Shown here piece after piece: positions 1 to 64,000 of a stretch of DNA of 64,000 nucleotides (positions are counted from its first letter, which is position 1; each line of letters opens with the position of its first letter). The translations under genes and the position numbers were made by a program. Source of the DNA: Gloeomargarita sp. SRBZ-1_bins_9. Lineage in GTDB: Bacteria; Cyanobacteriota; Cyanobacteriia; Gloeomargaritales; Gloeomargaritaceae. The notes below the pieces were generated by a model, which made no database searches, was not told the origin of the DNA, and saw only the letters and a program-made list of their open reading frames with translations. The stretch covers positions 1 through 64,000 of the forward strand of contig JAUQVX010000013.1 in the NCBI GenBank assembly GCA_039794565.1, written 5' to 3'.

Positions 1-279
1 GGTCGTTTCCATCTTTTTCCAAAGCTTAGATCAAGCCTAGCTTGACCCAGCGTTTTCCAGGGTCCATGTATAGCAATCAAAAAGGATGAAAATTGAACAC
101 TCTATGGGCAATTGACCACACCAAACCTATAAGCCGACGCCTGTCTTAACAGGACCAACTCTGGAGCGGTCGGAGGGGTCGGTGGCCATCGGGACCGAGA
201 AGTTTAGTTTGTTTTACGTGGGCAGAGATACGGTTGACCGTTCAAGGGGGGGAAGCGGCAGGGGGTTAAGGGTGGAGCC
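1..279. other. Left-end stretch without a recognisable gene
   Basis: No convincing coding sequence lies here. A small perfect inverted repeat (TCAAGC-cta-GCTTGA, 31-45) and another (CCTGT-ctta-ACAGG, 140-153) are present, neither followed by a T-run. A plus-strand frame opening at 182 runs into the antisense of the oxidoreductase gene and has no family resemblance. The stretch probably contains the 3' flank of the oxidoreductase and part of the neighbour's regulatory region. Confidence 0.5.
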
Positions 280-2202
280 TCAGATGGCCAACCAGCCGCG
301 GGGATGGACTGAGTACAGGGGTCGCCGTTGGAGTCCGTGCCGGTGCAAAATTTCGTTGGCGGCTAAAAACCCGCTGCTGACAGCCCGTTCCATCAGGGCG
401 CAGGGAAAGGGCATTTTTACCCAATCGCCGGCCAAAAACAGGTTGGGAACCGCCGTGGCGCTCGTCGGTCGGTCGGCATAGCTACCGGGGGGAAAACCGG
501 AGAAGTTCTTTTGATTCACCAGTTCCCGATGCAGAATCTTGGCCCCCCGCAGCGCCGGCACGATTTCGTACAGTTCCTGTTCAAAGGTGGTAAGCAGGGC
601 CTCTTGGGTGGGGAAGTCCTTTTCCTTGTAGCAGTAGGCATGCAGTTCTACCACGCTGCCGCCGGTTGCCTGTGCCCAAGCTTGGTAATCCTCTTGAATC
701 CGGTGATACAGGGTAATGCTGTCCGTCAGGCGATACCCGGAAAGGGAGGTGAAATAGCTGTAGGGCCAGGGAAAATCTCGGTCCAGCCAAAAACGGGCCA
801 CTGCAAACGGGTCGGCAACCGCCAATTTCTCGATCTGGCGCACCACCTCCGGGTGGGGAGCGTCCCCTTGGCTCAACCGGATGATTTGCTTGGCCCCCGG
901 CACATCCGTCGCCAAAACGTAGTAATCGGCGGTCAACCATTCCTCGCCCGAGCCCGTGGGGGTTTGGACCACCAGTTGGACCTGTTGCGGAGTCTGGGCC
1001 ATGACACGGAACCTGCTTAAGTTGCGGGTGGCCGGACCTTTGATGACTTCTCCTTGGGCGGTAAATTCCGCTCCGTGGCAAGGACAGCGATAGCGCCCGT
1101 CGGGTTGTAACTGCACCGTACAGCCCTGATGGGGACAGGTCAACCCCAGCGCCTCCTGCCCCTGCACCCGATACACCGCATCCCCCGCCCCGTAAAACCC
1201 CGCCGGCAGAACCGGGTTAGCCTCGACCCAAAAGGGCACACCCAAGCCCGTCTCACCGCTGGTGATGCCCACACCGGCAACCTTCCCCTCCTGCCAGCGC
1301 AACCCCGTAACCGTAACGCCAGTGCGGATAGTGCCGCCGTTGCCGCGAATGCAGTCAGCAATGGGTTCGACCAGGGAGCGGCGCATATCCTGCCGGGTGC
1401 CCCGAAACGCCAGCCCCTCAGGGTTACCGAAGAAATAAAAGTGGAAAAACTGCATCAATTCCCCCGCGCTCAGAACATCAGGGGCATTGAGGCTGGATTT
1501 GGCAAAAGGCAAAAAGTACAGATCAAACAACCCCCGGGGAAAATCATCCCCTACCCATTCCAGGACGGATAGGTGATCCAGACGCTGGTAGCTCTCCACC
1601 GGGTCAAACCCCGTAATTTCCCGGAAGACCGCCCAGTGGGCTGGACTGGTTAAATTTAACCCCCAGCGCCAGCGATTGGGTGACGCCAGGGCCAGGTCCA
1701 CGATGTTCCAGGGGAAAGCGGAGCGACTGGGGCGAAACACCTCCACCGCATAGCCATTTTTATAGGCCACCGCGTAGGAATGGAGAAAAACAAAGTTGTC
1801 CTCGCAGCCCACTTCCCGCACCAGTTGATTCAGGTTGTAATACTGAGGGAAAAAGCCGTGGAAGCCGTGCTCCATCTGCAGGGTCACGCCATTGACCTCG
1901 ACCGGCCAACCGGCAATTTTGCCCCCTAGGTGCGGAGCCTTTTCCAACAGGGTCACCACAAATCCCCGCCGACTCAGTTCATAGGCGCAGGCCAACCCCG
2001 CCAAGCCGCCACCGATCACCACCACCCGCAGGGGGTTCGTCAGGCGCAATGGCAAAGTCACCGGGTCGGGTTGCCAAACGGTGGGCTGGGGTTTCACCAA
2101 GCGGGAGTACCCCACCAGGGTTCCCAGTCCCCCTATCCCAAAAAACTTGAGCAACTGACGGCGAGACAGCAAGGGATGATGCGCGGCTGGCGATGGATGC
2201 AT
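280..2202 (-). CDS. FAD-dependent amine-oxidase/carotenoid-desaturase-like oxidoreductase with inserted Rieske domain
   Basis: A 640-residue flavoprotein. The N-terminus carries a twin-arginine-like stretch (S13-R14-R15-Q-L-L-K) and a hydrophobic segment, so export or membrane association is possible. The Rossmann dinucleotide motif GGGLAG lies at 64-69, and the FAD-closing motif (LFLAGDW) near the C-terminus is typical of phytoene-desaturase/amine-oxidase enzymes. Inserted in the middle is a complete Rieske 2Fe-2S motif: C356-P-H358 and C373-P-C-H376. I believe this combination also occurs in beta-carotene desaturase/methyltransferases of the CrtU/CruE type that make aromatic carotenoids. 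That assignment is a hypothesis; the FAD plus Rieske architecture is directly visible. No other carotenoid gene is adjacent. Confidence 0.8.
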   Translation of the reverse strand: MHPSPAAHHPLLSRRQLLKFFGIGGLGTLVGYSRLVKPQPTVWQPDPVTLPLRLTNPLRVVVIGGGLAGLACAYELSRRGFVVTLLEKAPHLGGKIAGWPVEVNGVTLQMEHGFHGFFPQYYNLNQLVREVGCEDNFVFLHSYAVAYKNGYAVEVFRPSRSAFPWNIVDLALASPNRWRWGLNLTSPAHWAVFREITGFDPVESYQRLDHLSVLEWVGDDFPRGLFDLYFLPFAKSSLNAPDVLSAGELMQFFHFYFFGNPEGLAFRGTRQDMRRSLVEPIADCIRGNGGTIRTGVTVTGLRWQEGKVAGVGITSGETGLGVPFWVEANPVLPAGFYGAGDAVYRVQGQEALGLTCPHQGCTVQLQPDGRYRCPCHGAEFTAQGEVIKGPATRNLSRFRVMAQTPQQVQLVVQTPTGSGEEWLTADYYVLATDVPGAKQIIRLSQGDAPHPEVVRQIEKLAVADPFAVARFWLDRDFPWPYSYFTSLSGYRLTDSITLYHRIQEDYQAWAQATGGSVVELHAYCYKEKDFPTQEALLTTFEQELYEIVPALRGAKILHRELVNQKNFSGFPPGSYADRPTSATAVPNLFLAGDWVKMPFPCALMERAVSSGFLAANEILHRHGLQRRPLYSVHPRGWLAI

Positions 2203-2544
2203 AGGCAGGAAGGAACCGACCCCTCACACAAAGACGTACAACTTTGGCCCTAGGATGATAGGGTGCCACAACGACTACCCTCGTTATCTAGCCACAACCT
2301 GTAAAGAAATGTCAAGAAAGCCGCAGGGGTGGGGTTGCAGGTAACGGGTCGCACAAGAAACCCAGGCAGGTCCACAGCAGGTTTTGAGCGAATTGCTAGG
2401 GCAGCGGCGCAGTCTGGTGTTCTGGGGAATGTTAACGGGGTGCCTGGGTTGTTGGTGGGAGCGTAAGTTGGGGGTGGTGCTGGTGGAATTGACGGTGGCG
2501 GCCTGTGGTTTGTCCTTCAGCATCCATGTCAGAATAAGGGGTAA
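2203..2544. other. 342-bp intergenic region between divergent genes
   Basis: This separates the divergently transcribed FAD/Rieske oxidoreductase and the FkbM methyltransferase and should hold both promoters. A plus-strand frame of about 58 codons (TTG near 2384, ending at 2560) is open, but it overlaps the next gene, has no ATG at its start and resembles nothing I know. I see no terminator or operator. Confidence 0.5.
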
Positions 2545-3531
2545 ATGCGGGAACCAGTGACCATGCCGGCGTTTTTTACCCCCTGGCTCAAACGAGCTGG
2601 CTATTTGGACCAGTTGTGGGTGCGGATTGGTCATGTGGGGTCGCGACCGATTAGCGAGGCGGATGACTGGGGTCAACAGGGGTGGGATGTATTTGCGCCG
2701 AATCTCGAAATCTATGGTTTCGATGCTGACCCGGACGCCTGTGAGGCTGCCAACACCGCCGTTGCCGAAAAGGGCATCCCCTGGCCGGAAATCCATGTAC
2801 CCCTAGTGCTCAGTGACCGTTGCGACACACAAACCTTGTATATCACCCAGGACCCAATGTGTTCCTCCCTTTATCCTCCCAATGAACCTTTTTTGACCCG
2901 CTTTCAGGTCGAGATGGAAATGATGAAAGGGGTAGCTACCGTCGAAGTCGAAACGACGACCCTCGATGTCTTTTGCCAGGAACAGAACCTGCCCGGTTTT
3001 GATTACCTCCGTACCGATGTGCAGGGGGCTGATTTGGATGTGTTGCGGGGGGCCGCTAGGATCCTGGCTGAGCACCTATTAGTCGTGGAAATGGAGGTTA
3101 TCTTTTCACCCCTGTACCTGGGTCAACCCCTGTTTGCCGATGTGGATACCTTCCTGCGACAACAGGGATTTACGTTGTTTCAACTGAGTTTGCATGTGGG
3201 GGCAACCCGACGGCTCTTTCCGGTGGTCAACAATCCAATGGTCTATCGGGGGCAAAAACTCTGGGGCGATGCGGTGTATGTCCGGGATGTATTGGACCCC
3301 GCCACATCCGAACCCTGGCGCTCGCCGGAACGGATTTTCAAATTGGCCTGCCTAATGGATGTCAGGGGTTATTGGGACTATGCGGCGGAATTGCTGGTGC
3401 ACCTGATAGAAAACCATCGGTGGCCTCTACAAGACCCGCTGCTCCAAGCCATCCAGGAGCAGATTCCTGCAGAGACCCAGGCCCAAATTCCCCTGGTGGA
3501 GTACTTGCACAAGGCCCTAGCGCATACCTGA
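2545..3531 (+). CDS. FkbM-family SAM-dependent methyltransferase
   Basis: A 328-residue protein with the FkbM (Methyltransf_21) fold. The acidic loop of SAM-binding motif I appears as YGFDADP near residue 55. The diagnostic late motif D-x-Q-G-x-D-L-x-V-L-R-G-A lies near residues 158-171, in the form TDVQGADLDVLRGA. Members O-methylate sugars, lipids or natural products; the substrate here is unknown. The first ATG at 2545 follows AAGGGG closely; an ATG at 2563 is a possible alternative without a clear ribosome site. The 3' end overlaps the convergent P-type ATPase by 15 bp. Confidence 0.8.
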   Translation: MREPVTMPAFFTPWLKRAGYLDQLWVRIGHVGSRPISEADDWGQQGWDVFAPNLEIYGFDADPDACEAANTAVAEKGIPWPEIHVPLVLSDRCDTQTLYITQDPMCSSLYPPNEPFLTRFQVEMEMMKGVATVEVETTTLDVFCQEQNLPGFDYLRTDVQGADLDVLRGAARILAEHLLVVEMEVIFSPLYLGQPLFADVDTFLRQQGFTLFQLSLHVGATRRLFPVVNNPMVYRGQKLWGDAVYVRDVLDPATSEPWRSPERIFKLACLMDVRGYWDYAAELLVHLIENHRWPLQDPLLQAIQEQIPAETQAQIPLVEYLHKALAHT

Positions 3532-6231
3532 GCCTTTTTTGAGGGCAGGGTCAAGGGCATTGGCCGCCCAGGCCACCGGCAGCATAGGGAGCATGGGCAA
3601 TAGGCAAATTAGCCACTCCCAACCGGACAGGGGCGCGGTGGCAAACAAGGTATTCATCAAGGGCCACTGGCTAAAGAGGATTTGCAGCAAAACAGCTACG
3701 GCAATCCCCAAAAACACCGTAGGCGCAGGAGTAATCTGCCGGGTTTTCCCCCGCAAAAACTCCCCTAAACTGAGGCCAAACTGGCTGAGGCTGATCAGGT
3801 AAATAATCCGGGCGGCCACCAGCGCCTGAATCGCCATGGTGCGGGCCAGCGCCAAATTGCCGGTGCCCCCTTTCACCCACTCAAACATGCCGAAAATCAA
3901 CACCCAGTTGAAGGCCGACACCAGTAAAATGCGCTGGATTAATTTGGGGGTCAGCAGGGGTTGATCCGGGTTGCGGGGCGGCTGTTCCATCACCCCCGGC
4001 GGTTTAGGTTCAAAGGCCAAGGGCACCGTCATGGTGATGGAATTGATCATGTTCAGCCACAGCACCTGCAGGGACAAAATGGGCAAATCCCGCAGCAACA
4101 GAGCGCTGATCAAAATGGTCATGGACTCGCCCCCATTGACCGGCAGCAAGAAGGCAATGGCCTTGCGAAGGTTTTGATAGACCGTGCGGCCTTCCTCGAC
4201 GGCAGCGGCAATGGAAGCGAAATTATCGTCAGTGAGCAACATATCCGCCGCTTCCCGGGCGACCTCCGTGCCCCCTTTCCCCATGGCAATGCCGATATCA
4301 GCTTGGCGCAGCGCCGGGGCGTCGTTGACCCCATCGCCAGTCATGGCCACGATATGGCCCCGGGACTGAAGGGCCTCCACGAGTTGCAATTTCTGGGAGG
4401 GAGCCACCCGGGCGAACACCGAACCCCGTAGGGCAGCATCTGTAAACGTTGCGCTATCCATCGCCGCCAGTTCCGCGCCCGTAAAGGCCACCACCCCTTC
4501 AGCGGTTTGAATTCCCATGCGCTGGGCAATGGCGCGGGCAGTGGTCACATGGTCGCCAGTGATCATCTTCACCTGAATCCCCGCCGTTTGACAGTGATGC
4601 ACGGCGACGATAGCTTCCGGCCGGGGCGGGTCAATCATCCCCTGTAACCCCAGAAACACCAGACCCTCGGCAATATCCTCGTGGTCTAAGCTGTGCTGGT
4701 GGGGTGCTGCTGTCTTTTGGGCAAAGGCCAACACCCGCAACCCGTTCTCCGCCAGGCGTTCGACCGCCGCCCGTATGCTTTCTACCTCAAGGGGGACCAA
4801 CTCTCCCTGGAGATTCATCGCCTGCCGGCAACGGGCCAGTACCACCTCCACCGCGCCCTTGACGTAGATCAGGCGGGGCTGGCCGTCGTTGAGGGTGGCC
4901 ATGTACTGGTAATCCGACTCAAAAGGAATGGCGTCTAATCGGGGGTAGTCTGCTGTTAACCCCGCCTGACTTAACCCCGCTTTTTCCGCCACCGCCAATA
5001 GCGCACCCTCCGTGGGGTCGCCGACTACCTGCCAATCCCCCTCCCGTTGTTCCAAATGACTGTCATTGCACAGGACTCCAGCTACCAAACAGGCCCGCAG
5101 ACCCGGCGGTAGGTCCTTTAGGGGTTCACCGGCAGCCGTACAAATTTCCCCCTTCGGACTATAGCCGCTTCCGGTGACGTGAAATTCCTGGTCGCCAACC
5201 ACTACCGCCTGCACCGTCATCTGGTTTTCCGTCAGGGTACCCGTTTTGTCAGAGCAGATGACCGTCGCACTGCCTAGGGCCTCCACCGCTGGCAACTTGC
5301 GGATAATGGCGTGGCGTTGGGCCATGCGGTTGACCCCAATCGCCAGGGTGACGGTTACCACCGCCGGCAGCCCCTCAGGAATGGCACTCACCGCCAGAGC
5401 CACCGCCGCCTCAAACATCTCCACCCAGTCCTTGCCCCGTCCCGCCCCCACCGCAAACGTAAAGGCCGCTAGCCCCAGCACCACATACAGAATCGTGTGG
5501 CTAAAGGCAGCGAATTTGCGGGTCAAGGGCGTACTCAGGCTCACCCGCTCCTGCATCGAACGGGCAATTTGCCCCACCTCGGTCGCCGTTCCCGTTGCTA
5601 CCACCACCCCCTGTCCCTGGCCAAAGGTCACCAAACTCCCGGCGTAGGCCATATTGCGTCGCTCCGCCAAGGGGGTCTCCGCCGGCAGGGTTTCCACCGT
5701 CTTAGTCACCGGCACCGATTCCCCCGTCAGGGCTGACTCATCCACCTGGAGATTGCGCACCGCCAGCAACCGCATGTCCGCCGGCACCTTGTCCCCCGAA
5801 TGCAAAAACACGATGTCACCGGGGACCAACTCCCGCGCCGGAACCTGCAACCGTTGCCCATCCCGCAGCACCGTAGTTTCGGTGGTCACCACCTTGGCCA
5901 AAGAAGCAATTGCCCCCTCCGCCTGGGTCTCCTGGATATAACTGATGACGGCATTGATCACCGTCACCCCCCAAATGACCAGAGCATTGAGCCAGGAGCG
6001 CAAAAACGCCTTGACGAGCCCCGCCACCAGCAGGATGTAGAGCAAGGGTTGATGGAACTGCTGCAAAAACTTCAACCAAGCCGGGGTGCGCCGCTGTTCC
6101 GGCAACTCATTGGGGCCGTACTGTTCATAGCGCCGGGCCACCTCCTCCGCCGGCAACCCCACCGTCGCCTCCGTCTGCCAGTAAGCCAGCACCTGTTGCA
6201 CATCTAAAGCATGGAAAACAGGGGATGTCAT
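3517..6231 (-). CDS. P-type cation-transporting ATPase (P2A/PacL-like)
   Basis: A 904-residue P2-type ATPase of the usual length. In order: an N-terminal cation_ATPase_N domain (1-80), the A-domain TGES motif (169-172), the fourth membrane helix motif IPEGLPA (284-290), the phosphorylated aspartate D328 in SDKTGTLT, the GDGVND hinge, and six C-terminal membrane helices. The PEGL motif is the signature of Ca2+ pumps of the SERCA/PacL group, although cyanobacteria also have related Na+ or Mn2+ pumps. Likely role: ATP-driven export of Ca2+ or another cation across the plasma membrane. It stands alone. Its stop overlaps the FkbM gene by 15 bp. Confidence 0.88.
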   Translation of the reverse strand: MTSPVFHALDVQQVLAYWQTEATVGLPAEEVARRYEQYGPNELPEQRRTPAWLKFLQQFHQPLLYILLVAGLVKAFLRSWLNALVIWGVTVINAVISYIQETQAEGAIASLAKVVTTETTVLRDGQRLQVPARELVPGDIVFLHSGDKVPADMRLLAVRNLQVDESALTGESVPVTKTVETLPAETPLAERRNMAYAGSLVTFGQGQGVVVATGTATEVGQIARSMQERVSLSTPLTRKFAAFSHTILYVVLGLAAFTFAVGAGRGKDWVEMFEAAVALAVSAIPEGLPAVVTVTLAIGVNRMAQRHAIIRKLPAVEALGSATVICSDKTGTLTENQMTVQAVVVGDQEFHVTGSGYSPKGEICTAAGEPLKDLPPGLRACLVAGVLCNDSHLEQREGDWQVVGDPTEGALLAVAEKAGLSQAGLTADYPRLDAIPFESDYQYMATLNDGQPRLIYVKGAVEVVLARCRQAMNLQGELVPLEVESIRAAVERLAENGLRVLAFAQKTAAPHQHSLDHEDIAEGLVFLGLQGMIDPPRPEAIVAVHHCQTAGIQVKMITGDHVTTARAIAQRMGIQTAEGVVAFTGAELAAMDSATFTDAALRGSVFARVAPSQKLQLVEALQSRGHIVAMTGDGVNDAPALRQADIGIAMGKGGTEVAREAADMLLTDDNFASIAAAVEEGRTVYQNLRKAIAFLLPVNGGESMTILISALLLRDLPILSLQVLWLNMINSITMTVPLAFEPKPPGVMEQPPRNPDQPLLTPKLIQRILLVSAFNWVLIFGMFEWVKGGTGNLALARTMAIQALVAARIIYLISLSQFGLSLGEFLRGKTRQITPAPTVFLGIAVAVLLQILFSQWPLMNTLFATAPLSGWEWLICLLPMLPMLPVAWAANALDPALKKGSGMR

Positions 6232-6310
6232 AACCTTACTCCCGGCGCAGGGTTCCTTTTCCTACCTACAAGACTACGATGAAATCAGGGGCGACAGTTT
6301 GCGCTTGGAC

Positions 6311-7627
6311 TTAAGCCACCTCCGGCAAGGGGGCCGCCGGTTCCGACAGGTACAATCGGTTTTCATCCGCATCGTATTCAAACAGCTCTGCGTAGCGCCC
6401 CCAGTCAATGGCCGTAGCCAACTGGCGTTCAGCCTCCGCCTCTGGGAAATAGTCATCCCACAGGTCCAGGAAAAAGTCAGCGCTCATGGTGTGGTCCTGT
6501 TTTTCCCGCAGGGTTTGCACCATACTCACCAGCACCGGCACATGCTGCAACACCTGCTGGCGGAACAAATCCTTACTGCGCAGGATGGTGGTGGTAGCAA
6601 AGTCCCGTCCGACCGGCGTCAGGCGCACATCCCCCTGGGAGACCTCCGCAAAACCCAGCATCTGCGCCGCATCCAGAATCGGCAACAGGTCATCCACCGA
6701 CATCTGCAACCGCTCCGCCAACAGGGGCAAATCCACCTGACCCTCCGGCTGTTCCACGATCAACTCCAGCAACCCGCTGATACCCCCCACCCGCACATGG
6801 GGTAACGGTTGCGCAAAAGGCGACGTCGGTTTCGTCGATGCCGCCGGACTGATGACCTCAATATCCGGGTTGGTCATGGCGGTGTAGATATAGTCCACCA
6901 AGGCCTTATAACGGGGCGACAGGGTATCGTGGGGCCGGGGCAGGTCAATCACCACCTCCCCGCGAATCCGGCCCGGATTGGCCCCCAGCAGGATCACCCG
7001 GTCCGCCAAGTACACCGCCTCCTCAATATTGTGCGTCACGATGAGAATACTCTTAGACGGAAACATCCCCGCCTGCCACAGGTCATCAATTTCCCCCCGC
7101 AGGTTTTCTGCCGTCAACACATCCAGGGCGCTAAACGGCTCATCCATAAACAGCACCTGCGGCTCCAGGGCAAAGGCGCGGGCAAACCCCACCCGTTGTT
7201 TCATCCCCCCCGACAGCTCCCGGGGATAGGCACTCTCGAACCCATCCAGCCCCACCAGGTCAATAGCCTTCAGCGCCCGTTGTCGCCGTTCCTCCCGGGG
7301 CATCCCCCGTGCCACCAGCCCCAGCTCCACATTCTCCAGCACCGTCAACCAGGGCAGCAGGGCAAAACTCTGGAACACCATGGCCACCTGTCGGTTCGGT
7401 CCCCGCAGGATTTGGCCATTGCTCCAGACCCGTCCTTCCGTCGGGGGAATCAGCCCCGCCATGATCCGCAACAACGTACTTTTGCCACTGCCGCTGCGCC
7501 CGAGTAACGCCACCACTTCCCCTGCTCGGATTTCCAGGTTAATGTCCTTGAGCACCCAAAAGTGCCCCTTGCGCTCCGGCAGTGGGAAACTTTTTGCCAC
7601 CTGCTCTACCCGAATCAGCGCCGTCAT
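6311..7627 (-). CDS. ABC transporter ATP-binding protein, nitrate/sulfonate type, with C-terminal AAA-associated domain
   Basis: A 438-residue ATPase starting at the ATG at 7627. The open frame continues upstream, but only as antisense-like sequence inside the permease gene. Walker A is GRSGSGKST (43-51), the Q-loop VFQSF lies near 84-88, the signature LSGGM is at 138-142 and Walker B LFMDEP near 159-164, all of the NrtD/SsuB/TauB type. Residues from about 290 form an extra domain with winged-helix character resembling the AAA-associated C-terminal domain (PF09821) found on some anion-importer ATPases. It starts 8 bp after the permease gene, so the two form one operon. The substrate is unknown; an anion such as nitrate, sulfonate or bicarbonate is the family expectation. 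Confidence 0.88.
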   Translation of the reverse strand: MTALIRVEQVAKSFPLPERKGHFWVLKDINLEIRAGEVVALLGRSGSGKSTLLRIMAGLIPPTEGRVWSNGQILRGPNRQVAMVFQSFALLPWLTVLENVELGLVARGMPREERRQRALKAIDLVGLDGFESAYPRELSGGMKQRVGFARAFALEPQVLFMDEPFSALDVLTAENLRGEIDDLWQAGMFPSKSILIVTHNIEEAVYLADRVILLGANPGRIRGEVVIDLPRPHDTLSPRYKALVDYIYTAMTNPDIEVISPAASTKPTSPFAQPLPHVRVGGISGLLELIVEQPEGQVDLPLLAERLQMSVDDLLPILDAAQMLGFAEVSQGDVRLTPVGRDFATTTILRSKDLFRQQVLQHVPVLVSMVQTLREKQDHTMSADFFLDLWDDYFPEAEAERQLATAIDWGRYAELFEYDADENRLYLSEPAAPLPEVA

Positions 7628-7635
7628 GGCCCACC

Positions 7636-9366
7636 TCACAAGTGATATTTGCTCTCCGCCAGGGCGTACAACCGCCGCCAAACCAGTCGGTTCAACCCCA
7701 CCACAAACAAACTCATCATGCCGATGCCCAGGGTAATCCGTGCCCAATCCCCCTGGATGGTTGCTTCGGTGATATAGGCCCCCAATCCCGGCGCCCGCAG
7801 CGTCTGGTCTCCCCAGCGCACCACCTCCGCAACGATACTGGCGTTCCAGGCCCCACCACTGGCCGTCACCCCCCCCGTCACCCAAGCCGAAAAAATCCCC
7901 GGAATGATCAACTTGTGCCACTTGCGCCAGCCCGTCAGTCCCACATCCGCGCACATCTCCCGCAGGTCCGTCGGGATACTCTGCGCCCCCGCAATCGAAT
8001 TAAACAGGATGTACCACTGGGACCCCAGGGCCATCAGCAAAATACTCCCCCAACCCAGGGGAATCCCCGTGCGGATAAAAAACAGCGTAGCAAAGGGGAA
8101 GATGAAATTAGCCGGGAACGCCGCCAGAAACTGCACCACCGGTTGCAACAACCGGGCTAGCCGAGGTTGAAACCCAATCGCTACCCCCACCGGCGTCCAA
8201 ATCAGCGTGGCTACCACCAGCAGCACTACCACCCGCCCCAGGGTTATCAAGCCCAGCTCAAACGCCTCGACCACCTCCCCCACCCCCACCGTCCGCACCA
8301 CAAAATGCACCCCCCACGCCAGCAACAGTCCAGTTAACAGCAATAGCACCGCGTTATACAGCCGGTCTTTGGGCGTTTCGGTTTCCGGATACAGCGGCGG
8401 CAGGGGCAACAGGGCCGTCACCCGGCACAGGAGCAAATTCATCCGGTCGCCGACTGGCGCCAGGGTCTGTCCCAGCAAGCGGGGCAACCGGGCCGTTTGG
8501 ATCAAGTCATACACCCAGGACTCCGGTGCCTCGGCTGCCGCACTCTGCTCCATGCGAAACTTATCCGCCCAGGCAATCAGGGGTCGCCAGAACAACTGAT
8601 CCACCAGCACAATCACCGCAGCAATCGTCACCACCGCCCACCCCATCGCCCCCAAATCCTGAGCCGCAATCGCCGCCGCCACATAGGACCCCAGCCCCGG
8701 CAGGGTGTACTCCTGGTTGAGCACACTGATGGCCTCGCTTTCGGTGACAAAAAACCACCCCCCCCCAAAACTCATCATCGCGTTCCAGACCAAGCCCAGC
8801 ATGGCCGACGGCACCTCCAATTGCACAAACCGTTGCCAGCGGGACAACCCGTACAGTGTCGCTGCCTCCTGCAACTCCTGGGGAATCGTGCGCAGGGAAT
8901 GGTAGAAAGAAAACGTCATATTCCAGACCTGGCCGGTGAAGATGGCAAACACCGACGCCGCCTCCAGCCCCAGCAAACTGCCCGGAAACAGGGCAATAAA
9001 CGCCGTTACGGTAATCGCCAAAAACCCCAGCACCGGCACCGACTGCAACACATCCAGCAACGGGATCATCACCCGTTCCGCCCGGCGACTGTGGGCCGCG
9101 ATATAGCCATAGATAAACGTAAAAACGGTTGAGAAAAACAGGGCCACGAACATGCGCAGCGTCGAGCGGGCGGCGTAATAGGGCAGATTACGGGGGTCCA
9201 AGTCCACCGTCGGCACCTGCACCGGCGGGTGAAACGCCTCCAGCGCCCCCAAACCCACCCGTGCAATCCCGGCCAGGAGCACCAGCGTTCCTAGAATGAC
9301 CACCCCATCCGCCAGGCTAAAGGGCATCCGGCGCAGGACCTCGGGACTTGGGTATGTGCGGGCCAT
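7636..9366 (-). CDS. ABC transporter permease with two fused permease domains (anion type)
   Basis: A 576-residue membrane protein read from the ATG at 9366, which has AAGGTGG seven bases upstream; the longer frame to 9513 lacks a ribosome site. It contains two successive BPD_transp_1 permease modules, each with an EAA-like loop: around 'QELQEAATLYGLSRWQRF' in the first half and 'TDLREMCADVGLTGWRKW' in the second. This matches the 'duplicated permease component' of anion ABC systems (COG4986 type). One polypeptide therefore supplies both transmembrane halves. The partner ATPase follows directly. No periplasmic binding protein is encoded in this window. Confidence 0.88.
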   Translation of the reverse strand: MARTYPSPEVLRRMPFSLADGVVILGTLVLLAGIARVGLGALEAFHPPVQVPTVDLDPRNLPYYAARSTLRMFVALFFSTVFTFIYGYIAAHSRRAERVMIPLLDVLQSVPVLGFLAITVTAFIALFPGSLLGLEAASVFAIFTGQVWNMTFSFYHSLRTIPQELQEAATLYGLSRWQRFVQLEVPSAMLGLVWNAMMSFGGGWFFVTESEAISVLNQEYTLPGLGSYVAAAIAAQDLGAMGWAVVTIAAVIVLVDQLFWRPLIAWADKFRMEQSAAAEAPESWVYDLIQTARLPRLLGQTLAPVGDRMNLLLCRVTALLPLPPLYPETETPKDRLYNAVLLLLTGLLLAWGVHFVVRTVGVGEVVEAFELGLITLGRVVVLLVVATLIWTPVGVAIGFQPRLARLLQPVVQFLAAFPANFIFPFATLFFIRTGIPLGWGSILLMALGSQWYILFNSIAGAQSIPTDLREMCADVGLTGWRKWHKLIIPGIFSAWVTGGVTASGGAWNASIVAEVVRWGDQTLRAPGLGAYITEATIQGDWARITLGIGMMSLFVVGLNRLVWRRLYALAESKYHL

Positions 9367-9550
9367 GACTTTGCCACCTTTGGGCCAATCCCCTTCTACC
9401 ATACCATTGGGATTCACCCACCGAGTAACTGCCCAGCCCAGGATTGCAGCCGTATCCCGAGGAGCATGACTCAAATTTTCCGCCCGACTACCGGCAATTT
9501 GGGGGCGCCCCACCGCCTGTTATTATCGAGCTAAGGGTTCCTTCACCGTC

Positions 9551-9957
9551 AGGAAACCAACATCTCTAGAACAACTTTTAGCCCTGCTGGAGACCGAACC
9601 GGCCAGCGAATTCATCAACGGACAATTGATGCCAAAACCTCTGCCCCAGGGGGATTATTACAAAGCTGGTTAGTTGCCATCATGAACCAAGTGGCCCAAC
9701 CAAGCCGAATTGCCCTGGCCTTCCCAGAACTACGTTGCCTCTTCGGTGGGGATGTTTTTGTTCCCAACATCGCTGTTTTTCGTTGGGAACGCATCCCGCA
9801 TCTGCCGTTCAGGCAAACTGCCAACCCCTTTGATTTACCCGGGCTGGGTGATTGCAATCCTCTCGCCAGACCAGAACCATTCAAGTGCGCCCAGCAGGGT
9901 ACAGAACTGGGCTGGTTAGTGGATGTAACCGATGAAGGCATCCTGACCATTGATTAG
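9551..9957 (+). pseudogene. Decayed Uma2-family (DUF820) restriction-endonuclease-like gene
   Basis: Pieces of a single Uma2/DUF820 protein can be read in successive frames. Frame 1 (from 9551) gives KPTSLEQLLALLETEPASEF and INGQLMPKPLPQG, then stops near 9676. A second frame from 9682 continues with NQVAQPSRIALAFPELRC and VPNIAVFRWERIP. The frame then shifts near 9840 (the WVIAILSPDQ segment is in another frame) and returns for GTELGWLVDVTDEG, ending at 9957. The order matches Uma2 proteins, which are highly multiplied in cyanobacteria. At least three frame breaks and an internal stop make a functional product unlikely. Confidence 0.8.
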
Positions 9958-10065
9958 GGAGCGCCACCTTACTGAACTTACCGGCGATGCTCCTTCGCCC
10001 GTGCTGCCGGGATTGGTATTGACACCGGCCCAGGTCTTCCATTGGCTCCCCTTGGCTTACCCCCC

Positions 10066-10776
10066 CTACAGTACCCCTGCCTGGGGCAAAAGGGTCAAGG
10101 TCTCAACCGTCGCTTCCGGCGGCAATTCCACCACCTGCCGAATCGTTTGGGCCACCACCTGGGGCGACATCATCCCCTTGCGGTCAAACTGGGCCGGCAC
10201 CGTATCCCAAATCGCCGTATCCACCGCCCCCGGACACAGGGCACATACCCGAATCCCGTAGGCCCGTTCCTCCTGTGCCAGGGTATGGGACAGGGCCATT
10301 AGGCCGTGCTTGCTGACACAGTAGGCCCCCCACTGGGGAAACACCTGCTGCCCGGCAATGGACACCACATTTACAATCGTGCCGCTGCCGGCTGCCCGCA
10401 TGGTCGGCAACACCCCCTGGATACACTGAAACGCCGCCGTCAGATTCACCGTCAACACCTGCTCCCACACACTCAAGGGAGTATCCGCCAAGTTTCCCAA
10501 GTGGGCAATCCCCGCATTGTTCACCAGCAGATCGCACCCCCCCAGGGCCTGTACCACCCGCTGCATCAAAGGCACCAGCTCTCCCACCTGACTCATGTCC
10601 TGGGGAAACACATAAGCTTGGCGACCTAATTCCTGAATCTCGTGGGCCAGGTGCACCAGCTCCAGCTCCGACCGGGCAATCAAAGCCACATCCCAGCCGT
10701 GCTGGGCCAACTCCAACGCCGTCGCCCGCCCGATCCCCCGGGACGCTCCGGTAATGACCGCCCGCTTAGCCGCCAT
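10066..10776 (-). CDS. Short-chain dehydrogenase/reductase
   Basis: A 236-residue classical SDR. The nucleotide-binding TGASRGIG motif lies near residues 9-16, NNAG near 89-92, the catalytic Ser in VVSIAGQQ, and Tyr/Lys in the YCVSK motif near residue 150. The usual PG motif after the active site is present ([10 protein letters not shown]). The substrate cannot be read from sequence. Its start overlaps the end of accA by 11 bp, so it is probably co-translated. An SDR downstream of accA is, to my knowledge, a recurring cyanobacterial arrangement. Confidence 0.85.
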
Positions 10777-11743
10777 CGATCACCACCCCCATGCGCCGGA
10801 ACTTGTCGTAGCGCTGGCGACACAAAGTCGGCCCATCCAACTCCCGCAGGTAAGCGAGATTATCCAGCAACGCCCGCTTCAAGGTTTCCGCCGCTTGCAC
10901 CGGGTCCGCGTGGGCCGCCCCCAAGGGTTCCGGCAGAATTTGGTCAATCACCCCCAACGCCAGCAGGTCCTGGGCCGTGAGTTTTAGGGCTTGGGCCGCT
11001 TTGGCTGCCTGGGAACTGTCTTTCCAGAGGATCGCCGCGCACCCCTCTGGCGAAATCACCGAATAGATCGCATGTTCAAACATCAAAATCCGGTCTCCCA
11101 CGCCAATGGCCAAAGCCCCCCCAGACCCCCCTTCGCCGATCACCACACAAATAATCGGCACCTCCAACGTAAACATCACCTGCAAATTCACAGCGATCGC
11201 TTCCCCCTGGCCCAGGCGTTCCGCCTCCACCCCCGGATAAGCCCCCGGCGTATCGATCAGGGTGATGATGGGCAGGCCAAAACGGTGGGCATGTTGCATC
11301 AGCCGCAGCGCCTTGCGGTATCCCCCCGGCGACGCCATGCCGAAATTGCGGGCCACATTTTCCTTCGTATCCCGCCCTTTTTGGTGCCCCAGGATCATCA
11401 CCGGCTGCCCGTCAATGCGACCGATTCCCCCCACCAGAGCCGGATCATCACTGCCACAGCGGTCCCCGTGCAACTCGAGCCACTCATCGGTAATGGCCTG
11501 GATATAGTCCAGGGTCGTGGGTCGGCGGGGATGGCGTGCCACCTTCACCCGTTGCTCCGGCGTTAGGCGACTAAAAATTTCCTGGCGCAGCTGGCGGTAG
11601 TTATTCACCAATTGGGCCACCCGGTCAGAAACATCCACCCCACTTTCTTGAGCCATTTGTTCGATCTGGCGAATGCGCTGTTCCATTTCCACCAGGGGCC
11701 GCTCAAAGTCCAAGATCACCGGTTTCCGTTCCGACATAGCCAT
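10766..11743 (-). CDS. accA: Acetyl-CoA carboxylase carboxyltransferase subunit alpha
   Basis: A 325-residue protein of standard AccA length and sequence. It has the N-terminal helical segment ([19 protein letters not shown]), the crotonase-type core with [19 protein letters not shown], and the oxyanion region [13 protein letters not shown]. With AccD it transfers the carboxyl group from biotin carboxyl carrier protein to acetyl-CoA, the committed step of fatty-acid synthesis. The first ATG (11743) has AGG seven bases upstream; a second ATG two codons later is possible. It lies between the M20 hydrolase and the SDR in the rplU operon chain. Confidence 0.96.
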
Positions 11744-11755
11744 GGGCCGACCTGC

Positions 11756-12967
11756 TCACCACGATTGTGCCATAGATTGCTGCCAGAACTGCCACACCGC
11801 CCAGGCCATGGTGACCACCCCCGTCAAAATGGCCTGCTCATCCACAGCGAATTTGGGGTGATGCAGACTGTAGTAGGGCTGGCCTGCTATAGCCGTCCCC
11901 AGGCGAAACATGGTCCCCGGCACCTTTTCCAGGTACAGGGCAAAATCCTCCGCCCCCAAGGACGGCTCGTTGAGAATCTGCACCCGTTCGGCACCCAGGG
12001 CACCGCGGGCCGCCTGTTCCACCAACTGGGTCAACGCCGGGTCGTTATAGACCCCCGGTACCCCCGCTTTGTAATTCAGGACATAACGCGCCCGGTAGGT
12101 CTCACAGGTCTGGCGCACGATGTTTTCGATCCACTGGGGCAACTGCTCCCGGGTCTCCGGATGCAAGGAGCGCACCGTCCCCCACAGGCGTACCTGGTCG
12201 GCAATCACGTTGGGCGCCCGCCCCCCCAGCACCTTGCCAATGGTCAGCACCACCGGTCGCAGAGGATTCTGGGTGCGACTAATCGCCTGCTGCAACTGGG
12301 TAATCACCTGCGCTGCAATCCAAACCGCATCAATGGCCTCGTGGGGTCGCGCCCCATGCCCCGACTCCCCCAGGATGGTCAAGTCCAGCTCATCCGCCGC
12401 CGCCGTCAACGCCCCGTAGCGCACCCCGACGACCCCCCCCGGCAGGCTTGGCCAGACATGCAACCCCAGGATCGCCGTCACATCTGTCAGCGCCCCATCC
12501 TGGATCATCCAGCGCGCCCCCTGGGCCGTCTCCTCCGCCGGTTGAAACAAAAACCGTACCCGTCCCGGCAGGGGCACCTCCAGGCGCGACAGCACCATCG
12601 CCGTCCCCAGGGCCACCGCCGTATGGACATCATGGCCGCAGGCGTGCATCACCCCCGCCACCCGCGAGCGGTACTCCAGCTCCGTTTGCTCCTGGATCGG
12701 CAGCGCATCCAAATCCGCCCGTACCGCCAGCAGGGGCGTGTCCGCCGTCCCCCAATCCGCCAGCACCCCCGTTTTGCCCACCGCCTCCCGCACCGTCAGC
12801 CCGCAGGATGACAGCACCCCCGCGACATAAGCTGATGTCTGCCACTCCTGACCACTCAATTCCGGGAAGCTGTGGATGTGGCGCCGGATTTCTACCAACC
12901 GGGGATAGACCGCCCGGGCACTGGCCCAAATCCCTTCTAGAACCGACTTAGCCGACGGGATAGACAC
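11756..12967 (-). CDS. M20-family amidohydrolase (N-acyl-amino-acid/IAA-amide hydrolase type)
   Basis: A 403-residue zinc peptidase-family enzyme. Metal ligands of the M20D group are visible: the ACGHDVHTA motif, the acidic pair in PAEETAQGA and the later GLHVWP segment. The dimerisation domain sits in the middle, and the second catalytic half ends with a conserved His ([11 protein letters not shown]). Such enzymes hydrolyse N-acyl or N-aryl amino acids such as hippurate or indole-acetyl amino acids; the natural substrate in cyanobacteria is unclear. The start is a GTG at 12967 inside the end of rpmA (20-bp overlap), which implies translational coupling. Confidence 0.85.
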
Positions 12968-13205
12968 TCACCTTCTGCCGATGCTTCCCCCGCCGTTCAA
13001 AGCGCACCACCCCATCAATCAAGGCAAACAGGGTGTAGTCCTTGCCCACCCCCACGTTCAACCCCGGATGAAACGTCGTCCCCCGTTGCCGCACCAGGAT
13101 ATTGCCGGCGCGTACGAACTCACCCCCGAAACGCTTGACCCCCAAGCGCTGGGCATTGGAATCCCGTCCGTTGCGGGTACTACCACTCCCTTTTTTATGG
13201 GCCAT
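12948..13205 (-). CDS. rpmA: 50S ribosomal protein L27
   Basis: An 85-residue L27 with the invariant glycine-rich N-terminus ([15 protein letters not shown]) and the conserved [10 protein letters not shown]...[10 protein letters not shown]...[12 protein letters not shown] core. It sits near the peptidyl-transferase centre of the 50S subunit. It follows rplU by 27 bp, as in nearly all bacteria. No N-terminal cleavage extension of the Firmicutes type is present. Confidence 0.98.
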
Positions 13206-13232
13206 CGCTCACCTCTAACCAACCACACAAAC

Positions 13233-13610
13233 CTAAGCCGCCGTCGCCACCGTTTCCTTTTCCTGGCTGGGCACACCAAACTCCCGGTCCCCCACCACAA
13301 TCTTTTCTACCAGAATACGCGTCAACTCTTGCCGGTGGCCCGTCTTTTTGCGGGTCTTCTTTTTAGGGCGCATCTTGTAAACGATGAGCTTGGGACCCCG
13401 TCGCGCCTCCAACACCCGAGCCTCTACCCGCGCCTGGGGCACCGTCGGCTGGCCGATTTGCACCTCCCCCCCACAGTGGACCAGCAACACCTCCTCCAAC
13501 GTCACAGGGGCGTCCTTTGGCAAACCCAAGGAATTCACGTCATAGAACCGGCCCGGCTCCATCCAAAACTGCTTACCCCCAACCGCCACAATCGCGTAGT
13601 TGCTGTCCAT
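13233..13610 (-). CDS. rplU: 50S ribosomal protein L21
   Basis: A 125-residue L21 with the typical start YAIVAVGGKQ, the central VLLVHCGGEVQIGQPTV and the basic segment PKKKTRKKTGHRQELTRI. L21 binds 23S rRNA and interacts with L20. It is first in a minus-strand chain with rpmA, the M20 hydrolase, accA and an SDR. AAGGAG lies immediately upstream of the ATG. A good sigma-70 promoter lies about 30 bp upstream, giving a very short leader. Confidence 0.97.
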   Translation of the reverse strand: MDSNYAIVAVGGKQFWMEPGRFYDVNSLGLPKDAPVTLEEVLLVHCGGEVQIGQPTVPQARVEARVLEARRGPKLIVYKMRPKKKTRKKTGHRQELTRILVEKIVVGDREFGVPSQEKETVATAA

Positions 13611-13638
13611 GCTCCTTATTTTGACAACGCAGACGTAT

Positions 13639-13668
13639 ATTATACTTTGGGGAGCAGGCAGTGGTCAA
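13639..13668 (-). promoter_or_regulatory. Promoter of the rplU-rpmA operon
   Basis: On the minus strand TTGACC (13668-13663) is followed after 18 bp by a perfect TATAAT (13644-13639). Transcription should begin near 13632, leaving a leader of about 22 nt before rplU. The -35 box lies within the first codons of the divergent topoisomerase gene. Confidence 0.6.
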
Positions 13669-15907
13669 GGTCATGACCCGGGACCGGATTGTGCCGACAG
13701 CGCTCGAGGGGGAATTGCGCCGGTCATATTTAGCCTATGCCCTGAGTGTACTGGTGGGGCGGGCCTTGCCGGACGGTCGGGACGGTCTCAAACCCGTGCA
13801 GCGGCGGATTTTATATGCCCTGTGGCAGATGGGGTTAACCGCACAGCGCCCCCACCGCAAAAGCGCCCGGATTGTCGGGGAAGTCCTGGGGAAGTACCAT
13901 CCCCATGGCGACCAGGCGGTGTACGGCGCCTTAGTGCGTTTGGCCCAGGACTTTCACTGCCGCTATCCCCTGATTGACGGTCAGGGCAATTTCGGTTCGT
14001 TGGACAACGACCCGGCTGCTGCCATGCGCTACACCGAAGCCCGGCTCTCGGCCTTTGCCGAACAAGTGCTCTTTCGCGACCTACACCCGGCAACCGTGGA
14101 CTTTCGGGAGAACTTTGACGGTAGCGAAACCGAACCCCAGGTGTTACCGGCCCAATTGCCCTTGCTGTTGCTCAACGGCTGTAGCGGCATTGCCGTAGGG
14201 ATGGCCACCCAGATACCTCCCCACCACGCCGGCGAGGTGATTGAGGCCCTGCTGCAACTGATTGACTATCCCCACTTAAGCGACGAGCGGTTGTATTACT
14301 GTATTCCGGCCCCCGATTTCCCCACCGGCGGCGAAGTAGTTGACCCGCAAGCCATCCGTCGCGTCTATCGCACAGGCAAAGGGGCCATCACCCTGCGGGG
14401 CACCTGGCGGCGGGAAACCCAAGGGCGGGGCAAGCGGGCCAGGGAAACCCTTGTCATCACCGCATTGCCCTACGGCGTGGCCAAGGCGGACTGGATCCAG
14501 CGCACGGCCGAGTTACTGCACCAGGGGCGCCTAGAGGGGATTGCCGACCTGCGGGATGAAAGCGACCGGGAGGGCCTGCGCATCGTCCTTACGGTCAAAC
14601 CCGGCTACGACCCCGAGCAGGTGGTCCAGCAGTTGTACGCCCAAACGCCCCTGCAGACCCAATTCCACGCCAGTTTTCTGGCGCTTCTGGACGGGCGACC
14701 CCAGCAGTGCTCCCTGCGGCGCTGGTTGCAGCAGTTTTTGCAGTTTCGGGAACAGACCCTGCAGCGGCTGTACCGCTACCAACACCAGCAGGTCAGCCAC
14801 GACATTCAACGGCTCACAGCCCTGCAGCGGGCCATGACCCATCTGGCGGTGGTGTTTCAGGTCTTGCAGGATGCCCCCAACCTGGACCAGGCCCGGCAGC
14901 AGTTGATGCAACAGTTGGGATTGACGGCTGACCAGGCAGAAATGATACTTTCTACCCCCTTGAAACATCTGACTCGTTTAGAAGCGCAAGCCCTAGAAAC
15001 CCAACTGCGCCAGCTTCAGCAGGAGCAACAGCGTTTAGCCCATCTCCAACAGGACCGCCAGGCCCGATTGCAGGAACTGAAACGCCAACTGCGTCAGTTA
15101 CAGCGGCAATGGGGCCGAGAACCCCGGCGCACCCGCATCGTGGTCCCGGAGACGCCTCCGCCAGAACCCCTTACACTCCGATTGCGAGCCAGTGGCCGGT
15201 GGCAACGGCTGGATGAGGGCAGCGCACGCCAGTTATCGCTGGATTTATCGGCTACCACCGACGACCCCCTCCTGTGGCAGGGCACCTTGCACCCCCAGCA
15301 GCGGCTTCTGTTGTTTGGGCGAAGCGGAGGCGTGCAGGTGTTTACCGTACAGGACTTCGTCGGGGGCGAACCCGGGCAAGACTGGCGGGCGGAGGTGGAC
15401 TGGGATGGGGGACTACCGCCGCTGCTCATTTCTCCAGAAACGGCAGCGGTGTGGTTGGTCAGTCGGGGGGGCTATGGCACGGTTATGGCGACGGGCGACT
15501 TGTGGCAAGGCACATGGGGATTTCCCGCTGATGACGCCCTATTAGCTGTGGGGATATGGCAAGAGCAACAAACCCTCTGGTTGGTCAGCAACCAGGGACG
15601 CTTCTGGTCCTGCCCACTTCCCCGGCGCAGCCACGGCAGACGTCTGGTGCGCCTGACCCCAAATGAAATGTTGGTGGGCGCTGTGCCAGCAGATAGCTCA
15701 GGCCCCATACACATCGTGACAGCCAGTGGCGTACTCCAGCCCTTGCACCCCCAGCCCCCCCCACCGAGCACTGACCCCTGGGTGAGTCTAGTTCAAGGCA
15801 GCGACCCCTTTTACGGCTATACCGACCGCCACCGTTGGGTGCGACTCGACACGCAACCCCTGGTCGGCGAAACCCTGTTGCGGGTGGTCCCTAGGGCTGG
15901 CGCGTGA
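13661..15907 (+). CDS. Type IIA topoisomerase subunit A (ParC/GyrA-like)
   Basis: A 748-residue DNA breakage-reunion subunit. The winged-helix core has [21 protein letters not shown], the [11 protein letters not shown] segment and the catalytic tyrosine Y124 in [11 protein letters not shown] coiled-coil gate ([15 protein letters not shown]) follows around residues 440-490. The C-terminal domain is short and beta-rich, and the GyrA-box (QRRGGKG) is not present. This favours a topoisomerase IV-type or second GyrA paralogue, which cyanobacteria commonly carry, over the main gyrase subunit. The GTG at 13661 has GGAG six bases upstream; an ATG at 13673 is an alternative. It is divergent from rplU. 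Confidence 0.88.
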
Positions 15908-16244
15908 CCTGGTTGTTGAAACCCGTGTTGCTGATCACCGGCGGGCGGTTATTGACGCCGTTGCGGTAGGTCACCCGGTTCATCGTCCCCGTCACCACAA
16001 TCCGCTCCACCTGGTTGAGGTTAACCGTGTTGCCTGCACCGGTAATTTCCACCTGCTTGCACATCCCCCGCAGCGTGACGGTGGTGTTGGCCGCGTCAAT
16101 GGTCACATTGCGACCGTTGCCACAATCATGGGTGGCATTCCCCCCAAATCCAGAAATGGTGATGGGCGCCGGCTGACTATACCCCGGTGCCACAAAAGCA
16201 ATAGCCACCAGCACCACCCCCCCAAGAAAACCATACTTCTGCAT
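15891..16244 (-). CDS. Secreted DUF3060-domain protein
   Basis: A 117-residue protein from the ATG at 16244, preceded by a strong purine-rich GGAGGG site. The frame extends further upstream without support. Residues 1-25 form a signal peptide (hydrophobic core, cleavage near GYSQPAP). The remainder has short repeating beta strands ([44 protein letters not shown]), the pattern of DUF3060, which builds a small parallel beta-helix outside the cytoplasm. Function unknown. The 3' end overlaps the topoisomerase gene by 17 bp. Confidence 0.75.
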
Positions 16245-16375
16245 ACCCCCACCCTCCATAACCATATAACTAGGACGTGATAAAAATATCAGCCCAGGGT
16301 CTTTTCTGTCAAGGTGTTGACAAATCCGCCGGCGGGGTAGGGCTGAATTGCAGCAGCTCAAGCAAACCCCAAAAT

Positions 16376-17191
16376 TCACGGATAATCTAGGATTTTTTTC
16401 AACCGGGCGATTTGGGTGGGGCTAAAACCGGCCCGCGCCAAGTCGTCCATCCCCGCCGCCTGGCCATACCAGGGGTCAAGGGCCATGGCCCGTTGGAATA
16501 CGGCGCGCGCCTGGGGAATTTGGTTCTGCGCCAGATAACTCACGGCCTGAGCCAGGAGAGGGTGGGGATTGTGAGGTTCCCACTTTTGGGCTTGGGTCTG
16601 GGCGGCGATGGCTTCCTGGTAGCGTCCCTGCCGGTCTAGGCTCAAACCCAAGTTGTACCAGGCGGTGCCGTTGCGGGGGTCCAGTCGGAGGACGGCGCGG
16701 GTGCTGGCTTCAGCCTGGTGGGGCCGGTTGAGGAACAGATACACCACTCCCAAGGCGTTGTGGGCTTCCAGGTTTTTGGGGTCGAGACGTAAAGCCTGCC
16801 GGAGCCACTGCACTGCCACCAAGTGATTGCCGCTGCGATGTTCCGCCCAACCCCGCAAAACCCACCCCGGCGCATACTGGGGTTGTAAAGCGGTGGCCCG
16901 GGCTTGCACCTGTGCAGCTTCGGTCCAGCGCCCCAACCGTCCTAAGGCCACCCCCAACCCCCGCCAGGCCCCTGCCATCTGCGGATTGAGCCGGAGCGCC
17001 TCTTGGAACTCCTGAACGGCCTTGACATTTTCATGGCGCCCCAGGGAGCGGGTGGCCTGCTGGAATTTGCGCTGGGCTTCAAGATGATTAGGTTGGGCCA
17101 GGGCCAGGGGTGACCCCAACATCGCGCCAACTACTACCCATGTCCAACACCATCGCATCAGCAGCCAGAGGCCAAACCACCACCTAACCAT
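16376..17191 (-). CDS. Exported tetratricopeptide-repeat protein
   Basis: About 271 residues from the ATG at 17191; a GTG at 17221 would add ten. A very tryptophan-rich signal or anchor segment (MVRWWFGLWLLMRWCWTW) ends near LALAQ. Six or so TPR units of 34 residues follow (for example AGAWRGLGVALGRLGRWTEA and EAHNALGVVYLFLNRPHQAE). TPR proteins scaffold other proteins; partners are unknown. It lies upstream of, and in the same direction as, the DUF3060 gene with a 131-bp gap, so both may act in the cell envelope. Confidence 0.75.
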   Translation of the reverse strand: MVRWWFGLWLLMRWCWTWVVVGAMLGSPLALAQPNHLEAQRKFQQATRSLGRHENVKAVQEFQEALRLNPQMAGAWRGLGVALGRLGRWTEAAQVQARATALQPQYAPGWVLRGWAEHRSGNHLVAVQWLRQALRLDPKNLEAHNALGVVYLFLNRPHQAEASTRAVLRLDPRNGTAWYNLGLSLDRQGRYQEAIAAQTQAQKWEPHNPHPLLAQAVSYLAQNQIPQARAVFQRAMALDPWYGQAAGMDDLARAGFSPTQIARLKKILDYP

Positions 17192-17307
17192 CCTAGCGGT
17201 TGCGGCTATCCCCAAAATCACGTTAACCTATCAGACGGAGGCGGTGCGCCGAAACTTCAGGGCCGATTTTCGCGTCTAACTGGTAGGCGTTCATCCCACG
17301 ACAGCCT

Positions 17308-18261
17308 ATGAAAGCATCAGCACTGGTTATGCCACTTCTGACGCTCACCCTGACCACGACGCCACCCCTGCTCGGAATAACCCCTGGTGCTGCCCAATCC
17401 CGTTTTCCTACGGAAGAGCAGGTCAGTATTGATGTCTATCGCAGGGCCAGTCCGGCGGTGGTGACCATTCGCGCGGGCAACGGCAATGGTTCGGGCACCA
17501 TCATCAGCCCCGAAGGTCTAGTGCTCACGGGTGAACATGTGGTGCGGGGCTTTCGCACGGTACAGGTGATCACCAGTACGGGGGCGCGCTACCGGGGTTG
17601 GGTGATTGCCACGGACCGGCAACGAGATTTGGCGCTGGTGCGGTTAGAGGGGGTGCAAGGACGACTGCCTACGGTGCCCCTGGCCAATGCGGATGGGATT
17701 CAGGTGGGGCAGCGGGTATTTGCCATCGGTAGCCCCTTTGGGTTGTCGGGCACCTTGACGACGGGGATTCTCAGTCGGATTGCCCCCAACGGCGACCTGC
17801 AAACGGATGCGGCCATTAATCCGGGCAACTCCGGTGGGCCATTGCTCAACTCCCGGGGGGAACTGATTGGGGTGAATCGCGCCATTTTGAACCCGGCGGG
17901 CATCGGGGCGAATATCGGTATTGGGTTTGCCACCAGCATCCTGAACGCGCGGGACTTTATCGCCCAGAACCGCAACAACCCCATTCCCCCCGTGGCGGCG
18001 CAACCGGCACCCCAGACCCCAACGCCGGGATTTCGTCTCGGGATTGCCGTGGACCCGGAAACCTTGGTGATTCAGGAGGTGGAACCCAATTCGCCGGCGG
18101 CTTGGATCGGGTTGCGACCGGGGGACCGTATCCTGGCCCTCAACGGTCGGCCTTTGGAGAACCCGGAGGAGTTGCGAGCCTTTTTGCAGCGGCGACCCCG
18201 GGCGATGTGGTTAACGGTGGCGCGCCAGGGCCGGATTGCCAACGTGGTGGTCCAGTTCTAG
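17308..18261 (+). CDS. HtrA/Deg-type serine protease with one PDZ domain
   Basis: A 317-residue trypsin-like protease with an N-terminal signal peptide (cleavage near GAAQS, residue 30). The catalytic triad is H77 (LTGEHVV), D107 (DRQRDLAL) and S175 (NPGNSGGPLL). A single PDZ domain occupies the C-terminus (VEPNSPAAWIGLRPGDRILALNGRP). The family degrades misfolded periplasmic or thylakoid-lumen proteins, like HhoA/HhoB/HtrA of Synechocystis. It is shorter than those (usually 380-450 residues) because the region before the protease is brief. asnS starts 3 bp after the stop, so the two are co-transcribed. Confidence 0.88.
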   Translation: MKASALVMPLLTLTLTTTPPLLGITPGAAQSRFPTEEQVSIDVYRRASPAVVTIRAGNGNGSGTIISPEGLVLTGEHVVRGFRTVQVITSTGARYRGWVIATDRQRDLALVRLEGVQGRLPTVPLANADGIQVGQRVFAIGSPFGLSGTLTTGILSRIAPNGDLQTDAAINPGNSGGPLLNSRGELIGVNRAILNPAGIGANIGIGFATSILNARDFIAQNRNNPIPPVAAQPAPQTPTPGFRLGIAVDPETLVIQEVEPNSPAAWIGLRPGDRILALNGRPLENPEELRAFLQRRPRAMWLTVARQGRIANVVVQF

Positions 18262-18264
18262 GTT

Positions 18265-19656
18265 ATGGTGACGGCCACGCCCATCCGCCAGGTGTTGACC
18301 CAAACGCCGCCCCAGACGTCGGTGCTGGTCCAGGGGTGGGTGCGCACGCGCCGGGACCTGAAGGACCTATGTTTCCTGGAACTGAACGACGGCAGTTGCT
18401 TGGCCAATTTGCAGGTGCTGGTGCCCAAGGACTCGCCGGTGTACTCGGTGGCGGTGGGGTTGCATACGGGGTCAGCGGTGGCGGTGCAGGGGTTGCTGGT
18501 GGCTTCGCCGGCCAAGGGACAGCAGGTGGAGTTGCAGGCGGAAACCATCACGGTCTATGGGGACGCGGACCCGGAGACCTACCCCCTGCAAAAGAAACGT
18601 CATTCCTTTGAGTTCCTGCGCACGATTGCCCACCTGCGCCCCCGCACCAACACCTTTGGGGCCATTGCCCGGATTCGCAACCACTGTGCCATGGCGGTGC
18701 ACCGTTTTTTCCAGGAGCGGGGGTTTGTCTGGGTGCATACGCCCATCCTGACAGCGAGCGATTGTGAGGGGGCCGGTGAACTGTTTACGGTGACCAGCTT
18801 GCCTTTGCACCAGTTGCCCCGCAACGACCAGGGGGAGATTGATTTTGGCCAGGATTTTTTTGGGCGGCGGGCCTATTTGACGGTAAGTGGGCAATTGGAG
18901 GCAGAGATCATGGCGACGGCCCTTACCAAGGTCTATACCTTTGGCCCCACGTTTCGGGCGGAAAACTCCAACACCTCCCGCCATCTGGCCGAGTTCTGGA
19001 TGATTGAGCCGGAGGTGGCTTTTTGTGACCTGGCAGGGGATATGGATTTGGCGGAGGCCTTTTTGCAATATGTGTTTCGCTATGTGCTTGAGCAGGATTT
19101 ACCGGATTTGGAATTTTTCCAGCAGCGCATTGAGCCAACGGTTTTAACAGTGGCCGAGCAGATGGCGGAACAGCCCTTTGAACGCCTAAGTTACACGGAA
19201 GCTATCCACCATCTGCAAAAGTCGGGCAAGAACTTCACCTATCCGGTTGCATGGGGATTGGATTTGCAGTCAGAGCACGAGCGCTATTTGGCGGAGGAAC
19301 TGTGTAAAAAACCGGTGATCGTGTACGACTATCCCAAGGAGATCAAAGCTTTTTACATGCGCTTGAATGATGACGAAAAAACGGTGGCGGCGATGGATGT
19401 GCTGGTGCCGCGGGTGGGGGAATTGATTGGGGGTTCCCAGCGGGAGGAGCGCTACGACGTGTTGTGCCAGCGCATGGAAACCCTGGGGCTGGACCTGGCC
19501 AATTACTGGTGGTATTTGGATTTGCGGCGCTATGGCACGGTGCCCCATGCGGGGTTTGGGTTGGGGTTTGAGCGGCTGATTCAGTTTATGACGGGGATGG
19601 GCAATATCCGGGATGTGATTCCTTTTCCCCGCACCCCTGATGGGATTGATTTCTAG
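18265..19656 (+). CDS. asnS: Asparaginyl-tRNA synthetase
   Basis: A 463-residue class IIb aminoacyl-tRNA synthetase of normal AsnRS length. It has an N-terminal OB-fold anticodon-binding domain ([20 protein letters not shown]), motif 2 ([22 protein letters not shown]) and motif 3 ([15 protein letters not shown]). The segment [17 protein letters not shown] and the dispersed N/D recognition residues fit AsnRS better than AspRS. It charges tRNA-Asn with asparagine. The start is directly after the htrA stop, and the end overlaps dacB by 4 bp in convergent orientation. Confidence 0.95.
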
Positions 19657-21044
19657 TTGGCCGAGGGCGGTGGGCAGGACAGCCAGGCATCTGGGGAGGT
19701 GGTTTCCGCCCAGTTGGACAGCGCCAGGACCATCTGGTCAATCCCTTGCCGGAGAACGCTGGCCGGCTGTTCGGATTGGTTGACCAGGATGGCAAAGACT
19801 AGACCGGGACCGCGGCGGGGTTGCAGATAACCAGCGAGGGCCGCCACCCCCGTTAAAGTGCCGGTCTTGGCCTGGAGGTTGAGGTCGCTCTGGGGATAAC
19901 GCCAACGCAGGGTTCCGGGAAGGCCCGGCGCAGCGAGGGAATCGCGGTACACTGGGGAAGCGGCCATCGCCTGTAACGTTTGCACCAGCGCCAGGGGAGT
20001 GATGCGGTTGTGGCGGGATAAACCGGAACCATCGGCTTGCCGAATGCCGCTAACATCCACGCCCAGCCGTCTGAGCACCTTTTGCACCGTCTGTATCCCG
20101 GCCAGGTCGCTGGGGAGGTCCGGTTGCCGCAGGGCGCCCACATGACGCAACAGCGCTTCCGCGTACAAATTATCGCTGCTGCGGTTGATGGGGATGAGCA
20201 ACTGGGCCAAGGGGGGAGAGGTCAGGGTGGCAACCGCTTCCCCCACCTGGGCTGGCAGGGGCGGTGGGGCAAGGACAATTTTTTGGGTGGGAAACAGGTG
20301 AGTCAGGGTCTGCACCAGATACCGGTCCGTATCGAGGATGGGTACAGTGAAAGTCGGCGACCGACTGGCCACATCCCCCCGGATATGCAATTGCGGCAAA
20401 CCCGGCGGTATCCACAGGTGAATGGGTTGCAGCGGTTGGTTGGTGCTGCGGGTGCGGTTGACCACCTGCCAGTGCTGCCGAACTAAAGGATCGGCCCACA
20501 CCAGTTGCGCCGGTTGGCCTGCCCCTTGCGCCACCAACCAAAAACGGGCTTCGTTGCGGTTGAGAATCAGGCTGTTAATGGGCACGATGTCGGTGTTGAC
20601 CAGGTCTTGCCATTCCCACTGGTCGTTGAAGGTGGGTCCCCGAAAAAAGCCCGTATGGATGACCACCATATCCAGGTTCTGCCGTTGCGGGGGGGGAATT
20701 TGCTGCACCAGTTGTTGCAGTTTGGCGGTGGTGAGGGTGGGGTCACCCTGGCCGACTAAATGCAGGCGTCGTCCTTGCCGGTAAAAGCTCGTCCGTAGGC
20801 GGTGCTCAGGTCCCAGTTCCACCAGGGCAGCGGCAGTGGTCAGCAGTTTGGTGGTCGAAGCGGGTGTAAAAAATTGCCGGCTCTGATGCTCATATAGAGT
20901 GCGGGGTGGGTTCTCCTGGGTTTGCACCAAAATCCCCCAGTGGGCCCGCTGATAGGCCGGTTGCTGGCGCATCTGGTCCAGCTGTTGGGCCAAAGGGCTA
21001 TAGCACAGTTGCACTGCTGTCGGGGCTTGGGCCAGTAACACCAC
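19653..21044 (-). CDS. dacB: D-alanyl-D-alanine carboxypeptidase/endopeptidase, PBP4 (S13) type
   Basis: About 463 residues. All three active-site motifs of penicillin-binding peptidases are present: S63-T-T-K66 in PASTTKL, the SxN motif in [11 protein letters not shown], and KTG in QAKTGTLTG near the C-terminus. A long insertion between the first two motifs is typical of the S13/PBP4 class. It trims or cuts peptidoglycan cross-links in the periplasm. The only usable starts near the N-terminus are GTG (21044) and a CTG about eight codons upstream; from the GTG the signal sequence looks too short, so the true start is uncertain. Confidence 0.87.
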
Positions 21045-21104
21045 CGGCGTACCGCAAAGGTCCAGTTCTGTATCTTAAACCTTTCTTGCCCAACCCCCCT
21101 CACC

Positions 21105-21134
21105 TTGCCAGTGACGACGTAGAATTGATATGGT
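21105..21134 (+). promoter_or_regulatory. Possible promoter of tRNA-His
   Basis: TTGCCA (21105-21110) and TATGGT (21129-21134) are separated by 18 bp, and the -10 ends about 14 bp before the mature tRNA. The match to consensus is moderate. Confidence 0.4.
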
Positions 21135-21148
21135 AGGTAGTTGCCAAC

Positions 21149-21222
21149 GGCGGCTGTAGCCAAGTGGTTAAGGCAGAGGATTGTGGCTCCTCCATCCGCG
21201 GGTTCGAATCCCGTCAGTCGCC
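21149..21222 (+). tRNA. tRNA-His (anticodon GTG)
   Basis: A full cloverleaf can be folded. The seven-pair acceptor stem GCGGCTG/CAGTCGC includes one G-U pair, and the anticodon GTG is at 21183-21185 in the loop ATTGTGG. The T-arm is GCGGGTTCGAATCCCG. The encoded extra 5' G (21149) faces C73 (21222), the identity element unique to histidine tRNA. CCA is not encoded. Confidence 0.96.
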
Positions 21223-21226
21223 CTAC

Positions 21227-21541
21227 TTAGCAGGGTGTATCCACTAGGCATTTGAGCCCCAAAATCCAGAGGATTTTCCCCTCGATCAACCCCAGTTCCC
21301 GTTGATGGCTCAGGGGTTCGGCCTCAAAACGCTGGTACACCTGGGTCAGATGTTCCAGTTCCACCACCGCCTGCTGGACCGCCGCTTCATCCAGGTATAA
21401 ATCCATCAACACGGCGTCTAAATCGGATGTGGTCGTAATCTCTGGACCGGCACCACTGACTAAAACCGATTTTAACTGCCCCCGGTACTTGCTCAGAATC
21501 TTGCGAATCACATACTTACACCAGACAGATAACCTGTTCAT
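21227..21541 (-). CDS. Small conserved-looking hypothetical protein
   Basis: I do not recognise this protein. The frame opens at 21574, but the ATG at 21541 (104 residues) is the better start because a purine-rich stretch precedes it and none precedes the upstream ATG. The protein is soluble. It has a basic N-terminal helix (WCKYVIRKILSKYRG), a strand-like segment with SDLDAVLMDLYL and a long amphipathic helix (AAVQQAVVELEHLTQVYQRF), ending with two cysteines. It lies between the photosystem-assembly-like cluster and tRNA-His, with 143 bp to the former. Confidence 0.6.
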   Translation of the reverse strand: MNRLSVWCKYVIRKILSKYRGQLKSVLVSGAGPEITTTSDLDAVLMDLYLDEAAVQQAVVELEHLTQVYQRFEAEPLSHQRELGLIEGKILWILGLKCLVDTPC

Positions 21542-21684
21542 CTGCCCCACCCTATCACGCCATCTTCTATGCAAATTTTAGATTGATTTAACAATCAAAA
21601 TGTCACAATCTTTACAAAATTTGATGGTTTTTTGGCCACATAAAAACAGCCCTCTCTGCAGGCAATCCTGCCAAGTCTGGGATG

Positions 21685-22155
21685 CTATTCACCCAGCATT
21701 TCTGCCGTTAATTCCACAATGGGACGCACCAGGGCAAACTCCTGCGGCGTCAGTTTTTCCTTTAACACTTCCCCCAGGACGGTGTAGGTTTGCCGGGCTG
21801 CCGTTTGGTCTTGAAACGAACGGGCAATGGTTTGTAACCAGCACAGCAGGCGCTGTTTGTAGGCCGTTAAGTCCCCCGTCAACAACGTGGCGCCAATATA
21901 CCGGAGAACATCCGCCCGGTCCCGCCGACAAAGGGCGCTCATATCCCGCTGCCCCTTGTAGAAAAACCGAGGGGATTGTTGCAATAATCGCCGCTCCACC
22001 TCCTGGAGAATCGCCTCCGCTGCCGCCTGAATCTTGCTGTAGGCGCTGAGGCGGTGTCGTAGTTGACCTAGGTAGGTCTGCACCGGTTGCCATTCTTCCG
22101 GGGTGAGGTAGCGGCCGTCGGCCTTGAGTGTCAGTTGCTGCAATTGGGTCCACAT
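21685..22155 (-). CDS. Phycobilisome-fold protein with a bilin-site cysteine (Slr0149-like)
   Basis: A 156-residue, last gene of the cluster; ATG 22155 follows GGAGG. The middle aligns without gaps to the core of phycobiliproteins: ALCRRDRADVLRYIGATLLTGD (C76 to D95) against the allophycocyanin pattern [22 protein letters not shown]. C76 coincides with the bilin-attachment cysteine, D79 with the conserved aspartate that contacts the bilin, and R85-Y86 with the following R-Y pair. The N-terminus (RYLTPEE...RLSAYS) resembles its paralogue at 23311. By position it matches Slr0149 of the Synechocystis slr0144-slr0152 photosystem II assembly operon. Whether it carries a bilin is unknown. Confidence 0.75.
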   Translation of the reverse strand: MWTQLQQLTLKADGRYLTPEEWQPVQTYLGQLRHRLSAYSKIQAAAEAILQEVERRLLQQSPRFFYKGQRDMSALCRRDRADVLRYIGATLLTGDLTAYKQRLLCWLQTIARSFQDQTAARQTYTVLGEVLKEKLTPQEFALVRPIVELTAEMLGE

Positions 22156-22170
22156 GGTGGTCTGCCTCCT

Positions 22171-22668
22171 TCAGTCCGATAGAAAACCTGCTTCCCGCGT
22201 CCGTTGGAGATACTCGCTGACCTGGATACGGGTGGTGCGCAGTTGGTCCACGATGGAACGGGTAATCAGCTTGCCGGTCTCCACCAGCACTTCGCCGGTC
22301 AGGGGATGCACCAGGTCCTGTTCCGTGCGTCGGCCAATCAGAGCTTCGATGTCTTCCATCACATCCAGATACATCCCCGGCGGCACCCGCACGACAATGT
22401 CATCCCCTAGAACCTTGGTTTGGCAGGCCAAGCGGGAGTGGGGTTGGGCGGTGGTCACCATGGCCAGGGTGCGCTCCTCCCGCCGGTTTTTGGGACTCAA
22501 CCGGTCCATCCCCCGTTCGATGTACACATGACAGGTGGCGCACATCCCCCGGCGACCACACTCCTGGAGCACGTGTAACCCCTGCTCCACCAGAGCCTCA
22601 ATCAGGGATTGCCCATGCTCGAGCTGAACCGTGACCCCAATCGGCTCCAAATGCACCCGCCAGCCCAT
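22171..22668 (-). CDS. Adrenodoxin-type 2Fe-2S ferredoxin with C-terminal extension (Slr0148-like)
   Basis: A 165-residue protein. The cluster ligands are C37, C43, C46 and C82, that is C-x5-C-x2-C-x35-C. This is the adrenodoxin/bacterial spacing rather than the C-x4-C-x2-C of photosynthetic plant-type ferredoxins. The fold extends to about residue 95, and the last 60-70 residues (EALIGRRTEQDLVHPLTGEV) form an extra module. The start lies 3 bp after the stop of the V4R gene and the stop 15 bp before the next gene, so it is a core operon member. It corresponds by order to Slr0148. It may deliver or accept electrons during cofactor handling by the neighbouring proteins. Confidence 0.82.
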   Translation of the reverse strand: MGWRVHLEPIGVTVQLEHGQSLIEALVEQGLHVLQECGRRGMCATCHVYIERGMDRLSPKNRREERTLAMVTTAQPHSRLACQTKVLGDDIVVRVPPGMYLDVMEDIEALIGRRTEQDLVHPLTGEVLVETGKLITRSIVDQLRTTRIQVSEYLQRTREAGFLSD

Positions 22669-22671
22669 CGG

Positions 22672-23295
22672 TTACTCCCCCAGCCGGGCCAAGATGGTCG
22701 CCGCCTCCATCCCAGCTGCCACCTGCTCCCGGACCGTCTCCAAACGCTCTGGTAGGCCGATGAGATATTGGTTTGCCGGTTGGCCCTGAGACATGCAGGC
22801 AATGGCTACGCAGGCGACTTCCCGTCCGGTCAACTGCTGAAACAGGGTTTCTAGCACACCCATCTCCACATGGACATTGCCCCAGGGGGAGTTTTCCACC
22901 TGCCCATGGATCAAGCCCTGGGGCCGGTAGCGCCAATCCAACGTCAACCGCCCCCAACCATGCACCTGCCAGCAGCGGGTTAGGCAGTACACCAGCTCCT
23001 GCATGGTGAGTTCACCAATCGGTTTGCCGTAGTACTCCGCCAATTCCTCTGCCAGCCGGGCAAACAAGTGCCGTCCCCAGTGCCGGCCCCAGCGCTGGAG
23101 CACCAAAGGCGACGCCTTGCCAATTTCCCGCTCCAGACCCCGGTAAATCCCCTGCACCAGCCACTGGGGAATCGCCAACAAACGATTACCCCGCCGATTA
23201 CTCAGGGTGCCCAGCTCCACATCCCCCTGCACATAAGCCCCCGGCGCAAAGTAATCCCCCGGCACCGGCTGTTCCAACAACGCGTTGATGTCCAT
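22672..23295 (-). CDS. V4R-domain protein (Slr0147-like)
   Basis: A 207-residue protein with the V4R (4-vinyl-reductase, BchJ-like) small-molecule-binding fold. The N-terminal half has the helical lead-in (LVLQRWGRHWGRHLFARLAE), and the V4R segment runs to about residue 180 (VEMGVLETLFQQLTGREVAC). In its partner at 23962 the segment is CYSLGATYCRFVVG; here it reads CMSQGQPANQYLIG, so the second cysteine is replaced by asparagine. V4R proteins bind tetrapyrroles, lipids or hydrocarbons; the ligand is unknown. It matches Slr0147 in order and length. No membrane segment is present. Confidence 0.8.
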   Translation of the reverse strand: MDINALLEQPVPGDYFAPGAYVQGDVELGTLSNRRGNRLLAIPQWLVQGIYRGLEREIGKASPLVLQRWGRHWGRHLFARLAEELAEYYGKPIGELTMQELVYCLTRCWQVHGWGRLTLDWRYRPQGLIHGQVENSPWGNVHVEMGVLETLFQQLTGREVACVAIACMSQGQPANQYLIGLPERLETVREQVAAGMEAATILARLGE

Positions 23296-23310
23296 GGCTT
23301 TGGCCTCCTT

Positions 23311-23751
23311 TTACCCCTGGCACAGGCAACGGCGCGCTTGCTCCCAGTAGGGCATCAGCAACGACCAATCCTGGGGACTCCCCAAGACCGTTTTCAATTG
23401 GGCCTCCAGCAACTGGGCGACTGTGGAGTGTAACTCCTGCCGGGGACGCGACCGCAGCCACTGCCCCACCCGCTGATCAAAAAACACTGGGTCATCGAGC
23501 ACCATGGCCAGGGCGGCCCCCCGCAACGCCCCCACCCAATCCCGCAGTACCCTCGTCAGGGTGACTTCATCCATGGGGGGCAGTTGCCGCGCCACCGGGC
23601 GAAAGACATCGGCCTCCCGGGTGCGCAGTCGCTCATAAACCGCTAACCGCGACCCCATGCCCTGGAGCTGCTGCCACAACTGCTGTTGCTCCTCCGGTTG
23701 CAAATACCGCTGTTCCGCCGTGTGGAGCAAAGTCAATACGGTTGCGTTCAT
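23311..23751 (-). CDS. Phycobilisome-fold protein lacking the bilin cysteine (Slr0146-like)
   Basis: A 146-residue paralogue of the product at 21685, sharing RYLQPEE and RLAVYE in the first helices. Residues 66-95 (TRVLRDWVGALRGAALAMVL, then DDPVFFDQRV) align position by position to the phycobiliprotein core [30 protein letters not shown]. The cysteine position is V68, while R70-D71 are retained. It is therefore a phycobilin-fold subunit that cannot hold a thioether-linked bilin at the usual site. It corresponds to Slr0146 by gene order. A heterodimer with the other phycobilisome-fold protein would mimic the alpha/beta monomer of phycobiliproteins; this is inference. Confidence 0.72.
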   Translation of the reverse strand: MNATVLTLLHTAEQRYLQPEEQQQLWQQLQGMGSRLAVYERLRTREADVFRPVARQLPPMDEVTLTRVLRDWVGALRGAALAMVLDDPVFFDQRVGQWLRSRPRQELHSTVAQLLEAQLKTVLGSPQDWSLLMPYWEQARRCLCQG

Positions 23752-23755
23752 GGCT

Positions 23756-23977
23756 TTAGGCCTCCAACAACGCCATCCATTCCGCCAGGGTCGGTACAGT
23801 TATGGTGCTGGCCAGCGCCTCAGATACCCCTCCCTGCCAGGGCCATTGTTGCCAGAACTGGGCCACCGTTAGGTGCAAGTCCACGCTCGGGGTGGGATGC
23901 CCCTTGGCCGGCGCGACCCCCTGCCAGGGAAAGTCCTGGAAAAACAACCGCACCGGCAGTGTCAGATCGTCGTGCAT
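23756..23977 (-). CDS. Small cluster protein (Slr0145-like)
   Basis: A 73-residue protein whose start (ATG 23977) overlaps the end of the first V4R gene by 16 bp. It ends 4 bp before the next gene, so it is translationally embedded in the operon. It contains several aromatic motifs (RLFFQDFPWQG, AQFWQQWPWQGG) and a C-terminal amphipathic helix (VPTLAEWMALLEA). It has no transmembrane segment and no domain I recognise. Its position between the V4R gene and the phycobilisome-fold gene matches slr0145. Confidence 0.7.
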   Translation of the reverse strand: MHDDLTLPVRLFFQDFPWQGVAPAKGHPTPSVDLHLTVAQFWQQWPWQGGVSEALASTITVPTLAEWMALLEA

Positions 23978-24675
23978 ACCGCCTGCCCTCCGGCCAGTCG
24001 TTTTTCGATGTCGCGCACCCCCAGGCCCTGGTTGACCCAGCCGTACACCGGTTGAATCGCCGCTGCCTTGCCCACCACAAACCGGCAGTAGGTCGCCCCC
24101 AAGGAGTAGCACTGGATTTCCGCGCACTCCAGGGTCTGCTGCACCAGATAGCTCAAGAAACCGGCAAACAACCCCGCGTACAGGTGACACACCGGTTTCC
24201 CCACCACCCCCAGCGTGCGGGCAATCGCCGAATCGAAGATGTTGAGCAGCAAAAACCCCTGCTTTTGCAGCGACAGGTCAATTTCCCAGCGCCCCCAACC
24301 TTGAGCGGTAAACGGCCACCACCAGGTCTCTAACAAAAACAGCAAATTGGTCTGGCGTAAGGGGCGTTGAAATTCCTCACTAAACCAGCCCGCAAAGGCC
24401 TGGCCATCCAACTCCCCCCACTGCCGCCCCATTTGGTAGAGCACCACCGGCGCCGCATCCCCCACCTCCTCCGCCAGCCCATCCATAAACGCCGTAATCA
24501 GGTCCTCACTGGCAAAAAAATTCACCGCCCCGTTCCAATCCGTAACCGTTCCCCGGGCCAAATCCCAGCGGAAAAAGCTGTTCAGGTCATAGTGGTTGTG
24601 CCGCTTTTTATCCAACGCCGCCGTTTCCCACCACAGGGTGTTTTCCGGCAATAAACTTGCCGCCATTTGAGCCAT
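23962..24675 (-). CDS. V4R-domain protein (Slr0144-like), first gene of the assembly cluster
   Basis: A 237-residue protein from the ATG at 24675, which has AAGGGGGAT upstream; a longer frame to 24786 lacks this. The C-terminal V4R domain keeps the full cysteine pattern: TLECAEIQCYSLGATYCRFV (about residues 180-200). The central region is tryptophan-rich (LETWWWPFTAQGWGRWEIDL). In Synechocystis the homologous operon encodes proteins required for full photosystem II assembly; Slr0144 is the V4R protein there. Here it heads a six-gene cluster with gaps of 0-15 bp between genes. The promoter must lie in the 345-bp region shared with the divergent PadR gene. Confidence 0.82.
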   Translation of the reverse strand: MAQMAASLLPENTLWWETAALDKKRHNHYDLNSFFRWDLARGTVTDWNGAVNFFASEDLITAFMDGLAEEVGDAAPVVLYQMGRQWGELDGQAFAGWFSEEFQRPLRQTNLLFLLETWWWPFTAQGWGRWEIDLSLQKQGFLLLNIFDSAIARTLGVVGKPVCHLYAGLFAGFLSYLVQQTLECAEIQCYSLGATYCRFVVGKAAAIQPVYGWVNQGLGVRDIEKRLAGGQAVCTTI

Positions 24676-25020
24676 AGCTTTATCCCCCTTGGACACAGGA
24701 CAGGGACTGGGTAGAAAAATCACGGGGATACCTTTCCCGCTGCGATCAGAGGTCAATGGCCACCCCAATCTGACCGTCTTGGGCACCCGATGATCCAGTT
24801 AACCGTCTCATCAATAATGCCTGATTTTTCTATACAGAAATTCTAGAATTTATCCCCCCAACTGCGGGATTATTTGTAATATTTATCAAAGAAATGTGTA
24901 AACCTACGGAAATCAGCAAAGGGATAACCGGCAACCGGGGATTTTTTCGTAGCAGGCAGGACCCGCCACCAACCCAACGGCTGTGCTAACATGACCGGTG
25001 TAGCTATATCGTCCTGATAC
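24676..25020. other. 345-bp divergent intergenic region (assembly cluster / PadR operon)
   Basis: An AT-richer segment around 24820-24900 probably holds the cluster promoter. A candidate PadR operator is listed separately near 24985. A 31-codon plus-strand frame at about 24894-24989 has no support. Confidence 0.5.
24985..25004 (+). promoter_or_regulatory. Candidate PadR operator between promoter elements
   Basis: An imperfect palindrome GCTAACATGACCGGTGTAGC with arms GCTAaCA/TGtAGC. It is followed directly by TATATC (25005-25010), which could be a -10 box 10 bp before the padR ATG; a weak -35 (TGTGCT, 24982-24987) would give a 17-bp spacer covered by the palindrome. PadR proteins usually repress their own operon from such sites. 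Confidence 0.4.
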
Positions 25021-25554
25021 ATGTTGGAGTTGGCGACGCTGGGGCTGTTGCGGCGGGAGCCGTTGCATGGGTATCGCTTGGTGAAGTTACTGGAGCTGCT
25101 CATGGGCAGTTGTATCAGTGTCAACTACGGGGCGATTTACCCTTTGTTGCGGCGGTTGGAGCGGCGGGGGGACATCACCAGTTTGTCGATTCAGCGGGGA
25201 GATGCAGGACCGAGCCGGGTGATTTACCAAATCACGCCCCAGGGCCGGGAGCGTTGGTTGCAGTTGATGTTGGCGGAGTACCGGGAAAGCTGGGTCAACA
25301 GTCGGGCGCGGTTTATGGTGATGTTGTGTTTTTTTGGGGACTTGACGCCTGGGCAGCGGCAAATGCTCTGGCAACGGCGTTTTGACCAGTGTCGGCGGCG
25401 CTTGGCCCAACTGCAGGCGGCAGAAACCCAGGCTCTATTCACGGACCCCTACCAACGGTTGGCCTTGGCGCGGGCGGTGGAGATGGTGCAGCAGGAGTTG
25501 ACGTGGCTGGAGTCCTTGGCCCAACAGGAGCCGTTATCGCAGGTGCAGGCATGA
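25021..25554 (+). CDS. PadR-family transcriptional regulator
   Basis: A 177-residue protein beginning directly with the PadR winged helix: LELATLGLLRREPLHGYRLVKLLE, then the recognition part VNYGAIYPLLRRLERRGDI and the wing with YQITPQGRERW. A C-terminal helical domain (residues 95-175) serves dimerisation. There is no clear ribosome site before the ATG, and the candidate -10 is only about 10 bp away, so the message may be almost leaderless. It overlaps the next gene by ATGA (25551-25554) and is very likely the local repressor of the efflux operon it heads. Confidence 0.9.
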   Translation: MLELATLGLLRREPLHGYRLVKLLELLMGSCISVNYGAIYPLLRRLERRGDITSLSIQRGDAGPSRVIYQITPQGRERWLQLMLAEYRESWVNSRARFMVMLCFFGDLTPGQRQMLWQRRFDQCRRRLAQLQAAETQALFTDPYQRLALARAVEMVQQELTWLESLAQQEPLSQVQA

Positions 25555-26921
25555 GCAAACGGTTGGTGTGGCCCCGGCGGGGGTGGGTCTGGTGGGTGAC
25601 GTTCTTAGCCGTCGCGGGTGTGGGTTGGTGGTTCTACAACCGATTTGTGCGGGTGTTTTTGGCCATTAGCCAGTTGCGTCCCCAGCCGACGCTGGTGGCT
25701 CTGACCCGGCCCCAGGTGGAAACGGTGGCGGAGACGTCGGAATTTGTGGCCCGGTTGGATTCCCGGCAGGCGGTGACGGTGCAGTCCCAGGTGAGCGGGC
25801 GGGTGGCGCGGGTGCTGGTGCAACCGGGGGCCAGGGTGCAGGCGGGACAGGTGCTGGTGCAACTGGATGACCAGGAACAGCAGGCCCAGGTGCAAAGCCA
25901 GCAGGCGGCGGTGGCCAATGCCCAGGCGGCGGTGCAGGCAGCCCAGCTCGATGTCCAGGCGGAACGGGCAACGTTACAGTCCTTGCAGGCGAATCAGCAG
26001 GCCCGGCAGGCGGATGTGGCCTTGGCTGGGCAGGAGGCGGAACGGTTCCGGCAACTGTTTCGGGAGGGGGTCATCAGTCGTCAGGAGCTGGACCGGCAGC
26101 TCAACCAGCAACAGGTGTCCCAGGCGCGGCTGCAGGAGGTCCAGGCTCAAATCCGCACCCAACAGGCGGCGATTGCCCGTGCCCAAGCCCGGCTGATACG
26201 TGCCCAGGCGGATTTGCAGCAAGCCCAGGCTAATCTGGCCCGCGCCCGCGCCAATCTGGCTTTCTACACCATCCGCGCGCCCTTTGCCGGGGAAGTGGGG
26301 GATGTGCCGGTGAAGGTGGGGGATGTGGTCAATGCCAACACGCCCCTTTTGACCCTGGCCGATAACCGCAACCTGGAGTTGAACCTGGACATTCCCCTGG
26401 AGCGAGCGGCAGATGTGCGCCTGGGGTTGCTGGTGGAACTGTTAGATGCCCAGGGCCAGGTGCGCCAACGGGGACAGATTACCTTCGTTTCGCCAACGGT
26501 CAACACCCAAAGCCAGACGGTGCAGGTTAAAGCGAATTTCGCCAATCCCCAGGGACAGTTGCGCAGTGACCAGTTTGTACGGGTGCGGGTGGTCTGGCGC
26601 GAACAACCGGGGGTGCTGGTGCCGGTGACAGCCATTTTGCGCCTGGGAGGGAAAGATTTTGTGTTTGTGGCCAAACCTTTTGCCCAGTCGGGGTGTGCTA
26701 GTGTGGTCTCCACCAGTCCCGGACCGCCCCCCCAAATCAAGGCCGATGAGTTGGTGGCCGTGCAGACGCCGGTGCAGTTGGGTAGAATTGTGGGGGATAA
26801 GCAAGAGGTGGTGACGGGACTGACGCCGAACGACCGTTTGGTGCCCACCGGTATTTTGCAGCTGAATCACTGCGCCTGGATTGCCGAAGCACGTCAACCG
26901 TCATCCCCCGATGGATCATGA
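25551..26921 (+). CDS. RND efflux periplasmic adaptor (HlyD/AcrA family)
   Basis: A 456-residue membrane-fusion protein starting at the ATG at 25551, in ATGA overlap with padR. A single N-terminal membrane anchor (WVWWVTFLAVAGVGWWFYN) is followed by the lipoyl half-motif (VTVQSQVSGRVARVLVQPGA), a very long alpha-helical hairpin rich in Gln/Ala (about residues 110-235) and the second lipoyl half (YTIRAPFAGEVGDVPVKVGD). Beta-barrel and membrane-proximal domains follow. It would link the RND pump to an outer-membrane channel. No TolC gene is present in this window. The start of the pump gene overlaps its stop. Confidence 0.9.
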   Translation: MSKRLVWPRRGWVWWVTFLAVAGVGWWFYNRFVRVFLAISQLRPQPTLVALTRPQVETVAETSEFVARLDSRQAVTVQSQVSGRVARVLVQPGARVQAGQVLVQLDDQEQQAQVQSQQAAVANAQAAVQAAQLDVQAERATLQSLQANQQARQADVALAGQEAERFRQLFREGVISRQELDRQLNQQQVSQARLQEVQAQIRTQQAAIARAQARLIRAQADLQQAQANLARARANLAFYTIRAPFAGEVGDVPVKVGDVVNANTPLLTLADNRNLELNLDIPLERAADVRLGLLVELLDAQGQVRQRGQITFVSPTVNTQSQTVQVKANFANPQGQLRSDQFVRVRVVWREQPGVLVPVTAILRLGGKDFVFVAKPFAQSGCASVVSTSPGPPPQIKADELVAVQTPVQLGRIVGDKQEVVTGLTPNDRLVPTGILQLNHCAWIAEARQPSSPDGS

Positions 26922-29900
26922 TTTTGTCCATCTCTAACTTTTTTATTCGTCGGCCGGTATTGGCCACGGTGTTGTCCCTGGTAGTGGTGATCCTTGGGGC
27001 GGCCTCCATTCCCACGCTGCCGGTGGCCCAGTACCCTAACATTACGCCGCCCCAGATTGTGGTGACGTCGCGCTATGTGGGGGCCAATGCCGAGGTGGTG
27101 GAATCCACGGTCACCAACCTCCTGGAGCGAGAACTTAACGGCATTCGGGGGGTGCGCTACATCAAATCCACCAGCGCCAATGACGGCACCAGTAACATTG
27201 CTTTGACGTTTGACCTAGGGCGGGATCAGGATGTGGCGGCCAATGAGGTGCAAAACCGGGTGGCGGCGGTGCGTTCCCGGTTGCCGGATGTGGTCAATCG
27301 CACGGGGATTCAGGTCAACAAGGCCAATAGCAGTTTCTTGCTGGCCATTGGGCTGTACGCGGAACCCGATGAGACGGGCCAGGACCGCTACGACGATGTG
27401 TACTTGAGTAACTACGCCGATCTGTATATCAACGACGCCCTCAAGCGCATCAAGGGCGTAGAGAGTGTACAGATTTTTGGGGAGCGGCAGTATGCCATGC
27501 GCATCTGGCTGGACCCCCTGAAGTTGGCGGCGCGCAACCTGACGCCCCAGGATGTGGTGCGGGCTATCCGCGAGCAGAATATCCAGGTGGGGGCGGGGCA
27601 AATTGGTCAACCGCCGGTGCCGCCGGGTCAGGAATACCAGTATGCGGTAATTGCCCGGGGCCGTCTCCAAAGCGCGGCGGAGTTTGGGAAGTTGGTGTTG
27701 CGCACGGAACCCAATGGGGCGCTGGTGCGGTTGCAGGATGTGGCGCGGGTGGAGTTGGGGGCGGAAAACTATAGTTCTCTGTTGCGTTTTACGTCCGAGG
27801 ACCGGGTGACGCACCGGGGGGTGGGTTTGGGTATCCGCCAGGAACTTGGCAGCAATGCCCTGGAGGTGGCGCGGCAAGTGAAAGCCACCATGCAGGAGTT
27901 GCAAAAGGGTTTCCCGCCGGGCATGAAATACGAAATTGCCTTCGATACCACGGCGTTTGTGGAAGCTGGGACGCGGGAGGTGATCTTTTCTCTGATCCTG
28001 GCCATTGTTCTGGTCGTCGTCATCATCTTTTTGTTCCTGCAAAACTGGCGCTCAGCTCTGATTACCTGCATTGCTATCCCAGTGGCCTTGGTGGGGACGT
28101 TTATTTTTGTGAAGGTGTTTGATTTTTCCATCAATACCTTGACGCTGTTTGGGTTGACGTTGGCTACAGGGCTGGTGGTGGACGATGCTATTGTAATCGT
28201 TGAAGACATCACCAAACGCATTCAAGAGCAGGAAATGGCCCCGGTACCGGCAGCGATGGCTTCAATGGATGCGCTGTTCGGGGCGGTGATTGCCACTTCG
28301 GTGGTGTTGATTACGGTGTTTGTGCCGGTGGCGTTTTTACCAGGGACAACGGGGCAACTTTACCGGCAGTTTGCTCTGACCATCGCCTTTGCCATTACGA
28401 TTTCCACGTTTAATGCCATTACCTTAACCCCAACGCTGGCTGCCCTGTTGATTCGCCCTAACCAGATGCCGGATCACTGGGTTTTTCGCAGTATCAATAA
28501 CGGCATTACGGCCCTGCGGGAAAGATACGGCCAGGTGTTGCCCAAACTGGTGGCGCGCCGGTACTGGATTGTGGGTCTTTTTGCCGTTTTGCTGGTGGTC
28601 ACTTATGGCTTTTACAACCTGATGCCCAAGGCCTTTTTGCCGGAGGAGGACCAGGGGTATTTCATTACGGTGGTGCGGGCGCCGGAGGGGGTGTCCCTGG
28701 AATATACGGAGCGGGTGCTGCAAAAGGTGGAAGACATTCTCAAGCAACGCCCGGAAGTACGGAATATCTTTGCGGTGGGAGGCTTTAGTTTCAGCGGGGC
28801 CACGCCGAATGTGGGGATTATTTTCACGACTTTGCGACCTTGGGAGGAGCGCCCCCGGCCGGAGCAATCGGTCAGCGGCATTATTGGGGGCTTTTTCCCG
28901 CCGCCGCCCCGGGGACTGTTTCCCCAATTTTTGGGTATCAAGGAGGCCACAGTGGTGCCCTTTGCGCCGCCAGCCATTCCGGGGGTGGGTAATTTTGGCG
29001 GGTTTGAGTTTCACCTGCAGGATCGGCTGGGTTTGGGGTTTCCAACCCTAGGGGAAACGCTGGATCAGTTTTTAACGGCCCTGCGCAACTACCCGGAGCC
29101 GGGGCGTCCGGCGGTGACCCGTTTACGGGCGGAATTCAGTGGTAATACGCCCCAGATTGAGGTGCAGGTCAACCGGGACCGGGCCAATGCCTTGGGAGTG
29201 AAAATCACGGATATTTTCGATACGTTGCAAACGTTTTTGGGTTCGACCTATGTGAATGACTTTGAGCAGTTCCAGCGCACCTATCGGGTGTATGTCCAGG
29301 CGGATGGGCCGTTTCGTACCAATCCTGAAAGCATCAACCAGTTTTATGTGCGCGGCGGCGATAACCAGATGATTCCCCTGGGGAACTTGGTGACGATCCG
29401 GCAGATCACCGCGCCCTCGGTCATTAGCCACTACAATTTGTTCCGGTCGGTGGAAATCAATGGGGTGGCCAGTCCGGGGCGGTCATCGGGACAAGCGATT
29501 CAGGCTCTAGAAACGGTGGCGCGCCAAGTTCTGCCCCGGGGGTTTGGCTTTGAGTGGTCGGGGCTGTCGCTGGAGGAGGTGGAATCGGCTGGACAGGCGG
29601 TGGGAATTTTTGCCCTGGGGGTGGTGTTTGTCTTTTTGACCCTGGCGGCTCAGTACGAAAATTATGTGGACCCCTTCATCATCATGCTGACGGTGCCATT
29701 GGCGGTGCTGGGGGCGTTGATCACGATCTTCTTGCGGGGCCTGACGGTGGATGTTTACACCCAAATCGGGTTGGTGATGCTCATCGGCATGGCCAGCAAA
29801 AACGCCATTTTGATCGTGGAGTTTGCCAACCAGTTGGTGGCGGAGGGGTTGAGTATTACCAAGGCGGCGATTGAAGCCTGCCAGGAACGGCTGCGCCCAA

Positions 29901-30115
29901 TTCTCATGACGGCCTTATCCACCATCATTGGGGCATTGCCGTTGTGGATCGCCACGGGAGCGGGGGCGGCGGCACGGCGTTCTTTAGGAACCTGCATTAT
30001 AGGGGGAATGGGCATCGCCAGCTTGCTGAGCCTGTTTGTGGTGCCCGTGCTGTACATCGTCATTAAAAGCCTGGAGGCCCGTTTCTGGAAGCGTTCCCCC
30101 GCAGACATGGCCTAG
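26918..30115 (+). CDS. RND efflux pump, HAE1 (AcrB-like) family
   Basis: A 1065-residue inner-membrane proton-driven exporter of the standard HAE1 length. The N-terminus (ISNFFIRRPVLATVLSLVVV) and the porter-domain motif GVRYIKSTSANDGTSNIALTF are typical. The helix-4 motif GLVVDDAIVIVEDI carries the D-D pair of the proton relay, and the second half has GMASKNAILIVEFANQL. It exports hydrophobic compounds, drugs or perhaps lipids from periplasm or membrane. The start ATG at 26918 overlaps the adaptor stop. Together with padR and the adaptor it forms a three-gene overlapping operon. Confidence 0.93.
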   Translation: MILSISNFFIRRPVLATVLSLVVVILGAASIPTLPVAQYPNITPPQIVVTSRYVGANAEVVESTVTNLLERELNGIRGVRYIKSTSANDGTSNIALTFDLGRDQDVAANEVQNRVAAVRSRLPDVVNRTGIQVNKANSSFLLAIGLYAEPDETGQDRYDDVYLSNYADLYINDALKRIKGVESVQIFGERQYAMRIWLDPLKLAARNLTPQDVVRAIREQNIQVGAGQIGQPPVPPGQEYQYAVIARGRLQSAAEFGKLVLRTEPNGALVRLQDVARVELGAENYSSLLRFTSEDRVTHRGVGLGIRQELGSNALEVARQVKATMQELQKGFPPGMKYEIAFDTTAFVEAGTREVIFSLILAIVLVVVIIFLFLQNWRSALITCIAIPVALVGTFIFVKVFDFSINTLTLFGLTLATGLVVDDAIVIVEDITKRIQEQEMAPVPAAMASMDALFGAVIATSVVLITVFVPVAFLPGTTGQLYRQFALTIAFAITISTFNAITLTPTLAALLIRPNQMPDHWVFRSINNGITALRERYGQVLPKLVARRYWIVGLFAVLLVVTYGFYNLMPKAFLPEEDQGYFITVVRAPEGVSLEYTERVLQKVEDILKQRPEVRNIFAVGGFSFSGATPNVGIIFTTLRPWEERPRPEQSVSGIIGGFFPPPPRGLFPQFLGIKEATVVPFAPPAIPGVGNFGGFEFHLQDRLGLGFPTLGETLDQFLTALRNYPEPGRPAVTRLRAEFSGNTPQIEVQVNRDRANALGVKITDIFDTLQTFLGSTYVNDFEQFQRTYRVYVQADGPFRTNPESINQFYVRGGDNQMIPLGNLVTIRQITAPSVISHYNLFRSVEINGVASPGRSSGQAIQALETVARQVLPRGFGFEWSGLSLEEVESAGQAVGIFALGVVFVFLTLAAQYENYVDPFIIMLTVPLAVLGALITIFLRGLTVDVYTQIGLVMLIGMASKNAILIVEFANQLVAEGLSITKAAIEACQERLRPILMTALSTIIGALPLWIATGAGAAARRSLGTCIIGGMGIASLLSLFVVPVLYIVIKSLEARFWKRSPADMA

Positions 30116-30121
30116 TCCTGG

Positions 30122-30127
30122 TATAAT
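30122..30127 (+). promoter_or_regulatory. -10 box of tRNA-Val
   Basis: A perfect TATAAT lies 10 bp before the mature tRNA and just after the RND stop codon. The -35 region is not close to consensus, so the assignment rests mainly on the -10. Confidence 0.45.
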
Positions 30128-30137
30128 AGGGTTCTAC

Positions 30138-30209
<72 letters not shown>

Positions 30210-30211
30210 TA

Positions 30212-31153
30212 TCAACGTTGATTCTCGTAGCGCTCGTAGGCCTGAACAATCCGTTGCACGAGGGGATGGCGCACCACATCAGCGGCAGTAAGATGGCAAA
30301 ACCCAATCCCCGGTACACCTCGGAGCACTTGCAGGGCCACGTTTAATCCCGAATCCTCCCGGCGGCTGAGGTCCACTTGGGTGGTGTCGCCAGTAATCAC
30401 CATCCGTGACCCAAAACCCAAACGGGTCAGCAGCATCTTCATTTGCCCGGCGGTGGTGTTTTGCGCCTCATCCAAGATAATAAAGGCCCGGTTGAGGGTC
30501 CGTCCCCGCATGTAGGCCAGGGGGGCCACCTCAATCACACCTCGCTCTAGCAACTGGTTCATCCGCACAGGGTCCATCAAGTCATACAGGGCGTCGTACA
30601 GGGGGCGCAAATAGGGGCTGATTTTCTGCTGCAGGTCCCCCGGCAAAAACCCCAGCTTTTCTCCCGCCTCCACCGCCGGGCGTGTGAGGATTAGCCGTTC
30701 ACACTCTTGGTTTTGCAGCGCCTGGACCGCCAGCACCGCCGCTAGATAGGTTTTTCCCGTTCCCGCTGGCCCGATGCCAAACGTGATGTCGTGGGTACGA
30801 ATAGTTTGTACGTACTGCCACTGTCCGGGTGTGCGGGCACAAATTTCTTCCCCCCGGCGGGTGCGGGCCAGGACCTCCCGGTGCATTTGGGTCACCAGGG
30901 TCGGATCGGGGGTGCGCAACACCATTTCAATGTCAGCTTCGGTGATGGGCTGACCCCGGCGCCAGCGATAGGCTAGAGCTTCCACCACTTGCACGCATTG
31001 CCCGATCCCCGGCTCCGCCCCCAACAGGTGCAATTCCTGCCCCCGCAGCACCACCTGCACCCCAGTCAGTTCGCTTAGACGACGCAAGTTCTTTTCTTCG
31101 GCCCCGGCCAACGCCACTGCACTGGTCCAATCCGGCAAGGGCAAAACCACCAT
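30212..31153 (-). CDS. phoH: PhoH-family ATPase
   Basis: A 313-residue P-loop protein. Residues 1-120 form a KH-like N-terminal part. The ATPase domain has Walker A GPAGTGKT near residue 130, the RPAVEAGEKLGFLPGD segment characteristic of PhoH, and Walker B FIILDEAQNTT. PhoH proteins couple ATP hydrolysis to RNA processing or ribosome-linked events. The genes rpsP, khpA and phoH lie in this order in many cyanobacteria. The gap from khpA is 8 bp. Confidence 0.92.
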   Translation of the reverse strand: MVVLPLPDWTSAVALAGAEEKNLRRLSELTGVQVVLRGQELHLLGAEPGIGQCVQVVEALAYRWRRGQPITEADIEMVLRTPDPTLVTQMHREVLARTRRGEEICARTPGQWQYVQTIRTHDITFGIGPAGTGKTYLAAVLAVQALQNQECERLILTRPAVEAGEKLGFLPGDLQQKISPYLRPLYDALYDLMDPVRMNQLLERGVIEVAPLAYMRGRTLNRAFIILDEAQNTTAGQMKMLLTRLGFGSRMVITGDTTQVDLSRREDSGLNVALQVLRGVPGIGFCHLTAADVVRHPLVQRIVQAYERYENQR

Positions 31154-31161
31154 CGGCGATG

Positions 31162-31485
31162 TCAGCGTTGACCTCTGCGCCGCTGTCGAGTGGGCATCCG
31201 CTCTGAACGTTCCGGCGGAGATCGATCCGGCAAAGAGGGATTGTTGAGGCCATAGATGTCCAGGTGAAAGGATTGCCCCGCCAACTGGGCCACCGCCTGC
31301 AATACGGTCAAAATGGCCTGCAACGTCCGCCCACCCCGCCCTAACACCTTCCCCCGGTCAGCATCCGCCAAGGCCATCCGCAGCCAGACCCCGCTTGCTA
31401 AAACCTCCTGATCGAGTTTCAGCTCTTCGGGGTGGCTGAGCATTGGGGTTAGCAGAAACCGCATCAACCCTTCGTAATCAGGCAT
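31162..31485 (-). CDS. khpA: KH-domain RNA-binding protein (KhpA)
   Basis: About 107 residues from the ATG at 31485, which overlaps the end of rpsP by 8 bp; a TTG four codons earlier is also open. The single KH domain includes the GxxG loop in [19 protein letters not shown]. The last 25 residues are basic and disordered ([19 protein letters not shown]). It probably binds small RNAs or ribosome precursors. Translational coupling to rpsP fits the conserved rpsP-KH gene pair. Confidence 0.88.
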
Positions 31486-31738
31486 GGAGCTGGTCAAACA
31501 CCTTGGCCTTTTCCAAAATACTACGCACGGTCGGAGTCGGTTGCGCCCCCTGCTTCAACCACTTGACAATCGCCGGCACGTTCAAGCGGGTCTGCTGGGT
31601 GGGGTCCGCCAGACGGGGATTGTAATACCCCAGCTCCTCCAACGTTTTGCCATCCCGCCGCGATAGGGCCGTGGCCGCCACAATCCGGTAGGACACCTGT
31701 CCCTTGCGCCCAAACCGCTTTAACCGTAGTTTCACCAT
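31478..31738 (-). CDS. rpsP: 30S ribosomal protein S16
   Basis: An 86-residue S16 with the canonical start [20 protein letters not shown] and the conserved ELGYYNPR and [10 protein letters not shown] motifs. S16 is an assembly protein of the 30S subunit. It heads the rpsP-khpA-phoH operon and is divergent from obg, with 69 bp between the starts. Confidence 0.97.
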
Positions 31739-31807
31739 GCCGGTCCGTTACGCTCACCAATTGCTAGCTAGAATAGGTATCTTACCACAGGTAATGCCAG
31801 TGCAGCC

Positions 31808-32953
31808 ATGCAATTCATTGACCAGGCGGAGATTATTGTCCAGGGGGGTAAGGGGGGCGATGGCATTGTGGCGTTTCGCCGGGAGAAATACGTCCCTGCG
31901 GGGGGACCGTCAGGCGGCAATGGCGGTAAAGGGGGGGATGTGATTTTGCGGGCGGAAACGGGACGGCACACGCTGCTGGACTTTCGCTATCAAAAACACT
32001 TCCGGGCGGAAGATGGCCAGCGGGGGGGTCCGAACAATTGCACCGGCGCCAGCGGCCAGGATTTGGTCATCCCCATCCCCTGCGGTACGGTGGTCATGGA
32101 CGCCGAAACCGGTGAAGTCCTGGCGGATGTGGTCACGCCGGGGCAAACGGTGGTGGTGGCGCGGGGGGGCAAAGGAGGGCTGGGCAACCGACACTTTTTG
32201 AGCAACCATAACCGCGCCCCTCACTACGCCCTGCCAGGGTTGCCGGGGGAAGTGCGGCGTTTGCGCCTGGAACTCAAACTCTTAGCGGAAGTGGGGATCA
32301 TCGGCCTGCCTAACGCCGGGAAGTCCACCCTCATCAGTCGCATTTCGGCCGCCCGCCCTAAAATTGCCAACTACCCCTTTACCACCCTGGTGCCCAATTT
32401 GGGGGTGGTGGCCAATCCTCAGGGGGACGGCACCGTGTTTGCCGATATTCCCGGATTAATTGCCGGCGCGCATCAGGGGGCAGGCTTAGGCATTGAGTTT
32501 TTGCGCCATATCGAACGCACCCGCCTGTTGATTCACCTAATTGACAGCACTGCCGCCGACCCGGTAGCCGACTACCACACCGTGCGTTACGAATTGGCCT
32601 ACTACACCCCGCAACTGGGACAACCCTTGACCGAACGCCCGGAGCTGATCGCCTTAAACAAAATTGATGCGCTACCCAGCCCCGACGTTTTGCAAGATGT
32701 TGTGCAAACCCTGTCCCAGTACAACCCGGTCTGTCTAATTTCAGCGGTCACCGGGGCCGGTATCCCCCAGTTGCTCCAGCGGGTGTGGCAGTGTTTGGGG
32801 CTGCTGGGGGAGCCGGTAGAGACGGCGGCTGGCGTTAGCGAGCAACTGAAGCAGCCAAGGACGGGGCAGCAGGTTCGGCAACACCCCGCTCAACAACCGG
32901 TTTTGCCAGCCGGGGATGCCCCAGGGTTGGTCGCGCCCCTCGATAGTTCGTAA
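31808..32953 (+). CDS. obgE: GTPase Obg/CgtA with an abnormal C-terminal tail
   Basis: A 381-residue protein. The Obg fold with glycine-rich loops ([34 protein letters not shown]) spans about 1-158. The G domain follows with G1 [10 protein letters not shown]3 DIPGL, G4 NKID and G5 SAVTG. The G domain finishes near residue 335. The last 45 residues (low-complexity, [15 protein letters not shown]) lie antisense to the SDR gene and look non-native, as if the original stop was lost. Obg acts in late 50S assembly and stringent control. Confidence 0.93.
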
Positions 32954-33601
32954 GGCAAATTGCACCACCGCCTCTGGGGACATCTTGGACAGCCGTAAAT
33001 CCTGACCCATGCGGTCAAAAAATTCCGTCGCCGTTGGCCCCGGACACAGGGCAAAAAACCGCACCCCCGTTCCTCGGTATTCCGCCCAGAGCGCCTCCGT
33101 CCAAGTCCGCACAAAGGCCTTGCTGGCTGAATAGGTCGCCTGATAGGGCAAAGGAGAAAACCCCAGCACCGACGCCACGTTGATCACCAGCCCTGACCGA
33201 CGGGCCACCATCCCCGGCACCAAAGCATGGGTCAGGGCCACCATCGCCGCCACATTCACCTGGATAAGCGCTGCTTCCTGCGCAGGGTCAATCCTGTGAA
33301 ACCAGCCGTAGGTGCTAAAGCCCGCATTGTTCACCAGGATGTCAACAGGTTGGTTGAGCTGTTGCACCCGTTCAATCAAACCCTGTACCGCCGCTGCGTC
33401 TTGCAAATCCGCCGGGAAAATCGTGGCATCAACGTTGTAGGTTTGCACCAACGTCTGGGCCAGGGCCGCTAAACGTTCCTCCGAACGCGCCGTCAGGATT
33501 AGGGAGCAGCCCCGTCGGGCCAATTCCCGGGCAAACACCGCCCCGATGCCCGTGGATGCCCCCGTCACCAGCGTCCGTTTACCGGTGTAGGTGAATGCCA
33601 T
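32741..33601 (-). CDS. Short-chain dehydrogenase (NAD(P)-dependent, DltE/YqjQ-like)
   Basis: A 286-residue SDR with TGASTGIGA near residue 14-22, NNAG (near 91), the catalytic Ser in [11 protein letters not shown], and YSASK near 157. Its C-terminal extension ([20 protein letters not shown]) is typical of membrane-associated SDRs of the YqjQ/DltE group. The 3' part overlaps obg on the other strand by 213 bp. The start overlaps the GT8 gene end by 23 bp. Substrate unknown. Confidence 0.83.
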
Positions 33602-34469
33602 CTATCCAGCGCCTGAATCGTCGGTGGACTATGTAGCCGAATAGGCGCAAGTTGTCTTTCAGAATATCAGTGTTCAACGGGTGGTAAAAGGGGGTCATTT
33701 TCAGGTACTGCCAGTACAGATGGCGGTAGGGATGTTTGCTGAAGTACAACCATGGCTTGTAGGCACCATTATAGTGAATAATCACAGGTTTTTCAATGGC
33801 TTCTTCTAGTTCTCGCCTTAGACTTGCCGGCAATTCATCAGCATATAAACTCATTCGTCGTAGATGTGAAGAGACAAGATTGTACTTGGGTGGTATAACT
33901 TTCCAACATTTGCCTACAACGGCGTTCAGAGCTTGTTGGTCTTCAGAACCGGGATGATTTCTTAAATAGTCTATCGAGCGGCCGGTTAAATCCCTACGGC
34001 GACATTCGTCCAAGTTAAGCAGTAGAACGCCTGCATTAAAGTATTGTGGGCATGAAAATCTGTACCAATTCAAGTAACAACCCAAGCTATCTTCAGCAGC
34101 CGCCAGGATAAAATCGTCCAGATCAGAATTATAAAGTTCATATATTGGTCCATTGACAACAGTATCAGCATCCAGATAAAGAGCTTTAGAATCAGGTACT
34201 AAATCTGGAATGAGCAAACGATAGAATGTGGCCCTGGTCACATACTCTTTAGCGCGAAATTCCTTAAAATATCCATCCTCGATCTGGAAGATATTCACGC
34301 TTACTAGATCGCTTTGGAATGTTTGTAGTAGCTGTTCTTTTTTGGGAGATATTCTATCAATTAGGATATAGAATTTTAAAGCAACCTCTCGGTTATGGGC
34401 AAGTATAGACTGGATTGCGACGGCGCAATGGGTTACATAGTCCTGATTTATGGCAAATACAATGTTCAT
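33579..34469 (-). CDS. Glycosyltransferase family 8 protein
   Basis: About 296 residues from the ATG at 34469; two further codons upstream give a TTG. It is a GT-A retaining transferase with the LYLDADTVVNG DxD motif (near residue 100), YFNAGVLLLNLDECRR, and a C-terminal HYNGAYKPW motif characteristic of GT8 (galactosyl- or glucosyl-transferases of LPS or glycogenin type). Its DNA is visibly richer in A/T than the neighbours and its codon use differs, suggesting acquisition by transfer. No other polysaccharide gene is adjacent. Confidence 0.88.
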   Translation of the reverse strand: MNIVFAINQDYVTHCAVAIQSILAHNREVALKFYILIDRISPKKEQLLQTFQSDLVSVNIFQIEDGYFKEFRAKEYVTRATFYRLLIPDLVPDSKALYLDADTVVNGPIYELYNSDLDDFILAAAEDSLGCYLNWYRFSCPQYFNAGVLLLNLDECRRRDLTGRSIDYLRNHPGSEDQQALNAVVGKCWKVIPPKYNLVSSHLRRMSLYADELPASLRRELEEAIEKPVIIHYNGAYKPWLYFSKHPYRHLYWQYLKMTPFYHPLNTDILKDNLRLFGYIVHRRFRRWIDGIHLHR

Positions 34470-34526
34470 ACACAAGGGGTTAGGGGGTCTGGCAACTCAA
34501 TTTTATCACGATTGCTCTGAACTCAA

Positions 34527-35198
34527 TCAATTAAATTGCTGGCTCAGGCTCATGGGGTCGTGCACGGTGATTTTTTTCTTGTTGATGGAGATGATGCCGC
34601 TCTGGCGCAGGTCCCCCAGCAGTCGGGTTACCGTCACCCGGGTGGAGCCAATCGCTTCAGCAATGGCCTGGTGGGACAGTTTTAGGTCAATCGTGACGCC
34701 TTGAGGACCGGGTACGCCGAAATCCCGGCACAGGATGAGCAAAAAACTGGCCAGGCGCGCCCCCATGTCCCGATGGGCCAGGGTTTCGATCATCATTTCT
34801 GTCTGCAAAATCCGCGATGCCAATCCCCGCAGCAAGATGAGAGACAATTCTGGGTCGCTTTTGATCAGGGTTTCCACCTGTTCGATGGGGACGGAATAGA
34901 GCTGGGTATTGGTAAAGGCGACGGCGTGGTAAAAGCGGTCAGAACGATGGCCGGTAATGAAGGATAAAACCCCAAAAAAACTGTTTTCCCGCAGCAGGGC
35001 AACGGTGATTTCTTCCCCTGACTCATAGACCCGCGAGAGTTTGACCGCCCCCTTGATCAAAAAATAAATGCGTTCGGCTGGGTCGCCGGGAAAGAAAATG
35101 GTTTTCCCCCGTTCAAAGGTTTCGACCCCCTGGGGAAAGGTGCCGTGGGATAGCCGGTGCAAAAGCCCATAGAGCGGCTTGTCCTGCAAAACAGCCAT
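34527..35198 (-). CDS. ntcA: Global nitrogen regulator NtcA (CRP/FNR family)
   Basis: A 223-residue CRP-family activator. The effector-binding domain ([35 protein letters not shown]) binds 2-oxoglutarate in known NtcA. The helix-turn-helix [25 protein letters not shown] near residues 175-198 is the NtcA signature that reads GTA-N8-TAC. It controls nitrogen-assimilation genes under nitrogen limitation. A near-consensus NtcA site lies in its own promoter (35229-35271). It is divergent from fabI. Confidence 0.97.
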
Positions 35199-35228
35199 GG
35201 GTCAGTGGTGCGCCCGTACTCATGTTCC

Positions 35229-35271
35229 ACGCTATCGGCAAGGGCGTTAATTCAATTGTATTCCCGATAAC
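35229..35271 (-). promoter_or_regulatory. NtcA-activated promoter of ntcA (autoregulatory)
   Basis: On the minus strand GTT-N8-TAC (35271-35258) matches five of six bases of GTA-N8-TAC. It is followed after 23 bp by TAGCGT (35234-35229), which fits the TAN3T -10 box. This is the layout of class II NtcA-dependent promoters. Transcription would start about 24 bp before the ntcA ATG. Confidence 0.6.
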
Positions 35272-35348
35272 CATTTGCACCAGCTTGTGCGGAGGACCAT
35301 TCCGGAGTAGGGTGGAAACAGGGTCTCTGGAGGCAGGTCGAAGGAGCG

Positions 35349-36140
35349 ATGTTGAACTTGCAGGGCAAAAAGGCGCTGGTGCTGGGCATTGCCAACGAGT
35401 ACTCGATCGCGTGGGGGATCGCCCAACAACTCCACCAGGCGGGGGCAACCCTGGGGGTGACTTACCTGCCGGATGAGAAAGACCGCTTCAAGCACAAGGT
35501 GGCCCAGTTATCCGAACCCCTGCAGCCGGAGCTGTTTTTGCCCTGCGACGTGCAGAAGGATGAGTACATTAGCGATCTATTTCGGGCGGTCCAGGAGCGC
35601 TGGGGGCATTTGGATGTCCTGGTCCATTGCTTGGCCTTTGTGCCCAAGGAGGGTCTGGAGGGGGACTTCAGCCAAATTTCCCGGGCGGGGTTTATGCAGG
35701 CCTTGGATGTGAGTACCTATTCCTTGATTGCTTTGTGCCGAGCCGCCAAACCCCTGTTTAGTCCGACAGCGTCGGTGATTACGTTGACTTACCTGGGGGG
35801 TGTGCGGGTGGTGCCCAATTACAACACGGCCGGGGTGGCAAAGGCGGCTCTGGAGGCCTGTGTGCGCTATCTGGCTTATGAATTAGGACCCCAGGGGGTA
35901 CGGGTGAATGCTATTTCCGCCGGACCGATAAAAACCCTGGCGTCGTCGGCAGTCGGGGGTATCCGGGATATGATTCAGCATGTGCGCCAGACAGCCCCCT
36001 TGCGCCGCTCGGTCACCCAAATCGAGGTGGGCAATACGGCCGCTTTTTTAGCTAGTGACCTGGCTAGCGGTATCACCGGGCAGGTGATCTATGTGGACGC
36101 AGGTTACGAGATTATGGGGATGACGGCACCGGCAACCTAA
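35349..36140 (+). CDS. fabI: Enoyl-[acyl-carrier-protein] reductase [NADH]
   Basis: A 263-residue FabI. It starts with LNLQGKKALVLGIANEYSIAWG, where the divergent glycine motif of FabI replaces the SDR TGxxxGIG. The catalytic pair is in PNYNTAGVAKAALE (Y-x6-K), and the substrate-loop region has GPIKTLASSAVGGIRDM. It performs the last reduction of each fatty-acid elongation cycle and is the target of triclosan-type inhibitors. AAGGAG lies 2 bp upstream of the ATG. Confidence 0.96.
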   Translation: MLNLQGKKALVLGIANEYSIAWGIAQQLHQAGATLGVTYLPDEKDRFKHKVAQLSEPLQPELFLPCDVQKDEYISDLFRAVQERWGHLDVLVHCLAFVPKEGLEGDFSQISRAGFMQALDVSTYSLIALCRAAKPLFSPTASVITLTYLGGVRVVPNYNTAGVAKAALEACVRYLAYELGPQGVRVNAISAGPIKTLASSAVGGIRDMIQHVRQTAPLRRSVTQIEVGNTAAFLASDLASGITGQVIYVDAGYEIMGMTAPAT

Positions 36141-36385
36141 AGCTTCAATGAGAGCCAGGGTGAGGTCAGGAGGAATTGAATCCTGCAGGGGTTGGCAGCG
36201 TGGTGCGGGACCGTCCAACCCTTGATGGGTCTCCCCATCCCACCAAGCTGGTTGCATCTGGGAAGCAAACCCTTGACTGGATTGCGGGGGAACTGAAGCA
36301 GTTGTGCCAAAGTCTGCGGGCTCTGGATTGATCTCAGCAGCGGTGGACCTGGCCCAGAAGGTGTTTCAGGTCGCAATAGTGCCAC
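36141..36385. other. Non-coding or decayed segment after fabI
   Basis: No intact gene. Fragments such as LDWIAGELKQLCQSLRALD (plus strand, 36270-36330, ended by a stop) look like leftover coding sequence and may belong to the remnant described next. No terminator with a T-run was found. Confidence 0.4.
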
Positions 36386-36763
36386 GGCGGCCATCAATCG
36401 TTTTTCGGAGGCCCAGCATGAACAGTATCTGGCGGCAGGTGCACCTGCGATTGATGGCTACTTGGAAACGCATCAGCTTTTGCAGCGGTATGTCGGTGTT
36501 TTGGGCTTGACGTGACGCGCGCCGAGCAGGACCGGGGGGTTGCGGCGTGGGTGGAAGCGGTTGCCCCTATGGAATGGCTGATGGAAACGGACCAGCGGTT
36601 TTGCGGCTACCGGCTCGAGGTCGAGGCGCTCCGGCAGGGGGTATCCCTTTTGCCGACTGTCCAGCTCTACGACCGGAAGGGCCATCCCTACTGCCGGTGG
36701 TTATTTATCCAGATTCGTAAAACGGTTGCCCCTATACTGGAGGCGTTGTCAAGGGAGCCGGCA
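36386..36763 (+). pseudogene. Remnant of an unrecognised gene, frameshifted, running into the AEC gene
   Basis: Two protein-like stretches read in adjacent frames. The first is SATAAINRFSEAQHEQYLAA...ETHQLLQRYVGVLGL, stopping at TGA near 36514. The second starts one frame away at about 36506: DVTRAEQDRGVAAWVEAVAP ... LLPTVQLYDRKGHPYCRWLF ... LEALSREP. Joined by a single frameshift they read as one helical C-terminal half of a soluble protein that I cannot identify. The second part has no stop before the transporter gene and is in its frame, which creates an artificially long frame from a GTG at 36512. Confidence 0.5.
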
Positions 36764-37669
36764 TTGCCAAGGCTGGTTGAGCTGTACATCACGCTGGCGG
36801 TCTGCACGGGCCTGGGGTGGCTGGTGGAGCCGTATCTGCAACCCAAGCTTCTGGACCGAGTGGGGCAAGGGTTGTTTTGGCTGGGAATGCCCTTGAGTGT
36901 GCTGGGGTTTGTCCTCAATGTGCGGCTGACGGGCCAGGTGTGGTGGGCGGGGCTGGTGGCGCTCCTGGCGTTTGCGGCAGCGTGGGGACTGGGGGAACTT
37001 TGGTGGCGCTGGCGAGGACGACACTGGCCGTTGGCGCGACGGGGGAGTCTCCTGCTTACCGCCATGGCGGGCAATACGGGTTATGTGGGCTATCCGGTGT
37101 GTTTGTTTTTGGTGGGGGCTGAGTACTTTGCCTGGGCGGTGGTGTTTGATCTGATGAATACGCTGGCGGGGTCCTATGGGTTGGGGGTGTGGCTGGCGGC
37201 AAAACTGGGTGGACGGCGGGCGCAACCCTGGCTGGCCCTGGTGCGCAATCCCATGCTGTGGGCGGCGTTATTGGCGCTGGTGTTGTACCGGCTGCCCCGC
37301 CCGGCTTGGGTGAACGTCAGTCTGAAAACGGTGGCCTGGAGTATGGTGGTGGTGTGCCTGGTGCTGATGGGGGTGCGTCTGCGGCAGGTGCGCCATTGGG
37401 GGGAGCTGAAACCGGTGGTCGCCAGTTTGACCATCAAGATGCTGTTGGTGCCGTTGCTGGTGGGGCTGTTGTTGCAGGGAGCGCCGACGCCGGTGCGGTT
37501 GACGTTGGTGTTGCAGGCGGGGATGCCACCGGCGATTGCCACGTTGGTGCTGACCGAGGCCTATGGGTTAGACCCGGGATTTACGGTGAGTGCGATTGGA
37601 CTGGGGTTGGGCGTACTGTTGCTCACTTTGCCGGTGTGGTTGCTGCTGTTTGGCGGGGGGATGAATTAG
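36764..37669 (+). CDS. AEC-family (auxin efflux carrier-like) transporter
   Basis: About 301 residues from the TTG at 36764, which has AAGGGAG six bases upstream. This gives the normal length of bacterial AEC permeases and puts the first helix (LVELYITLAVCTGLGWLVEP) at the N-terminus. A longer frame from GTG 36512 adds 84 residues of unrelated remnant. Ten predicted membrane helices are visible, with the conserved NTGYVGYP motif and the late GMPPAIATLVLTEAYGLD motif. The family transports carboxylates such as malate or auxin-like acids; the substrate here is unknown. Confidence 0.82.
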   Translation: MPRLVELYITLAVCTGLGWLVEPYLQPKLLDRVGQGLFWLGMPLSVLGFVLNVRLTGQVWWAGLVALLAFAAAWGLGELWWRWRGRHWPLARRGSLLLTAMAGNTGYVGYPVCLFLVGAEYFAWAVVFDLMNTLAGSYGLGVWLAAKLGGRRAQPWLALVRNPMLWAALLALVLYRLPRPAWVNVSLKTVAWSMVVVCLVLMGVRLRQVRHWGELKPVVASLTIKMLLVPLLVGLLLQGAPTPVRLTLVLQAGMPPAIATLVLTEAYGLDPGFTVSAIGLGLGVLLLTLPVWLLLFGGGMN

Positions 37670-37716
37670 GGCCGCTAGAATGGAAATGGTGTACAGGGTG
37701 TAGCGATTGACAGGCT

Positions 37717-40308
37717 GTGCAGCCGACCGACCCCAATAAATTCACTGAAAAGGCCTGGGAAGCGATTGTCAAGTCCCAAGACATTGCCCGCCGCTATCGC
37801 CAGCAGCAATTGGAAGTGGAACATCTCATGTTGGCGCTGCTGGAGCAGAACGATTATGCCGCCAAAATGCTGGTGCAAAGTGGGTGTGACCTGGCGCAGT
37901 GCACCCAGCAGTTGGACCTGTTTGCCCGGCGGCAACCCCAAGTCAGCGCGGCCAATGGGCAACTGTATCTGGGGCGGTTTTTAGACATCTTGCTGGACCG
38001 GGCGGAAGCCCAGCGCCTGACCTGGAACGATGCCCTGATTTCCGTCGAGCACCTGCTGCTGGGGTTTAGCGAGGACGAACGCCTGGGCCGGCGGTTGCTG
38101 CAAAGTCTGGGGGTGACTACTGAGCAACTGATCACTGCTATCAAAGCCATCCGGGGTAACCAGCGGGTGCAGGACGCCAACCCGGAGGCCCACTATCAGG
38201 CCCTGGAGCGCTATGGCCGGGATTTGACCGAGCAGGCGCGTGCGGGGAAGCTGGACCCAGTGATCGGGCGAGATGAGGAAATCCGGCGGGTCATCCAGGT
38301 CCTGTCACGGCGCACGAAAAATAACCCGGTGCTCATTGGTGAACCGGGGGTGGGGAAAACGGCCATTGCCGAGGGTCTGGCGCAACGAATTGTCAATGGG
38401 GACGTGCCGGAATCCCTGAAAAACCGCCGTTTGATTTCCCTGGATGTGGGGAGTTTGGTGGCGGGGGCGCGCTACCGGGGGGATTTTGAAAAGCGTTTGC
38501 AGGCGGTGCTGCGGGAGGTCACGGAAGCCGCCGGGCAGGTGATTTTGTTTATTGACGAGCTGCATACGGTGGTGGGGGCGGGAGCGACCCAGGGCACCAT
38601 GGACGCGGGCAATCTGCTCAAACCCATGCTGGCCCGGGGCGAGCTACGCTGTATTGGGGCCACCACCCTGGACGAATACCGCAAGCACATTGAGAAAGAC
38701 GCGGCCCTAGAGCGGCGTTTCCAGCCCATTCGCGTCGAAGAACCCAGCCTGGACAACGCCATTGCCATCCTGCGGGGTCTGAAAGAGCGCTATGAGGTGC
38801 ACCACGGGGTGAAAATTGCCGACGCGGCCCTGGTGGCAGCCGTCACCTTGTCGGTGCGCTATATCCCCGACCGTTTCTTACCCGACAAGGCCATCGATCT
38901 CATTGACGAGGCCGCCGCCAAATTGAAGATGGAAATTACGTCCAAACCGGAGGAATTAGAGGTCATTGAACGGCGGCTAATGCAACTGGAAATGGAGCGC
39001 CTGTCCCTGGTGGATGACCGGGATGCCGTCAGCCAAACCCGTCTGCGGAAAATCGAGCAGGACATTGCGGTCTTGAGTGCCCAGCAACAGTCCCTGAACC
39101 GGCAGTGGCAAAGCGAAAAACAACTCCTGGAGGCCATCAAAGCCCTAAAACAGGAGGAGGAGCACATCCGGGTGCAAATTGAGCAGGCGGAGCGCAACTA
39201 TGACCTGAACCGGGCGGCGCAGTTGAAGTACGGTCGTCTGGAGGCCCTGCATCAGGAATTGGAGGCTAAAGAAGCGGCCCTGGCAGAAATCCAGTCGCGC
39301 AGTTCCACCCTGTTGCGGGAGCAGGTCACGGAAGCAGATGTGGCGGAAATCGTCGCCAAGTGGACGGGGATTCCGGTGCGACGGCTGCTGGAATCGGAGC
39401 GACAAAAACTGTTGCATCTGGAGCAATACCTGCACCAGAAGGTGATCGGCCAGGACCAGGCGGTGAAGGCGGTTGCGGCTGCCATTCGGCGGACCCGCGC
39501 GGGTTTGAAGTCGCCCCGGCGTCCCATCGGTTCGTTTCTGTTTTTAGGCCCCACAGGTGTTGGGAAAACGGAACTGGCCCGCACTTTAGCCGAAGCCCTG
39601 TTTGACAGCGAGCAGGCCCTAGTGCGCCTGGATATGTCGGAGTATATGGAAAAACACAGCATTTCCCGTCTGTTGGGGGCGCCGCCGGGGTACGTGGGCT
39701 ATGAAGAAGGGGGGCAGTTGTCCACGGCTATTCGCCGGCGTCCCTATGCGGTGGTGTTGTTGGATGAGATTGAAAAGGCCCACCCCGACATTTTCAACGT
39801 ACTGTTGCAAATTCTGGACGACGGGCGGGTAACGGATTCCCAGGGGCGGCTAGTGGACTTTCGCAACACCATCATTGTCATGACCAGCAATATCGGCAGT
39901 GAACTGATCCTAGAAGGCAGCGAAACTCCCGCCTATCTGGAGCCGAAAATTCGCCAGTTGTTATCGGCCCATTTTCGCCCGGAATTTCTCAACCGCATTG
40001 ACGAAATCATCATTTTCCACTGTTTGAACCGGGAGCAACTGCGGGCGATTGTGCAATTACAAATCCAACAGCTCCAGCAATTGCTGGCCGAGCAGCAGGT
40101 GACGTTGGAGGTGACGCCGGCGGCAGTGGACTATTTGGTGACGGCGGGCTATGACCCGGCCTACGGCGCGCGACCCCTGCGACGGGCAATCCAACGGGAA
40201 TTGGAAAATCCCTTGGCTGACTTCCTACTCAGTCAACCCCCCAGTGGCCCCCTAAAAATTCGCGTGGATATGCAAGGCCAGCAATTAGCGCTCGTGCGGT
40301 GCCTGTGA
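37717..40308 (+). CDS. clpB: ATP-dependent disaggregase ClpB
   Basis: An 863-residue Hsp100 chaperone of standard length, beginning at GTG 37717. It has an N-domain with two Clp_N repeats (1-145), AAA-1 with Walker A GEPGVGKT and Walker B FIDELHT, a long coiled-coil M-domain (about 405-525) that distinguishes ClpB from ClpC/ClpA, and AAA-2 with [23 protein letters not shown] and GYVGYEEGG pore loop. It resolubilises protein aggregates with DnaK. No CIRCE element or clear heat-shock promoter is visible in the 47-bp upstream gap. Its end overlaps the psiE-like gene by 24 bp. Confidence 0.96.
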
Positions 40309-40737
40309 ACGGCGGATAATCCAGTAACTGACGGACAGGGCCAGGACTGCCGCCGCCAAACCCACCAGCCCCAAACCCGTGGTTTTCTCCAAATCCAAAA
40401 TAATGATTTTCCGGGCTACGGCAATGAGGGAGGTGACAATGACTAACTCCACCTGAAACACATGCCTGCGCAGGTAAGCCGTAATATTTTCCAGAATCTC
40501 CAGGGCAATCAATACATTCAAAAACGCCCCGAAAATCGTAAACAAATTCTCGCCAAAAAATCCCTTGGGTTTGCTGGCGAGTTCCACAACTAATAGGCGC
40601 AATAAATCGATCAACGCGATGACAATCACCCCCACCATGGCCAAGGAGAGCAAGCGGGCCACCCCCCCTTCGACCGACGCGATAAACCCCAGGAACCCGG
40701 TTTCTCCCCAGAAATCCCTAAACCGCCAGCGTTTCAT
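40285..40737 (-). CDS. PsiE-family (phosphate-starvation-inducible) membrane protein
   Basis: About 150 residues from ATG 40737; the longer frame overlaps ndhF. Four membrane helices are visible (LLSLAMVGVIVIALIDLLRL, LFTIFGAFLNVLIALEILEN, LVIVTSLIAVARKIIIL, LGLVGLAAAVLALSVSYWI). The EILENI...YLR and ARKIIILDLE motifs are those of the PsiE domain. The function of PsiE proteins is unsettled. The start lies 4 bp beyond the ndhF3-like stop, so the two are an operon. Confidence 0.78.
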   Translation of the reverse strand: MKRWRFRDFWGETGFLGFIASVEGGVARLLSLAMVGVIVIALIDLLRLLVVELASKPKGFFGENLFTIFGAFLNVLIALEILENITAYLRRHVFQVELVIVTSLIAVARKIIILDLEKTTGLGLVGLAAAVLALSVSYWIIRRSQAPHER

Positions 40738-40741
40738 GGCC

Positions 40742-42568
40742 CTAGCGCCCGAGCTGCCAGAGCCACCAGCCCACCAGCACCACCCCCGCCAGGATGGTGA
40801 GCACATAGAGCTGGGATTTACCGCTGACGCTGTATTTGAGCAGTTGGCCGCTGAAGATCGTCGAGACCCCCAGGAAATGCACCAGCCCGTCCACCACGTA
40901 GCGGTCCAACCAAGCCGTCAGCCGGGAGCCAACCCGCACCAACTGCACCACCGTTGCCTGGTACACCGGTTCAATGTAGAAGTCGTAGGCCAGCAAATCC
41001 TGCCCCAAACGCCACCACCGCTGGGTTGAGCGCAGACCCCGTCGTTCCAGTTTGAGCAGCGCTCCGGCTCCTACCCCCAGCGCCCCCGAGGCCACCAGCA
41101 ACAGGACTTCCCCCCGCGGCCAGGGTCCCCAGGTCCCCAGCGGCAGCCACCGATTCAGGAACACCGGCGCCAACACCGTTATCACCATCATCGCCACCAT
41201 CGGTACGGCCATCGGCCAGGCCACTTCCGGCGTCCGGCGGGTTTTGGGCTGCACCGGCCCCAGAAACACCAAACGAAACACCCGCGTGAGATTGAGGGCA
41301 CACAGGAAATTCACCGTCAACACCAGGCCCAACAATCCATTGGGCAGGGTGACCGACCAGCGGCTCAGCACCCAAAACATACCCAAGGGAAACAGGGCCA
41401 CCAACCCCGCCGCCCCCACCACAAAACTCAGCAGCGTCGCCGGCATCCGCCGCCCAATCCCTCCCATTTCCGTCATGTTTTGGCTAGAGGTGGTGATGGT
41501 AACCGCCCCCGCGCTCATAAACAACGACACCTTAGCCACTGCATGGGCCAGCAACAACAAAAAAGCAATATCCGGCTGTTGCAGACCCACGGCAATAAAC
41601 ACCAACCCCAAGTAGGCACTGGTGGAGTGGGACAGCGTCCGCTTGATGTCAATCTGCGCCAAGGCCATCAACATCGTACCGAGAGCCGTCACTGCCCCCA
41701 AAAAGATCAAAGCGGCCAAGGCAACTGGCGAACGGGATACCACCGGCTCCAACTGAATCAACACATAAGCCCCAGCCATCACCACCACCGAATTGCGCAA
41801 AGCCGAAGCCGGATGGGGACCTTCCATGGCTTCATCCAGCCACAGGTGCAAAGGAAACTGGGCGCACTTACCCGTCGGCCCGGCAATCAAGGCCAACCCC
41901 AGCCAAGTCCACCCCAGAGGAGACAAATCCGCCGTTTTGGCCCAGGCAGTGATTTCGGGAAACGTCAACCCCGCCCCCAACCCCGATAGAGCTACTACCC
42001 CCATTAGGAAGATCACATCCCCCACCCGTTTGGTCAAAAACGCATCTCGGGCCGCCTTCACCACCAGGGGTTGGGCGTACCAAAAGCCCACCAGCAAATA
42101 GGTAGATAGGGTGAGCATCTCCAGCAGAGCATAACTCAAAAACAGGGAATCACTCAGGGCAATCCCCCCCAAAGCCGATTCAAAAAAGCCCAGCAAACTG
42201 TAAAACCGCGCCAGGGACCAATCCTTTTCCATATAGCCCAGGGCGAACAATTGGGCCAGCAAGGTAAAGGCATTGACCGTTGTTAAAGCCAGAAGCGTAG
42301 CCGGTGAAACCGTTATCGCCAGAGTCAGGTCCAAATTCGCCACCTGAAACCAGGGCCACGTCAACTCCCGGGGGGGAAAATCACCGCCGACAACAAGGGC
42401 CAAGCCGCTGTGAAGGAACGCCAGCAGTGAAGCCAGCATATTGAGATAAGCTGCCGGTCGTTGCCCCGTGCGCCGAATCAGGCCCAGGGACCAGGGCAGG
42501 GTGATGATAGCCCCCAGTAGCCCATAAATCGGGCATAGCCAAACCGTCTCCAGCATCCAGTGCCCCAT
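40742..42568 (-). CDS. NDH-1 subunit NdhF3/NdhF4-like (CO2-uptake type NADH-dehydrogenase subunit 5)
   Basis: A 608-residue, multi-helix antiporter-like subunit (proton_antipo_M fold). Starting from the ATG at 42568 (AGG seven bases upstream; GTG at 42574 is an alternative), the N-terminus WLCPIYGLLGAIITLPWSLG and the segments GYMEKDWSLARFYSLLGFFE, ARDAFLTKRVGDVIFLMGV and GKCAQFPLHLWLDEAMEGPHPASAL match NdhF3/F4 of cyanobacterial NDH-1MS complexes. It is shorter than NdhF1 (about 680). These complexes drive CO2 hydration with CupA/CupB. Unusually, no ndhD or cup gene follows; a PsiE gene does. Confidence 0.82.
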   Translation of the reverse strand: MGHWMLETVWLCPIYGLLGAIITLPWSLGLIRRTGQRPAAYLNMLASLLAFLHSGLALVVGGDFPPRELTWPWFQVANLDLTLAITVSPATLLALTTVNAFTLLAQLFALGYMEKDWSLARFYSLLGFFESALGGIALSDSLFLSYALLEMLTLSTYLLVGFWYAQPLVVKAARDAFLTKRVGDVIFLMGVVALSGLGAGLTFPEITAWAKTADLSPLGWTWLGLALIAGPTGKCAQFPLHLWLDEAMEGPHPASALRNSVVVMAGAYVLIQLEPVVSRSPVALAALIFLGAVTALGTMLMALAQIDIKRTLSHSTSAYLGLVFIAVGLQQPDIAFLLLLAHAVAKVSLFMSAGAVTITTSSQNMTEMGGIGRRMPATLLSFVVGAAGLVALFPLGMFWVLSRWSVTLPNGLLGLVLTVNFLCALNLTRVFRLVFLGPVQPKTRRTPEVAWPMAVPMVAMMVITVLAPVFLNRWLPLGTWGPWPRGEVLLLVASGALGVGAGALLKLERRGLRSTQRWWRLGQDLLAYDFYIEPVYQATVVQLVRVGSRLTAWLDRYVVDGLVHFLGVSTIFSGQLLKYSVSGKSQLYVLTILAGVVLVGWWLWQLGR

Positions 42569-42600
42569 CGTCACACCTGAGGTTATTGTCCCATGTTGAG

Positions 42601-43584
42601 CTACCAGTAGCAGCCGGACTCGACGATGTCAGCCTTGGGTGGCACTTCGTGGGGCGCTGGCCGCACCCAATATTCATTGTAGAGCCGTTGAAAAAACGGG
42701 CGTTCATCCCACCGTTTGCCCTTGATGCCAAAAAGAATCTGGGTCGCGCCCCCCAAGTGCACTGCTTTTTTCCCCAGACGTTTGACATGGGCCGCCAAGG
42801 GTAACCCATAGGCCCCCGCTCCAATCAGGGCAATATCGAAGTCCATTTGGGCAATTTGCTCAGCCATCCAATCGAGAGCTGCAAACCAATCGGGAAAACC
42901 ACAGTCATTTCCGGCAATGGATTGTACCGCCTTAAACGTTTTCAGCTCAAATTCCGGCAACACATCGGGATTCTGAAACAGAAGTTCTCGTTTGCGATAC
43001 TGCTGCCAAATTGTATCGGCGAACGGATGGACGACCAAAACCGTCTTTCCCCGGAGCGCCTTCGACCAAGGCCGTTCATGGTAATAGGGTTCTAAGTCTT
43101 CCAGTTTGACCTTAACTGCCTGGCGAATCAGTGGGCTGAAGAGACGCTCATCAGGTAGCCAGGAACCCAGCACATCGATCAAGGGCATATCCTGAAGCAT
43201 CCGTTCGCAAAAGCGCTCCAGGTAGGCCGGTTCTGCTGGGAAGAATCCCGCATTGTAGCGCATCTTTTTTTTGATATTGTCATCCCACCAAAATGGCCCC
43301 CCTCGACCAGTGATATAGCCCCAGCTTTTTTGCCCGGGAAATGTCGTTTTTTTATGAATCCAGTAGTAATGGGCCAGCGCTCCGAGTTCCACACCCCCAA
43401 AACGGGCGATCATACAGGGTTCAAGCGCGGCTATTTGGTCCTGGATGACGTCACTGGCGGCCTGCCCCGTGTAGTCCACGACCGGTAACGATAGCGTTGG
43501 CTGGACTCCCGTCAATTTCCTGCCCCAACCGTAGAGACGGCGACCCGTATTGAGCAAACGAATTGTCAAGCCCTTCACCGTCAT
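42601..43584 (-). CDS. GT-D/DUF1792-like putative glycosyltransferase, copy 1
   Basis: About 327 residues from ATG 43584. A TTG at 43596 lies within the previous gene's stop. It contains the RFG-x-x-E motif (MIARFGGVELGAL), the VLVVHPFADTI motif, and a C-terminal IALIGAGAYGLPLAAHVKRLG, GGATQILFG pattern. This combination is seen in GT-D fold (DUF1792) transferases of polysaccharide loci. The assignment is by motif resemblance only. It is a tandem duplicate of the following entry and is transcribed after it. Confidence 0.6.
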   Translation of the reverse strand: MTVKGLTIRLLNTGRRLYGWGRKLTGVQPTLSLPVVDYTGQAASDVIQDQIAALEPCMIARFGGVELGALAHYYWIHKKTTFPGQKSWGYITGRGGPFWWDDNIKKKMRYNAGFFPAEPAYLERFCERMLQDMPLIDVLGSWLPDERLFSPLIRQAVKVKLEDLEPYYHERPWSKALRGKTVLVVHPFADTIWQQYRKRELLFQNPDVLPEFELKTFKAVQSIAGNDCGFPDWFAALDWMAEQIAQMDFDIALIGAGAYGLPLAAHVKRLGKKAVHLGGATQILFGIKGKRWDERPFFQRLYNEYWVRPAPHEVPPKADIVESGCYW

Positions 43585-43589
43585 TGCCG

Positions 43590-44558
43590 TCACCAATAGG
43601 CTTTGACGCGACCGATTTTGGGGGGAATTTCGTGGGGAAACGGACGCACCCAGTGCTCATTATATAACTGTTGAAAGAAGGGGATTTCGTCCCAGCGTCC
43701 CCCCTTGATGCCCAAAAGAATCTGCGTCGGACCCCCCAAATGGATGCCTTTTTTCCCCAGGCGTTTGACATGGGCCGCCAAGGGTAACCCATAGGCCCCC
43801 GCCCCAATGATTGCAATGTCGAATTCAATTTTCCCTATTTCTTCACACATCCACTCGAAAGCTGCAAACCAATCGGGAAAACCACATTCATTCCCCGCGA
43901 TCGATTGCACTGCTCGCAAGGTCTTTAACTCAAACTCCGGGAGTACATCGGGATTGGCAAACAGTTTCTCCCGTTTCTGATACTGCTGGCGAATAGTATC
44001 CACAAAGGGGTGAACCACCAGGACCCTTTTGCCACGCAAAGCACAGGACCAGGGATGCTCATGGTAGTAAGGCTCCAAATCAGGAAAACGTACCAAGCGC
44101 GCCTGGGTTAACAAATGGCAGATTTGGCGCACCATGTAGTCCTGCTTCCCTTGCCAAAGCGCCAAAACATCAATGAGGGGCATATCCGCCAGCAGCCGTT
44201 CACCAAAGCGCTCCACATATTCAGGTTTAGCCGGAAAAAAACCCGCATCCATGCCGATGGATTCCAGAGCGCTGGCGTCCCACCAGAAATGATGGATACG
44301 ACCACGGATATAATTCCAGGATTTTTCTCCCCAGTACAGGGCAGGACGGCGGATGTGATAGGCCCGCAACGTTGCATTCAACTCCACATTGCCAAAACGA
44401 CAAATCAGACAGGGGTTGGGGGCTTCAATGACCTGTTGAATGTAATCGCTGGCCGCTTGACCCGCATAGTCCACCTCTATTGGGGGCGCAACCACCGGTC
44501 GAACCCTGCCGTACACCCGCCGCAGCAATTTCAAGGTTGGAATGATCCCCGGTAACAA
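43590..44558 (-). CDS. GT-D/DUF1792-like putative glycosyltransferase, copy 2
   Basis: A 322-residue paralogue of the adjacent copy, very similar from the RFGNVE motif to the end (for example NPDVLPEFELKT and QSIAGNECGFPDWFAA versus QSIAGNDCGFPDWFAA). The start is TTG 44558 with GGAGAT six bases upstream; no in-frame ATG is close. The same RFG-x-x-E, VVHPF and IGAGAYGLPLAAHVKRLGKK motifs are present. The first 45 residues differ most between the copies. It is the upstream gene of the pair, with 5 bp between stop and next ATG. Confidence 0.6.
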   Translation of the reverse strand: MLPGIIPTLKLLRRVYGRVRPVVAPPIEVDYAGQAASDYIQQVIEAPNPCLICRFGNVELNATLRAYHIRRPALYWGEKSWNYIRGRIHHFWWDASALESIGMDAGFFPAKPEYVERFGERLLADMPLIDVLALWQGKQDYMVRQICHLLTQARLVRFPDLEPYYHEHPWSCALRGKRVLVVHPFVDTIRQQYQKREKLFANPDVLPEFELKTLRAVQSIAGNECGFPDWFAAFEWMCEEIGKIEFDIAIIGAGAYGLPLAAHVKRLGKKGIHLGGPTQILLGIKGGRWDEIPFFQQLYNEHWVRPFPHEIPPKIGRVKAYW

Positions 44559-44597
44559 AGGGCATCTCCAGAGCGAGCACCAGTATTTATCCTATAC

Positions 44598-45071
44598 TCA
44601 ATCGCACCAGGTCCACTCCCGAAACAGGGCCGCTTGTCCGTAAAACCGACCCTGATCATCCATCACATTCCATAGGACAGCGTTGCGGAATTGGAAGCGT
44701 CGTCCCCGGCGGGTGATCCGAATGCCCCCATACCCCTGCGCCCAACCTTGGGTTTTGACCTGGTAGAGCAATTGTGCCCGCTCTGGTTGCAATTCAGGGG
44801 CAGCCGAGAGTCGCGACGGTAGGCCAATCCATTGCTCCCAAGTGGTCTCCCACAAATCTAAGGCCCGCCGGTTGCCGTAGTTGAAGCAGGGGTCCGGTTG
44901 AGCATCGTGGGAAACCAGCACAAAGGGCGCCTCAAACAAACACTGAGCCAACTCAACAAGATGACTATCGGTGTCCAGCAATTTTTGCCCCATCCAGTGA
45001 TGAAAACTATAGGCCAGCAAGTGACTATGCCATTGCACAGCTGGATCCTGCCAGGGATATATCCCACTCAT
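44598..45071 (-). CDS. MEKHLA-domain (PAS-like) protein
   Basis: A 157-residue protein; the ATG at 45071 overlaps the stop of the uracil-DNA glycosylase gene (ATGA). The sequence is covered by a MEKHLA domain, a PAS-related sensor fold: SHLLAYSFHHWMGQKLLD, PFVLVSHDAQPDPCFNYGNR, ALDLWETTWEQWIGLPSRLS and the C-terminal RFQFRNAVLWNVMDDQGRFYG. Stand-alone MEKHLA proteins occur in cyanobacteria and plants (fused to HD-ZIP factors); the ligand is not known. Co-translation with a DNA-repair enzyme is notable. Confidence 0.85.
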   Translation of the reverse strand: MSGIYPWQDPAVQWHSHLLAYSFHHWMGQKLLDTDSHLVELAQCLFEAPFVLVSHDAQPDPCFNYGNRRALDLWETTWEQWIGLPSRLSAAPELQPERAQLLYQVKTQGWAQGYGGIRITRRGRRFQFRNAVLWNVMDDQGRFYGQAALFREWTWCD

Positions 45072-45712
45072 GCCCGGGTTAACTCGTCTAATCGCGCCCG
45101 CACAGCTTGGATGTCCTGCCACATGAGCCATTTGGGACTGCCGACTTCCCGGGACGGGTTGCGCAGTAAAAAGGCCGGGTGAAAAACGGGCATACACTCG
45201 TACCCCTGCCACTGAAACCACTGGCCTCGAATTTTGGTAATCCCCCGCTTGTCCCCCAACACCGCCTGGACCGCCACCGCCCCTGCCAGCAGGATGATTT
45301 TGGGATTCACCAAGCGAATTTGCGCCAGTAAGTAGGGTTTGCAGGCGGCCACCTCATCGGGTTCCGGATTGCGATTGCCGGGGGGACGACATTTGATCAC
45401 ATTGCAGATATACACATCCCGCTCGCTATCGAGACGCACCGAGGCCAGGATTTTGTCCAGCAGTTGCCCTGCTTTCCCCACAAACGGCAAACCCGTTTCG
45501 TCTTCCTGTTGCCCCGGCGCTTCCCCGATTACCATCAACGGCGCCCGAGGATTGCCCCGGCTGACCACCACATGGGTGCGGGTAGCCGCCAACTTGCATT
45601 TGTGACAGCTTTGACAGGCTCGGTTGAGGACCTCCAAGTCGGCGTAGTCCACCGGCGGTGGGGTCACCGTTTCCGACGCCAATTGAAATAAATCCATTTG
45701 CTCGCCGGCCAT
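45068..45712 (-). CDS. udg: Uracil-DNA glycosylase, type 4 (4Fe-4S)
   Basis: A 214-residue family 4 UDG. The four iron-sulfur cysteines are in CQSCHKC (two ligands near 33-36), in the CRPPGNRNP region and at CKPY. The catalytic motif GEAPGQQED and the second motif HPAFLLR are intact. It removes uracil from DNA after cytosine deamination; the type 4 enzyme is common in thermophiles and cyanobacteria. The start is at ATG 45712, or at M6. Confidence 0.92.
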   Translation of the reverse strand: MAGEQMDLFQLASETVTPPPVDYADLEVLNRACQSCHKCKLAATRTHVVVSRGNPRAPLMVIGEAPGQQEDETGLPFVGKAGQLLDKILASVRLDSERDVYICNVIKCRPPGNRNPEPDEVAACKPYLLAQIRLVNPKIILLAGAVAVQAVLGDKRGITKIRGQWFQWQGYECMPVFHPAFLLRNPSREVGSPKWLMWQDIQAVRARLDELTRA

Positions 45713-45725
45713 CTCACTCCCCCAC

Positions 45726-47330
45726 CTAGGCGACGTTGTTCATATCCGCCGAACCCGAATTGTCCAGCAATTGGGGCAATAGCTTCTCTATTCCGCGAAT
45801 ATGCACATCCCGCTGGGGAAAAGGAATGGAAATATTGTATTTCTCCAGGCTTTCAACAATGCGGTAGTACAGGTCACTTTTGATGCGATATTGCTCCCGG
45901 GGTTCGCAAATCCACACCAGCAGATCAAACATCATAGCGTTTTCGCCGAAGTTGACCAACCAGACCTGGGGCGCCGGATTGGCCAGCACATCGGGATGAC
46001 GCCGCGCCGCTTCCAATAGGGCTGTGCGCACCGTTTCCACCGGCGAGCCATAGGCCACCCCCACCGGCACGTGCAGACGCGACACCGGACTCCCCAAACT
46101 CCAGTTGATCACCTGGTTATCCACAAAGCGGGAGTTGGGCACAATGATAGACACGCGGTCTAGGGTGCGAATTTCCGTGGTGCGGGTGCCGATGCGTTCC
46201 ACTGTCCCCTGCAAATCCCCCACATTGATAAAATCCCCCACCTGAATCGGCCGCTCTAGGGTAATGATCAAACCGCTAATGAAGTTATTGGCCGTGTTTT
46301 GCAACCCGAAACCGATCCCCACCCCCAGGACACTAGCCAGTAGGGTTAAGGACGTGACATCTAAGCCCCAAATTTGCAATAGGATGATGGACCCCAGCAG
46401 CACCAGCGTATAGCGCGTCAAAACCGCCACCACTTCCCGTACCCGCTGGTCCGCTCCCGCCATTTGCAACACCCGGGATTTGAGCAGACCCGCCAGGGTG
46501 CCCGACAGGGTCCACAACAGCACAAACAGCACCAAAAAGATGAGCAAATCCAGGAGGGAATACCCCCGGTTGCCCAAGGTGACCATCGGTGTCGTTAAAC
46601 CCACCACCAGGGAACGCACCACGTGGTAGCGGGCAATGCGAATCACGGGAAACAAATCGGTGATGTACAGCAAAACTGCCAGCCAGATGCCGCTTTGGAC
46701 GCCGATGAACCCCATCTGGCTAATTAAGCGCAAGGTGCCTTCCAAATGGGGCGCCCGGGTGTGGAGAAAGCGGGTGAGATAGCGGACAAACCAACGCCGC
46801 AGGGCATTCAAGGCCATGTGCCCCAACCCGGCCAGGGTTAAGGTCACCAGGACAAAGGCCAGGGCTTTCGACCGGTAGGCGGCTGTGCGCTCGTACTGGG
46901 CCTGTTGCAGGGCATTTTGAATCTCCTGTTGCCAGATTTCCGCCTGCACCCGCGCCGAACGGCCCCCTTGGCCAATGTCTGCCTGGGTCACGGTGAGTAA
47001 ATGCTGGCCGTTTAAGCGCAATGTCCACTGGTTGGTGCTGGGGTCAACCACAATGTCCACCACCGGCGGTTGATCGGGATTGGCCTGCCACTGTTCAATG
47101 GCCCGCGCCAGTTGGTGATTGGCCCATTCCGCCCGCTCAACGCCCGGTACGTTCCCGGAATCCCGCAGGTCAAATAGGGGCCGACCGTCCACCACCACCG
47201 CCGCCACCCGCCGGGAAAGCCATTGGGGCACAGGCCGAAGTTGGGCACTGACCGACGTTACGGCCAGAAGCCACCATACCCCTGTTAGCACCAGCACCAC
47301 AGCCAACCAGCGACGCCCAGGGCCTAGCAT
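45726..47330 (-). CDS. Mechanosensitive channel of the MscS family, large form
   Basis: A 534-residue protein. It starts with a signal or first helix (LAVVLVLTGVWWLLAVTSVSAQ), then a periplasmic domain of about 125 residues, four to five membrane helices, the pore helix GVGIGFGLQNTANNFISGL and the MscS beta-domain (GDFINVGDLQGTVERIGTRTTEIR). The C-terminal vestibule has PVGVAYGSPVETVR. It opens on osmotic downshock. The N-terminal domain makes it longer than E. coli MscS (286 residues) but shorter than MscK. It ends 13 bp upstream of udg. Confidence 0.9.
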   Translation of the reverse strand: MLGPGRRWLAVVLVLTGVWWLLAVTSVSAQLRPVPQWLSRRVAAVVVDGRPLFDLRDSGNVPGVERAEWANHQLARAIEQWQANPDQPPVVDIVVDPSTNQWTLRLNGQHLLTVTQADIGQGGRSARVQAEIWQQEIQNALQQAQYERTAAYRSKALAFVLVTLTLAGLGHMALNALRRWFVRYLTRFLHTRAPHLEGTLRLISQMGFIGVQSGIWLAVLLYITDLFPVIRIARYHVVRSLVVGLTTPMVTLGNRGYSLLDLLIFLVLFVLLWTLSGTLAGLLKSRVLQMAGADQRVREVVAVLTRYTLVLLGSIILLQIWGLDVTSLTLLASVLGVGIGFGLQNTANNFISGLIITLERPIQVGDFINVGDLQGTVERIGTRTTEIRTLDRVSIIVPNSRFVDNQVINWSLGSPVSRLHVPVGVAYGSPVETVRTALLEAARRHPDVLANPAPQVWLVNFGENAMMFDLLVWICEPREQYRIKSDLYYRIVESLEKYNISIPFPQRDVHIRGIEKLLPQLLDNSGSADMNNVA

Positions 47331-47363
47331 GACCAGCAGTTATCAGTCAACGTTATTCCCAGT

Positions 47364-48215
47364 CTAGCCTAGGTCCTTGTCCCTGCCGGTAATTACCCGC
47401 TGAATACCGTAGCTGCCGTAATTGCACAAGCGGCTGGTTTCGGCTGCCAGGGCCTGGATGGCTTCCTGAATGGCCGGTTCCGTTTGCGCCCCCTCTAAAT
47501 CCACCGAAAAAAAATACTCCCCCAACCCCCGGCGCGTGGGCCGAGATTCGATGCGACTGAGATTGATCCCCCGCCGGGCAAAGTGGGCCAGAGCTTGCAC
47601 CAATGCCCCCGGCCGATTCTCCGGCACGCTAAATGCCAGGGTCGTATGACTGCCCACCGTCTGGAACCGGGAACCCACCACCCAAAACCGGGTGAGGTTA
47701 TCAGCAGCCAGATCCGTCGCCAGCACCTGTAAATCCAGGGATTGGGCCGCTCGGGGGGACACAATCGCCGCTGCTTGGGGTTCGTTTTGCACATACTGTA
47801 GGGCTTCCGCCGTCGAACGAGTGGGTAACCAGGGCACGTGGGGCAAATGGTCCTCCAGCCAGTACTGGCATTGCCCGAGGGCTTGGGGATGGGAATAGAC
47901 CCGCTGCACCTGGGCCAGATCGGTACACCGGCTGACCAGCACGTGATAGACGGGCAAAATCAACCCCTGCTGGATATACAGATGGGGCAACTGCCAGAGC
48001 ATGTCCAGGGTGATGCTGACGCTGCCTTCCAAGGAATTTTCCACCGGCACCACGCCGTAATCCGCTTCCCCCCGCGCCACGCTGTGTAACACCTGGGCAA
48101 TGGTGCTGGTAGCTAACCAACGGGGCTGGGACCACTGCTGACCAAAGGCCTGGGCCGCCATTTCACTGTAGGTGCCCGCCGGACCGAGATAGGCAATGCA
48201 GGGGGAGGGGTCCAT
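47364..48215 (-). CDS. pheA: Prephenate dehydratase
   Basis: A 283-residue monofunctional PheA. The dehydratase domain has YLGPAGTYSE, GVVPVENSLEGSV and the conserved T-R-F motif (LTRFWVVG). A C-terminal ACT domain follows (GALVQALAHFARRGINLSRIESRPTR) for phenylalanine feedback. It converts prephenate to phenylpyruvate. There is no chorismate-mutase domain, as is normal in cyanobacteria. Divergent from the DUF1997 gene. Confidence 0.94.
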   Translation of the reverse strand: MDPSPCIAYLGPAGTYSEMAAQAFGQQWSQPRWLATSTIAQVLHSVARGEADYGVVPVENSLEGSVSITLDMLWQLPHLYIQQGLILPVYHVLVSRCTDLAQVQRVYSHPQALGQCQYWLEDHLPHVPWLPTRSTAEALQYVQNEPQAAAIVSPRAAQSLDLQVLATDLAADNLTRFWVVGSRFQTVGSHTTLAFSVPENRPGALVQALAHFARRGINLSRIESRPTRRGLGEYFFSVDLEGAQTEPAIQEAIQALAAETSRLCNYGSYGIQRVITGRDKDLG

Positions 48216-48256
48216 CAGTGTTAAGATAAGTTACAAGACAACCGGTAGGATAACGT

Positions 48257-48832
48257 ATGTTGGTGCATTTTCAGGCCCAGGAGTCGGTAACCATACCGGT
48301 TCCCCGCCAGCCTATTCCCATTGAACATTACTTGCGACAGCCCCGGCGCCTGGTCTATGCCATTGCCGACCCCCGTCAGGTGGAGGAGTTGGGGGACCAA
48401 GTGTATCGCCTGAAGATGCGGCCCCGCACGTTTTTTTCTTTTACCATTCAGCCGGTGGTGGATGTACGGGTTTGGACCGAGCCGTCCCATATCCTGCGGT
48501 TGCAGTCGGTGGGGTGCGAAATTCGGGGGGTGCCCTACATTAACCGACGGTTTCGTTTGCACCTAACCGGAACGTTGCAGGCGGTGCGGTCGGCCCGCTG
48601 CTCATCTTTGGTGGGCCATGCCCATTTGCAAGTGGAAGTGGATGTGCCACCTCCTTTGAACTTGATGCCTAAGCCGGTGGTGGAGGCGGCGGGGGATAGT
48701 CTGCTGGCCAGCGTGCTGGGGCTGATTAAACAGCAGCTTACCCGCCAGTTGATGGCCGATTATCAGCAGTGGGTTGCCAGTGTCACTCAGGCGGAAACGG
48801 AAACCCCTAGCAACTTGGCCTGGGAGACCTGA
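48257..48832 (+). CDS. DUF1997-family protein, copy 1
   Basis: A 191-residue soluble protein of the DUF1997 family, largely limited to photosynthetic organisms. Typical segments are YLRQPRRLVYAIADPRQVEE, YRLKMRPRTFFSFTIQPVVD and the C-terminal GLIKQQLTRQLMADYQQWV. The fold is presumed SRPBCC-like. No catalytic residues can be proposed. The end overlaps rnhB by 46 bp in convergent orientation; a second DUF1997 gene stands on the other side of rnhB. Confidence 0.78.
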   Translation: MLVHFQAQESVTIPVPRQPIPIEHYLRQPRRLVYAIADPRQVEELGDQVYRLKMRPRTFFSFTIQPVVDVRVWTEPSHILRLQSVGCEIRGVPYINRRFRLHLTGTLQAVRSARCSSLVGHAHLQVEVDVPPPLNLMPKPVVEAAGDSLLASVLGLIKQQLTRQLMADYQQWVASVTQAETETPSNLAWET

Positions 48833-49398
48833 CAGGGGAGAAACGAGAGCCGGTGGATGCTGCTGGGACCGTAGCGTTGCAGGGCCTGGCGATGCGTGGG
48901 GCTGGCGTAGCCTTTGTTACGGGCCAGGTCATAAACGGGATATTCGCGGCTGAGTCGGCATAGGTATTCGTCTCGCCAGACCTTGGCCAAAACACTGGCG
49001 GCGGCAATGGGGATTTCCCGCCGGTCGCCCTCGATTACCGTCCGTTGGGGATGGGGTAGGTCGGGAATGGGGTGGTTGCCATCCACCAAACAGAGGTCGG
49101 GGGTGACCGGGATGGCGGCAATAGCCCGGCGCATGGCCAGCAGGGTGGCCTGGAGAATGTTCAGGGCGTCGATTTCCCAGGGTTCGGCCCAGGCAATGTG
49201 CCACGCAAGGGCCATATCCTGAATCTGGGGCGCCCAACGCTGCCGTTGCTGGGACGACAGTTGTTTGCTCTCCCGCAGTCCCAAACGCCGCAAGTAGGCT
49301 TCCCCCGCCTGATCCAGGACGACGGCGGCGCAGACCACCGGACCGCACAGGGCACCCCGTCCTACTTCGTCAACCCCCAGGCGCAGGTGGGTTAGCAT
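48787..49398 (-). CDS. rnhB: Ribonuclease HII
   Basis: About 203 residues from ATG 49398. The catalytic acidic residues are in GVDEVGRGALCGPV (D, E), LCLVDGN (D) and the later AAASVLAKVWRDEY (D); the G-R-G motif is intact. It removes RNA from RNA-DNA hybrids and single ribonucleotides. It is flanked by two DUF1997 genes of opposite orientation. Confidence 0.95.
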   Translation of the reverse strand: MLTHLRLGVDEVGRGALCGPVVCAAVVLDQAGEAYLRRLGLRESKQLSSQQRQRWAPQIQDMALAWHIAWAEPWEIDALNILQATLLAMRRAIAAIPVTPDLCLVDGNHPIPDLPHPQRTVIEGDRREIPIAAASVLAKVWRDEYLCRLSREYPVYDLARNKGYASPTHRQALQRYGPSSIHRLSFLPCQVSQAKLLGVSVSA

Positions 49399-49421
49399 GG
49401 GCACAACGACCGGCCGAACGT

Positions 49422-50060
49422 ATGGATGAGTTTACCGCCTTCTACAGCACCTTTAGCGACTATATGCCTATGTATGCGCCGGTGGCGGTGGTGGGTCGGT
49501 ATTTGGACGCCCATCACGAGTGGTTCCGGCGCTGCGCCCATCCCATTGAAGCTGAGCCGATAGGGGCAACGGGTTATGCCCTGAAACTGGGGCGCTATGG
49601 GGCGCTGGGCTACGAACTGGAACCCTGCATCGGGTTAGATTTACTGCCGGCCGAGCAGCAGACCTACCGGATTCGCACGATCCCTGTACCGGGGGTGACT
49701 CCCCAGGACTACCGGGTGGACTTCCAGGCCAGTTTGACCCTGGTGGAAACGCCGGTACCGGCCGAGGTGCAAGCCGAATTGCCAGATTTGCCGGTCATGA
49801 CCCGGGTGGAATGGGTGCTGGATTTGGGGGTCGAGGTGCGCTTTCCGGCTTTTATCCGAGCGCTGCCCGAATCCCTGGTACAGCGCACCGGCGACCTGTT
49901 GCTCTGGCAGGTGGTGCGTCAGATTTCGCGCCGGCTGACCCGTCGCGTCCAGGAGGATTTTCACCACAGTCAGGGGTTACCCGTACCCCGTCCAACCCAT
50001 CAGTTTCGCTGGCGTCACCGACCTGCACGCTCCCCAGCCAATCAACCCAGCCGGGGTTGA
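49422..50060 (+). CDS. DUF1997-family protein, copy 2
   Basis: A 212-residue protein resembling DUF1997 and distantly copy 1. Typical segments are RYLDAHHEWFRRCAHPIEAE, LKLGRYGALGYELEPCIGLD and VRFPAFIRALPESLVQRTGD, with a C-terminal helix QVVRQISRRLTRRVQEDFH. The extreme C-terminus is proline/arginine-rich and probably disordered. Divergent from rnhB (23 bp between starts). Function unknown. Confidence 0.72.
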   Translation: MDEFTAFYSTFSDYMPMYAPVAVVGRYLDAHHEWFRRCAHPIEAEPIGATGYALKLGRYGALGYELEPCIGLDLLPAEQQTYRIRTIPVPGVTPQDYRVDFQASLTLVETPVPAEVQAELPDLPVMTRVEWVLDLGVEVRFPAFIRALPESLVQRTGDLLLWQVVRQISRRLTRRVQEDFHHSQGLPVPRPTHQFRWRHRPARSPANQPSRG

Positions 50061-50063
50061 ACC

Positions 50064-52343
50064 CTACCCCGGGGCTGTGGAGCTAGGACGCCCGGAAGGT
50101 AGGGGTGGGGATGTCCCCCTGTCTGGAAGTAACTGGGGAGCGGGCGCCGGCGGGCGCAGGGTCAGGGAGTTCAGCACCACTGCCAGGGAACTCAAGGCCA
50201 TCAATCCCGCCGCCGATGTGGGTTCCAGCACCCAGCCCCAGGGCAGAAACACCCCCGCCGCCCAGGGAATGGCAATCAAGTTGTAGAGAAAGGCCCACGC
50301 CAAGTTTTGGTAAATGGTGGTCAGGGTTCGTCGGCTGAGTTCCAGGGCGGCCACCACATCCCCTAGGTCATTGTGGATCAGGACAATAGCGGCGCTTTCT
50401 AGGGCCACCTGCGTACCCCGCGCCAGAGCTATCCCCACCTGTGCGGCTACCAGGGCCGGGGCATCATTACTGCCATCCCCCACCACCGCCACCCGGTGAC
50501 CCTGCTGTTGCCAACGACGGACCCAAGCGACCTTGTCCGCCGGCAAAAGGCCCCCCTGGACCTGTTCTGATGTTAAACCCAGTACCTGCGCCAAATGCGC
50601 CACCACCTCGGGACGGTCACCGCTGAGGACGCGCACCTGTAGTCCCTGGTCCTGAAGCCACCGCACCACCGCCTGGGCCTCCGGACGCACCTGGTCCCGC
50701 AGCAACCAAATGCCCACCGGCTGCCCGGCAATTTGCAAGGCCACCACCGTCTGCCCTGGCGCCAGGGTTACAGGCAAAGGCATTCCATCCGGCCACCGGC
50801 CCAACTGCACCGGGTAACCCTCCACCTGAGCCGTTACCCCTATCCCCGGCTGCGGACGGACTTCCTCGATTGTCCACTGGCGGGTGACTGCCGGCGCTCC
50901 CTGGCGAATTCCCACCGCCAAGGGATGGGTACTGCCCCATTCCAACTGGGCGGCCAATTGCCAGAGTTCGTCCCTATTGGCCACCAGGGGATGGGGTTGT
51001 AGCAGATACACCTGCTCCACCTGGGGTTGGCCCTGGGTGAGGGTGCCTGTTTTGTCAAACACCACCAAGTCCACGGCCACCACCTGCTCTAGGATGTCGC
51101 CCCCGCGAATGAGTAGGCCCCGCTGCGCCCCCCGCGTGAGGCCCACCAGGATGGCCATCGGTGTGGCTAATCCCAAGGCGCAGGGACAAGCCACCACCAG
51201 CACCGCCACTACCCGGTGAATGGCCACTAGCCAGGGATGGTACATATCGGGCCACCACGCCGGTGCCACCATCCCCCAAAACAGCAACGTCATACCGGCT
51301 ATGGCCAGCACCAGGTAGGTAAACCAACCGGCAATCCGGTCGGCAATGCCCTGCACCGGCGCCTTGCGGGCTTGAGCCGTCAGGACCAGGTTAATGATTT
51401 GCCCCAGGCGCGTTTCTGCTCCCGTGGCCGTAACCTCCACCACCACCGTATCCGTGACATTGACGGTGCCGCTATAAACCGGATCACCGGGTTGGTGCAA
51501 CACCGGCAGGGATTCCCCCGTCAAGGTGGCCTGGTCCACCAGGGTGATTCCTTCGCAAATCACTCCATCCACCGGAAAGGTCTCACCGGGTAGCACCTGC
51601 ACTTTCTGACCCTTTTGCACCTGCACCAAGGGCACCGGTTCCCATACCCCCTGGGCCGTGAGCAGGCGGGCCACCGGCGGTTGCAGAGCCACCAACGCCG
51701 CCAGGGCTTGGCCGGCCCGTTGTCGCGCCCGTCCCTCCAGGACTTGCCCTAGGGCCATCAGCGTAATCACCATCACCACTTCGTAGAAAAACCGGTCCCA
51801 TCCCCAATCAGGCCGGAGCCAGGCGGCAATCCCCCCCAGGTAGGCCACACTTACCCCCAGCCCCACCAGACTGTACATGGTTGGTGTGCCTGCCCGCCAG
51901 CTTTGCCAGCCGGAAACCAGCATGTCTCGCCCCGGCAACAGCAGCGCCGCCGTCGCCAGCAACCATTCCGCCAGGGGTTCGTGCAGCCAGGGCCAGTGGT
52001 GATGCCCCCAGGGCGAGTGCCCCAAGGCCGCCAGTGCCAGCAAGCCTAGGGAGATCAGCAGATGTCCGGTGGACCCACTCGGTGCCCCTGTTGATCGGCT
52101 CCACAGGCTGTGGGGACGACTGGGGTATCCCTTCTGGGTCAAAAACTGGGCCAATTTTTCCGGCATGACTTGAGTCACATCCGCCACCACCTGGGCCTGC
52201 CGAGTTGCCAGATTCACCGTCACCGCCAAAACACCGGGATAGCTGCGCAAATGTTGTTCGACGGCACGCACGCAACTGGCGCATTTGAGGCCTTCGATGT
52301 CCAACACTAGGTTTTGCGTGGCCGGTGGCGCCGCCGTATTCAT
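50064..52343 (-). CDS. Copper-transporting P1B-type ATPase
   Basis: A 759-residue pump from ATG 52343, with AGGAG eight bases upstream; the longer frame starts at 52364. The N-terminal HMA domain carries the metal site GLKCASCVRAV. The sixth-helix ion site is CPC in VVACPCALGLATP. DKTGTLTQG is the phosphorylation loop, GSTHPLAVGI holds the HP motif of P1B pumps and GDGSNDAPAL the hinge. A histidine-rich loop (GHSPWGHHHWPWLH) lies between the first helices. CPC with one CxxC domain indicates Cu+. It could be a CtaA- or PacS-type pump that supplies copper to plastocyanin or removes excess. Confidence 0.92.
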   Translation of the reverse strand: MNTAAPPATQNLVLDIEGLKCASCVRAVEQHLRSYPGVLAVTVNLATRQAQVVADVTQVMPEKLAQFLTQKGYPSRPHSLWSRSTGAPSGSTGHLLISLGLLALAALGHSPWGHHHWPWLHEPLAEWLLATAALLLPGRDMLVSGWQSWRAGTPTMYSLVGLGVSVAYLGGIAAWLRPDWGWDRFFYEVVMVITLMALGQVLEGRARQRAGQALAALVALQPPVARLLTAQGVWEPVPLVQVQKGQKVQVLPGETFPVDGVICEGITLVDQATLTGESLPVLHQPGDPVYSGTVNVTDTVVVEVTATGAETRLGQIINLVLTAQARKAPVQGIADRIAGWFTYLVLAIAGMTLLFWGMVAPAWWPDMYHPWLVAIHRVVAVLVVACPCALGLATPMAILVGLTRGAQRGLLIRGGDILEQVVAVDLVVFDKTGTLTQGQPQVEQVYLLQPHPLVANRDELWQLAAQLEWGSTHPLAVGIRQGAPAVTRQWTIEEVRPQPGIGVTAQVEGYPVQLGRWPDGMPLPVTLAPGQTVVALQIAGQPVGIWLLRDQVRPEAQAVVRWLQDQGLQVRVLSGDRPEVVAHLAQVLGLTSEQVQGGLLPADKVAWVRRWQQQGHRVAVVGDGSNDAPALVAAQVGIALARGTQVALESAAIVLIHNDLGDVVAALELSRRTLTTIYQNLAWAFLYNLIAIPWAAGVFLPWGWVLEPTSAAGLMALSSLAVVLNSLTLRPPAPAPQLLPDRGTSPPLPSGRPSSTAPG

Positions 52344-52495
52344 CGCTGCTGCTCCTAGAAACATATCCCTTGTTCCAGTCTAGCCAAGGGCCTGGCCGGG
52401 CATTCATATACATCTGTTGCAAATCGTCCACCGGCAGCAGTCAAAGGCCAAAGCCCGTCCTAGAATGGGAAAGATGAACCCTGGGAGGCACAGGA

Positions 52496-52975
52496 ATGGT
52501 CATACGCTGGCCCAAACCACAGGCACGCAAAATTGCCATGACCTACTATGCCCTGAGCAGTGCCCCGGTGGAGCAAATCTGGCAAAAACTGGCGAACCTA
52601 GCGGATTTGTCCTGGCATCCCCTGGTAACCCGTCCCCATGTGCCCTGGGGGCTGCTGCCCAAACCGGGTTTACTCTACGAAGCCATGTCCCGGCTGTTCC
52701 CGGTGCGGGTGCGGATTTTTGTCGAGCGAGTTCAGCAGCAGCAACTCCTGAGCGTGCGGGTGTTTGCCTTGCCGGGGGTAGAAGAGCGGGTGACCTATCA
52801 AGTGCAATCTACAGTTTGCGGCACCCAAATTTCCTATTCCATCACCCTACAGGGATGGCTCTCACCCCTGGTCTGGTCGGTGATCCGCCCCCGAGCTGCC
52901 CAGGTTGCCCGGCAGTTGGCCCGCGCCGCCGAAGGTCAGCTCCCCTCCTCCTGGGATGGTATGTCGGTCATCTAG
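52496..52975 (+). CDS. SRPBCC (START-like) family protein
   Basis: A 159-residue protein with a polyketide-cyclase/dehydratase-like fold: SSAPVEQIWQKLANLADLSW, HVPWGLLPKPGLLYEAMSR, then the beta-sheet region (RVRIFVERVQQQQLLSVRV) and the long C-terminal helix (WSVIRPRAAQVARQLARAAE). GGAGG lies about eight bases before the ATG. The ligand is unknown. Divergent from the copper ATPase; the stop overlaps the small gene on the other strand. Confidence 0.72.
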   Translation: MVIRWPKPQARKIAMTYYALSSAPVEQIWQKLANLADLSWHPLVTRPHVPWGLLPKPGLLYEAMSRLFPVRVRIFVERVQQQQLLSVRVFALPGVEERVTYQVQSTVCGTQISYSITLQGWLSPLVWSVIRPRAAQVARQLARAAEGQLPSSWDGMSVI

Positions 52976-53151
52976 GTCACCGCGTCGGGAAAGGTTTGGG
53001 CAAATTCCGCCAGGAGGTCGTCCATCTCCTCCAGCGCCTGGGTCACATCAATCCGTAGGGTGCCCAGCTCCGGTTGGGCCAACAGTTGCAGCAGGATGTC
53101 CCGTTTGCTCTGGATAGCCCGAATGCGCTGCTGGAGTTCCTGCTTGTCCAT
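52972..53151 (-). CDS. Small helical protein of 59 residues
   Basis: ATG 53151 has GAGG seven bases upstream, and the frame ends at TAG 52972-52974. The product begins MDKQELQQRIRAIQSKRDIL and continues with LLQLLAQPELGTLRIDVTQA and a last part LEEMDDLLAEFAQTF. It should form an alpha-helical hairpin, without membrane segments. It overlaps the SRPBCC stop by 4 bp in the same way as other convergent genes here and is 30 bp from leuD in the same direction. I do not recognise a family. Confidence 0.65.
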   Translation of the reverse strand: MDKQELQQRIRAIQSKRDILLQLLAQPELGTLRIDVTQALEEMDDLLAEFAQTFPDAVT

Positions 53152-53181
53152 GGCACTGCCTCGTGGATTTCCCCTCTGAAT

Positions 53182-53769
53182 CTAGGCGATTTTAGCGCAC
53201 TTGTCCAGCCGGGCGGCCGTCGCCAGGATTGCTTCTCGATGAGCCAGCAGTTGCCCACAGGCGTCCCAAGTTCCCTGCACCAGCGCCCGTTGCGCCCCGG
53301 CCTCCATGTGGACGGACCAGGTTTGGGGGCCATTGGTCAAAGTGAGGGCCTGTACATCTAAGGTCCACTGTTGGTCGGGCCGCTCCTGAATTTGCCGCTG
53401 CAGGGTGCGAATCACTGCGGCGCTGGCGGTGACAATGGGCATCCCCAAGGCCAGGCAATTCCCGGCGAAAATCTCGGCGAAACTTTCCCCCACTATAGCC
53501 CGAATCCCCCAGCGGCGAAGGGCTTGCGGTGCATGTTCCCGACTGGACCCACAGCCGAAGTTGGCATTGACCACCAAAATGACGGCGCCCTGATATTGGG
53601 GTTGGTCGAAGGGGTGGTTGCCCGGCGCCCGGTCATCGGCAAACACATGGGCACCTAAACCGTCAAAGGTCACACATCGCAAGAACCGGGCCGGAATTAT
53701 CCGGTCGGTGTCAATGTCGTTGCCCACCAGGGGAATTGCCCGACCGATCACCCGCAGGATAGGGGTCAT
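53182..53769 (-). CDS. leuD: 3-isopropylmalate dehydratase small subunit
   Basis: A 195-residue swivelling-domain subunit from ATG 53769. It has GNDIDTDRIIPARFL, FGCGSSREHAPQAL and the loop preceding CLALGMPIV, all standard for LeuD. With LeuC it isomerises 2- to 3-isopropylmalate in leucine synthesis. leuC is not in this window, so the subunits are encoded apart. Confidence 0.94.
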   Translation of the reverse strand: MTPILRVIGRAIPLVGNDIDTDRIIPARFLRCVTFDGLGAHVFADDRAPGNHPFDQPQYQGAVILVVNANFGCGSSREHAPQALRRWGIRAIVGESFAEIFAGNCLALGMPIVTASAAVIRTLQRQIQERPDQQWTLDVQALTLTNGPQTWSVHMEAGAQRALVQGTWDACGQLLAHREAILATAARLDKCAKIA

Positions 53770-53867
53770 TAGGGTTTCACCCAACTTACAACGGTATCTA
53801 TTCAAGCAAAAAACCGACCCCAGCAGCGGACCGGCTTGGGCCGTACCACCAGTTCCAAGCGGTTATT

Positions 53868-53883
53868 TCCGTAGTTTTACGGA
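53868..53883. repeat. Short perfect inverted repeat upstream of the PP2C gene
   Basis: TCCGTA-gttt-TACGGA, 6-bp arms with a 4-base loop, in the 204-bp gap between leuD and the PP2C gene. There is no T-run, so it is not a standard terminator; it could be an operator or simply chance. Confidence 0.3.
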
Positions 53884-53973
53884 GAGGTCAGCGACGGCTT
53901 TCTGTCATGATGGCAGCGTAGGATAGCCCTGGAACGTCGCTGTTATTCGGGTTCTAAGGAGCCTGTCGCCGGC

Positions 53974-54729
53974 ATGGCCAACCTACCGTTGTGTTTTAGT
54001 GGCCTGACCCATCCCGGTCTGGTGCGCCAGCGCAATGAAGATGCTTACTACCTTGACCCCCAGGGACGTTTCTTCATGGTGGCGGACGGCATGGGCGGCT
54101 ATGCGGGGGGCGAACGGGCCAGCCAGATCGTTGTGTCCCTGCTGTCCCTCTACCTAGACACTTACTGGGAACAGGGGCCTTCTATACCGGAGCTGATCCA
54201 GCAGGCGGTGAAACGGGCCAATGCCCATCTGCTGGCGGAACAGGCGGCTCAGCCCACCCTGGCCGATATGGGGACTACCCTGGTGTTGTTGTGTTGCGGT
54301 CAGGGGCACCAGGCTTGGTTTTGCCACGTGGGGGATTCACGGCTCTACCGGTGGCGCCACAACCAACTGGAACAGCTCACCCAAGACCACACCTGGGTGG
54401 CCCAGGCGATCGCTGCGGGAGCGTTGTCGCCGGCCCAGGCCCGGACCCATCCCTGGCGCCATCTCCTGACCCAGTGCCTCGGGCGGGAGGATTTGCAGCC
54501 GGTGGTGGTGCAGGACCTGACCCTGGAGCCGGGGGATTGCTATCTGCTGTGCAGCGATGGGTTGACCGAAGAGGTGTTCGACTGGGAAATTGCGGCCATT
54601 CTGCGGCGCCAGTGTTCGCCTGAGTGGACGGTTCGGGCCCTGATTGATGCAGCTTGCCAGCGGGGGGGACGGGACAACATCACCGCTGTGGTGGTGCAGG
54701 TACCTGTTTCCGAAGCAACCCCGGGTTAA
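53974..54729 (+). CDS. PP2C-family serine/threonine protein phosphatase
   Basis: A 251-residue PPM phosphatase. Metal-binding motifs in order: RQRNEDAYY, MVADGMGGYAGGERAS, the HVGDSRLYRWR strand, SDGLTEEV and GGRDNITAVVV. It removes phosphate from Ser/Thr (for example on PII in cyanobacteria, where PphA is related). The length of about 250 fits PphA/Stp types. AAGGAG lies 13 bp before the ATG, rather distant. A DUF4079 gene follows after 35 bp. Confidence 0.93.
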   Translation: MANLPLCFSGLTHPGLVRQRNEDAYYLDPQGRFFMVADGMGGYAGGERASQIVVSLLSLYLDTYWEQGPSIPELIQQAVKRANAHLLAEQAAQPTLADMGTTLVLLCCGQGHQAWFCHVGDSRLYRWRHNQLEQLTQDHTWVAQAIAAGALSPAQARTHPWRHLLTQCLGREDLQPVVVQDLTLEPGDCYLLCSDGLTEEVFDWEIAAILRRQCSPEWTVRALIDAACQRGGRDNITAVVVQVPVSEATPG

Positions 54730-54764
54730 TGCGCTATCGTAAAAGCTAGCAAGGAGGATCGCCC

Positions 54765-55241
54765 ATGGACGCGCAAGTGCGGATGTGGTTACAGCCCATC
54801 GCCGATTTTTTCAACGGTCTACCCATACCTGACGTGGTGGTGCATTGGGGACACCCGGTGATGATGGGGATTGTGTTGGTGTTTATGGGCAGCTTTACGG
54901 CGATAACCGGGTGGCGGGGACGCCTGGCGACGGACCCTCAAGTGGCGCAACGGGCCTGGCAGGAACATCGCCGGTTGGTGCCCTGGCTGTACCTGTTCCT
55001 GGCCCTGGGCTATAGCGGCGGGTTGCTCTCCCTGATCATGCAAGGACAGGAGATTTTCCACAGCGCCCATTTTGTTACCGGTACCCTAGTGCTGGCGGGC
55101 TTGACCCTCAATGCCCTTTTGGCCCTGGCGATGAAAGTCCAACCGGTAACCCGTACCCTGCATGCCTACGTGGGCAGTGCGACCCTGGCGGTGGCGGCTA
55201 TCCACATGGCCCTGGGAGTACAGTTGGGCTGGTCATTTTAG
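54765..55241 (+). CDS. DUF4079-family membrane protein
   Basis: A 158-residue protein with four membrane helices and conserved histidines (VVVHWGHPVMMGIVLVFMGS, RLVPWLYLFLALGYSGG, FHSAHFVTGTLVLAGLTLNA, LHAYVGSATLAVAAIHMALG). The fold resembles four-helix b-type cytochromes, so haem binding is possible. AAGGAGG is seven bases upstream of the ATG. The protease gene follows 14 bp later, so PP2C, this gene and the protease may share a transcript. Confidence 0.8.
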   Translation: MDAQVRMWLQPIADFFNGLPIPDVVVHWGHPVMMGIVLVFMGSFTAITGWRGRLATDPQVAQRAWQEHRRLVPWLYLFLALGYSGGLLSLIMQGQEIFHSAHFVTGTLVLAGLTLNALLALAMKVQPVTRTLHAYVGSATLAVAAIHMALGVQLGWSF

Positions 55242-55255
55242 TTAGGAAATTCCAC

Positions 55256-56479
55256 ATGCACCTGGTCTGGGGCTGTTTATTGGGATTGGCGTTATGGCTG
55301 GCTGGTGGGATGGCGCCTGCTGTGGCCTTAACAGATGCCCAGCGGTTGGTAGTGGAGGTGTGGCACATTATCAACCGCGCCTACGTGGACCCCACCTTCA
55401 ATGGTCACAATTGGCAACAAGTGCGGCAGGCAGCCCTACAGCAACCGTTGGAAACCATGGCCCAGGCCACCCAGGTGATTCAGGACATGCTACGCCAACT
55501 GGATGACCCTTTTACCCGCCTGTTGCCCCGTCAGCAGTACCGTACCCTCCAGACCACCACTGCCGGGGAACTGACGGGGGTGGGCCTACAAATCGTTCTG
55601 GATACAGAGCGACAGGTTCCCCTGGTGGTAGCGCCCATTCCCGGTTCCCCCGCGGCCCAGGCCGGGATTCAAAGTCACGACCGGATTGTGGCCATTGACG
55701 GGGAACCTACCCAGGGAATGGACATGGAAGCCGCCGCCAGCCGCCTACGCGGATCCCCCGGTACAACAGTAACCTTGACCCTGGAACGGGGTGACCGGCG
55801 GTGGACGGTGACCCTGGCGCGGCAGCGGGTGACCTTACCGTCGGTGGCCTGGGAGGTACGCCCCGGCGGGATTGGTTACATCCAGCTCAGTCAATTCAGC
55901 GCCAGTTCGGCGGCGGAGATGGCGCGGGCGATCCGCGAGTTGGAAGCCCAGGGGGTGCGGGGTTATATTCTGGATTTGCGCAACAATCCGGGGGGCCTTT
56001 TCCAAGCCGGGTTGGACATTGCCCAGGAGTGGCTCAACGAGGGGCCGGTGGTCTATACCGTAGGCCGCGAGGGGGGCGCAACCGAATTCTCCGCCAGTGG
56101 CCAGGCCTTGACGAATAAACCCCTGGTGGTGCTGATTAACCACGGCACGGCCAGCGCCAGTGAGATCCTGGCGGGAGCGTTACAGGACCATCACCGGGCC
56201 TACCTGGTGGGGGAGACCACCTTTGGCAAGGGCTTGATCCAGTCCATTTTTCCCCTGAGCAACGGCGATGGCCTGGCCGTCTCGGTCGCCCGTTACGAGA
56301 CCCCGGCCCACCACAACATTCACCGGCGAGGCATTGTGCCCGACCAGGTGGTACCCGCACCCCCCGATGGCATGACCAGCCTGGAGCAAGACCCCCAGTA
56401 CCAGGCGGCGGTGGCTTGGCTGGACCGTTACTTAGCGCAGGCATCAGGCTCTATCCTGGAGAAAGGGTCGCAGGGGTGA
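55256..56479 (+). CDS. Carboxyl-terminal processing protease (Ctp, S41 family)
   Basis: A 407-residue protein with a signal peptide (LLGLALWLAGGMAPAVALT). A PDZ domain (residues 105-190; GVGLQIVLDTER...IQSHDRIVAIDGEP) precedes the protease core with Ser in NHGTASASEILAGAL and Lys in TTFGKGLIQSIFPL. In cyanobacteria CtpA trims the C-terminus of the D1 protein of photosystem II in the lumen. Paralogues CtpB and CtpC exist, and I cannot tell which this is. hom begins 1 bp after the stop. Confidence 0.9.
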   Translation: MHLVWGCLLGLALWLAGGMAPAVALTDAQRLVVEVWHIINRAYVDPTFNGHNWQQVRQAALQQPLETMAQATQVIQDMLRQLDDPFTRLLPRQQYRTLQTTTAGELTGVGLQIVLDTERQVPLVVAPIPGSPAAQAGIQSHDRIVAIDGEPTQGMDMEAAASRLRGSPGTTVTLTLERGDRRWTVTLARQRVTLPSVAWEVRPGGIGYIQLSQFSASSAAEMARAIRELEAQGVRGYILDLRNNPGGLFQAGLDIAQEWLNEGPVVYTVGREGGATEFSASGQALTNKPLVVLINHGTASASEILAGALQDHHRAYLVGETTFGKGLIQSIFPLSNGDGLAVSVARYETPAHHNIHRRGIVPDQVVPAPPDGMTSLEQDPQYQAAVAWLDRYLAQASGSILEKGSQG

Positions 56480-56480
56480 C

Positions 56481-57764
56481 ATGGAAAAAATCCACGTGGG
56501 TTTGCTGGGGCTGGGAACGGTAGGGGCAGGCGTGGCCGAAATTTTGCTGGACCCGCAGGGCCGTCATCCCCTTTTGGCCGACCTGGTGTTGCGGCGGGTG
56601 GGGGTGCGTTCCCTGCACAAGCCCCGGGCATTGCATTTACCGGCGGGCTTACTCACCACGGATTTGGTGGGTCTGGTGCAGGACCCGGACATCCACATTG
56701 TGGTGGAGGTGATGGGGGGCCTAGAGCCGGCGCGCAGTTTAATCCTACAGGCCATTCAGCAGGGCAAGCACGTGGTCACAGCCAACAAGGCGGTCCTGGC
56801 GCGCTATGGGTCAGAACTGTGGCAGGCGGCCCAGGAAAAAGGGGTGTATGTGCTGATGGAGGGGGCCGTTGGCGGGGGGATTCCCATCATTCATCCTTTG
56901 AAGCAGGCCCTGGGGGCCAACCGATTGACGCGGGTTTTGGGCATTGTCAACGGCACCACCAATTTCATCCTCACCCAGATGGAGGAAGGGGGGATGGATT
57001 TTGCCACGGCCCTGGCCACAGCCCAATCCCTAGGCTACGCCGAAGCGGACCCCCGGGCTGATGTGGATGGGGAAGACGCGGCGGACAAAATTGCCATCCT
57101 GGCGACCTTGGCGTTTGGGGTGCAGGTGGTGCGGGAGGAGGTTTACTGCGAGGGCATCGGCGGCATCGAACCCGTGGATTTGCAGTACGCCGAACGGTTG
57201 GGTTTTCGGGTGAAGTTACTGGCCCTGGCCCAGCGGCAGGGGGAATTTTTGGACATTCGTGTCCACCCCACCTTGATCCATCGCAGTCATCCGCTGGCGG
57301 CGGTTCAGGGGGTGCAAAACGCGATCGTTTTGGGGGGGGAGCCGGTAGGGGAGGTGATGCTCCAGGGGCCAGGGGCCGGGGCCGGGCCAACCGCCAGTGC
57401 TGTGGTGGGGGATATCGTGAATGTGGCAGCTACCCTGCGGGCCAATTCCGGGTATCATCCCTTGTTGGGGACCACCGGCACGGTGCCGACCCGACGTTTA
57501 CCCATGGATGAGGTGCACACCCGTTTCTACACCCGTGTTTTGGCCCAGGACCGACCCGGGGTGATTGGCCAGCTAGGGACGAGTTTTGGCCGCCATGGGG
57601 TGAGCCTGGAGTCGGTGGTGCAAATCGGTCGCCGGGAAGAGTTGGCCGAGATTGTCGTCGTTACGCACCAGGTGCGGGAGGGGGATTTTTGGTTAGCACT
57701 GGAGGAGATTCGCCAGTGTGCGGCGGTAACGGCCATTCCCACGGTGCTACGGGTTTGGTCGTAG
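56481..57764 (+). CDS. hom: Homoserine dehydrogenase
   Basis: A 427-residue protein. The Rossmann motif GLLGLGTVGAGV is at 8-19, the catalytic and substrate region GAVGGGIPIIHPLK (near 129-142) includes NGTTNFILTQME, and the EADPRADVDGEDAADKIAIL motif follows. A C-terminal ACT domain (VLAQDRPGVIGQLGTSFGRH) allows threonine feedback. It reduces aspartate semialdehyde to homoserine for Thr/Met synthesis. The start is 1 bp after the protease stop. Confidence 0.96.
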   Translation: MEKIHVGLLGLGTVGAGVAEILLDPQGRHPLLADLVLRRVGVRSLHKPRALHLPAGLLTTDLVGLVQDPDIHIVVEVMGGLEPARSLILQAIQQGKHVVTANKAVLARYGSELWQAAQEKGVYVLMEGAVGGGIPIIHPLKQALGANRLTRVLGIVNGTTNFILTQMEEGGMDFATALATAQSLGYAEADPRADVDGEDAADKIAILATLAFGVQVVREEVYCEGIGGIEPVDLQYAERLGFRVKLLALAQRQGEFLDIRVHPTLIHRSHPLAAVQGVQNAIVLGGEPVGEVMLQGPGAGAGPTASAVVGDIVNVAATLRANSGYHPLLGTTGTVPTRRLPMDEVHTRFYTRVLAQDRPGVIGQLGTSFGRHGVSLESVVQIGRREELAEIVVVTHQVREGDFWLALEEIRQCAAVTAIPTVLRVWS

Positions 57765-58051
57765 AAGACCCGCAACTGCAGGAGATTCAGGACCTGGTAC
57801 GGGCGGCGGCCCGGGCGCGGGAGGGTAATGTTACCGCTTTGTTGGCCCTGTTGCGCTTGTTGGAAGCCCTGCACCGGGAAATCGAAACGGGGCCATTTAA
57901 TGAGGCGCTGCCCCAAACCCGCCGGGATTTGTACAACCTATTGCTGGATATGGAGGCCCATGGGGGGTGGCCCTACATCTATCGCCGCAGCCTTGAGAGT
58001 CTATTGACCCACCTACGGGAGACCGAGGCCTTGACCGATACCTCGGAATGA
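57755..58051 (+). CDS. Small cyanobacterial-type hypothetical protein
   Basis: About 98 residues if started at TTG 57755, overlapping the end of hom by 10 bp. A GTG at 57716 with GGAGGAG eight bases upstream would add 13 residues that look like hom antisense-frame sequence. The product is helical: QEIQDLVRAAARAREGNVTA, LLALLRLLEALHREIETGPF and DMEAHGGWPYIYRRSLESLL. I recall similar short proteins in cyanobacterial genomes but no function. Confidence 0.6.
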   Translation: MVVEDPQLQEIQDLVRAAARAREGNVTALLALLRLLEALHREIETGPFNEALPQTRRDLYNLLLDMEAHGGWPYIYRRSLESLLTHLRETEALTDTSE

Positions 58052-58142
58052 AATATTGTCTCCCCAGTACCCCTTTGCGGGAAAATAACGGTACACTGAT
58101 GCCATAGCCCCGTGCCTCCACGCCGTCGAAGGGAGAGTGGTC

Positions 58143-59039
58143 ATGCTACCGGAACAGCAGCGCAAAATCTTAATGTACTTCATTGAAGAGGCCAAGGAAC
58201 ATTTGCAGACCCTGGAGCAGGGATTAATGAATCTCCAGACCCACTCCCGCAACAGTGAAATGGTCAACGAAATGTTCCGTGCCGCCCATTCCATCAAAGG
58301 GGGAGCGGCCATGTTAGGTTACGACAGCATTCGCCGCACGGCCCACCGGCTGGAGGACTGCCTGAAAATTGTCAAGGAGCATCCGGAAACCCAAGTGGAC
58401 CACGAGGTGGAGGATTTATTTTTACAGGGTTTTGAAACGTTGGAAGAGTTAATTCAACATCTGGAACGGGGGGATTTCTCTGAGGAAATGGGGCAACTAG
58501 CCCTGCAAAAAGCTGAACCCATTTTTGGCCTGCTACAACAGCGTCTAACCGGGGTGCCTGTTGAGGGGCAACCCACGGTTCCGGCCAACTTTTCCAAGCA
58601 AGTGTTGGCCATCCTGCGGCAGATATTGGAACTGGTTAAACAGGGGGGTGGTCCAGACGGGGCGCAACAGGTTGCGGCACTATGCGGTCGGTTAGGGGCG
58701 CTGGCGCCAGCAATTCCCACCTGGCAAACCCTCATCCAAACTGCTCAGAAGGCCGTGACCAACCCCCGTGTACCCTTAACCAAAATTGCCAGTGTAGTCA
58801 TCAACGAACTCAAACAGGCCAGCGAACTGATTCAACAAGGGAAAAGTCAGCAAGTGGCTCCTAGTGCGTTGCTCTGCCGCCTTGCCGGTGTTGAGGCAGC
58901 TCCCCCTGCCGCACCCCAACAGATCACGATTCCCCTGGAACCCCGGGAGGCGGCCAGACTGTTAATTGACCACTTTGACCCGGCGCAACTGAGCATTCTG
59001 GCCAAATTGCTGGTCCAAGCCCTACGTCGTCCCGCCTGA
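58143..59039 (+). CDS. Hpt-domain (histidine phosphotransfer) protein
   Basis: About 298 residues from ATG 58143, with GGGAG seven bases upstream; a GTG at 58137 is also open. The Hpt domain occupies 1-110 with the phosphorylatable His in RAAHSIKGGAAMLGY, as in CheA/PilL-like proteins. Residues 150-298 are helical with no CheA kinase, dimerisation or CheW domain. It could relay phosphate in a CheA-like pathway encoded elsewhere. The stop overlaps folP as TGATG. Confidence 0.85.
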   Translation: MLPEQQRKILMYFIEEAKEHLQTLEQGLMNLQTHSRNSEMVNEMFRAAHSIKGGAAMLGYDSIRRTAHRLEDCLKIVKEHPETQVDHEVEDLFLQGFETLEELIQHLERGDFSEEMGQLALQKAEPIFGLLQQRLTGVPVEGQPTVPANFSKQVLAILRQILELVKQGGGPDGAQQVAALCGRLGALAPAIPTWQTLIQTAQKAVTNPRVPLTKIASVVINELKQASELIQQGKSQQVAPSALLCRLAGVEAAPPAAPQQITIPLEPREAARLLIDHFDPAQLSILAKLLVQALRRPA

Positions 59040-59893
59040 TGTCGTTCATCTGGGGCCAACGCACCTATCTCATGGGCATTGTCAACGTCACCCCCGACAG
59101 TTTCAGTGACGGTGGCGATTACTTTGCGCCGGAATTGGCCATCGCCCACGGGCAGAGACTGGTGGCGGAAGGAGCCGATATTTTGGATATTGGCGGCCAA
59201 TCCACCCGACCCGGTGCGGAGATCATCCCCCTGGAGGAGGAATTGCGGCGCGTGATCCCCGTCATTACCGCTCTTGCCCAGACCGTTACCGTTCCCCTTT
59301 CTGTGGATACCACCCGGGCAGAGGTTGCCGCCCAAGCCCTAGCTGCAGGGGCCACCTGGGTCAACGACGTATCCGGCGGCACCGACGACCCCGACCTTTT
59401 AGCGGTAGCCGCCCAGGCAGGCGCAACAGTAGTACTGATGCATCGGCGGGGCACCCCCAAAACCATGCAAAGCCTGACCCACTACGACGACCTGATCGGA
59501 GAAATTCGCGATTTTTTAGGACGGCAAGTTGATCAAGCCCGGCAACTGGGCATCCAACAAATTGTGATTGACCCCGGCATTGGTTTTGCCAAGGATGTCA
59601 GCCAAAACCTCACCATTTTGCGGGAGCTACACCAATTCAAAACCCTCAATTGCCCCATTTTGGTCGGTCCTTCCCGCAAAAGTTTTATTGGGCATATCCT
59701 CAACCAACCCGACCCCAAACAGCGGGTATGGGGAACCGCCGCCGCCTGTTGTGCCGCCATTGCCCACGGGGCCGACATTGTGCGGGTACACGACGTAGCG
59801 GCCATGAAACAAGTCACCCAAGTTGCCGATGCCATCTGGCGAGAACGCCTTACTGAAAACTCGCCTGCTTACGCAGTAACTCCTCCAGGGTGA
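59039..59893 (+). CDS. folP: Dihydropteroate synthase
   Basis: A 284-residue TIM-barrel enzyme. It has MGIVNVTPDSFSDGG, the pterin-site DIGGQSTRPGAE, the NDVSGG motif and the VIDPGIGFAKD segment, with the closing RVHDV. It joins p-aminobenzoate to the pterin in folate synthesis and is the sulfonamide target. It is translationally coupled to the Hpt gene and overlaps the pstS-like gene by 44 bp at the 3' end. Confidence 0.95.
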   Translation: MSFIWGQRTYLMGIVNVTPDSFSDGGDYFAPELAIAHGQRLVAEGADILDIGGQSTRPGAEIIPLEEELRRVIPVITALAQTVTVPLSVDTTRAEVAAQALAAGATWVNDVSGGTDDPDLLAVAAQAGATVVLMHRRGTPKTMQSLTHYDDLIGEIRDFLGRQVDQARQLGIQQIVIDPGIGFAKDVSQNLTILRELHQFKTLNCPILVGPSRKSFIGHILNQPDPKQRVWGTAAACCAAIAHGADIVRVHDVAAMKQVTQVADAIWRERLTENSPAYAVTPPG

Positions 59894-60869
59894 GGTCAAA
59901 ATCCGCCTGTCCGGCAAATACCGTACCCACTTCCTGGCGGTAAAACGTCACCGACGCCAAATGGTAATGTTCCTCCGTCAGGGGAATATAGCCCACTTGG
60001 GGGACGATTTTGGGGGCATTTTTCAGGTAAAAATCCACAAAGTCCTTGAGCACTTGCTTTTCTTGGGCTTTGGCGGCGTTGACATAAATAAACAGGGGGC
60101 GCGTTAAGGGACGGTAGCGATAAAGCAACACATTTTCTCGAGTTGGGGCCACCGGTCCTTTGCCGTTGTCAATGGGCACCGCCTTCATCTTGTCCTTATT
60201 TTTTTCGTAGTAGGCCAACCCAAAATAACCCAGGGCGTTAGGGTCCCGGACAATGGCCTGAACCAGAATGTTGTCATCTTCGCTGAACACCACATCCTTG
60301 CGGATGGCATCCACCTGGCCGACAATGGCTTCGGCGAAATAATCAAACGTACCCGAATCAACCCCTGGGCTAAAGAGATGCAAAGGCCGGTCAGGGAAGG
60401 TAGCCCGTACCTGGCTCCAGCGCTTCATTTTCCCCTCCGCCGCCGGCTCCCAAATTGTTCGCAACTCCTGTACCGTTAAGTAATCCACCCAATCATTTTG
60501 TCGGTTGACCACCACGGTCAGGGCATCAAAGGCGATAGGCAGTTCGATATACCGCACATTGTTGCGATTACATAAATTCATTTCCGTGCGATTGATAGGA
60601 CGGGAAGCATTAGCTATATCTATTTTGCCCTCGCAGAACTGGCGAAATCCGCCCGTGGTACCCGAAAATTGGACTGTTAATTCTAAAGATGGTGGTTTGG
60701 TTTGCCGAAAGGCCTCGGCCACCGCCTTGCTAATAGGATAAACAGTACTGGAACCATCAATGACAATCCTAGCCGGCTTAGTCGAACCACCCCCATTACA
60801 CCCCCATATCCACAGGAGTAAGCTCACCAACAAAGCCCCTATCCGGCATCGTCGGCTCCAGCGCCACAT
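59850..60869 (-). CDS. Phosphate-binding lipoprotein of the PstS/SphX family
   Basis: A 339-residue protein with a lipoprotein signal ([12 protein letters not shown], Cys near residue 24). Mature motifs include [38 protein letters not shown] and [12 protein letters not shown], which form the phosphate-binding loops of PstS-like proteins. It resembles SphX of cyanobacteria. No pstCAB follows. A good promoter (60906-60934) precedes it; no clear Pho-box repeats were seen. Confidence 0.9.
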
Positions 60870-60905
60870 CCCCGTTTCCCCCCCCCTAGTGAACCCACGC
60901 TTCCA

Positions 60906-60934
60906 TGAATAACCCAGCGTTGATCTCCTGTCAA
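60906..60934 (-). promoter_or_regulatory. Promoter of the pstS-like gene
   Basis: TTGACA (60934-60929) and TATTCA (60911-60906) on the minus strand, with exactly 17 bp between. The leader would be about 30 bp. Confidence 0.5.
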
Positions 60935-61046
60935 GCCGGGAGGCAGAAAATTTCCGATTTTTTTAAGTTCAATTTAGGGATCAAGCCTATCTTCTTTCTG
61001 ATATTCTAGGTAGAGTAGATGGGCAAGTGGGTGGTCCGGGCAGAAC

Positions 61047-62387
61047 ATGGATGAGATTTTGGAAAAAATACGGCGGCAATTTGATTACGGACCTTATCCC
61101 CGTATTCCTATCGATAAATCCCCCAAGGATGACCTGGATACCCTATTCATACACGACTTCACCACACCCTACTACCTACGCTATCACCAACTACCACCTC
61201 AGAATGTCACGATTTTAGATGCCGGTTGCGGTTCGGGTTACAAGGCGTTGGCGCTGGCCCTGGCCAATCCAGAAGCAAGAGTTGTTGGCATTGATTTATC
61301 GGAACAGTCGGTGGAACTGGCCCGCAAACGACTGGAATTCCATCAGATTACCAACTGTGAGTTTCACGTTCTCAGGATTGAGGATGTAGGTGAACTGGGG
61401 CTCACTTTTGATTACATCAACTGTGATGAGGTATTGACATTAGTGCCGGACCCGGTTCCCATTTTGACAGCCCTGAAAAACGTGCTCAAACCCCAGGGGA
61501 TTCTGCGGGTGAATGTCCACAACCTCTACCAACGACGCTTCTTTTTTCAGGCCCAGGAGCTTTTTGGGTTGCTGGGATTGATGGAAAACAATCCTGAGGA
61601 GTTGGAAGTGCAAACAGCCTATGAAATCCTGGATCAGCTTTCTGACCAAACCTACCTCAAGAAAGCTACCTGGAACCGCCAGATATTGGGAAGTAAATCC
61701 ATATCTAATGAAAAGTTAAGCGAAAAAGGCACAGAGTTTATTCTTATGAACTACTTACTCCAAGGAGATAAGGGTTATACCATCCCCCAACTCTTCTCTT
61801 TTCTGGAGGCAGCGGGGCTGGTGTTTATCGAAATGGTGCGCTGGCCCAAGTGGCGACTGCCATCCCTGTTCAAGGACCCCCAGAATTTACCCACGGCCAT
61901 ATCCCTGGCCATTGATGGTGCTAGTCCTGCGGAGGTTTTGCACCTGGTGAATTTGATCCACTGCGGTGAACGTCTGCTGGATATCTGGTGTGGACATCCC
62001 TACGAGCAAAGCCCTGAGCCTGTGCCGGATCAGGCGCTGGTTTCTCTGCATCCCCAACTGCGTCATGAGCGGGTCAAGGCGGCCTGGCAGTCCAACCTTC
62101 AAAATGGTTTACCCCTGGTGATTTCGGATTATTTGAAGGTACCGGCGCAGGGGATATTCCAAGTTGAAGAAGTCCAGGTGGATGCGATTGCTTTGGGAGC
62201 GCTGTGGCCATTGTTTGAAGGACCACAACCTTTTTCCCGTTTGCTACAAAGATGGTTGCAACTGTATCCCCGGGATTTACTAACGATGGAACCAACCACG
62301 GAAGCGAGAGCCAGCACTATGCTGCGGGAGCTGTTGTTATTTTTGCAGCGTTATCTGTATGTGTTATTGACGCCGGCCTCAAGTTAA
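61047..62387 (+). CDS. SAM-dependent methyltransferase with long C-terminal region
   Basis: A 446-residue protein. A class I methyltransferase domain spans about 45-180: motif I ILDAGCGSGYKALAL, motif II VVGIDLSEQSVELARKRL, and DYINCDEVLTLVPDP. The other 260 residues carry no domain I recognise, but they include conserved-looking segments (GYTIPQLFSFLEAAGLVFIE, SLHPQLRHERVKAAW). The gene is somewhat poorer in G+C than its neighbours. Substrate unknown. No strong ribosome site precedes the ATG. Confidence 0.78.
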   Translation: MDEILEKIRRQFDYGPYPRIPIDKSPKDDLDTLFIHDFTTPYYLRYHQLPPQNVTILDAGCGSGYKALALALANPEARVVGIDLSEQSVELARKRLEFHQITNCEFHVLRIEDVGELGLTFDYINCDEVLTLVPDPVPILTALKNVLKPQGILRVNVHNLYQRRFFFQAQELFGLLGLMENNPEELEVQTAYEILDQLSDQTYLKKATWNRQILGSKSISNEKLSEKGTEFILMNYLLQGDKGYTIPQLFSFLEAAGLVFIEMVRWPKWRLPSLFKDPQNLPTAISLAIDGASPAEVLHLVNLIHCGERLLDIWCGHPYEQSPEPVPDQALVSLHPQLRHERVKAAWQSNLQNGLPLVISDYLKVPAQGIFQVEEVQVDAIALGALWPLFEGPQPFSRLLQRWLQLYPRDLLTMEPTTEARASTMLRELLLFLQRYLYVLLTPASS

Positions 62388-62692
62388 TCATCCAGGGCAG
62401 CCGTTAGCAGTGCACCGCCGATAAAGACGCCCACTAGGGGTAAGGGGCAGTGACTCCACCAACTACCGATTAATGCTGCGAAACTGAGCACGCTGGTCAA
62501 ACCCAAGGCCCAACGTTCTTGGGGGGATAGGCCGTACGTGGCCTTCAGTTGCTGGAGGACCTCTTCAGGGATGGGAACTGGCATCACGGCCTGCGGAGGA
62601 AAGGCCCAATAGGTGCCCTCAACGGCCATCCATTCACTCCAGCCGTGTTCCCGACACCAGCGGTCAATCCACGCATCGGCCCAACGTTTCAT
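62384..62692 (-). CDS. Small membrane protein of cyanobacterial type
   Basis: A 102-residue protein. The N-terminal half is soluble and tryptophan-rich (KRWADAWIDRWCREHGWSEW); after PIPEEVLQQLKATYGLSP two membrane helices follow (WALGLTSVLSFAALIGSWW, LVGVFIGGALLTAAL). It overlaps the methyltransferase stop by 4 bp. I do not know its function. Confidence 0.65.
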   Translation of the reverse strand: MKRWADAWIDRWCREHGWSEWMAVEGTYWAFPPQAVMPVPIPEEVLQQLKATYGLSPQERWALGLTSVLSFAALIGSWWSHCPLPLVGVFIGGALLTAALDD

Positions 62693-62795
62693 CCGGTTGC
62701 TCTCCCTGCCCTCTCTGGCTCTAACCTAGCAAGGTGGCCGGGTCTTTGCAGCGCATCCCCAAAGGACTGTAATGAATCGTTATGTTGGGTTTAGG

Positions 62796-63692
62796 TTAGG
62801 TGCCGGACCCCAGGATGTCTCGCAGGGCTGGCTCTAGGGTGGGGTATTGGTAAGTAAAACCCATGGCCTGCACCCGCTCCGGCAACACCCGCTGGCCAGT
62901 TAAGATGACCTGGGCTGCATCCCCCAGCAATAACTCCAAAACCACAGCCGGCACCGGTAACCAGGACGGGCGTTGCAGGACTTGTCCTAGGGTTTGGCAA
63001 AATTCCGCCATACGGACCGGTTCAGGCGCCGTGGCGTTGTAAACACCGGACCACCGTTCGTCTTGCAGCGCCGTGCCAATCAGATTCACCATGTCGTCTT
63101 GATGAATCCAGGCAAACCATTGGCGTCCAGAACCAATTGGCCCCCCTAAAAACGCCCGAAATGGCGGCAGAATGCGGCGAATTGCACCGCCTAACCCCAG
63201 CACAATGCCGATGCGAAAAATGACCAACCGCACTCCCAAATCCTGCACCGGCAGGGCGGCCTGCTCCCAGGCTTGACACACCTGGGCCAAAAAGTCGTCC
63301 CCCGGTGGACTGGTTTCCGTAAACGTAGCCGTTTCGCTGGTGCCATAGTAACCAATGGCGGAGGCGTTGATGAGCACCGACGGGCGCCGGGGGGCTTGGG
63401 CAATTGCTGCCACCAGCCGTTGGGTTCCCCCCACCCGACTGTCCCGGATGGCCTGTTTGCGGGTCGGCGTCCATCGTCCGATGATGGGTTCCCCCGCCAG
63501 ATTCACCACCCCGTCACACCCCTGTACAGCGGTGGCGACCTCTGTCCAGGGAAAGACTTGGGCCTGGGGGAACAACGCCTGCGCCCGATCCGGTGAACGG
63601 GTCAGCACCCGCACCGTTTCCCCCTCGGCCAACAACCGCTGGACCAGGCGAGCGCCAATAAATCCCGTGGCCCCCGTGACCAAAACAATCAT
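62796..63692 (-). CDS. TIGR01777-family NAD-dependent epimerase/dehydratase-like protein
   Basis: A 298-residue extended SDR. The nucleotide-binding motif is VTGATGFIGARLVQRLL at the N-terminus; NLAGEPI, SAIGYYGT (Y of the active site) and GIVLGLGGAIRRILPPFRAF follow. The C-terminal DUF1731 module is present (LELLLGDAAQVILTGQRVLP). Homologues include YfcH and the plastid SulA/GC1 protein linked to chloroplast division. The enzymatic reaction is unknown. The ATG is directly next to the stop of the upstream gene. Confidence 0.88.
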   Translation of the reverse strand: MIVLVTGATGFIGARLVQRLLAEGETVRVLTRSPDRAQALFPQAQVFPWTEVATAVQGCDGVVNLAGEPIIGRWTPTRKQAIRDSRVGGTQRLVAAIAQAPRRPSVLINASAIGYYGTSETATFTETSPPGDDFLAQVCQAWEQAALPVQDLGVRLVIFRIGIVLGLGGAIRRILPPFRAFLGGPIGSGRQWFAWIHQDDMVNLIGTALQDERWSGVYNATAPEPVRMAEFCQTLGQVLQRPSWLPVPAVVLELLLGDAAQVILTGQRVLPERVQAMGFTYQYPTLEPALRDILGSGT

Positions 63693-64000
63693 CTAGCGTG
63701 GCGTGGGGAGTAACCCGCCCCCGAGTAACCGTTGTAGGTCGAACCCCTGCTGACCAAAGCGCAAGAGGGCCGGAATATCCAGGTTGATTTCCCGAGCCGG
63801 GTAGGCCTCCAGCACATTCACCAGCCCAAACCCGTCCCGATCCCGAAAGCCCCCCTGCTCCCGGGGAATAGATGCCAAGATAATCGCCCCCTTCAGACCG
63901 GGCATCACCGACGGGGCCTGATTGGGCAAAAACAGGGGAGGAATTTGCATCAATAGCTGTTCCACTGGGGGAGAGTCCACCAGGCGAATGACGCGCCGGG
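63693..64000 (-). CDS. DUF1400-like protein, partial (continues beyond the window)
   Basis: The 3' 102 codons of a gene whose start lies past position 64000. The sequence RVIRLVDSPPVEQLLMQIPP, LKGAIILASIPREQGG and LVNVLEAYPAREINLDIPAL resembles the DUF1400 domain that precedes the alpha/beta-hydrolase in cyanobacterial lipase-like proteins. Here a stop follows only about 18 residues after that domain, so a hydrolase part downstream is missing. It is adjacent to the TIGR01777 gene (0 bp) and probably co-transcribed. Confidence 0.55.
   Translation of the reverse strand, partial: RRVIRLVDSPPVEQLLMQIPPLFLPNQAPSVMPGLKGAIILASIPREQGGFRDRDGFGLVNVLEAYPAREINLDIPALLRFGQQGFDLQRLLGGGLLPTPR

Follow-up and report, generated by a model that had tools for sequence, protein, structure and literature searches.

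An ndhF4 gene beside psiE in Gloeomargarita very probably belongs to a split NDH-1MS' operon

Results

The window (the whole 64,000-nucleotide stretch of Gloeomargarita DNA that we analysed) contains an intact open reading frame at 40742..42574 on the minus strand. Its product, 610 amino acids from a GTG start or 608 from an alternative ATG at 42568, scored 833 bits against the TIGR01960 ndhF3_CO2 profile (cut-off 588.7) and belongs to the CO2-uptake NdhF family. Based on this score, its place in the F4 clade and its conserved residues (discussed below), we refer to the gene as ndhF4, encoding a putative antiporter-like subunit of NDH-1MS'. The ndhF4 stop codon is separated by 4 bp from the ATG of psiE (40285..40737, minus strand), which encodes a small membrane protein of 150 amino acids. 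PsiE family membership is indicated by a PF06146 score of 123.5 bits (cut-off 23.9; a longer ORF was scored), and psiE is the only PF06146 match in the window genome. The clpB gene (37717..40308, plus strand), identified by its Pfam ClpB domains, is convergent with psiE and overlaps its 3' end by 24 bp. Directly upstream of ndhF4 lies a GT-D-fold-like gene (42601..43596, minus strand; PF22882, 34 bits), followed by a second, tandem GT-D-like paralogue (43590-44558, minus strand) that falls below the Pfam cut-off. GT-D-like genes also lie upstream of ndhF4 in the related genomes G117, G118, G119 and G121; none was found in the stretch of G085 searched around ndhF4.

Whole-assembly profile searches identified no ndhD or cup gene beside ndhF4: the contig, C13, gave a single Proton_antipo_M match, ndhF4 itself, and no ChpXY match. 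The contiguous ndhF4-ndhD4-cupB order, which is usual though not universal, is absent from the window genome. These searches and the coordinates confirm what an earlier note on this DNA had described, an intact NdhF3/F4-family gene 4 bp upstream of psiE with no adjoining ndhD or cup.

The earlier note also called this NdhF an orphan, which proved to be wrong. The assembly (2.22 Mb in 21 contigs, completeness 99.98) contains two Cup (ChpXY) genes, one on contig C1 and one on C11. On C1, cupA is part of a complete ndhF3-ndhD3-cupA operon. On C11, ndhD4 (C11:6691-5228) and cupB (C11:5243-4110; ChpXY match) stand together at C11:6691-4110 without an ndhF of their own, so the matching partners of the window gene are present in the genome. 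The C11 Cup retains the HHxxHDR residues. Beyond ndhD4 is a divergent tRNA-nucleotidyltransferase-like gene, a name read from sequence alone. On the other side, a TPR protein gene (L013:3665-4117, minus strand) overlaps cupB by 8 bp, and a TPR gene also follows cupB in the five other same-genus genomes that have cupB. Separately, a putative SulP-type bicarbonate transporter (assigned by eye) is encoded at L009 (G000:C14:1-1899), where it adjoins Mrp-like subunits including an NdhD/MrpD-like protein.

To assign the two sets, we compared their proteins with the solved NdhF3 and CupA of 6TJV. The C1 NdhF and Cup scored 696 and 751 bits, while the window NdhF and the C11 Cup scored 530 and 347 bits. 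Because the C1 proteins are closer to solved NdhF3 and CupA, C1 encodes the NdhF3/CupA set and, by exclusion, the window and C11 together encode the NdhF4/NdhD4/CupB set. When 125 distinct NdhF3/F4 proteins (best matches rather than a full sample) were placed in a tree with 6 NdhF1 outgroups, F4 (99/99) and F3 (26/26) formed pure clades with supports of 0.949 and 0.992, respectively. The F3 and F4 labels had been assigned beforehand from scores against the window or C1 protein, and the name F4 rests on C1 best matching the solved NdhF3/CupA rather than on database-named NdhF4. The window protein groups with NdhF4, outside the F3 clade.

According to PMC6981117, Arg37, Tyr41 and Glu114 of NdhF3 complete the zinc site of CupA (His130, Arg135) in the 6TJV structure. 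The window NdhF resembles the NdhF3 of that NDH-1MS complex (PDB 6TJV, chain F) in its near full-length match and in retaining all three residues, as R39, Y43 and E116. Among 101 F4 alignment rows, which include two duplicates and one protein truncated at a contig end (the source of the gaps), the position equivalent to Arg37 is R in 98, K in 2 and a gap in 1; that of Tyr41 is Y in 100 with a gap in 1; and that of Glu114 is E in all 101. The window protein differs from chain F in its clade and in carrying Leu at the position of the chlorophyll-connecting His469. This position is His in 26/26 NdhF3 rows and in 0/101 NdhF4 rows (2 duplicates); from this alignment, the chlorophyll/carotene pigment site joined by His469 looks specific to the high-affinity complex.

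Purifying selection was detected on ndhF4, psiE, ndhD4 and cupB in every pair compared. For ndhF4, dN/dS was about 0.1 or less in 4/4 pairs. Over the comparisons as a whole, dS was high in several pairs and near saturation in some. The CupB stretches of G118 and G119 each showed one stop; those frames are stop-free in the genome search, and we take the stops as the alignment overrunning the gene end. An ndhF4 pseudogene is ruled out by the absence of an internal stop and the low dN/dS. In all likelihood, the window gene functions as a normal NdhF4.

Eight genomes from the order were searched, among them the one that contains the window: seven of the same genus and G122, from another genus of the same family. 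In 6/7 same-genus genomes, ndhF4 adjoins psiE and ndhD4-cupB is located elsewhere. One of these genomes, G121, is only 83% complete. In all six, ndhF4 and psiE share a strand and, with the starts chosen, lie 4 to 82 bp apart, and psiE adjoins clpB in 7/7 same-genus genomes, including G120, which is described below. The ndhD4-cupB pair is flanked by tRNA-nucleotidyltransferase-like and TPR genes in the five relatives that have it, as in the window genome. In contrast, G122 carries the canonical ndhF4-ndhD4-cupB order, its ndhF4 cut by the contig start, and has psiE on another contig. The simplest reading of these gene orders is that the operon was broken up along the line leading to the window's genus, following divergence from the G122 lineage.

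With the window assembly divided into 21 contigs, ndhF4 and ndhD4-cupB could in principle appear separated through an artefactual contig break. However, both loci are contig-internal with intact flanking genes, and the near-complete genomes G085 and G117 show the split on a single contig, at a distance of ~730 kb in G085 and ~1.6 Mb along the record in G117. These two genomes contradict the artefact, to which we give almost no credence.

In a wider set, we examined the best-scoring 80 loci by the window protein among the matches listed. In 73/80, the ndhF4 orthologue is followed within 1.5 kb downstream by a C11-type ndhD, and in 64/80 a C11-type cup also follows within 6 kb. ndhD is absent downstream in 5/80 loci with enough sequence, and 2/80 were too short to tell. 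One of the five, L046, and contig C18 of G121 are apparently a single record (same NdhF scores). The others, L064, L114, L120 and L124, come from a Microcoleaceae MAG, Okeania and Trichodesmium MAGs and the RI_101 MAG; ORFs were inspected at L064, L114 and L124. Separation of ndhF4 from ndhD4 in these four loci points to repeated splitting of the operon, and because of them a contiguous operon is not a strict criterion.

The ndhF4-psiE pair occurs in 1/80 of these best loci, from a genome of the window's genus, and no psiE was found in the available DNA of the other 79, some of which end at contig ends. The earlier note proposed looking for the pair in other cyanobacteria. The pair was indeed seen again, but in a single genus, where 6/6 genomes with ndhF4 (of 7) carry it. 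The note would have given up its idea if a complete ndhF3-ndhD3-cup operon existed elsewhere and the pairing did not recur: the operon is there, on C1, but the recurrence of the psiE pairing goes the other way. No mention of the pair was found among the matches listed from open-licence papers, which included an apparently unrelated one on RNA-switch identification and a Pho-regulon review.

The PF06146 profile match is what the window PsiE shares with its family. Sequence searches identified no solved relative of PsiE at E up to 10. AlphaFold2, given 8 sequences, produced a poor model with four helical segments (mean pLDDT 56.8). A second, divergent PsiE-family gene is present in the sister genomes G085 (C1:2522713-2523027) and G120 (C1:721353-721667), and a divergent PsiE-family gene is also present in G122 (C172:1251-1562).

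The remaining same-genus genome, G120, is 99% complete in a single contig. It carries ndhF3 and cupA and keeps psiE-clpB, but a genome search found no ndhF4, ndhD4 or cupB. G120 is the sister of G085 with a support of 0.999 (in this tree, ClpB was missing for G122 and the CupA of G119 was a 202-residue piece). Because G085 has ndhF4, ndhD4, cupB and psiE, the absence in G120 is best read as loss. Near psiE, DNA homology between G120 and G085 picks up again 9 bases before the start used for that gene. At the ndhD4-cupB site, homology ends ~20 bases upstream of the tRNA-nucleotidyltransferase-like gene, and 16 kb of G120 at this site gave no NdhD4, CupB or TPR match. Two separate loci are thus jointly missing while psiE is left, which links ndhF4 with ndhD4-cupB rather than with psiE, albeit in a single case from one genome.

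Local gene order, and that alone, had suggested that the NdhF might join PsiE in a separate variant complex lacking NdhD4 and CupB, for example a PsiE-coupled transporter. The idea of a variant complex, raised in the earlier note, finds no support in the genomes: a matching ndhD4-cupB without its own ndhF is available, the residues corresponding to Arg37, Tyr41 and Glu114 of NdhF3 are kept, and in G120 ndhF4 is missing along with ndhD4-cupB rather than with psiE. We regard such a complex as very improbable. The alternative of a split operon, offered in the same note, is the one that ndhD4-cupB on C11 supports.

Discussion

We conclude, with a probability of about 0.92, that the window gene encodes a subunit of the low-affinity CO2-uptake complex NDH-1MS', that the operon for this complex is split, and that psiE became its neighbour by relocation. 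The window gene product would be NdhF4, which is the terminal membrane subunit of the constitutive NDH-1 complex for low-affinity CO2 uptake (NDH-1MS', NDH-1_4). In the ancestry of the genus, the ndhF4-ndhD4-cupB operon would have been split, with ndhF4 coming to lie upstream of psiE-clpB and ndhD4-cupB remaining joined beside the tRNA-nucleotidyltransferase-like gene. By transfer from the NDH-1MS' of Synechocystis and the NDH-1MS structure of Thermosynechococcus, we infer that the proteins still assemble as usual, NdhF4 beside NdhD4, with CupB held at the cytoplasmic face. NdhF4 would contribute its Arg, Tyr and Glu at the site where CO2 is hydrated, and this hydration would be powered by redox-coupled proton pumping. 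PsiE would be a neighbour, perhaps co-transcribed, rather than a required part, and the complex is predicted to be independent of it.

Split genes for NDH-1MS' are already on record elsewhere. The set of Synechocystis PCC 6803 (NDH-1_4; NdhD4-NdhF4-CupB) is, like that of the window genome, not one operon: cupB appears to lie apart from ndhF4-ndhD4, judging from the wording 'ndhF4-ndhD4 and cupB' (PMC5853218) and from the locus names slr1302 versus sll0026/sll0027 (PMC9120777). What the window genome has in common with it is an NdhF of the NdhF4 clade together with genes for the matching NdhD4 and CupB. Unlike in Synechocystis, ndhF4 is the separated gene here, ndhD4-cupB stay joined, and psiE follows ndhF4. 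In Thermosynechococcus TA-1, ndhD4 is remote from the rest of the NDH-1_4 genes (PMC9120777). As in the window genome, one gene of the set is remote, but it is ndhD4 there and ndhF4 here.

Could PsiE nevertheless be part of NDH-1MS', as a subunit that is specific to this lineage, is expressed together with NdhF4 and has an accessory, assembly or regulatory role? The two genes adjoin in all six same-genus genomes with ndhF4, always on one strand and separated by short gaps (4 to 82 bp), and psiE is under purifying selection in 5/5 pairs. Given this constant arrangement, shared transcription or a functional link between ndhF4 and psiE is possible. A subunit role is nonetheless improbable, since psiE persists in G120, where ndhF4, ndhD4 and cupB were not found and the psiE-clpB neighbourhood exists without ndhF4; in G122 it is on a contig other than that of the canonical operon; and it is missing from the available DNA at 79/80 best ndhF4 loci, some ending at contig ends. 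An equally doubtful extension is that the genus recruited PsiE, a small membrane protein, to help insert, stabilise or regulate NdhF4, for example linking low-affinity CO2 uptake to phosphate status, with separation from ndhD4-cupB allowing NdhF4 supply to follow a different signal.

The split-operon reading also fits what is described for Synechocystis, where CupB depends on NdhF4 for its attachment to the membrane and is soluble when NdhF4 is lost (PMC5853218). The joint absence of ndhF4, ndhD4 and cupB in G120 is a small natural experiment that agrees with this dependence of CupB on NdhF4. A false lead is removed: nothing at this locus calls for a variant CO2-uptake complex. Annotation that relies on gene neighbourhood only could miss NDH-1MS' in the window's genus.
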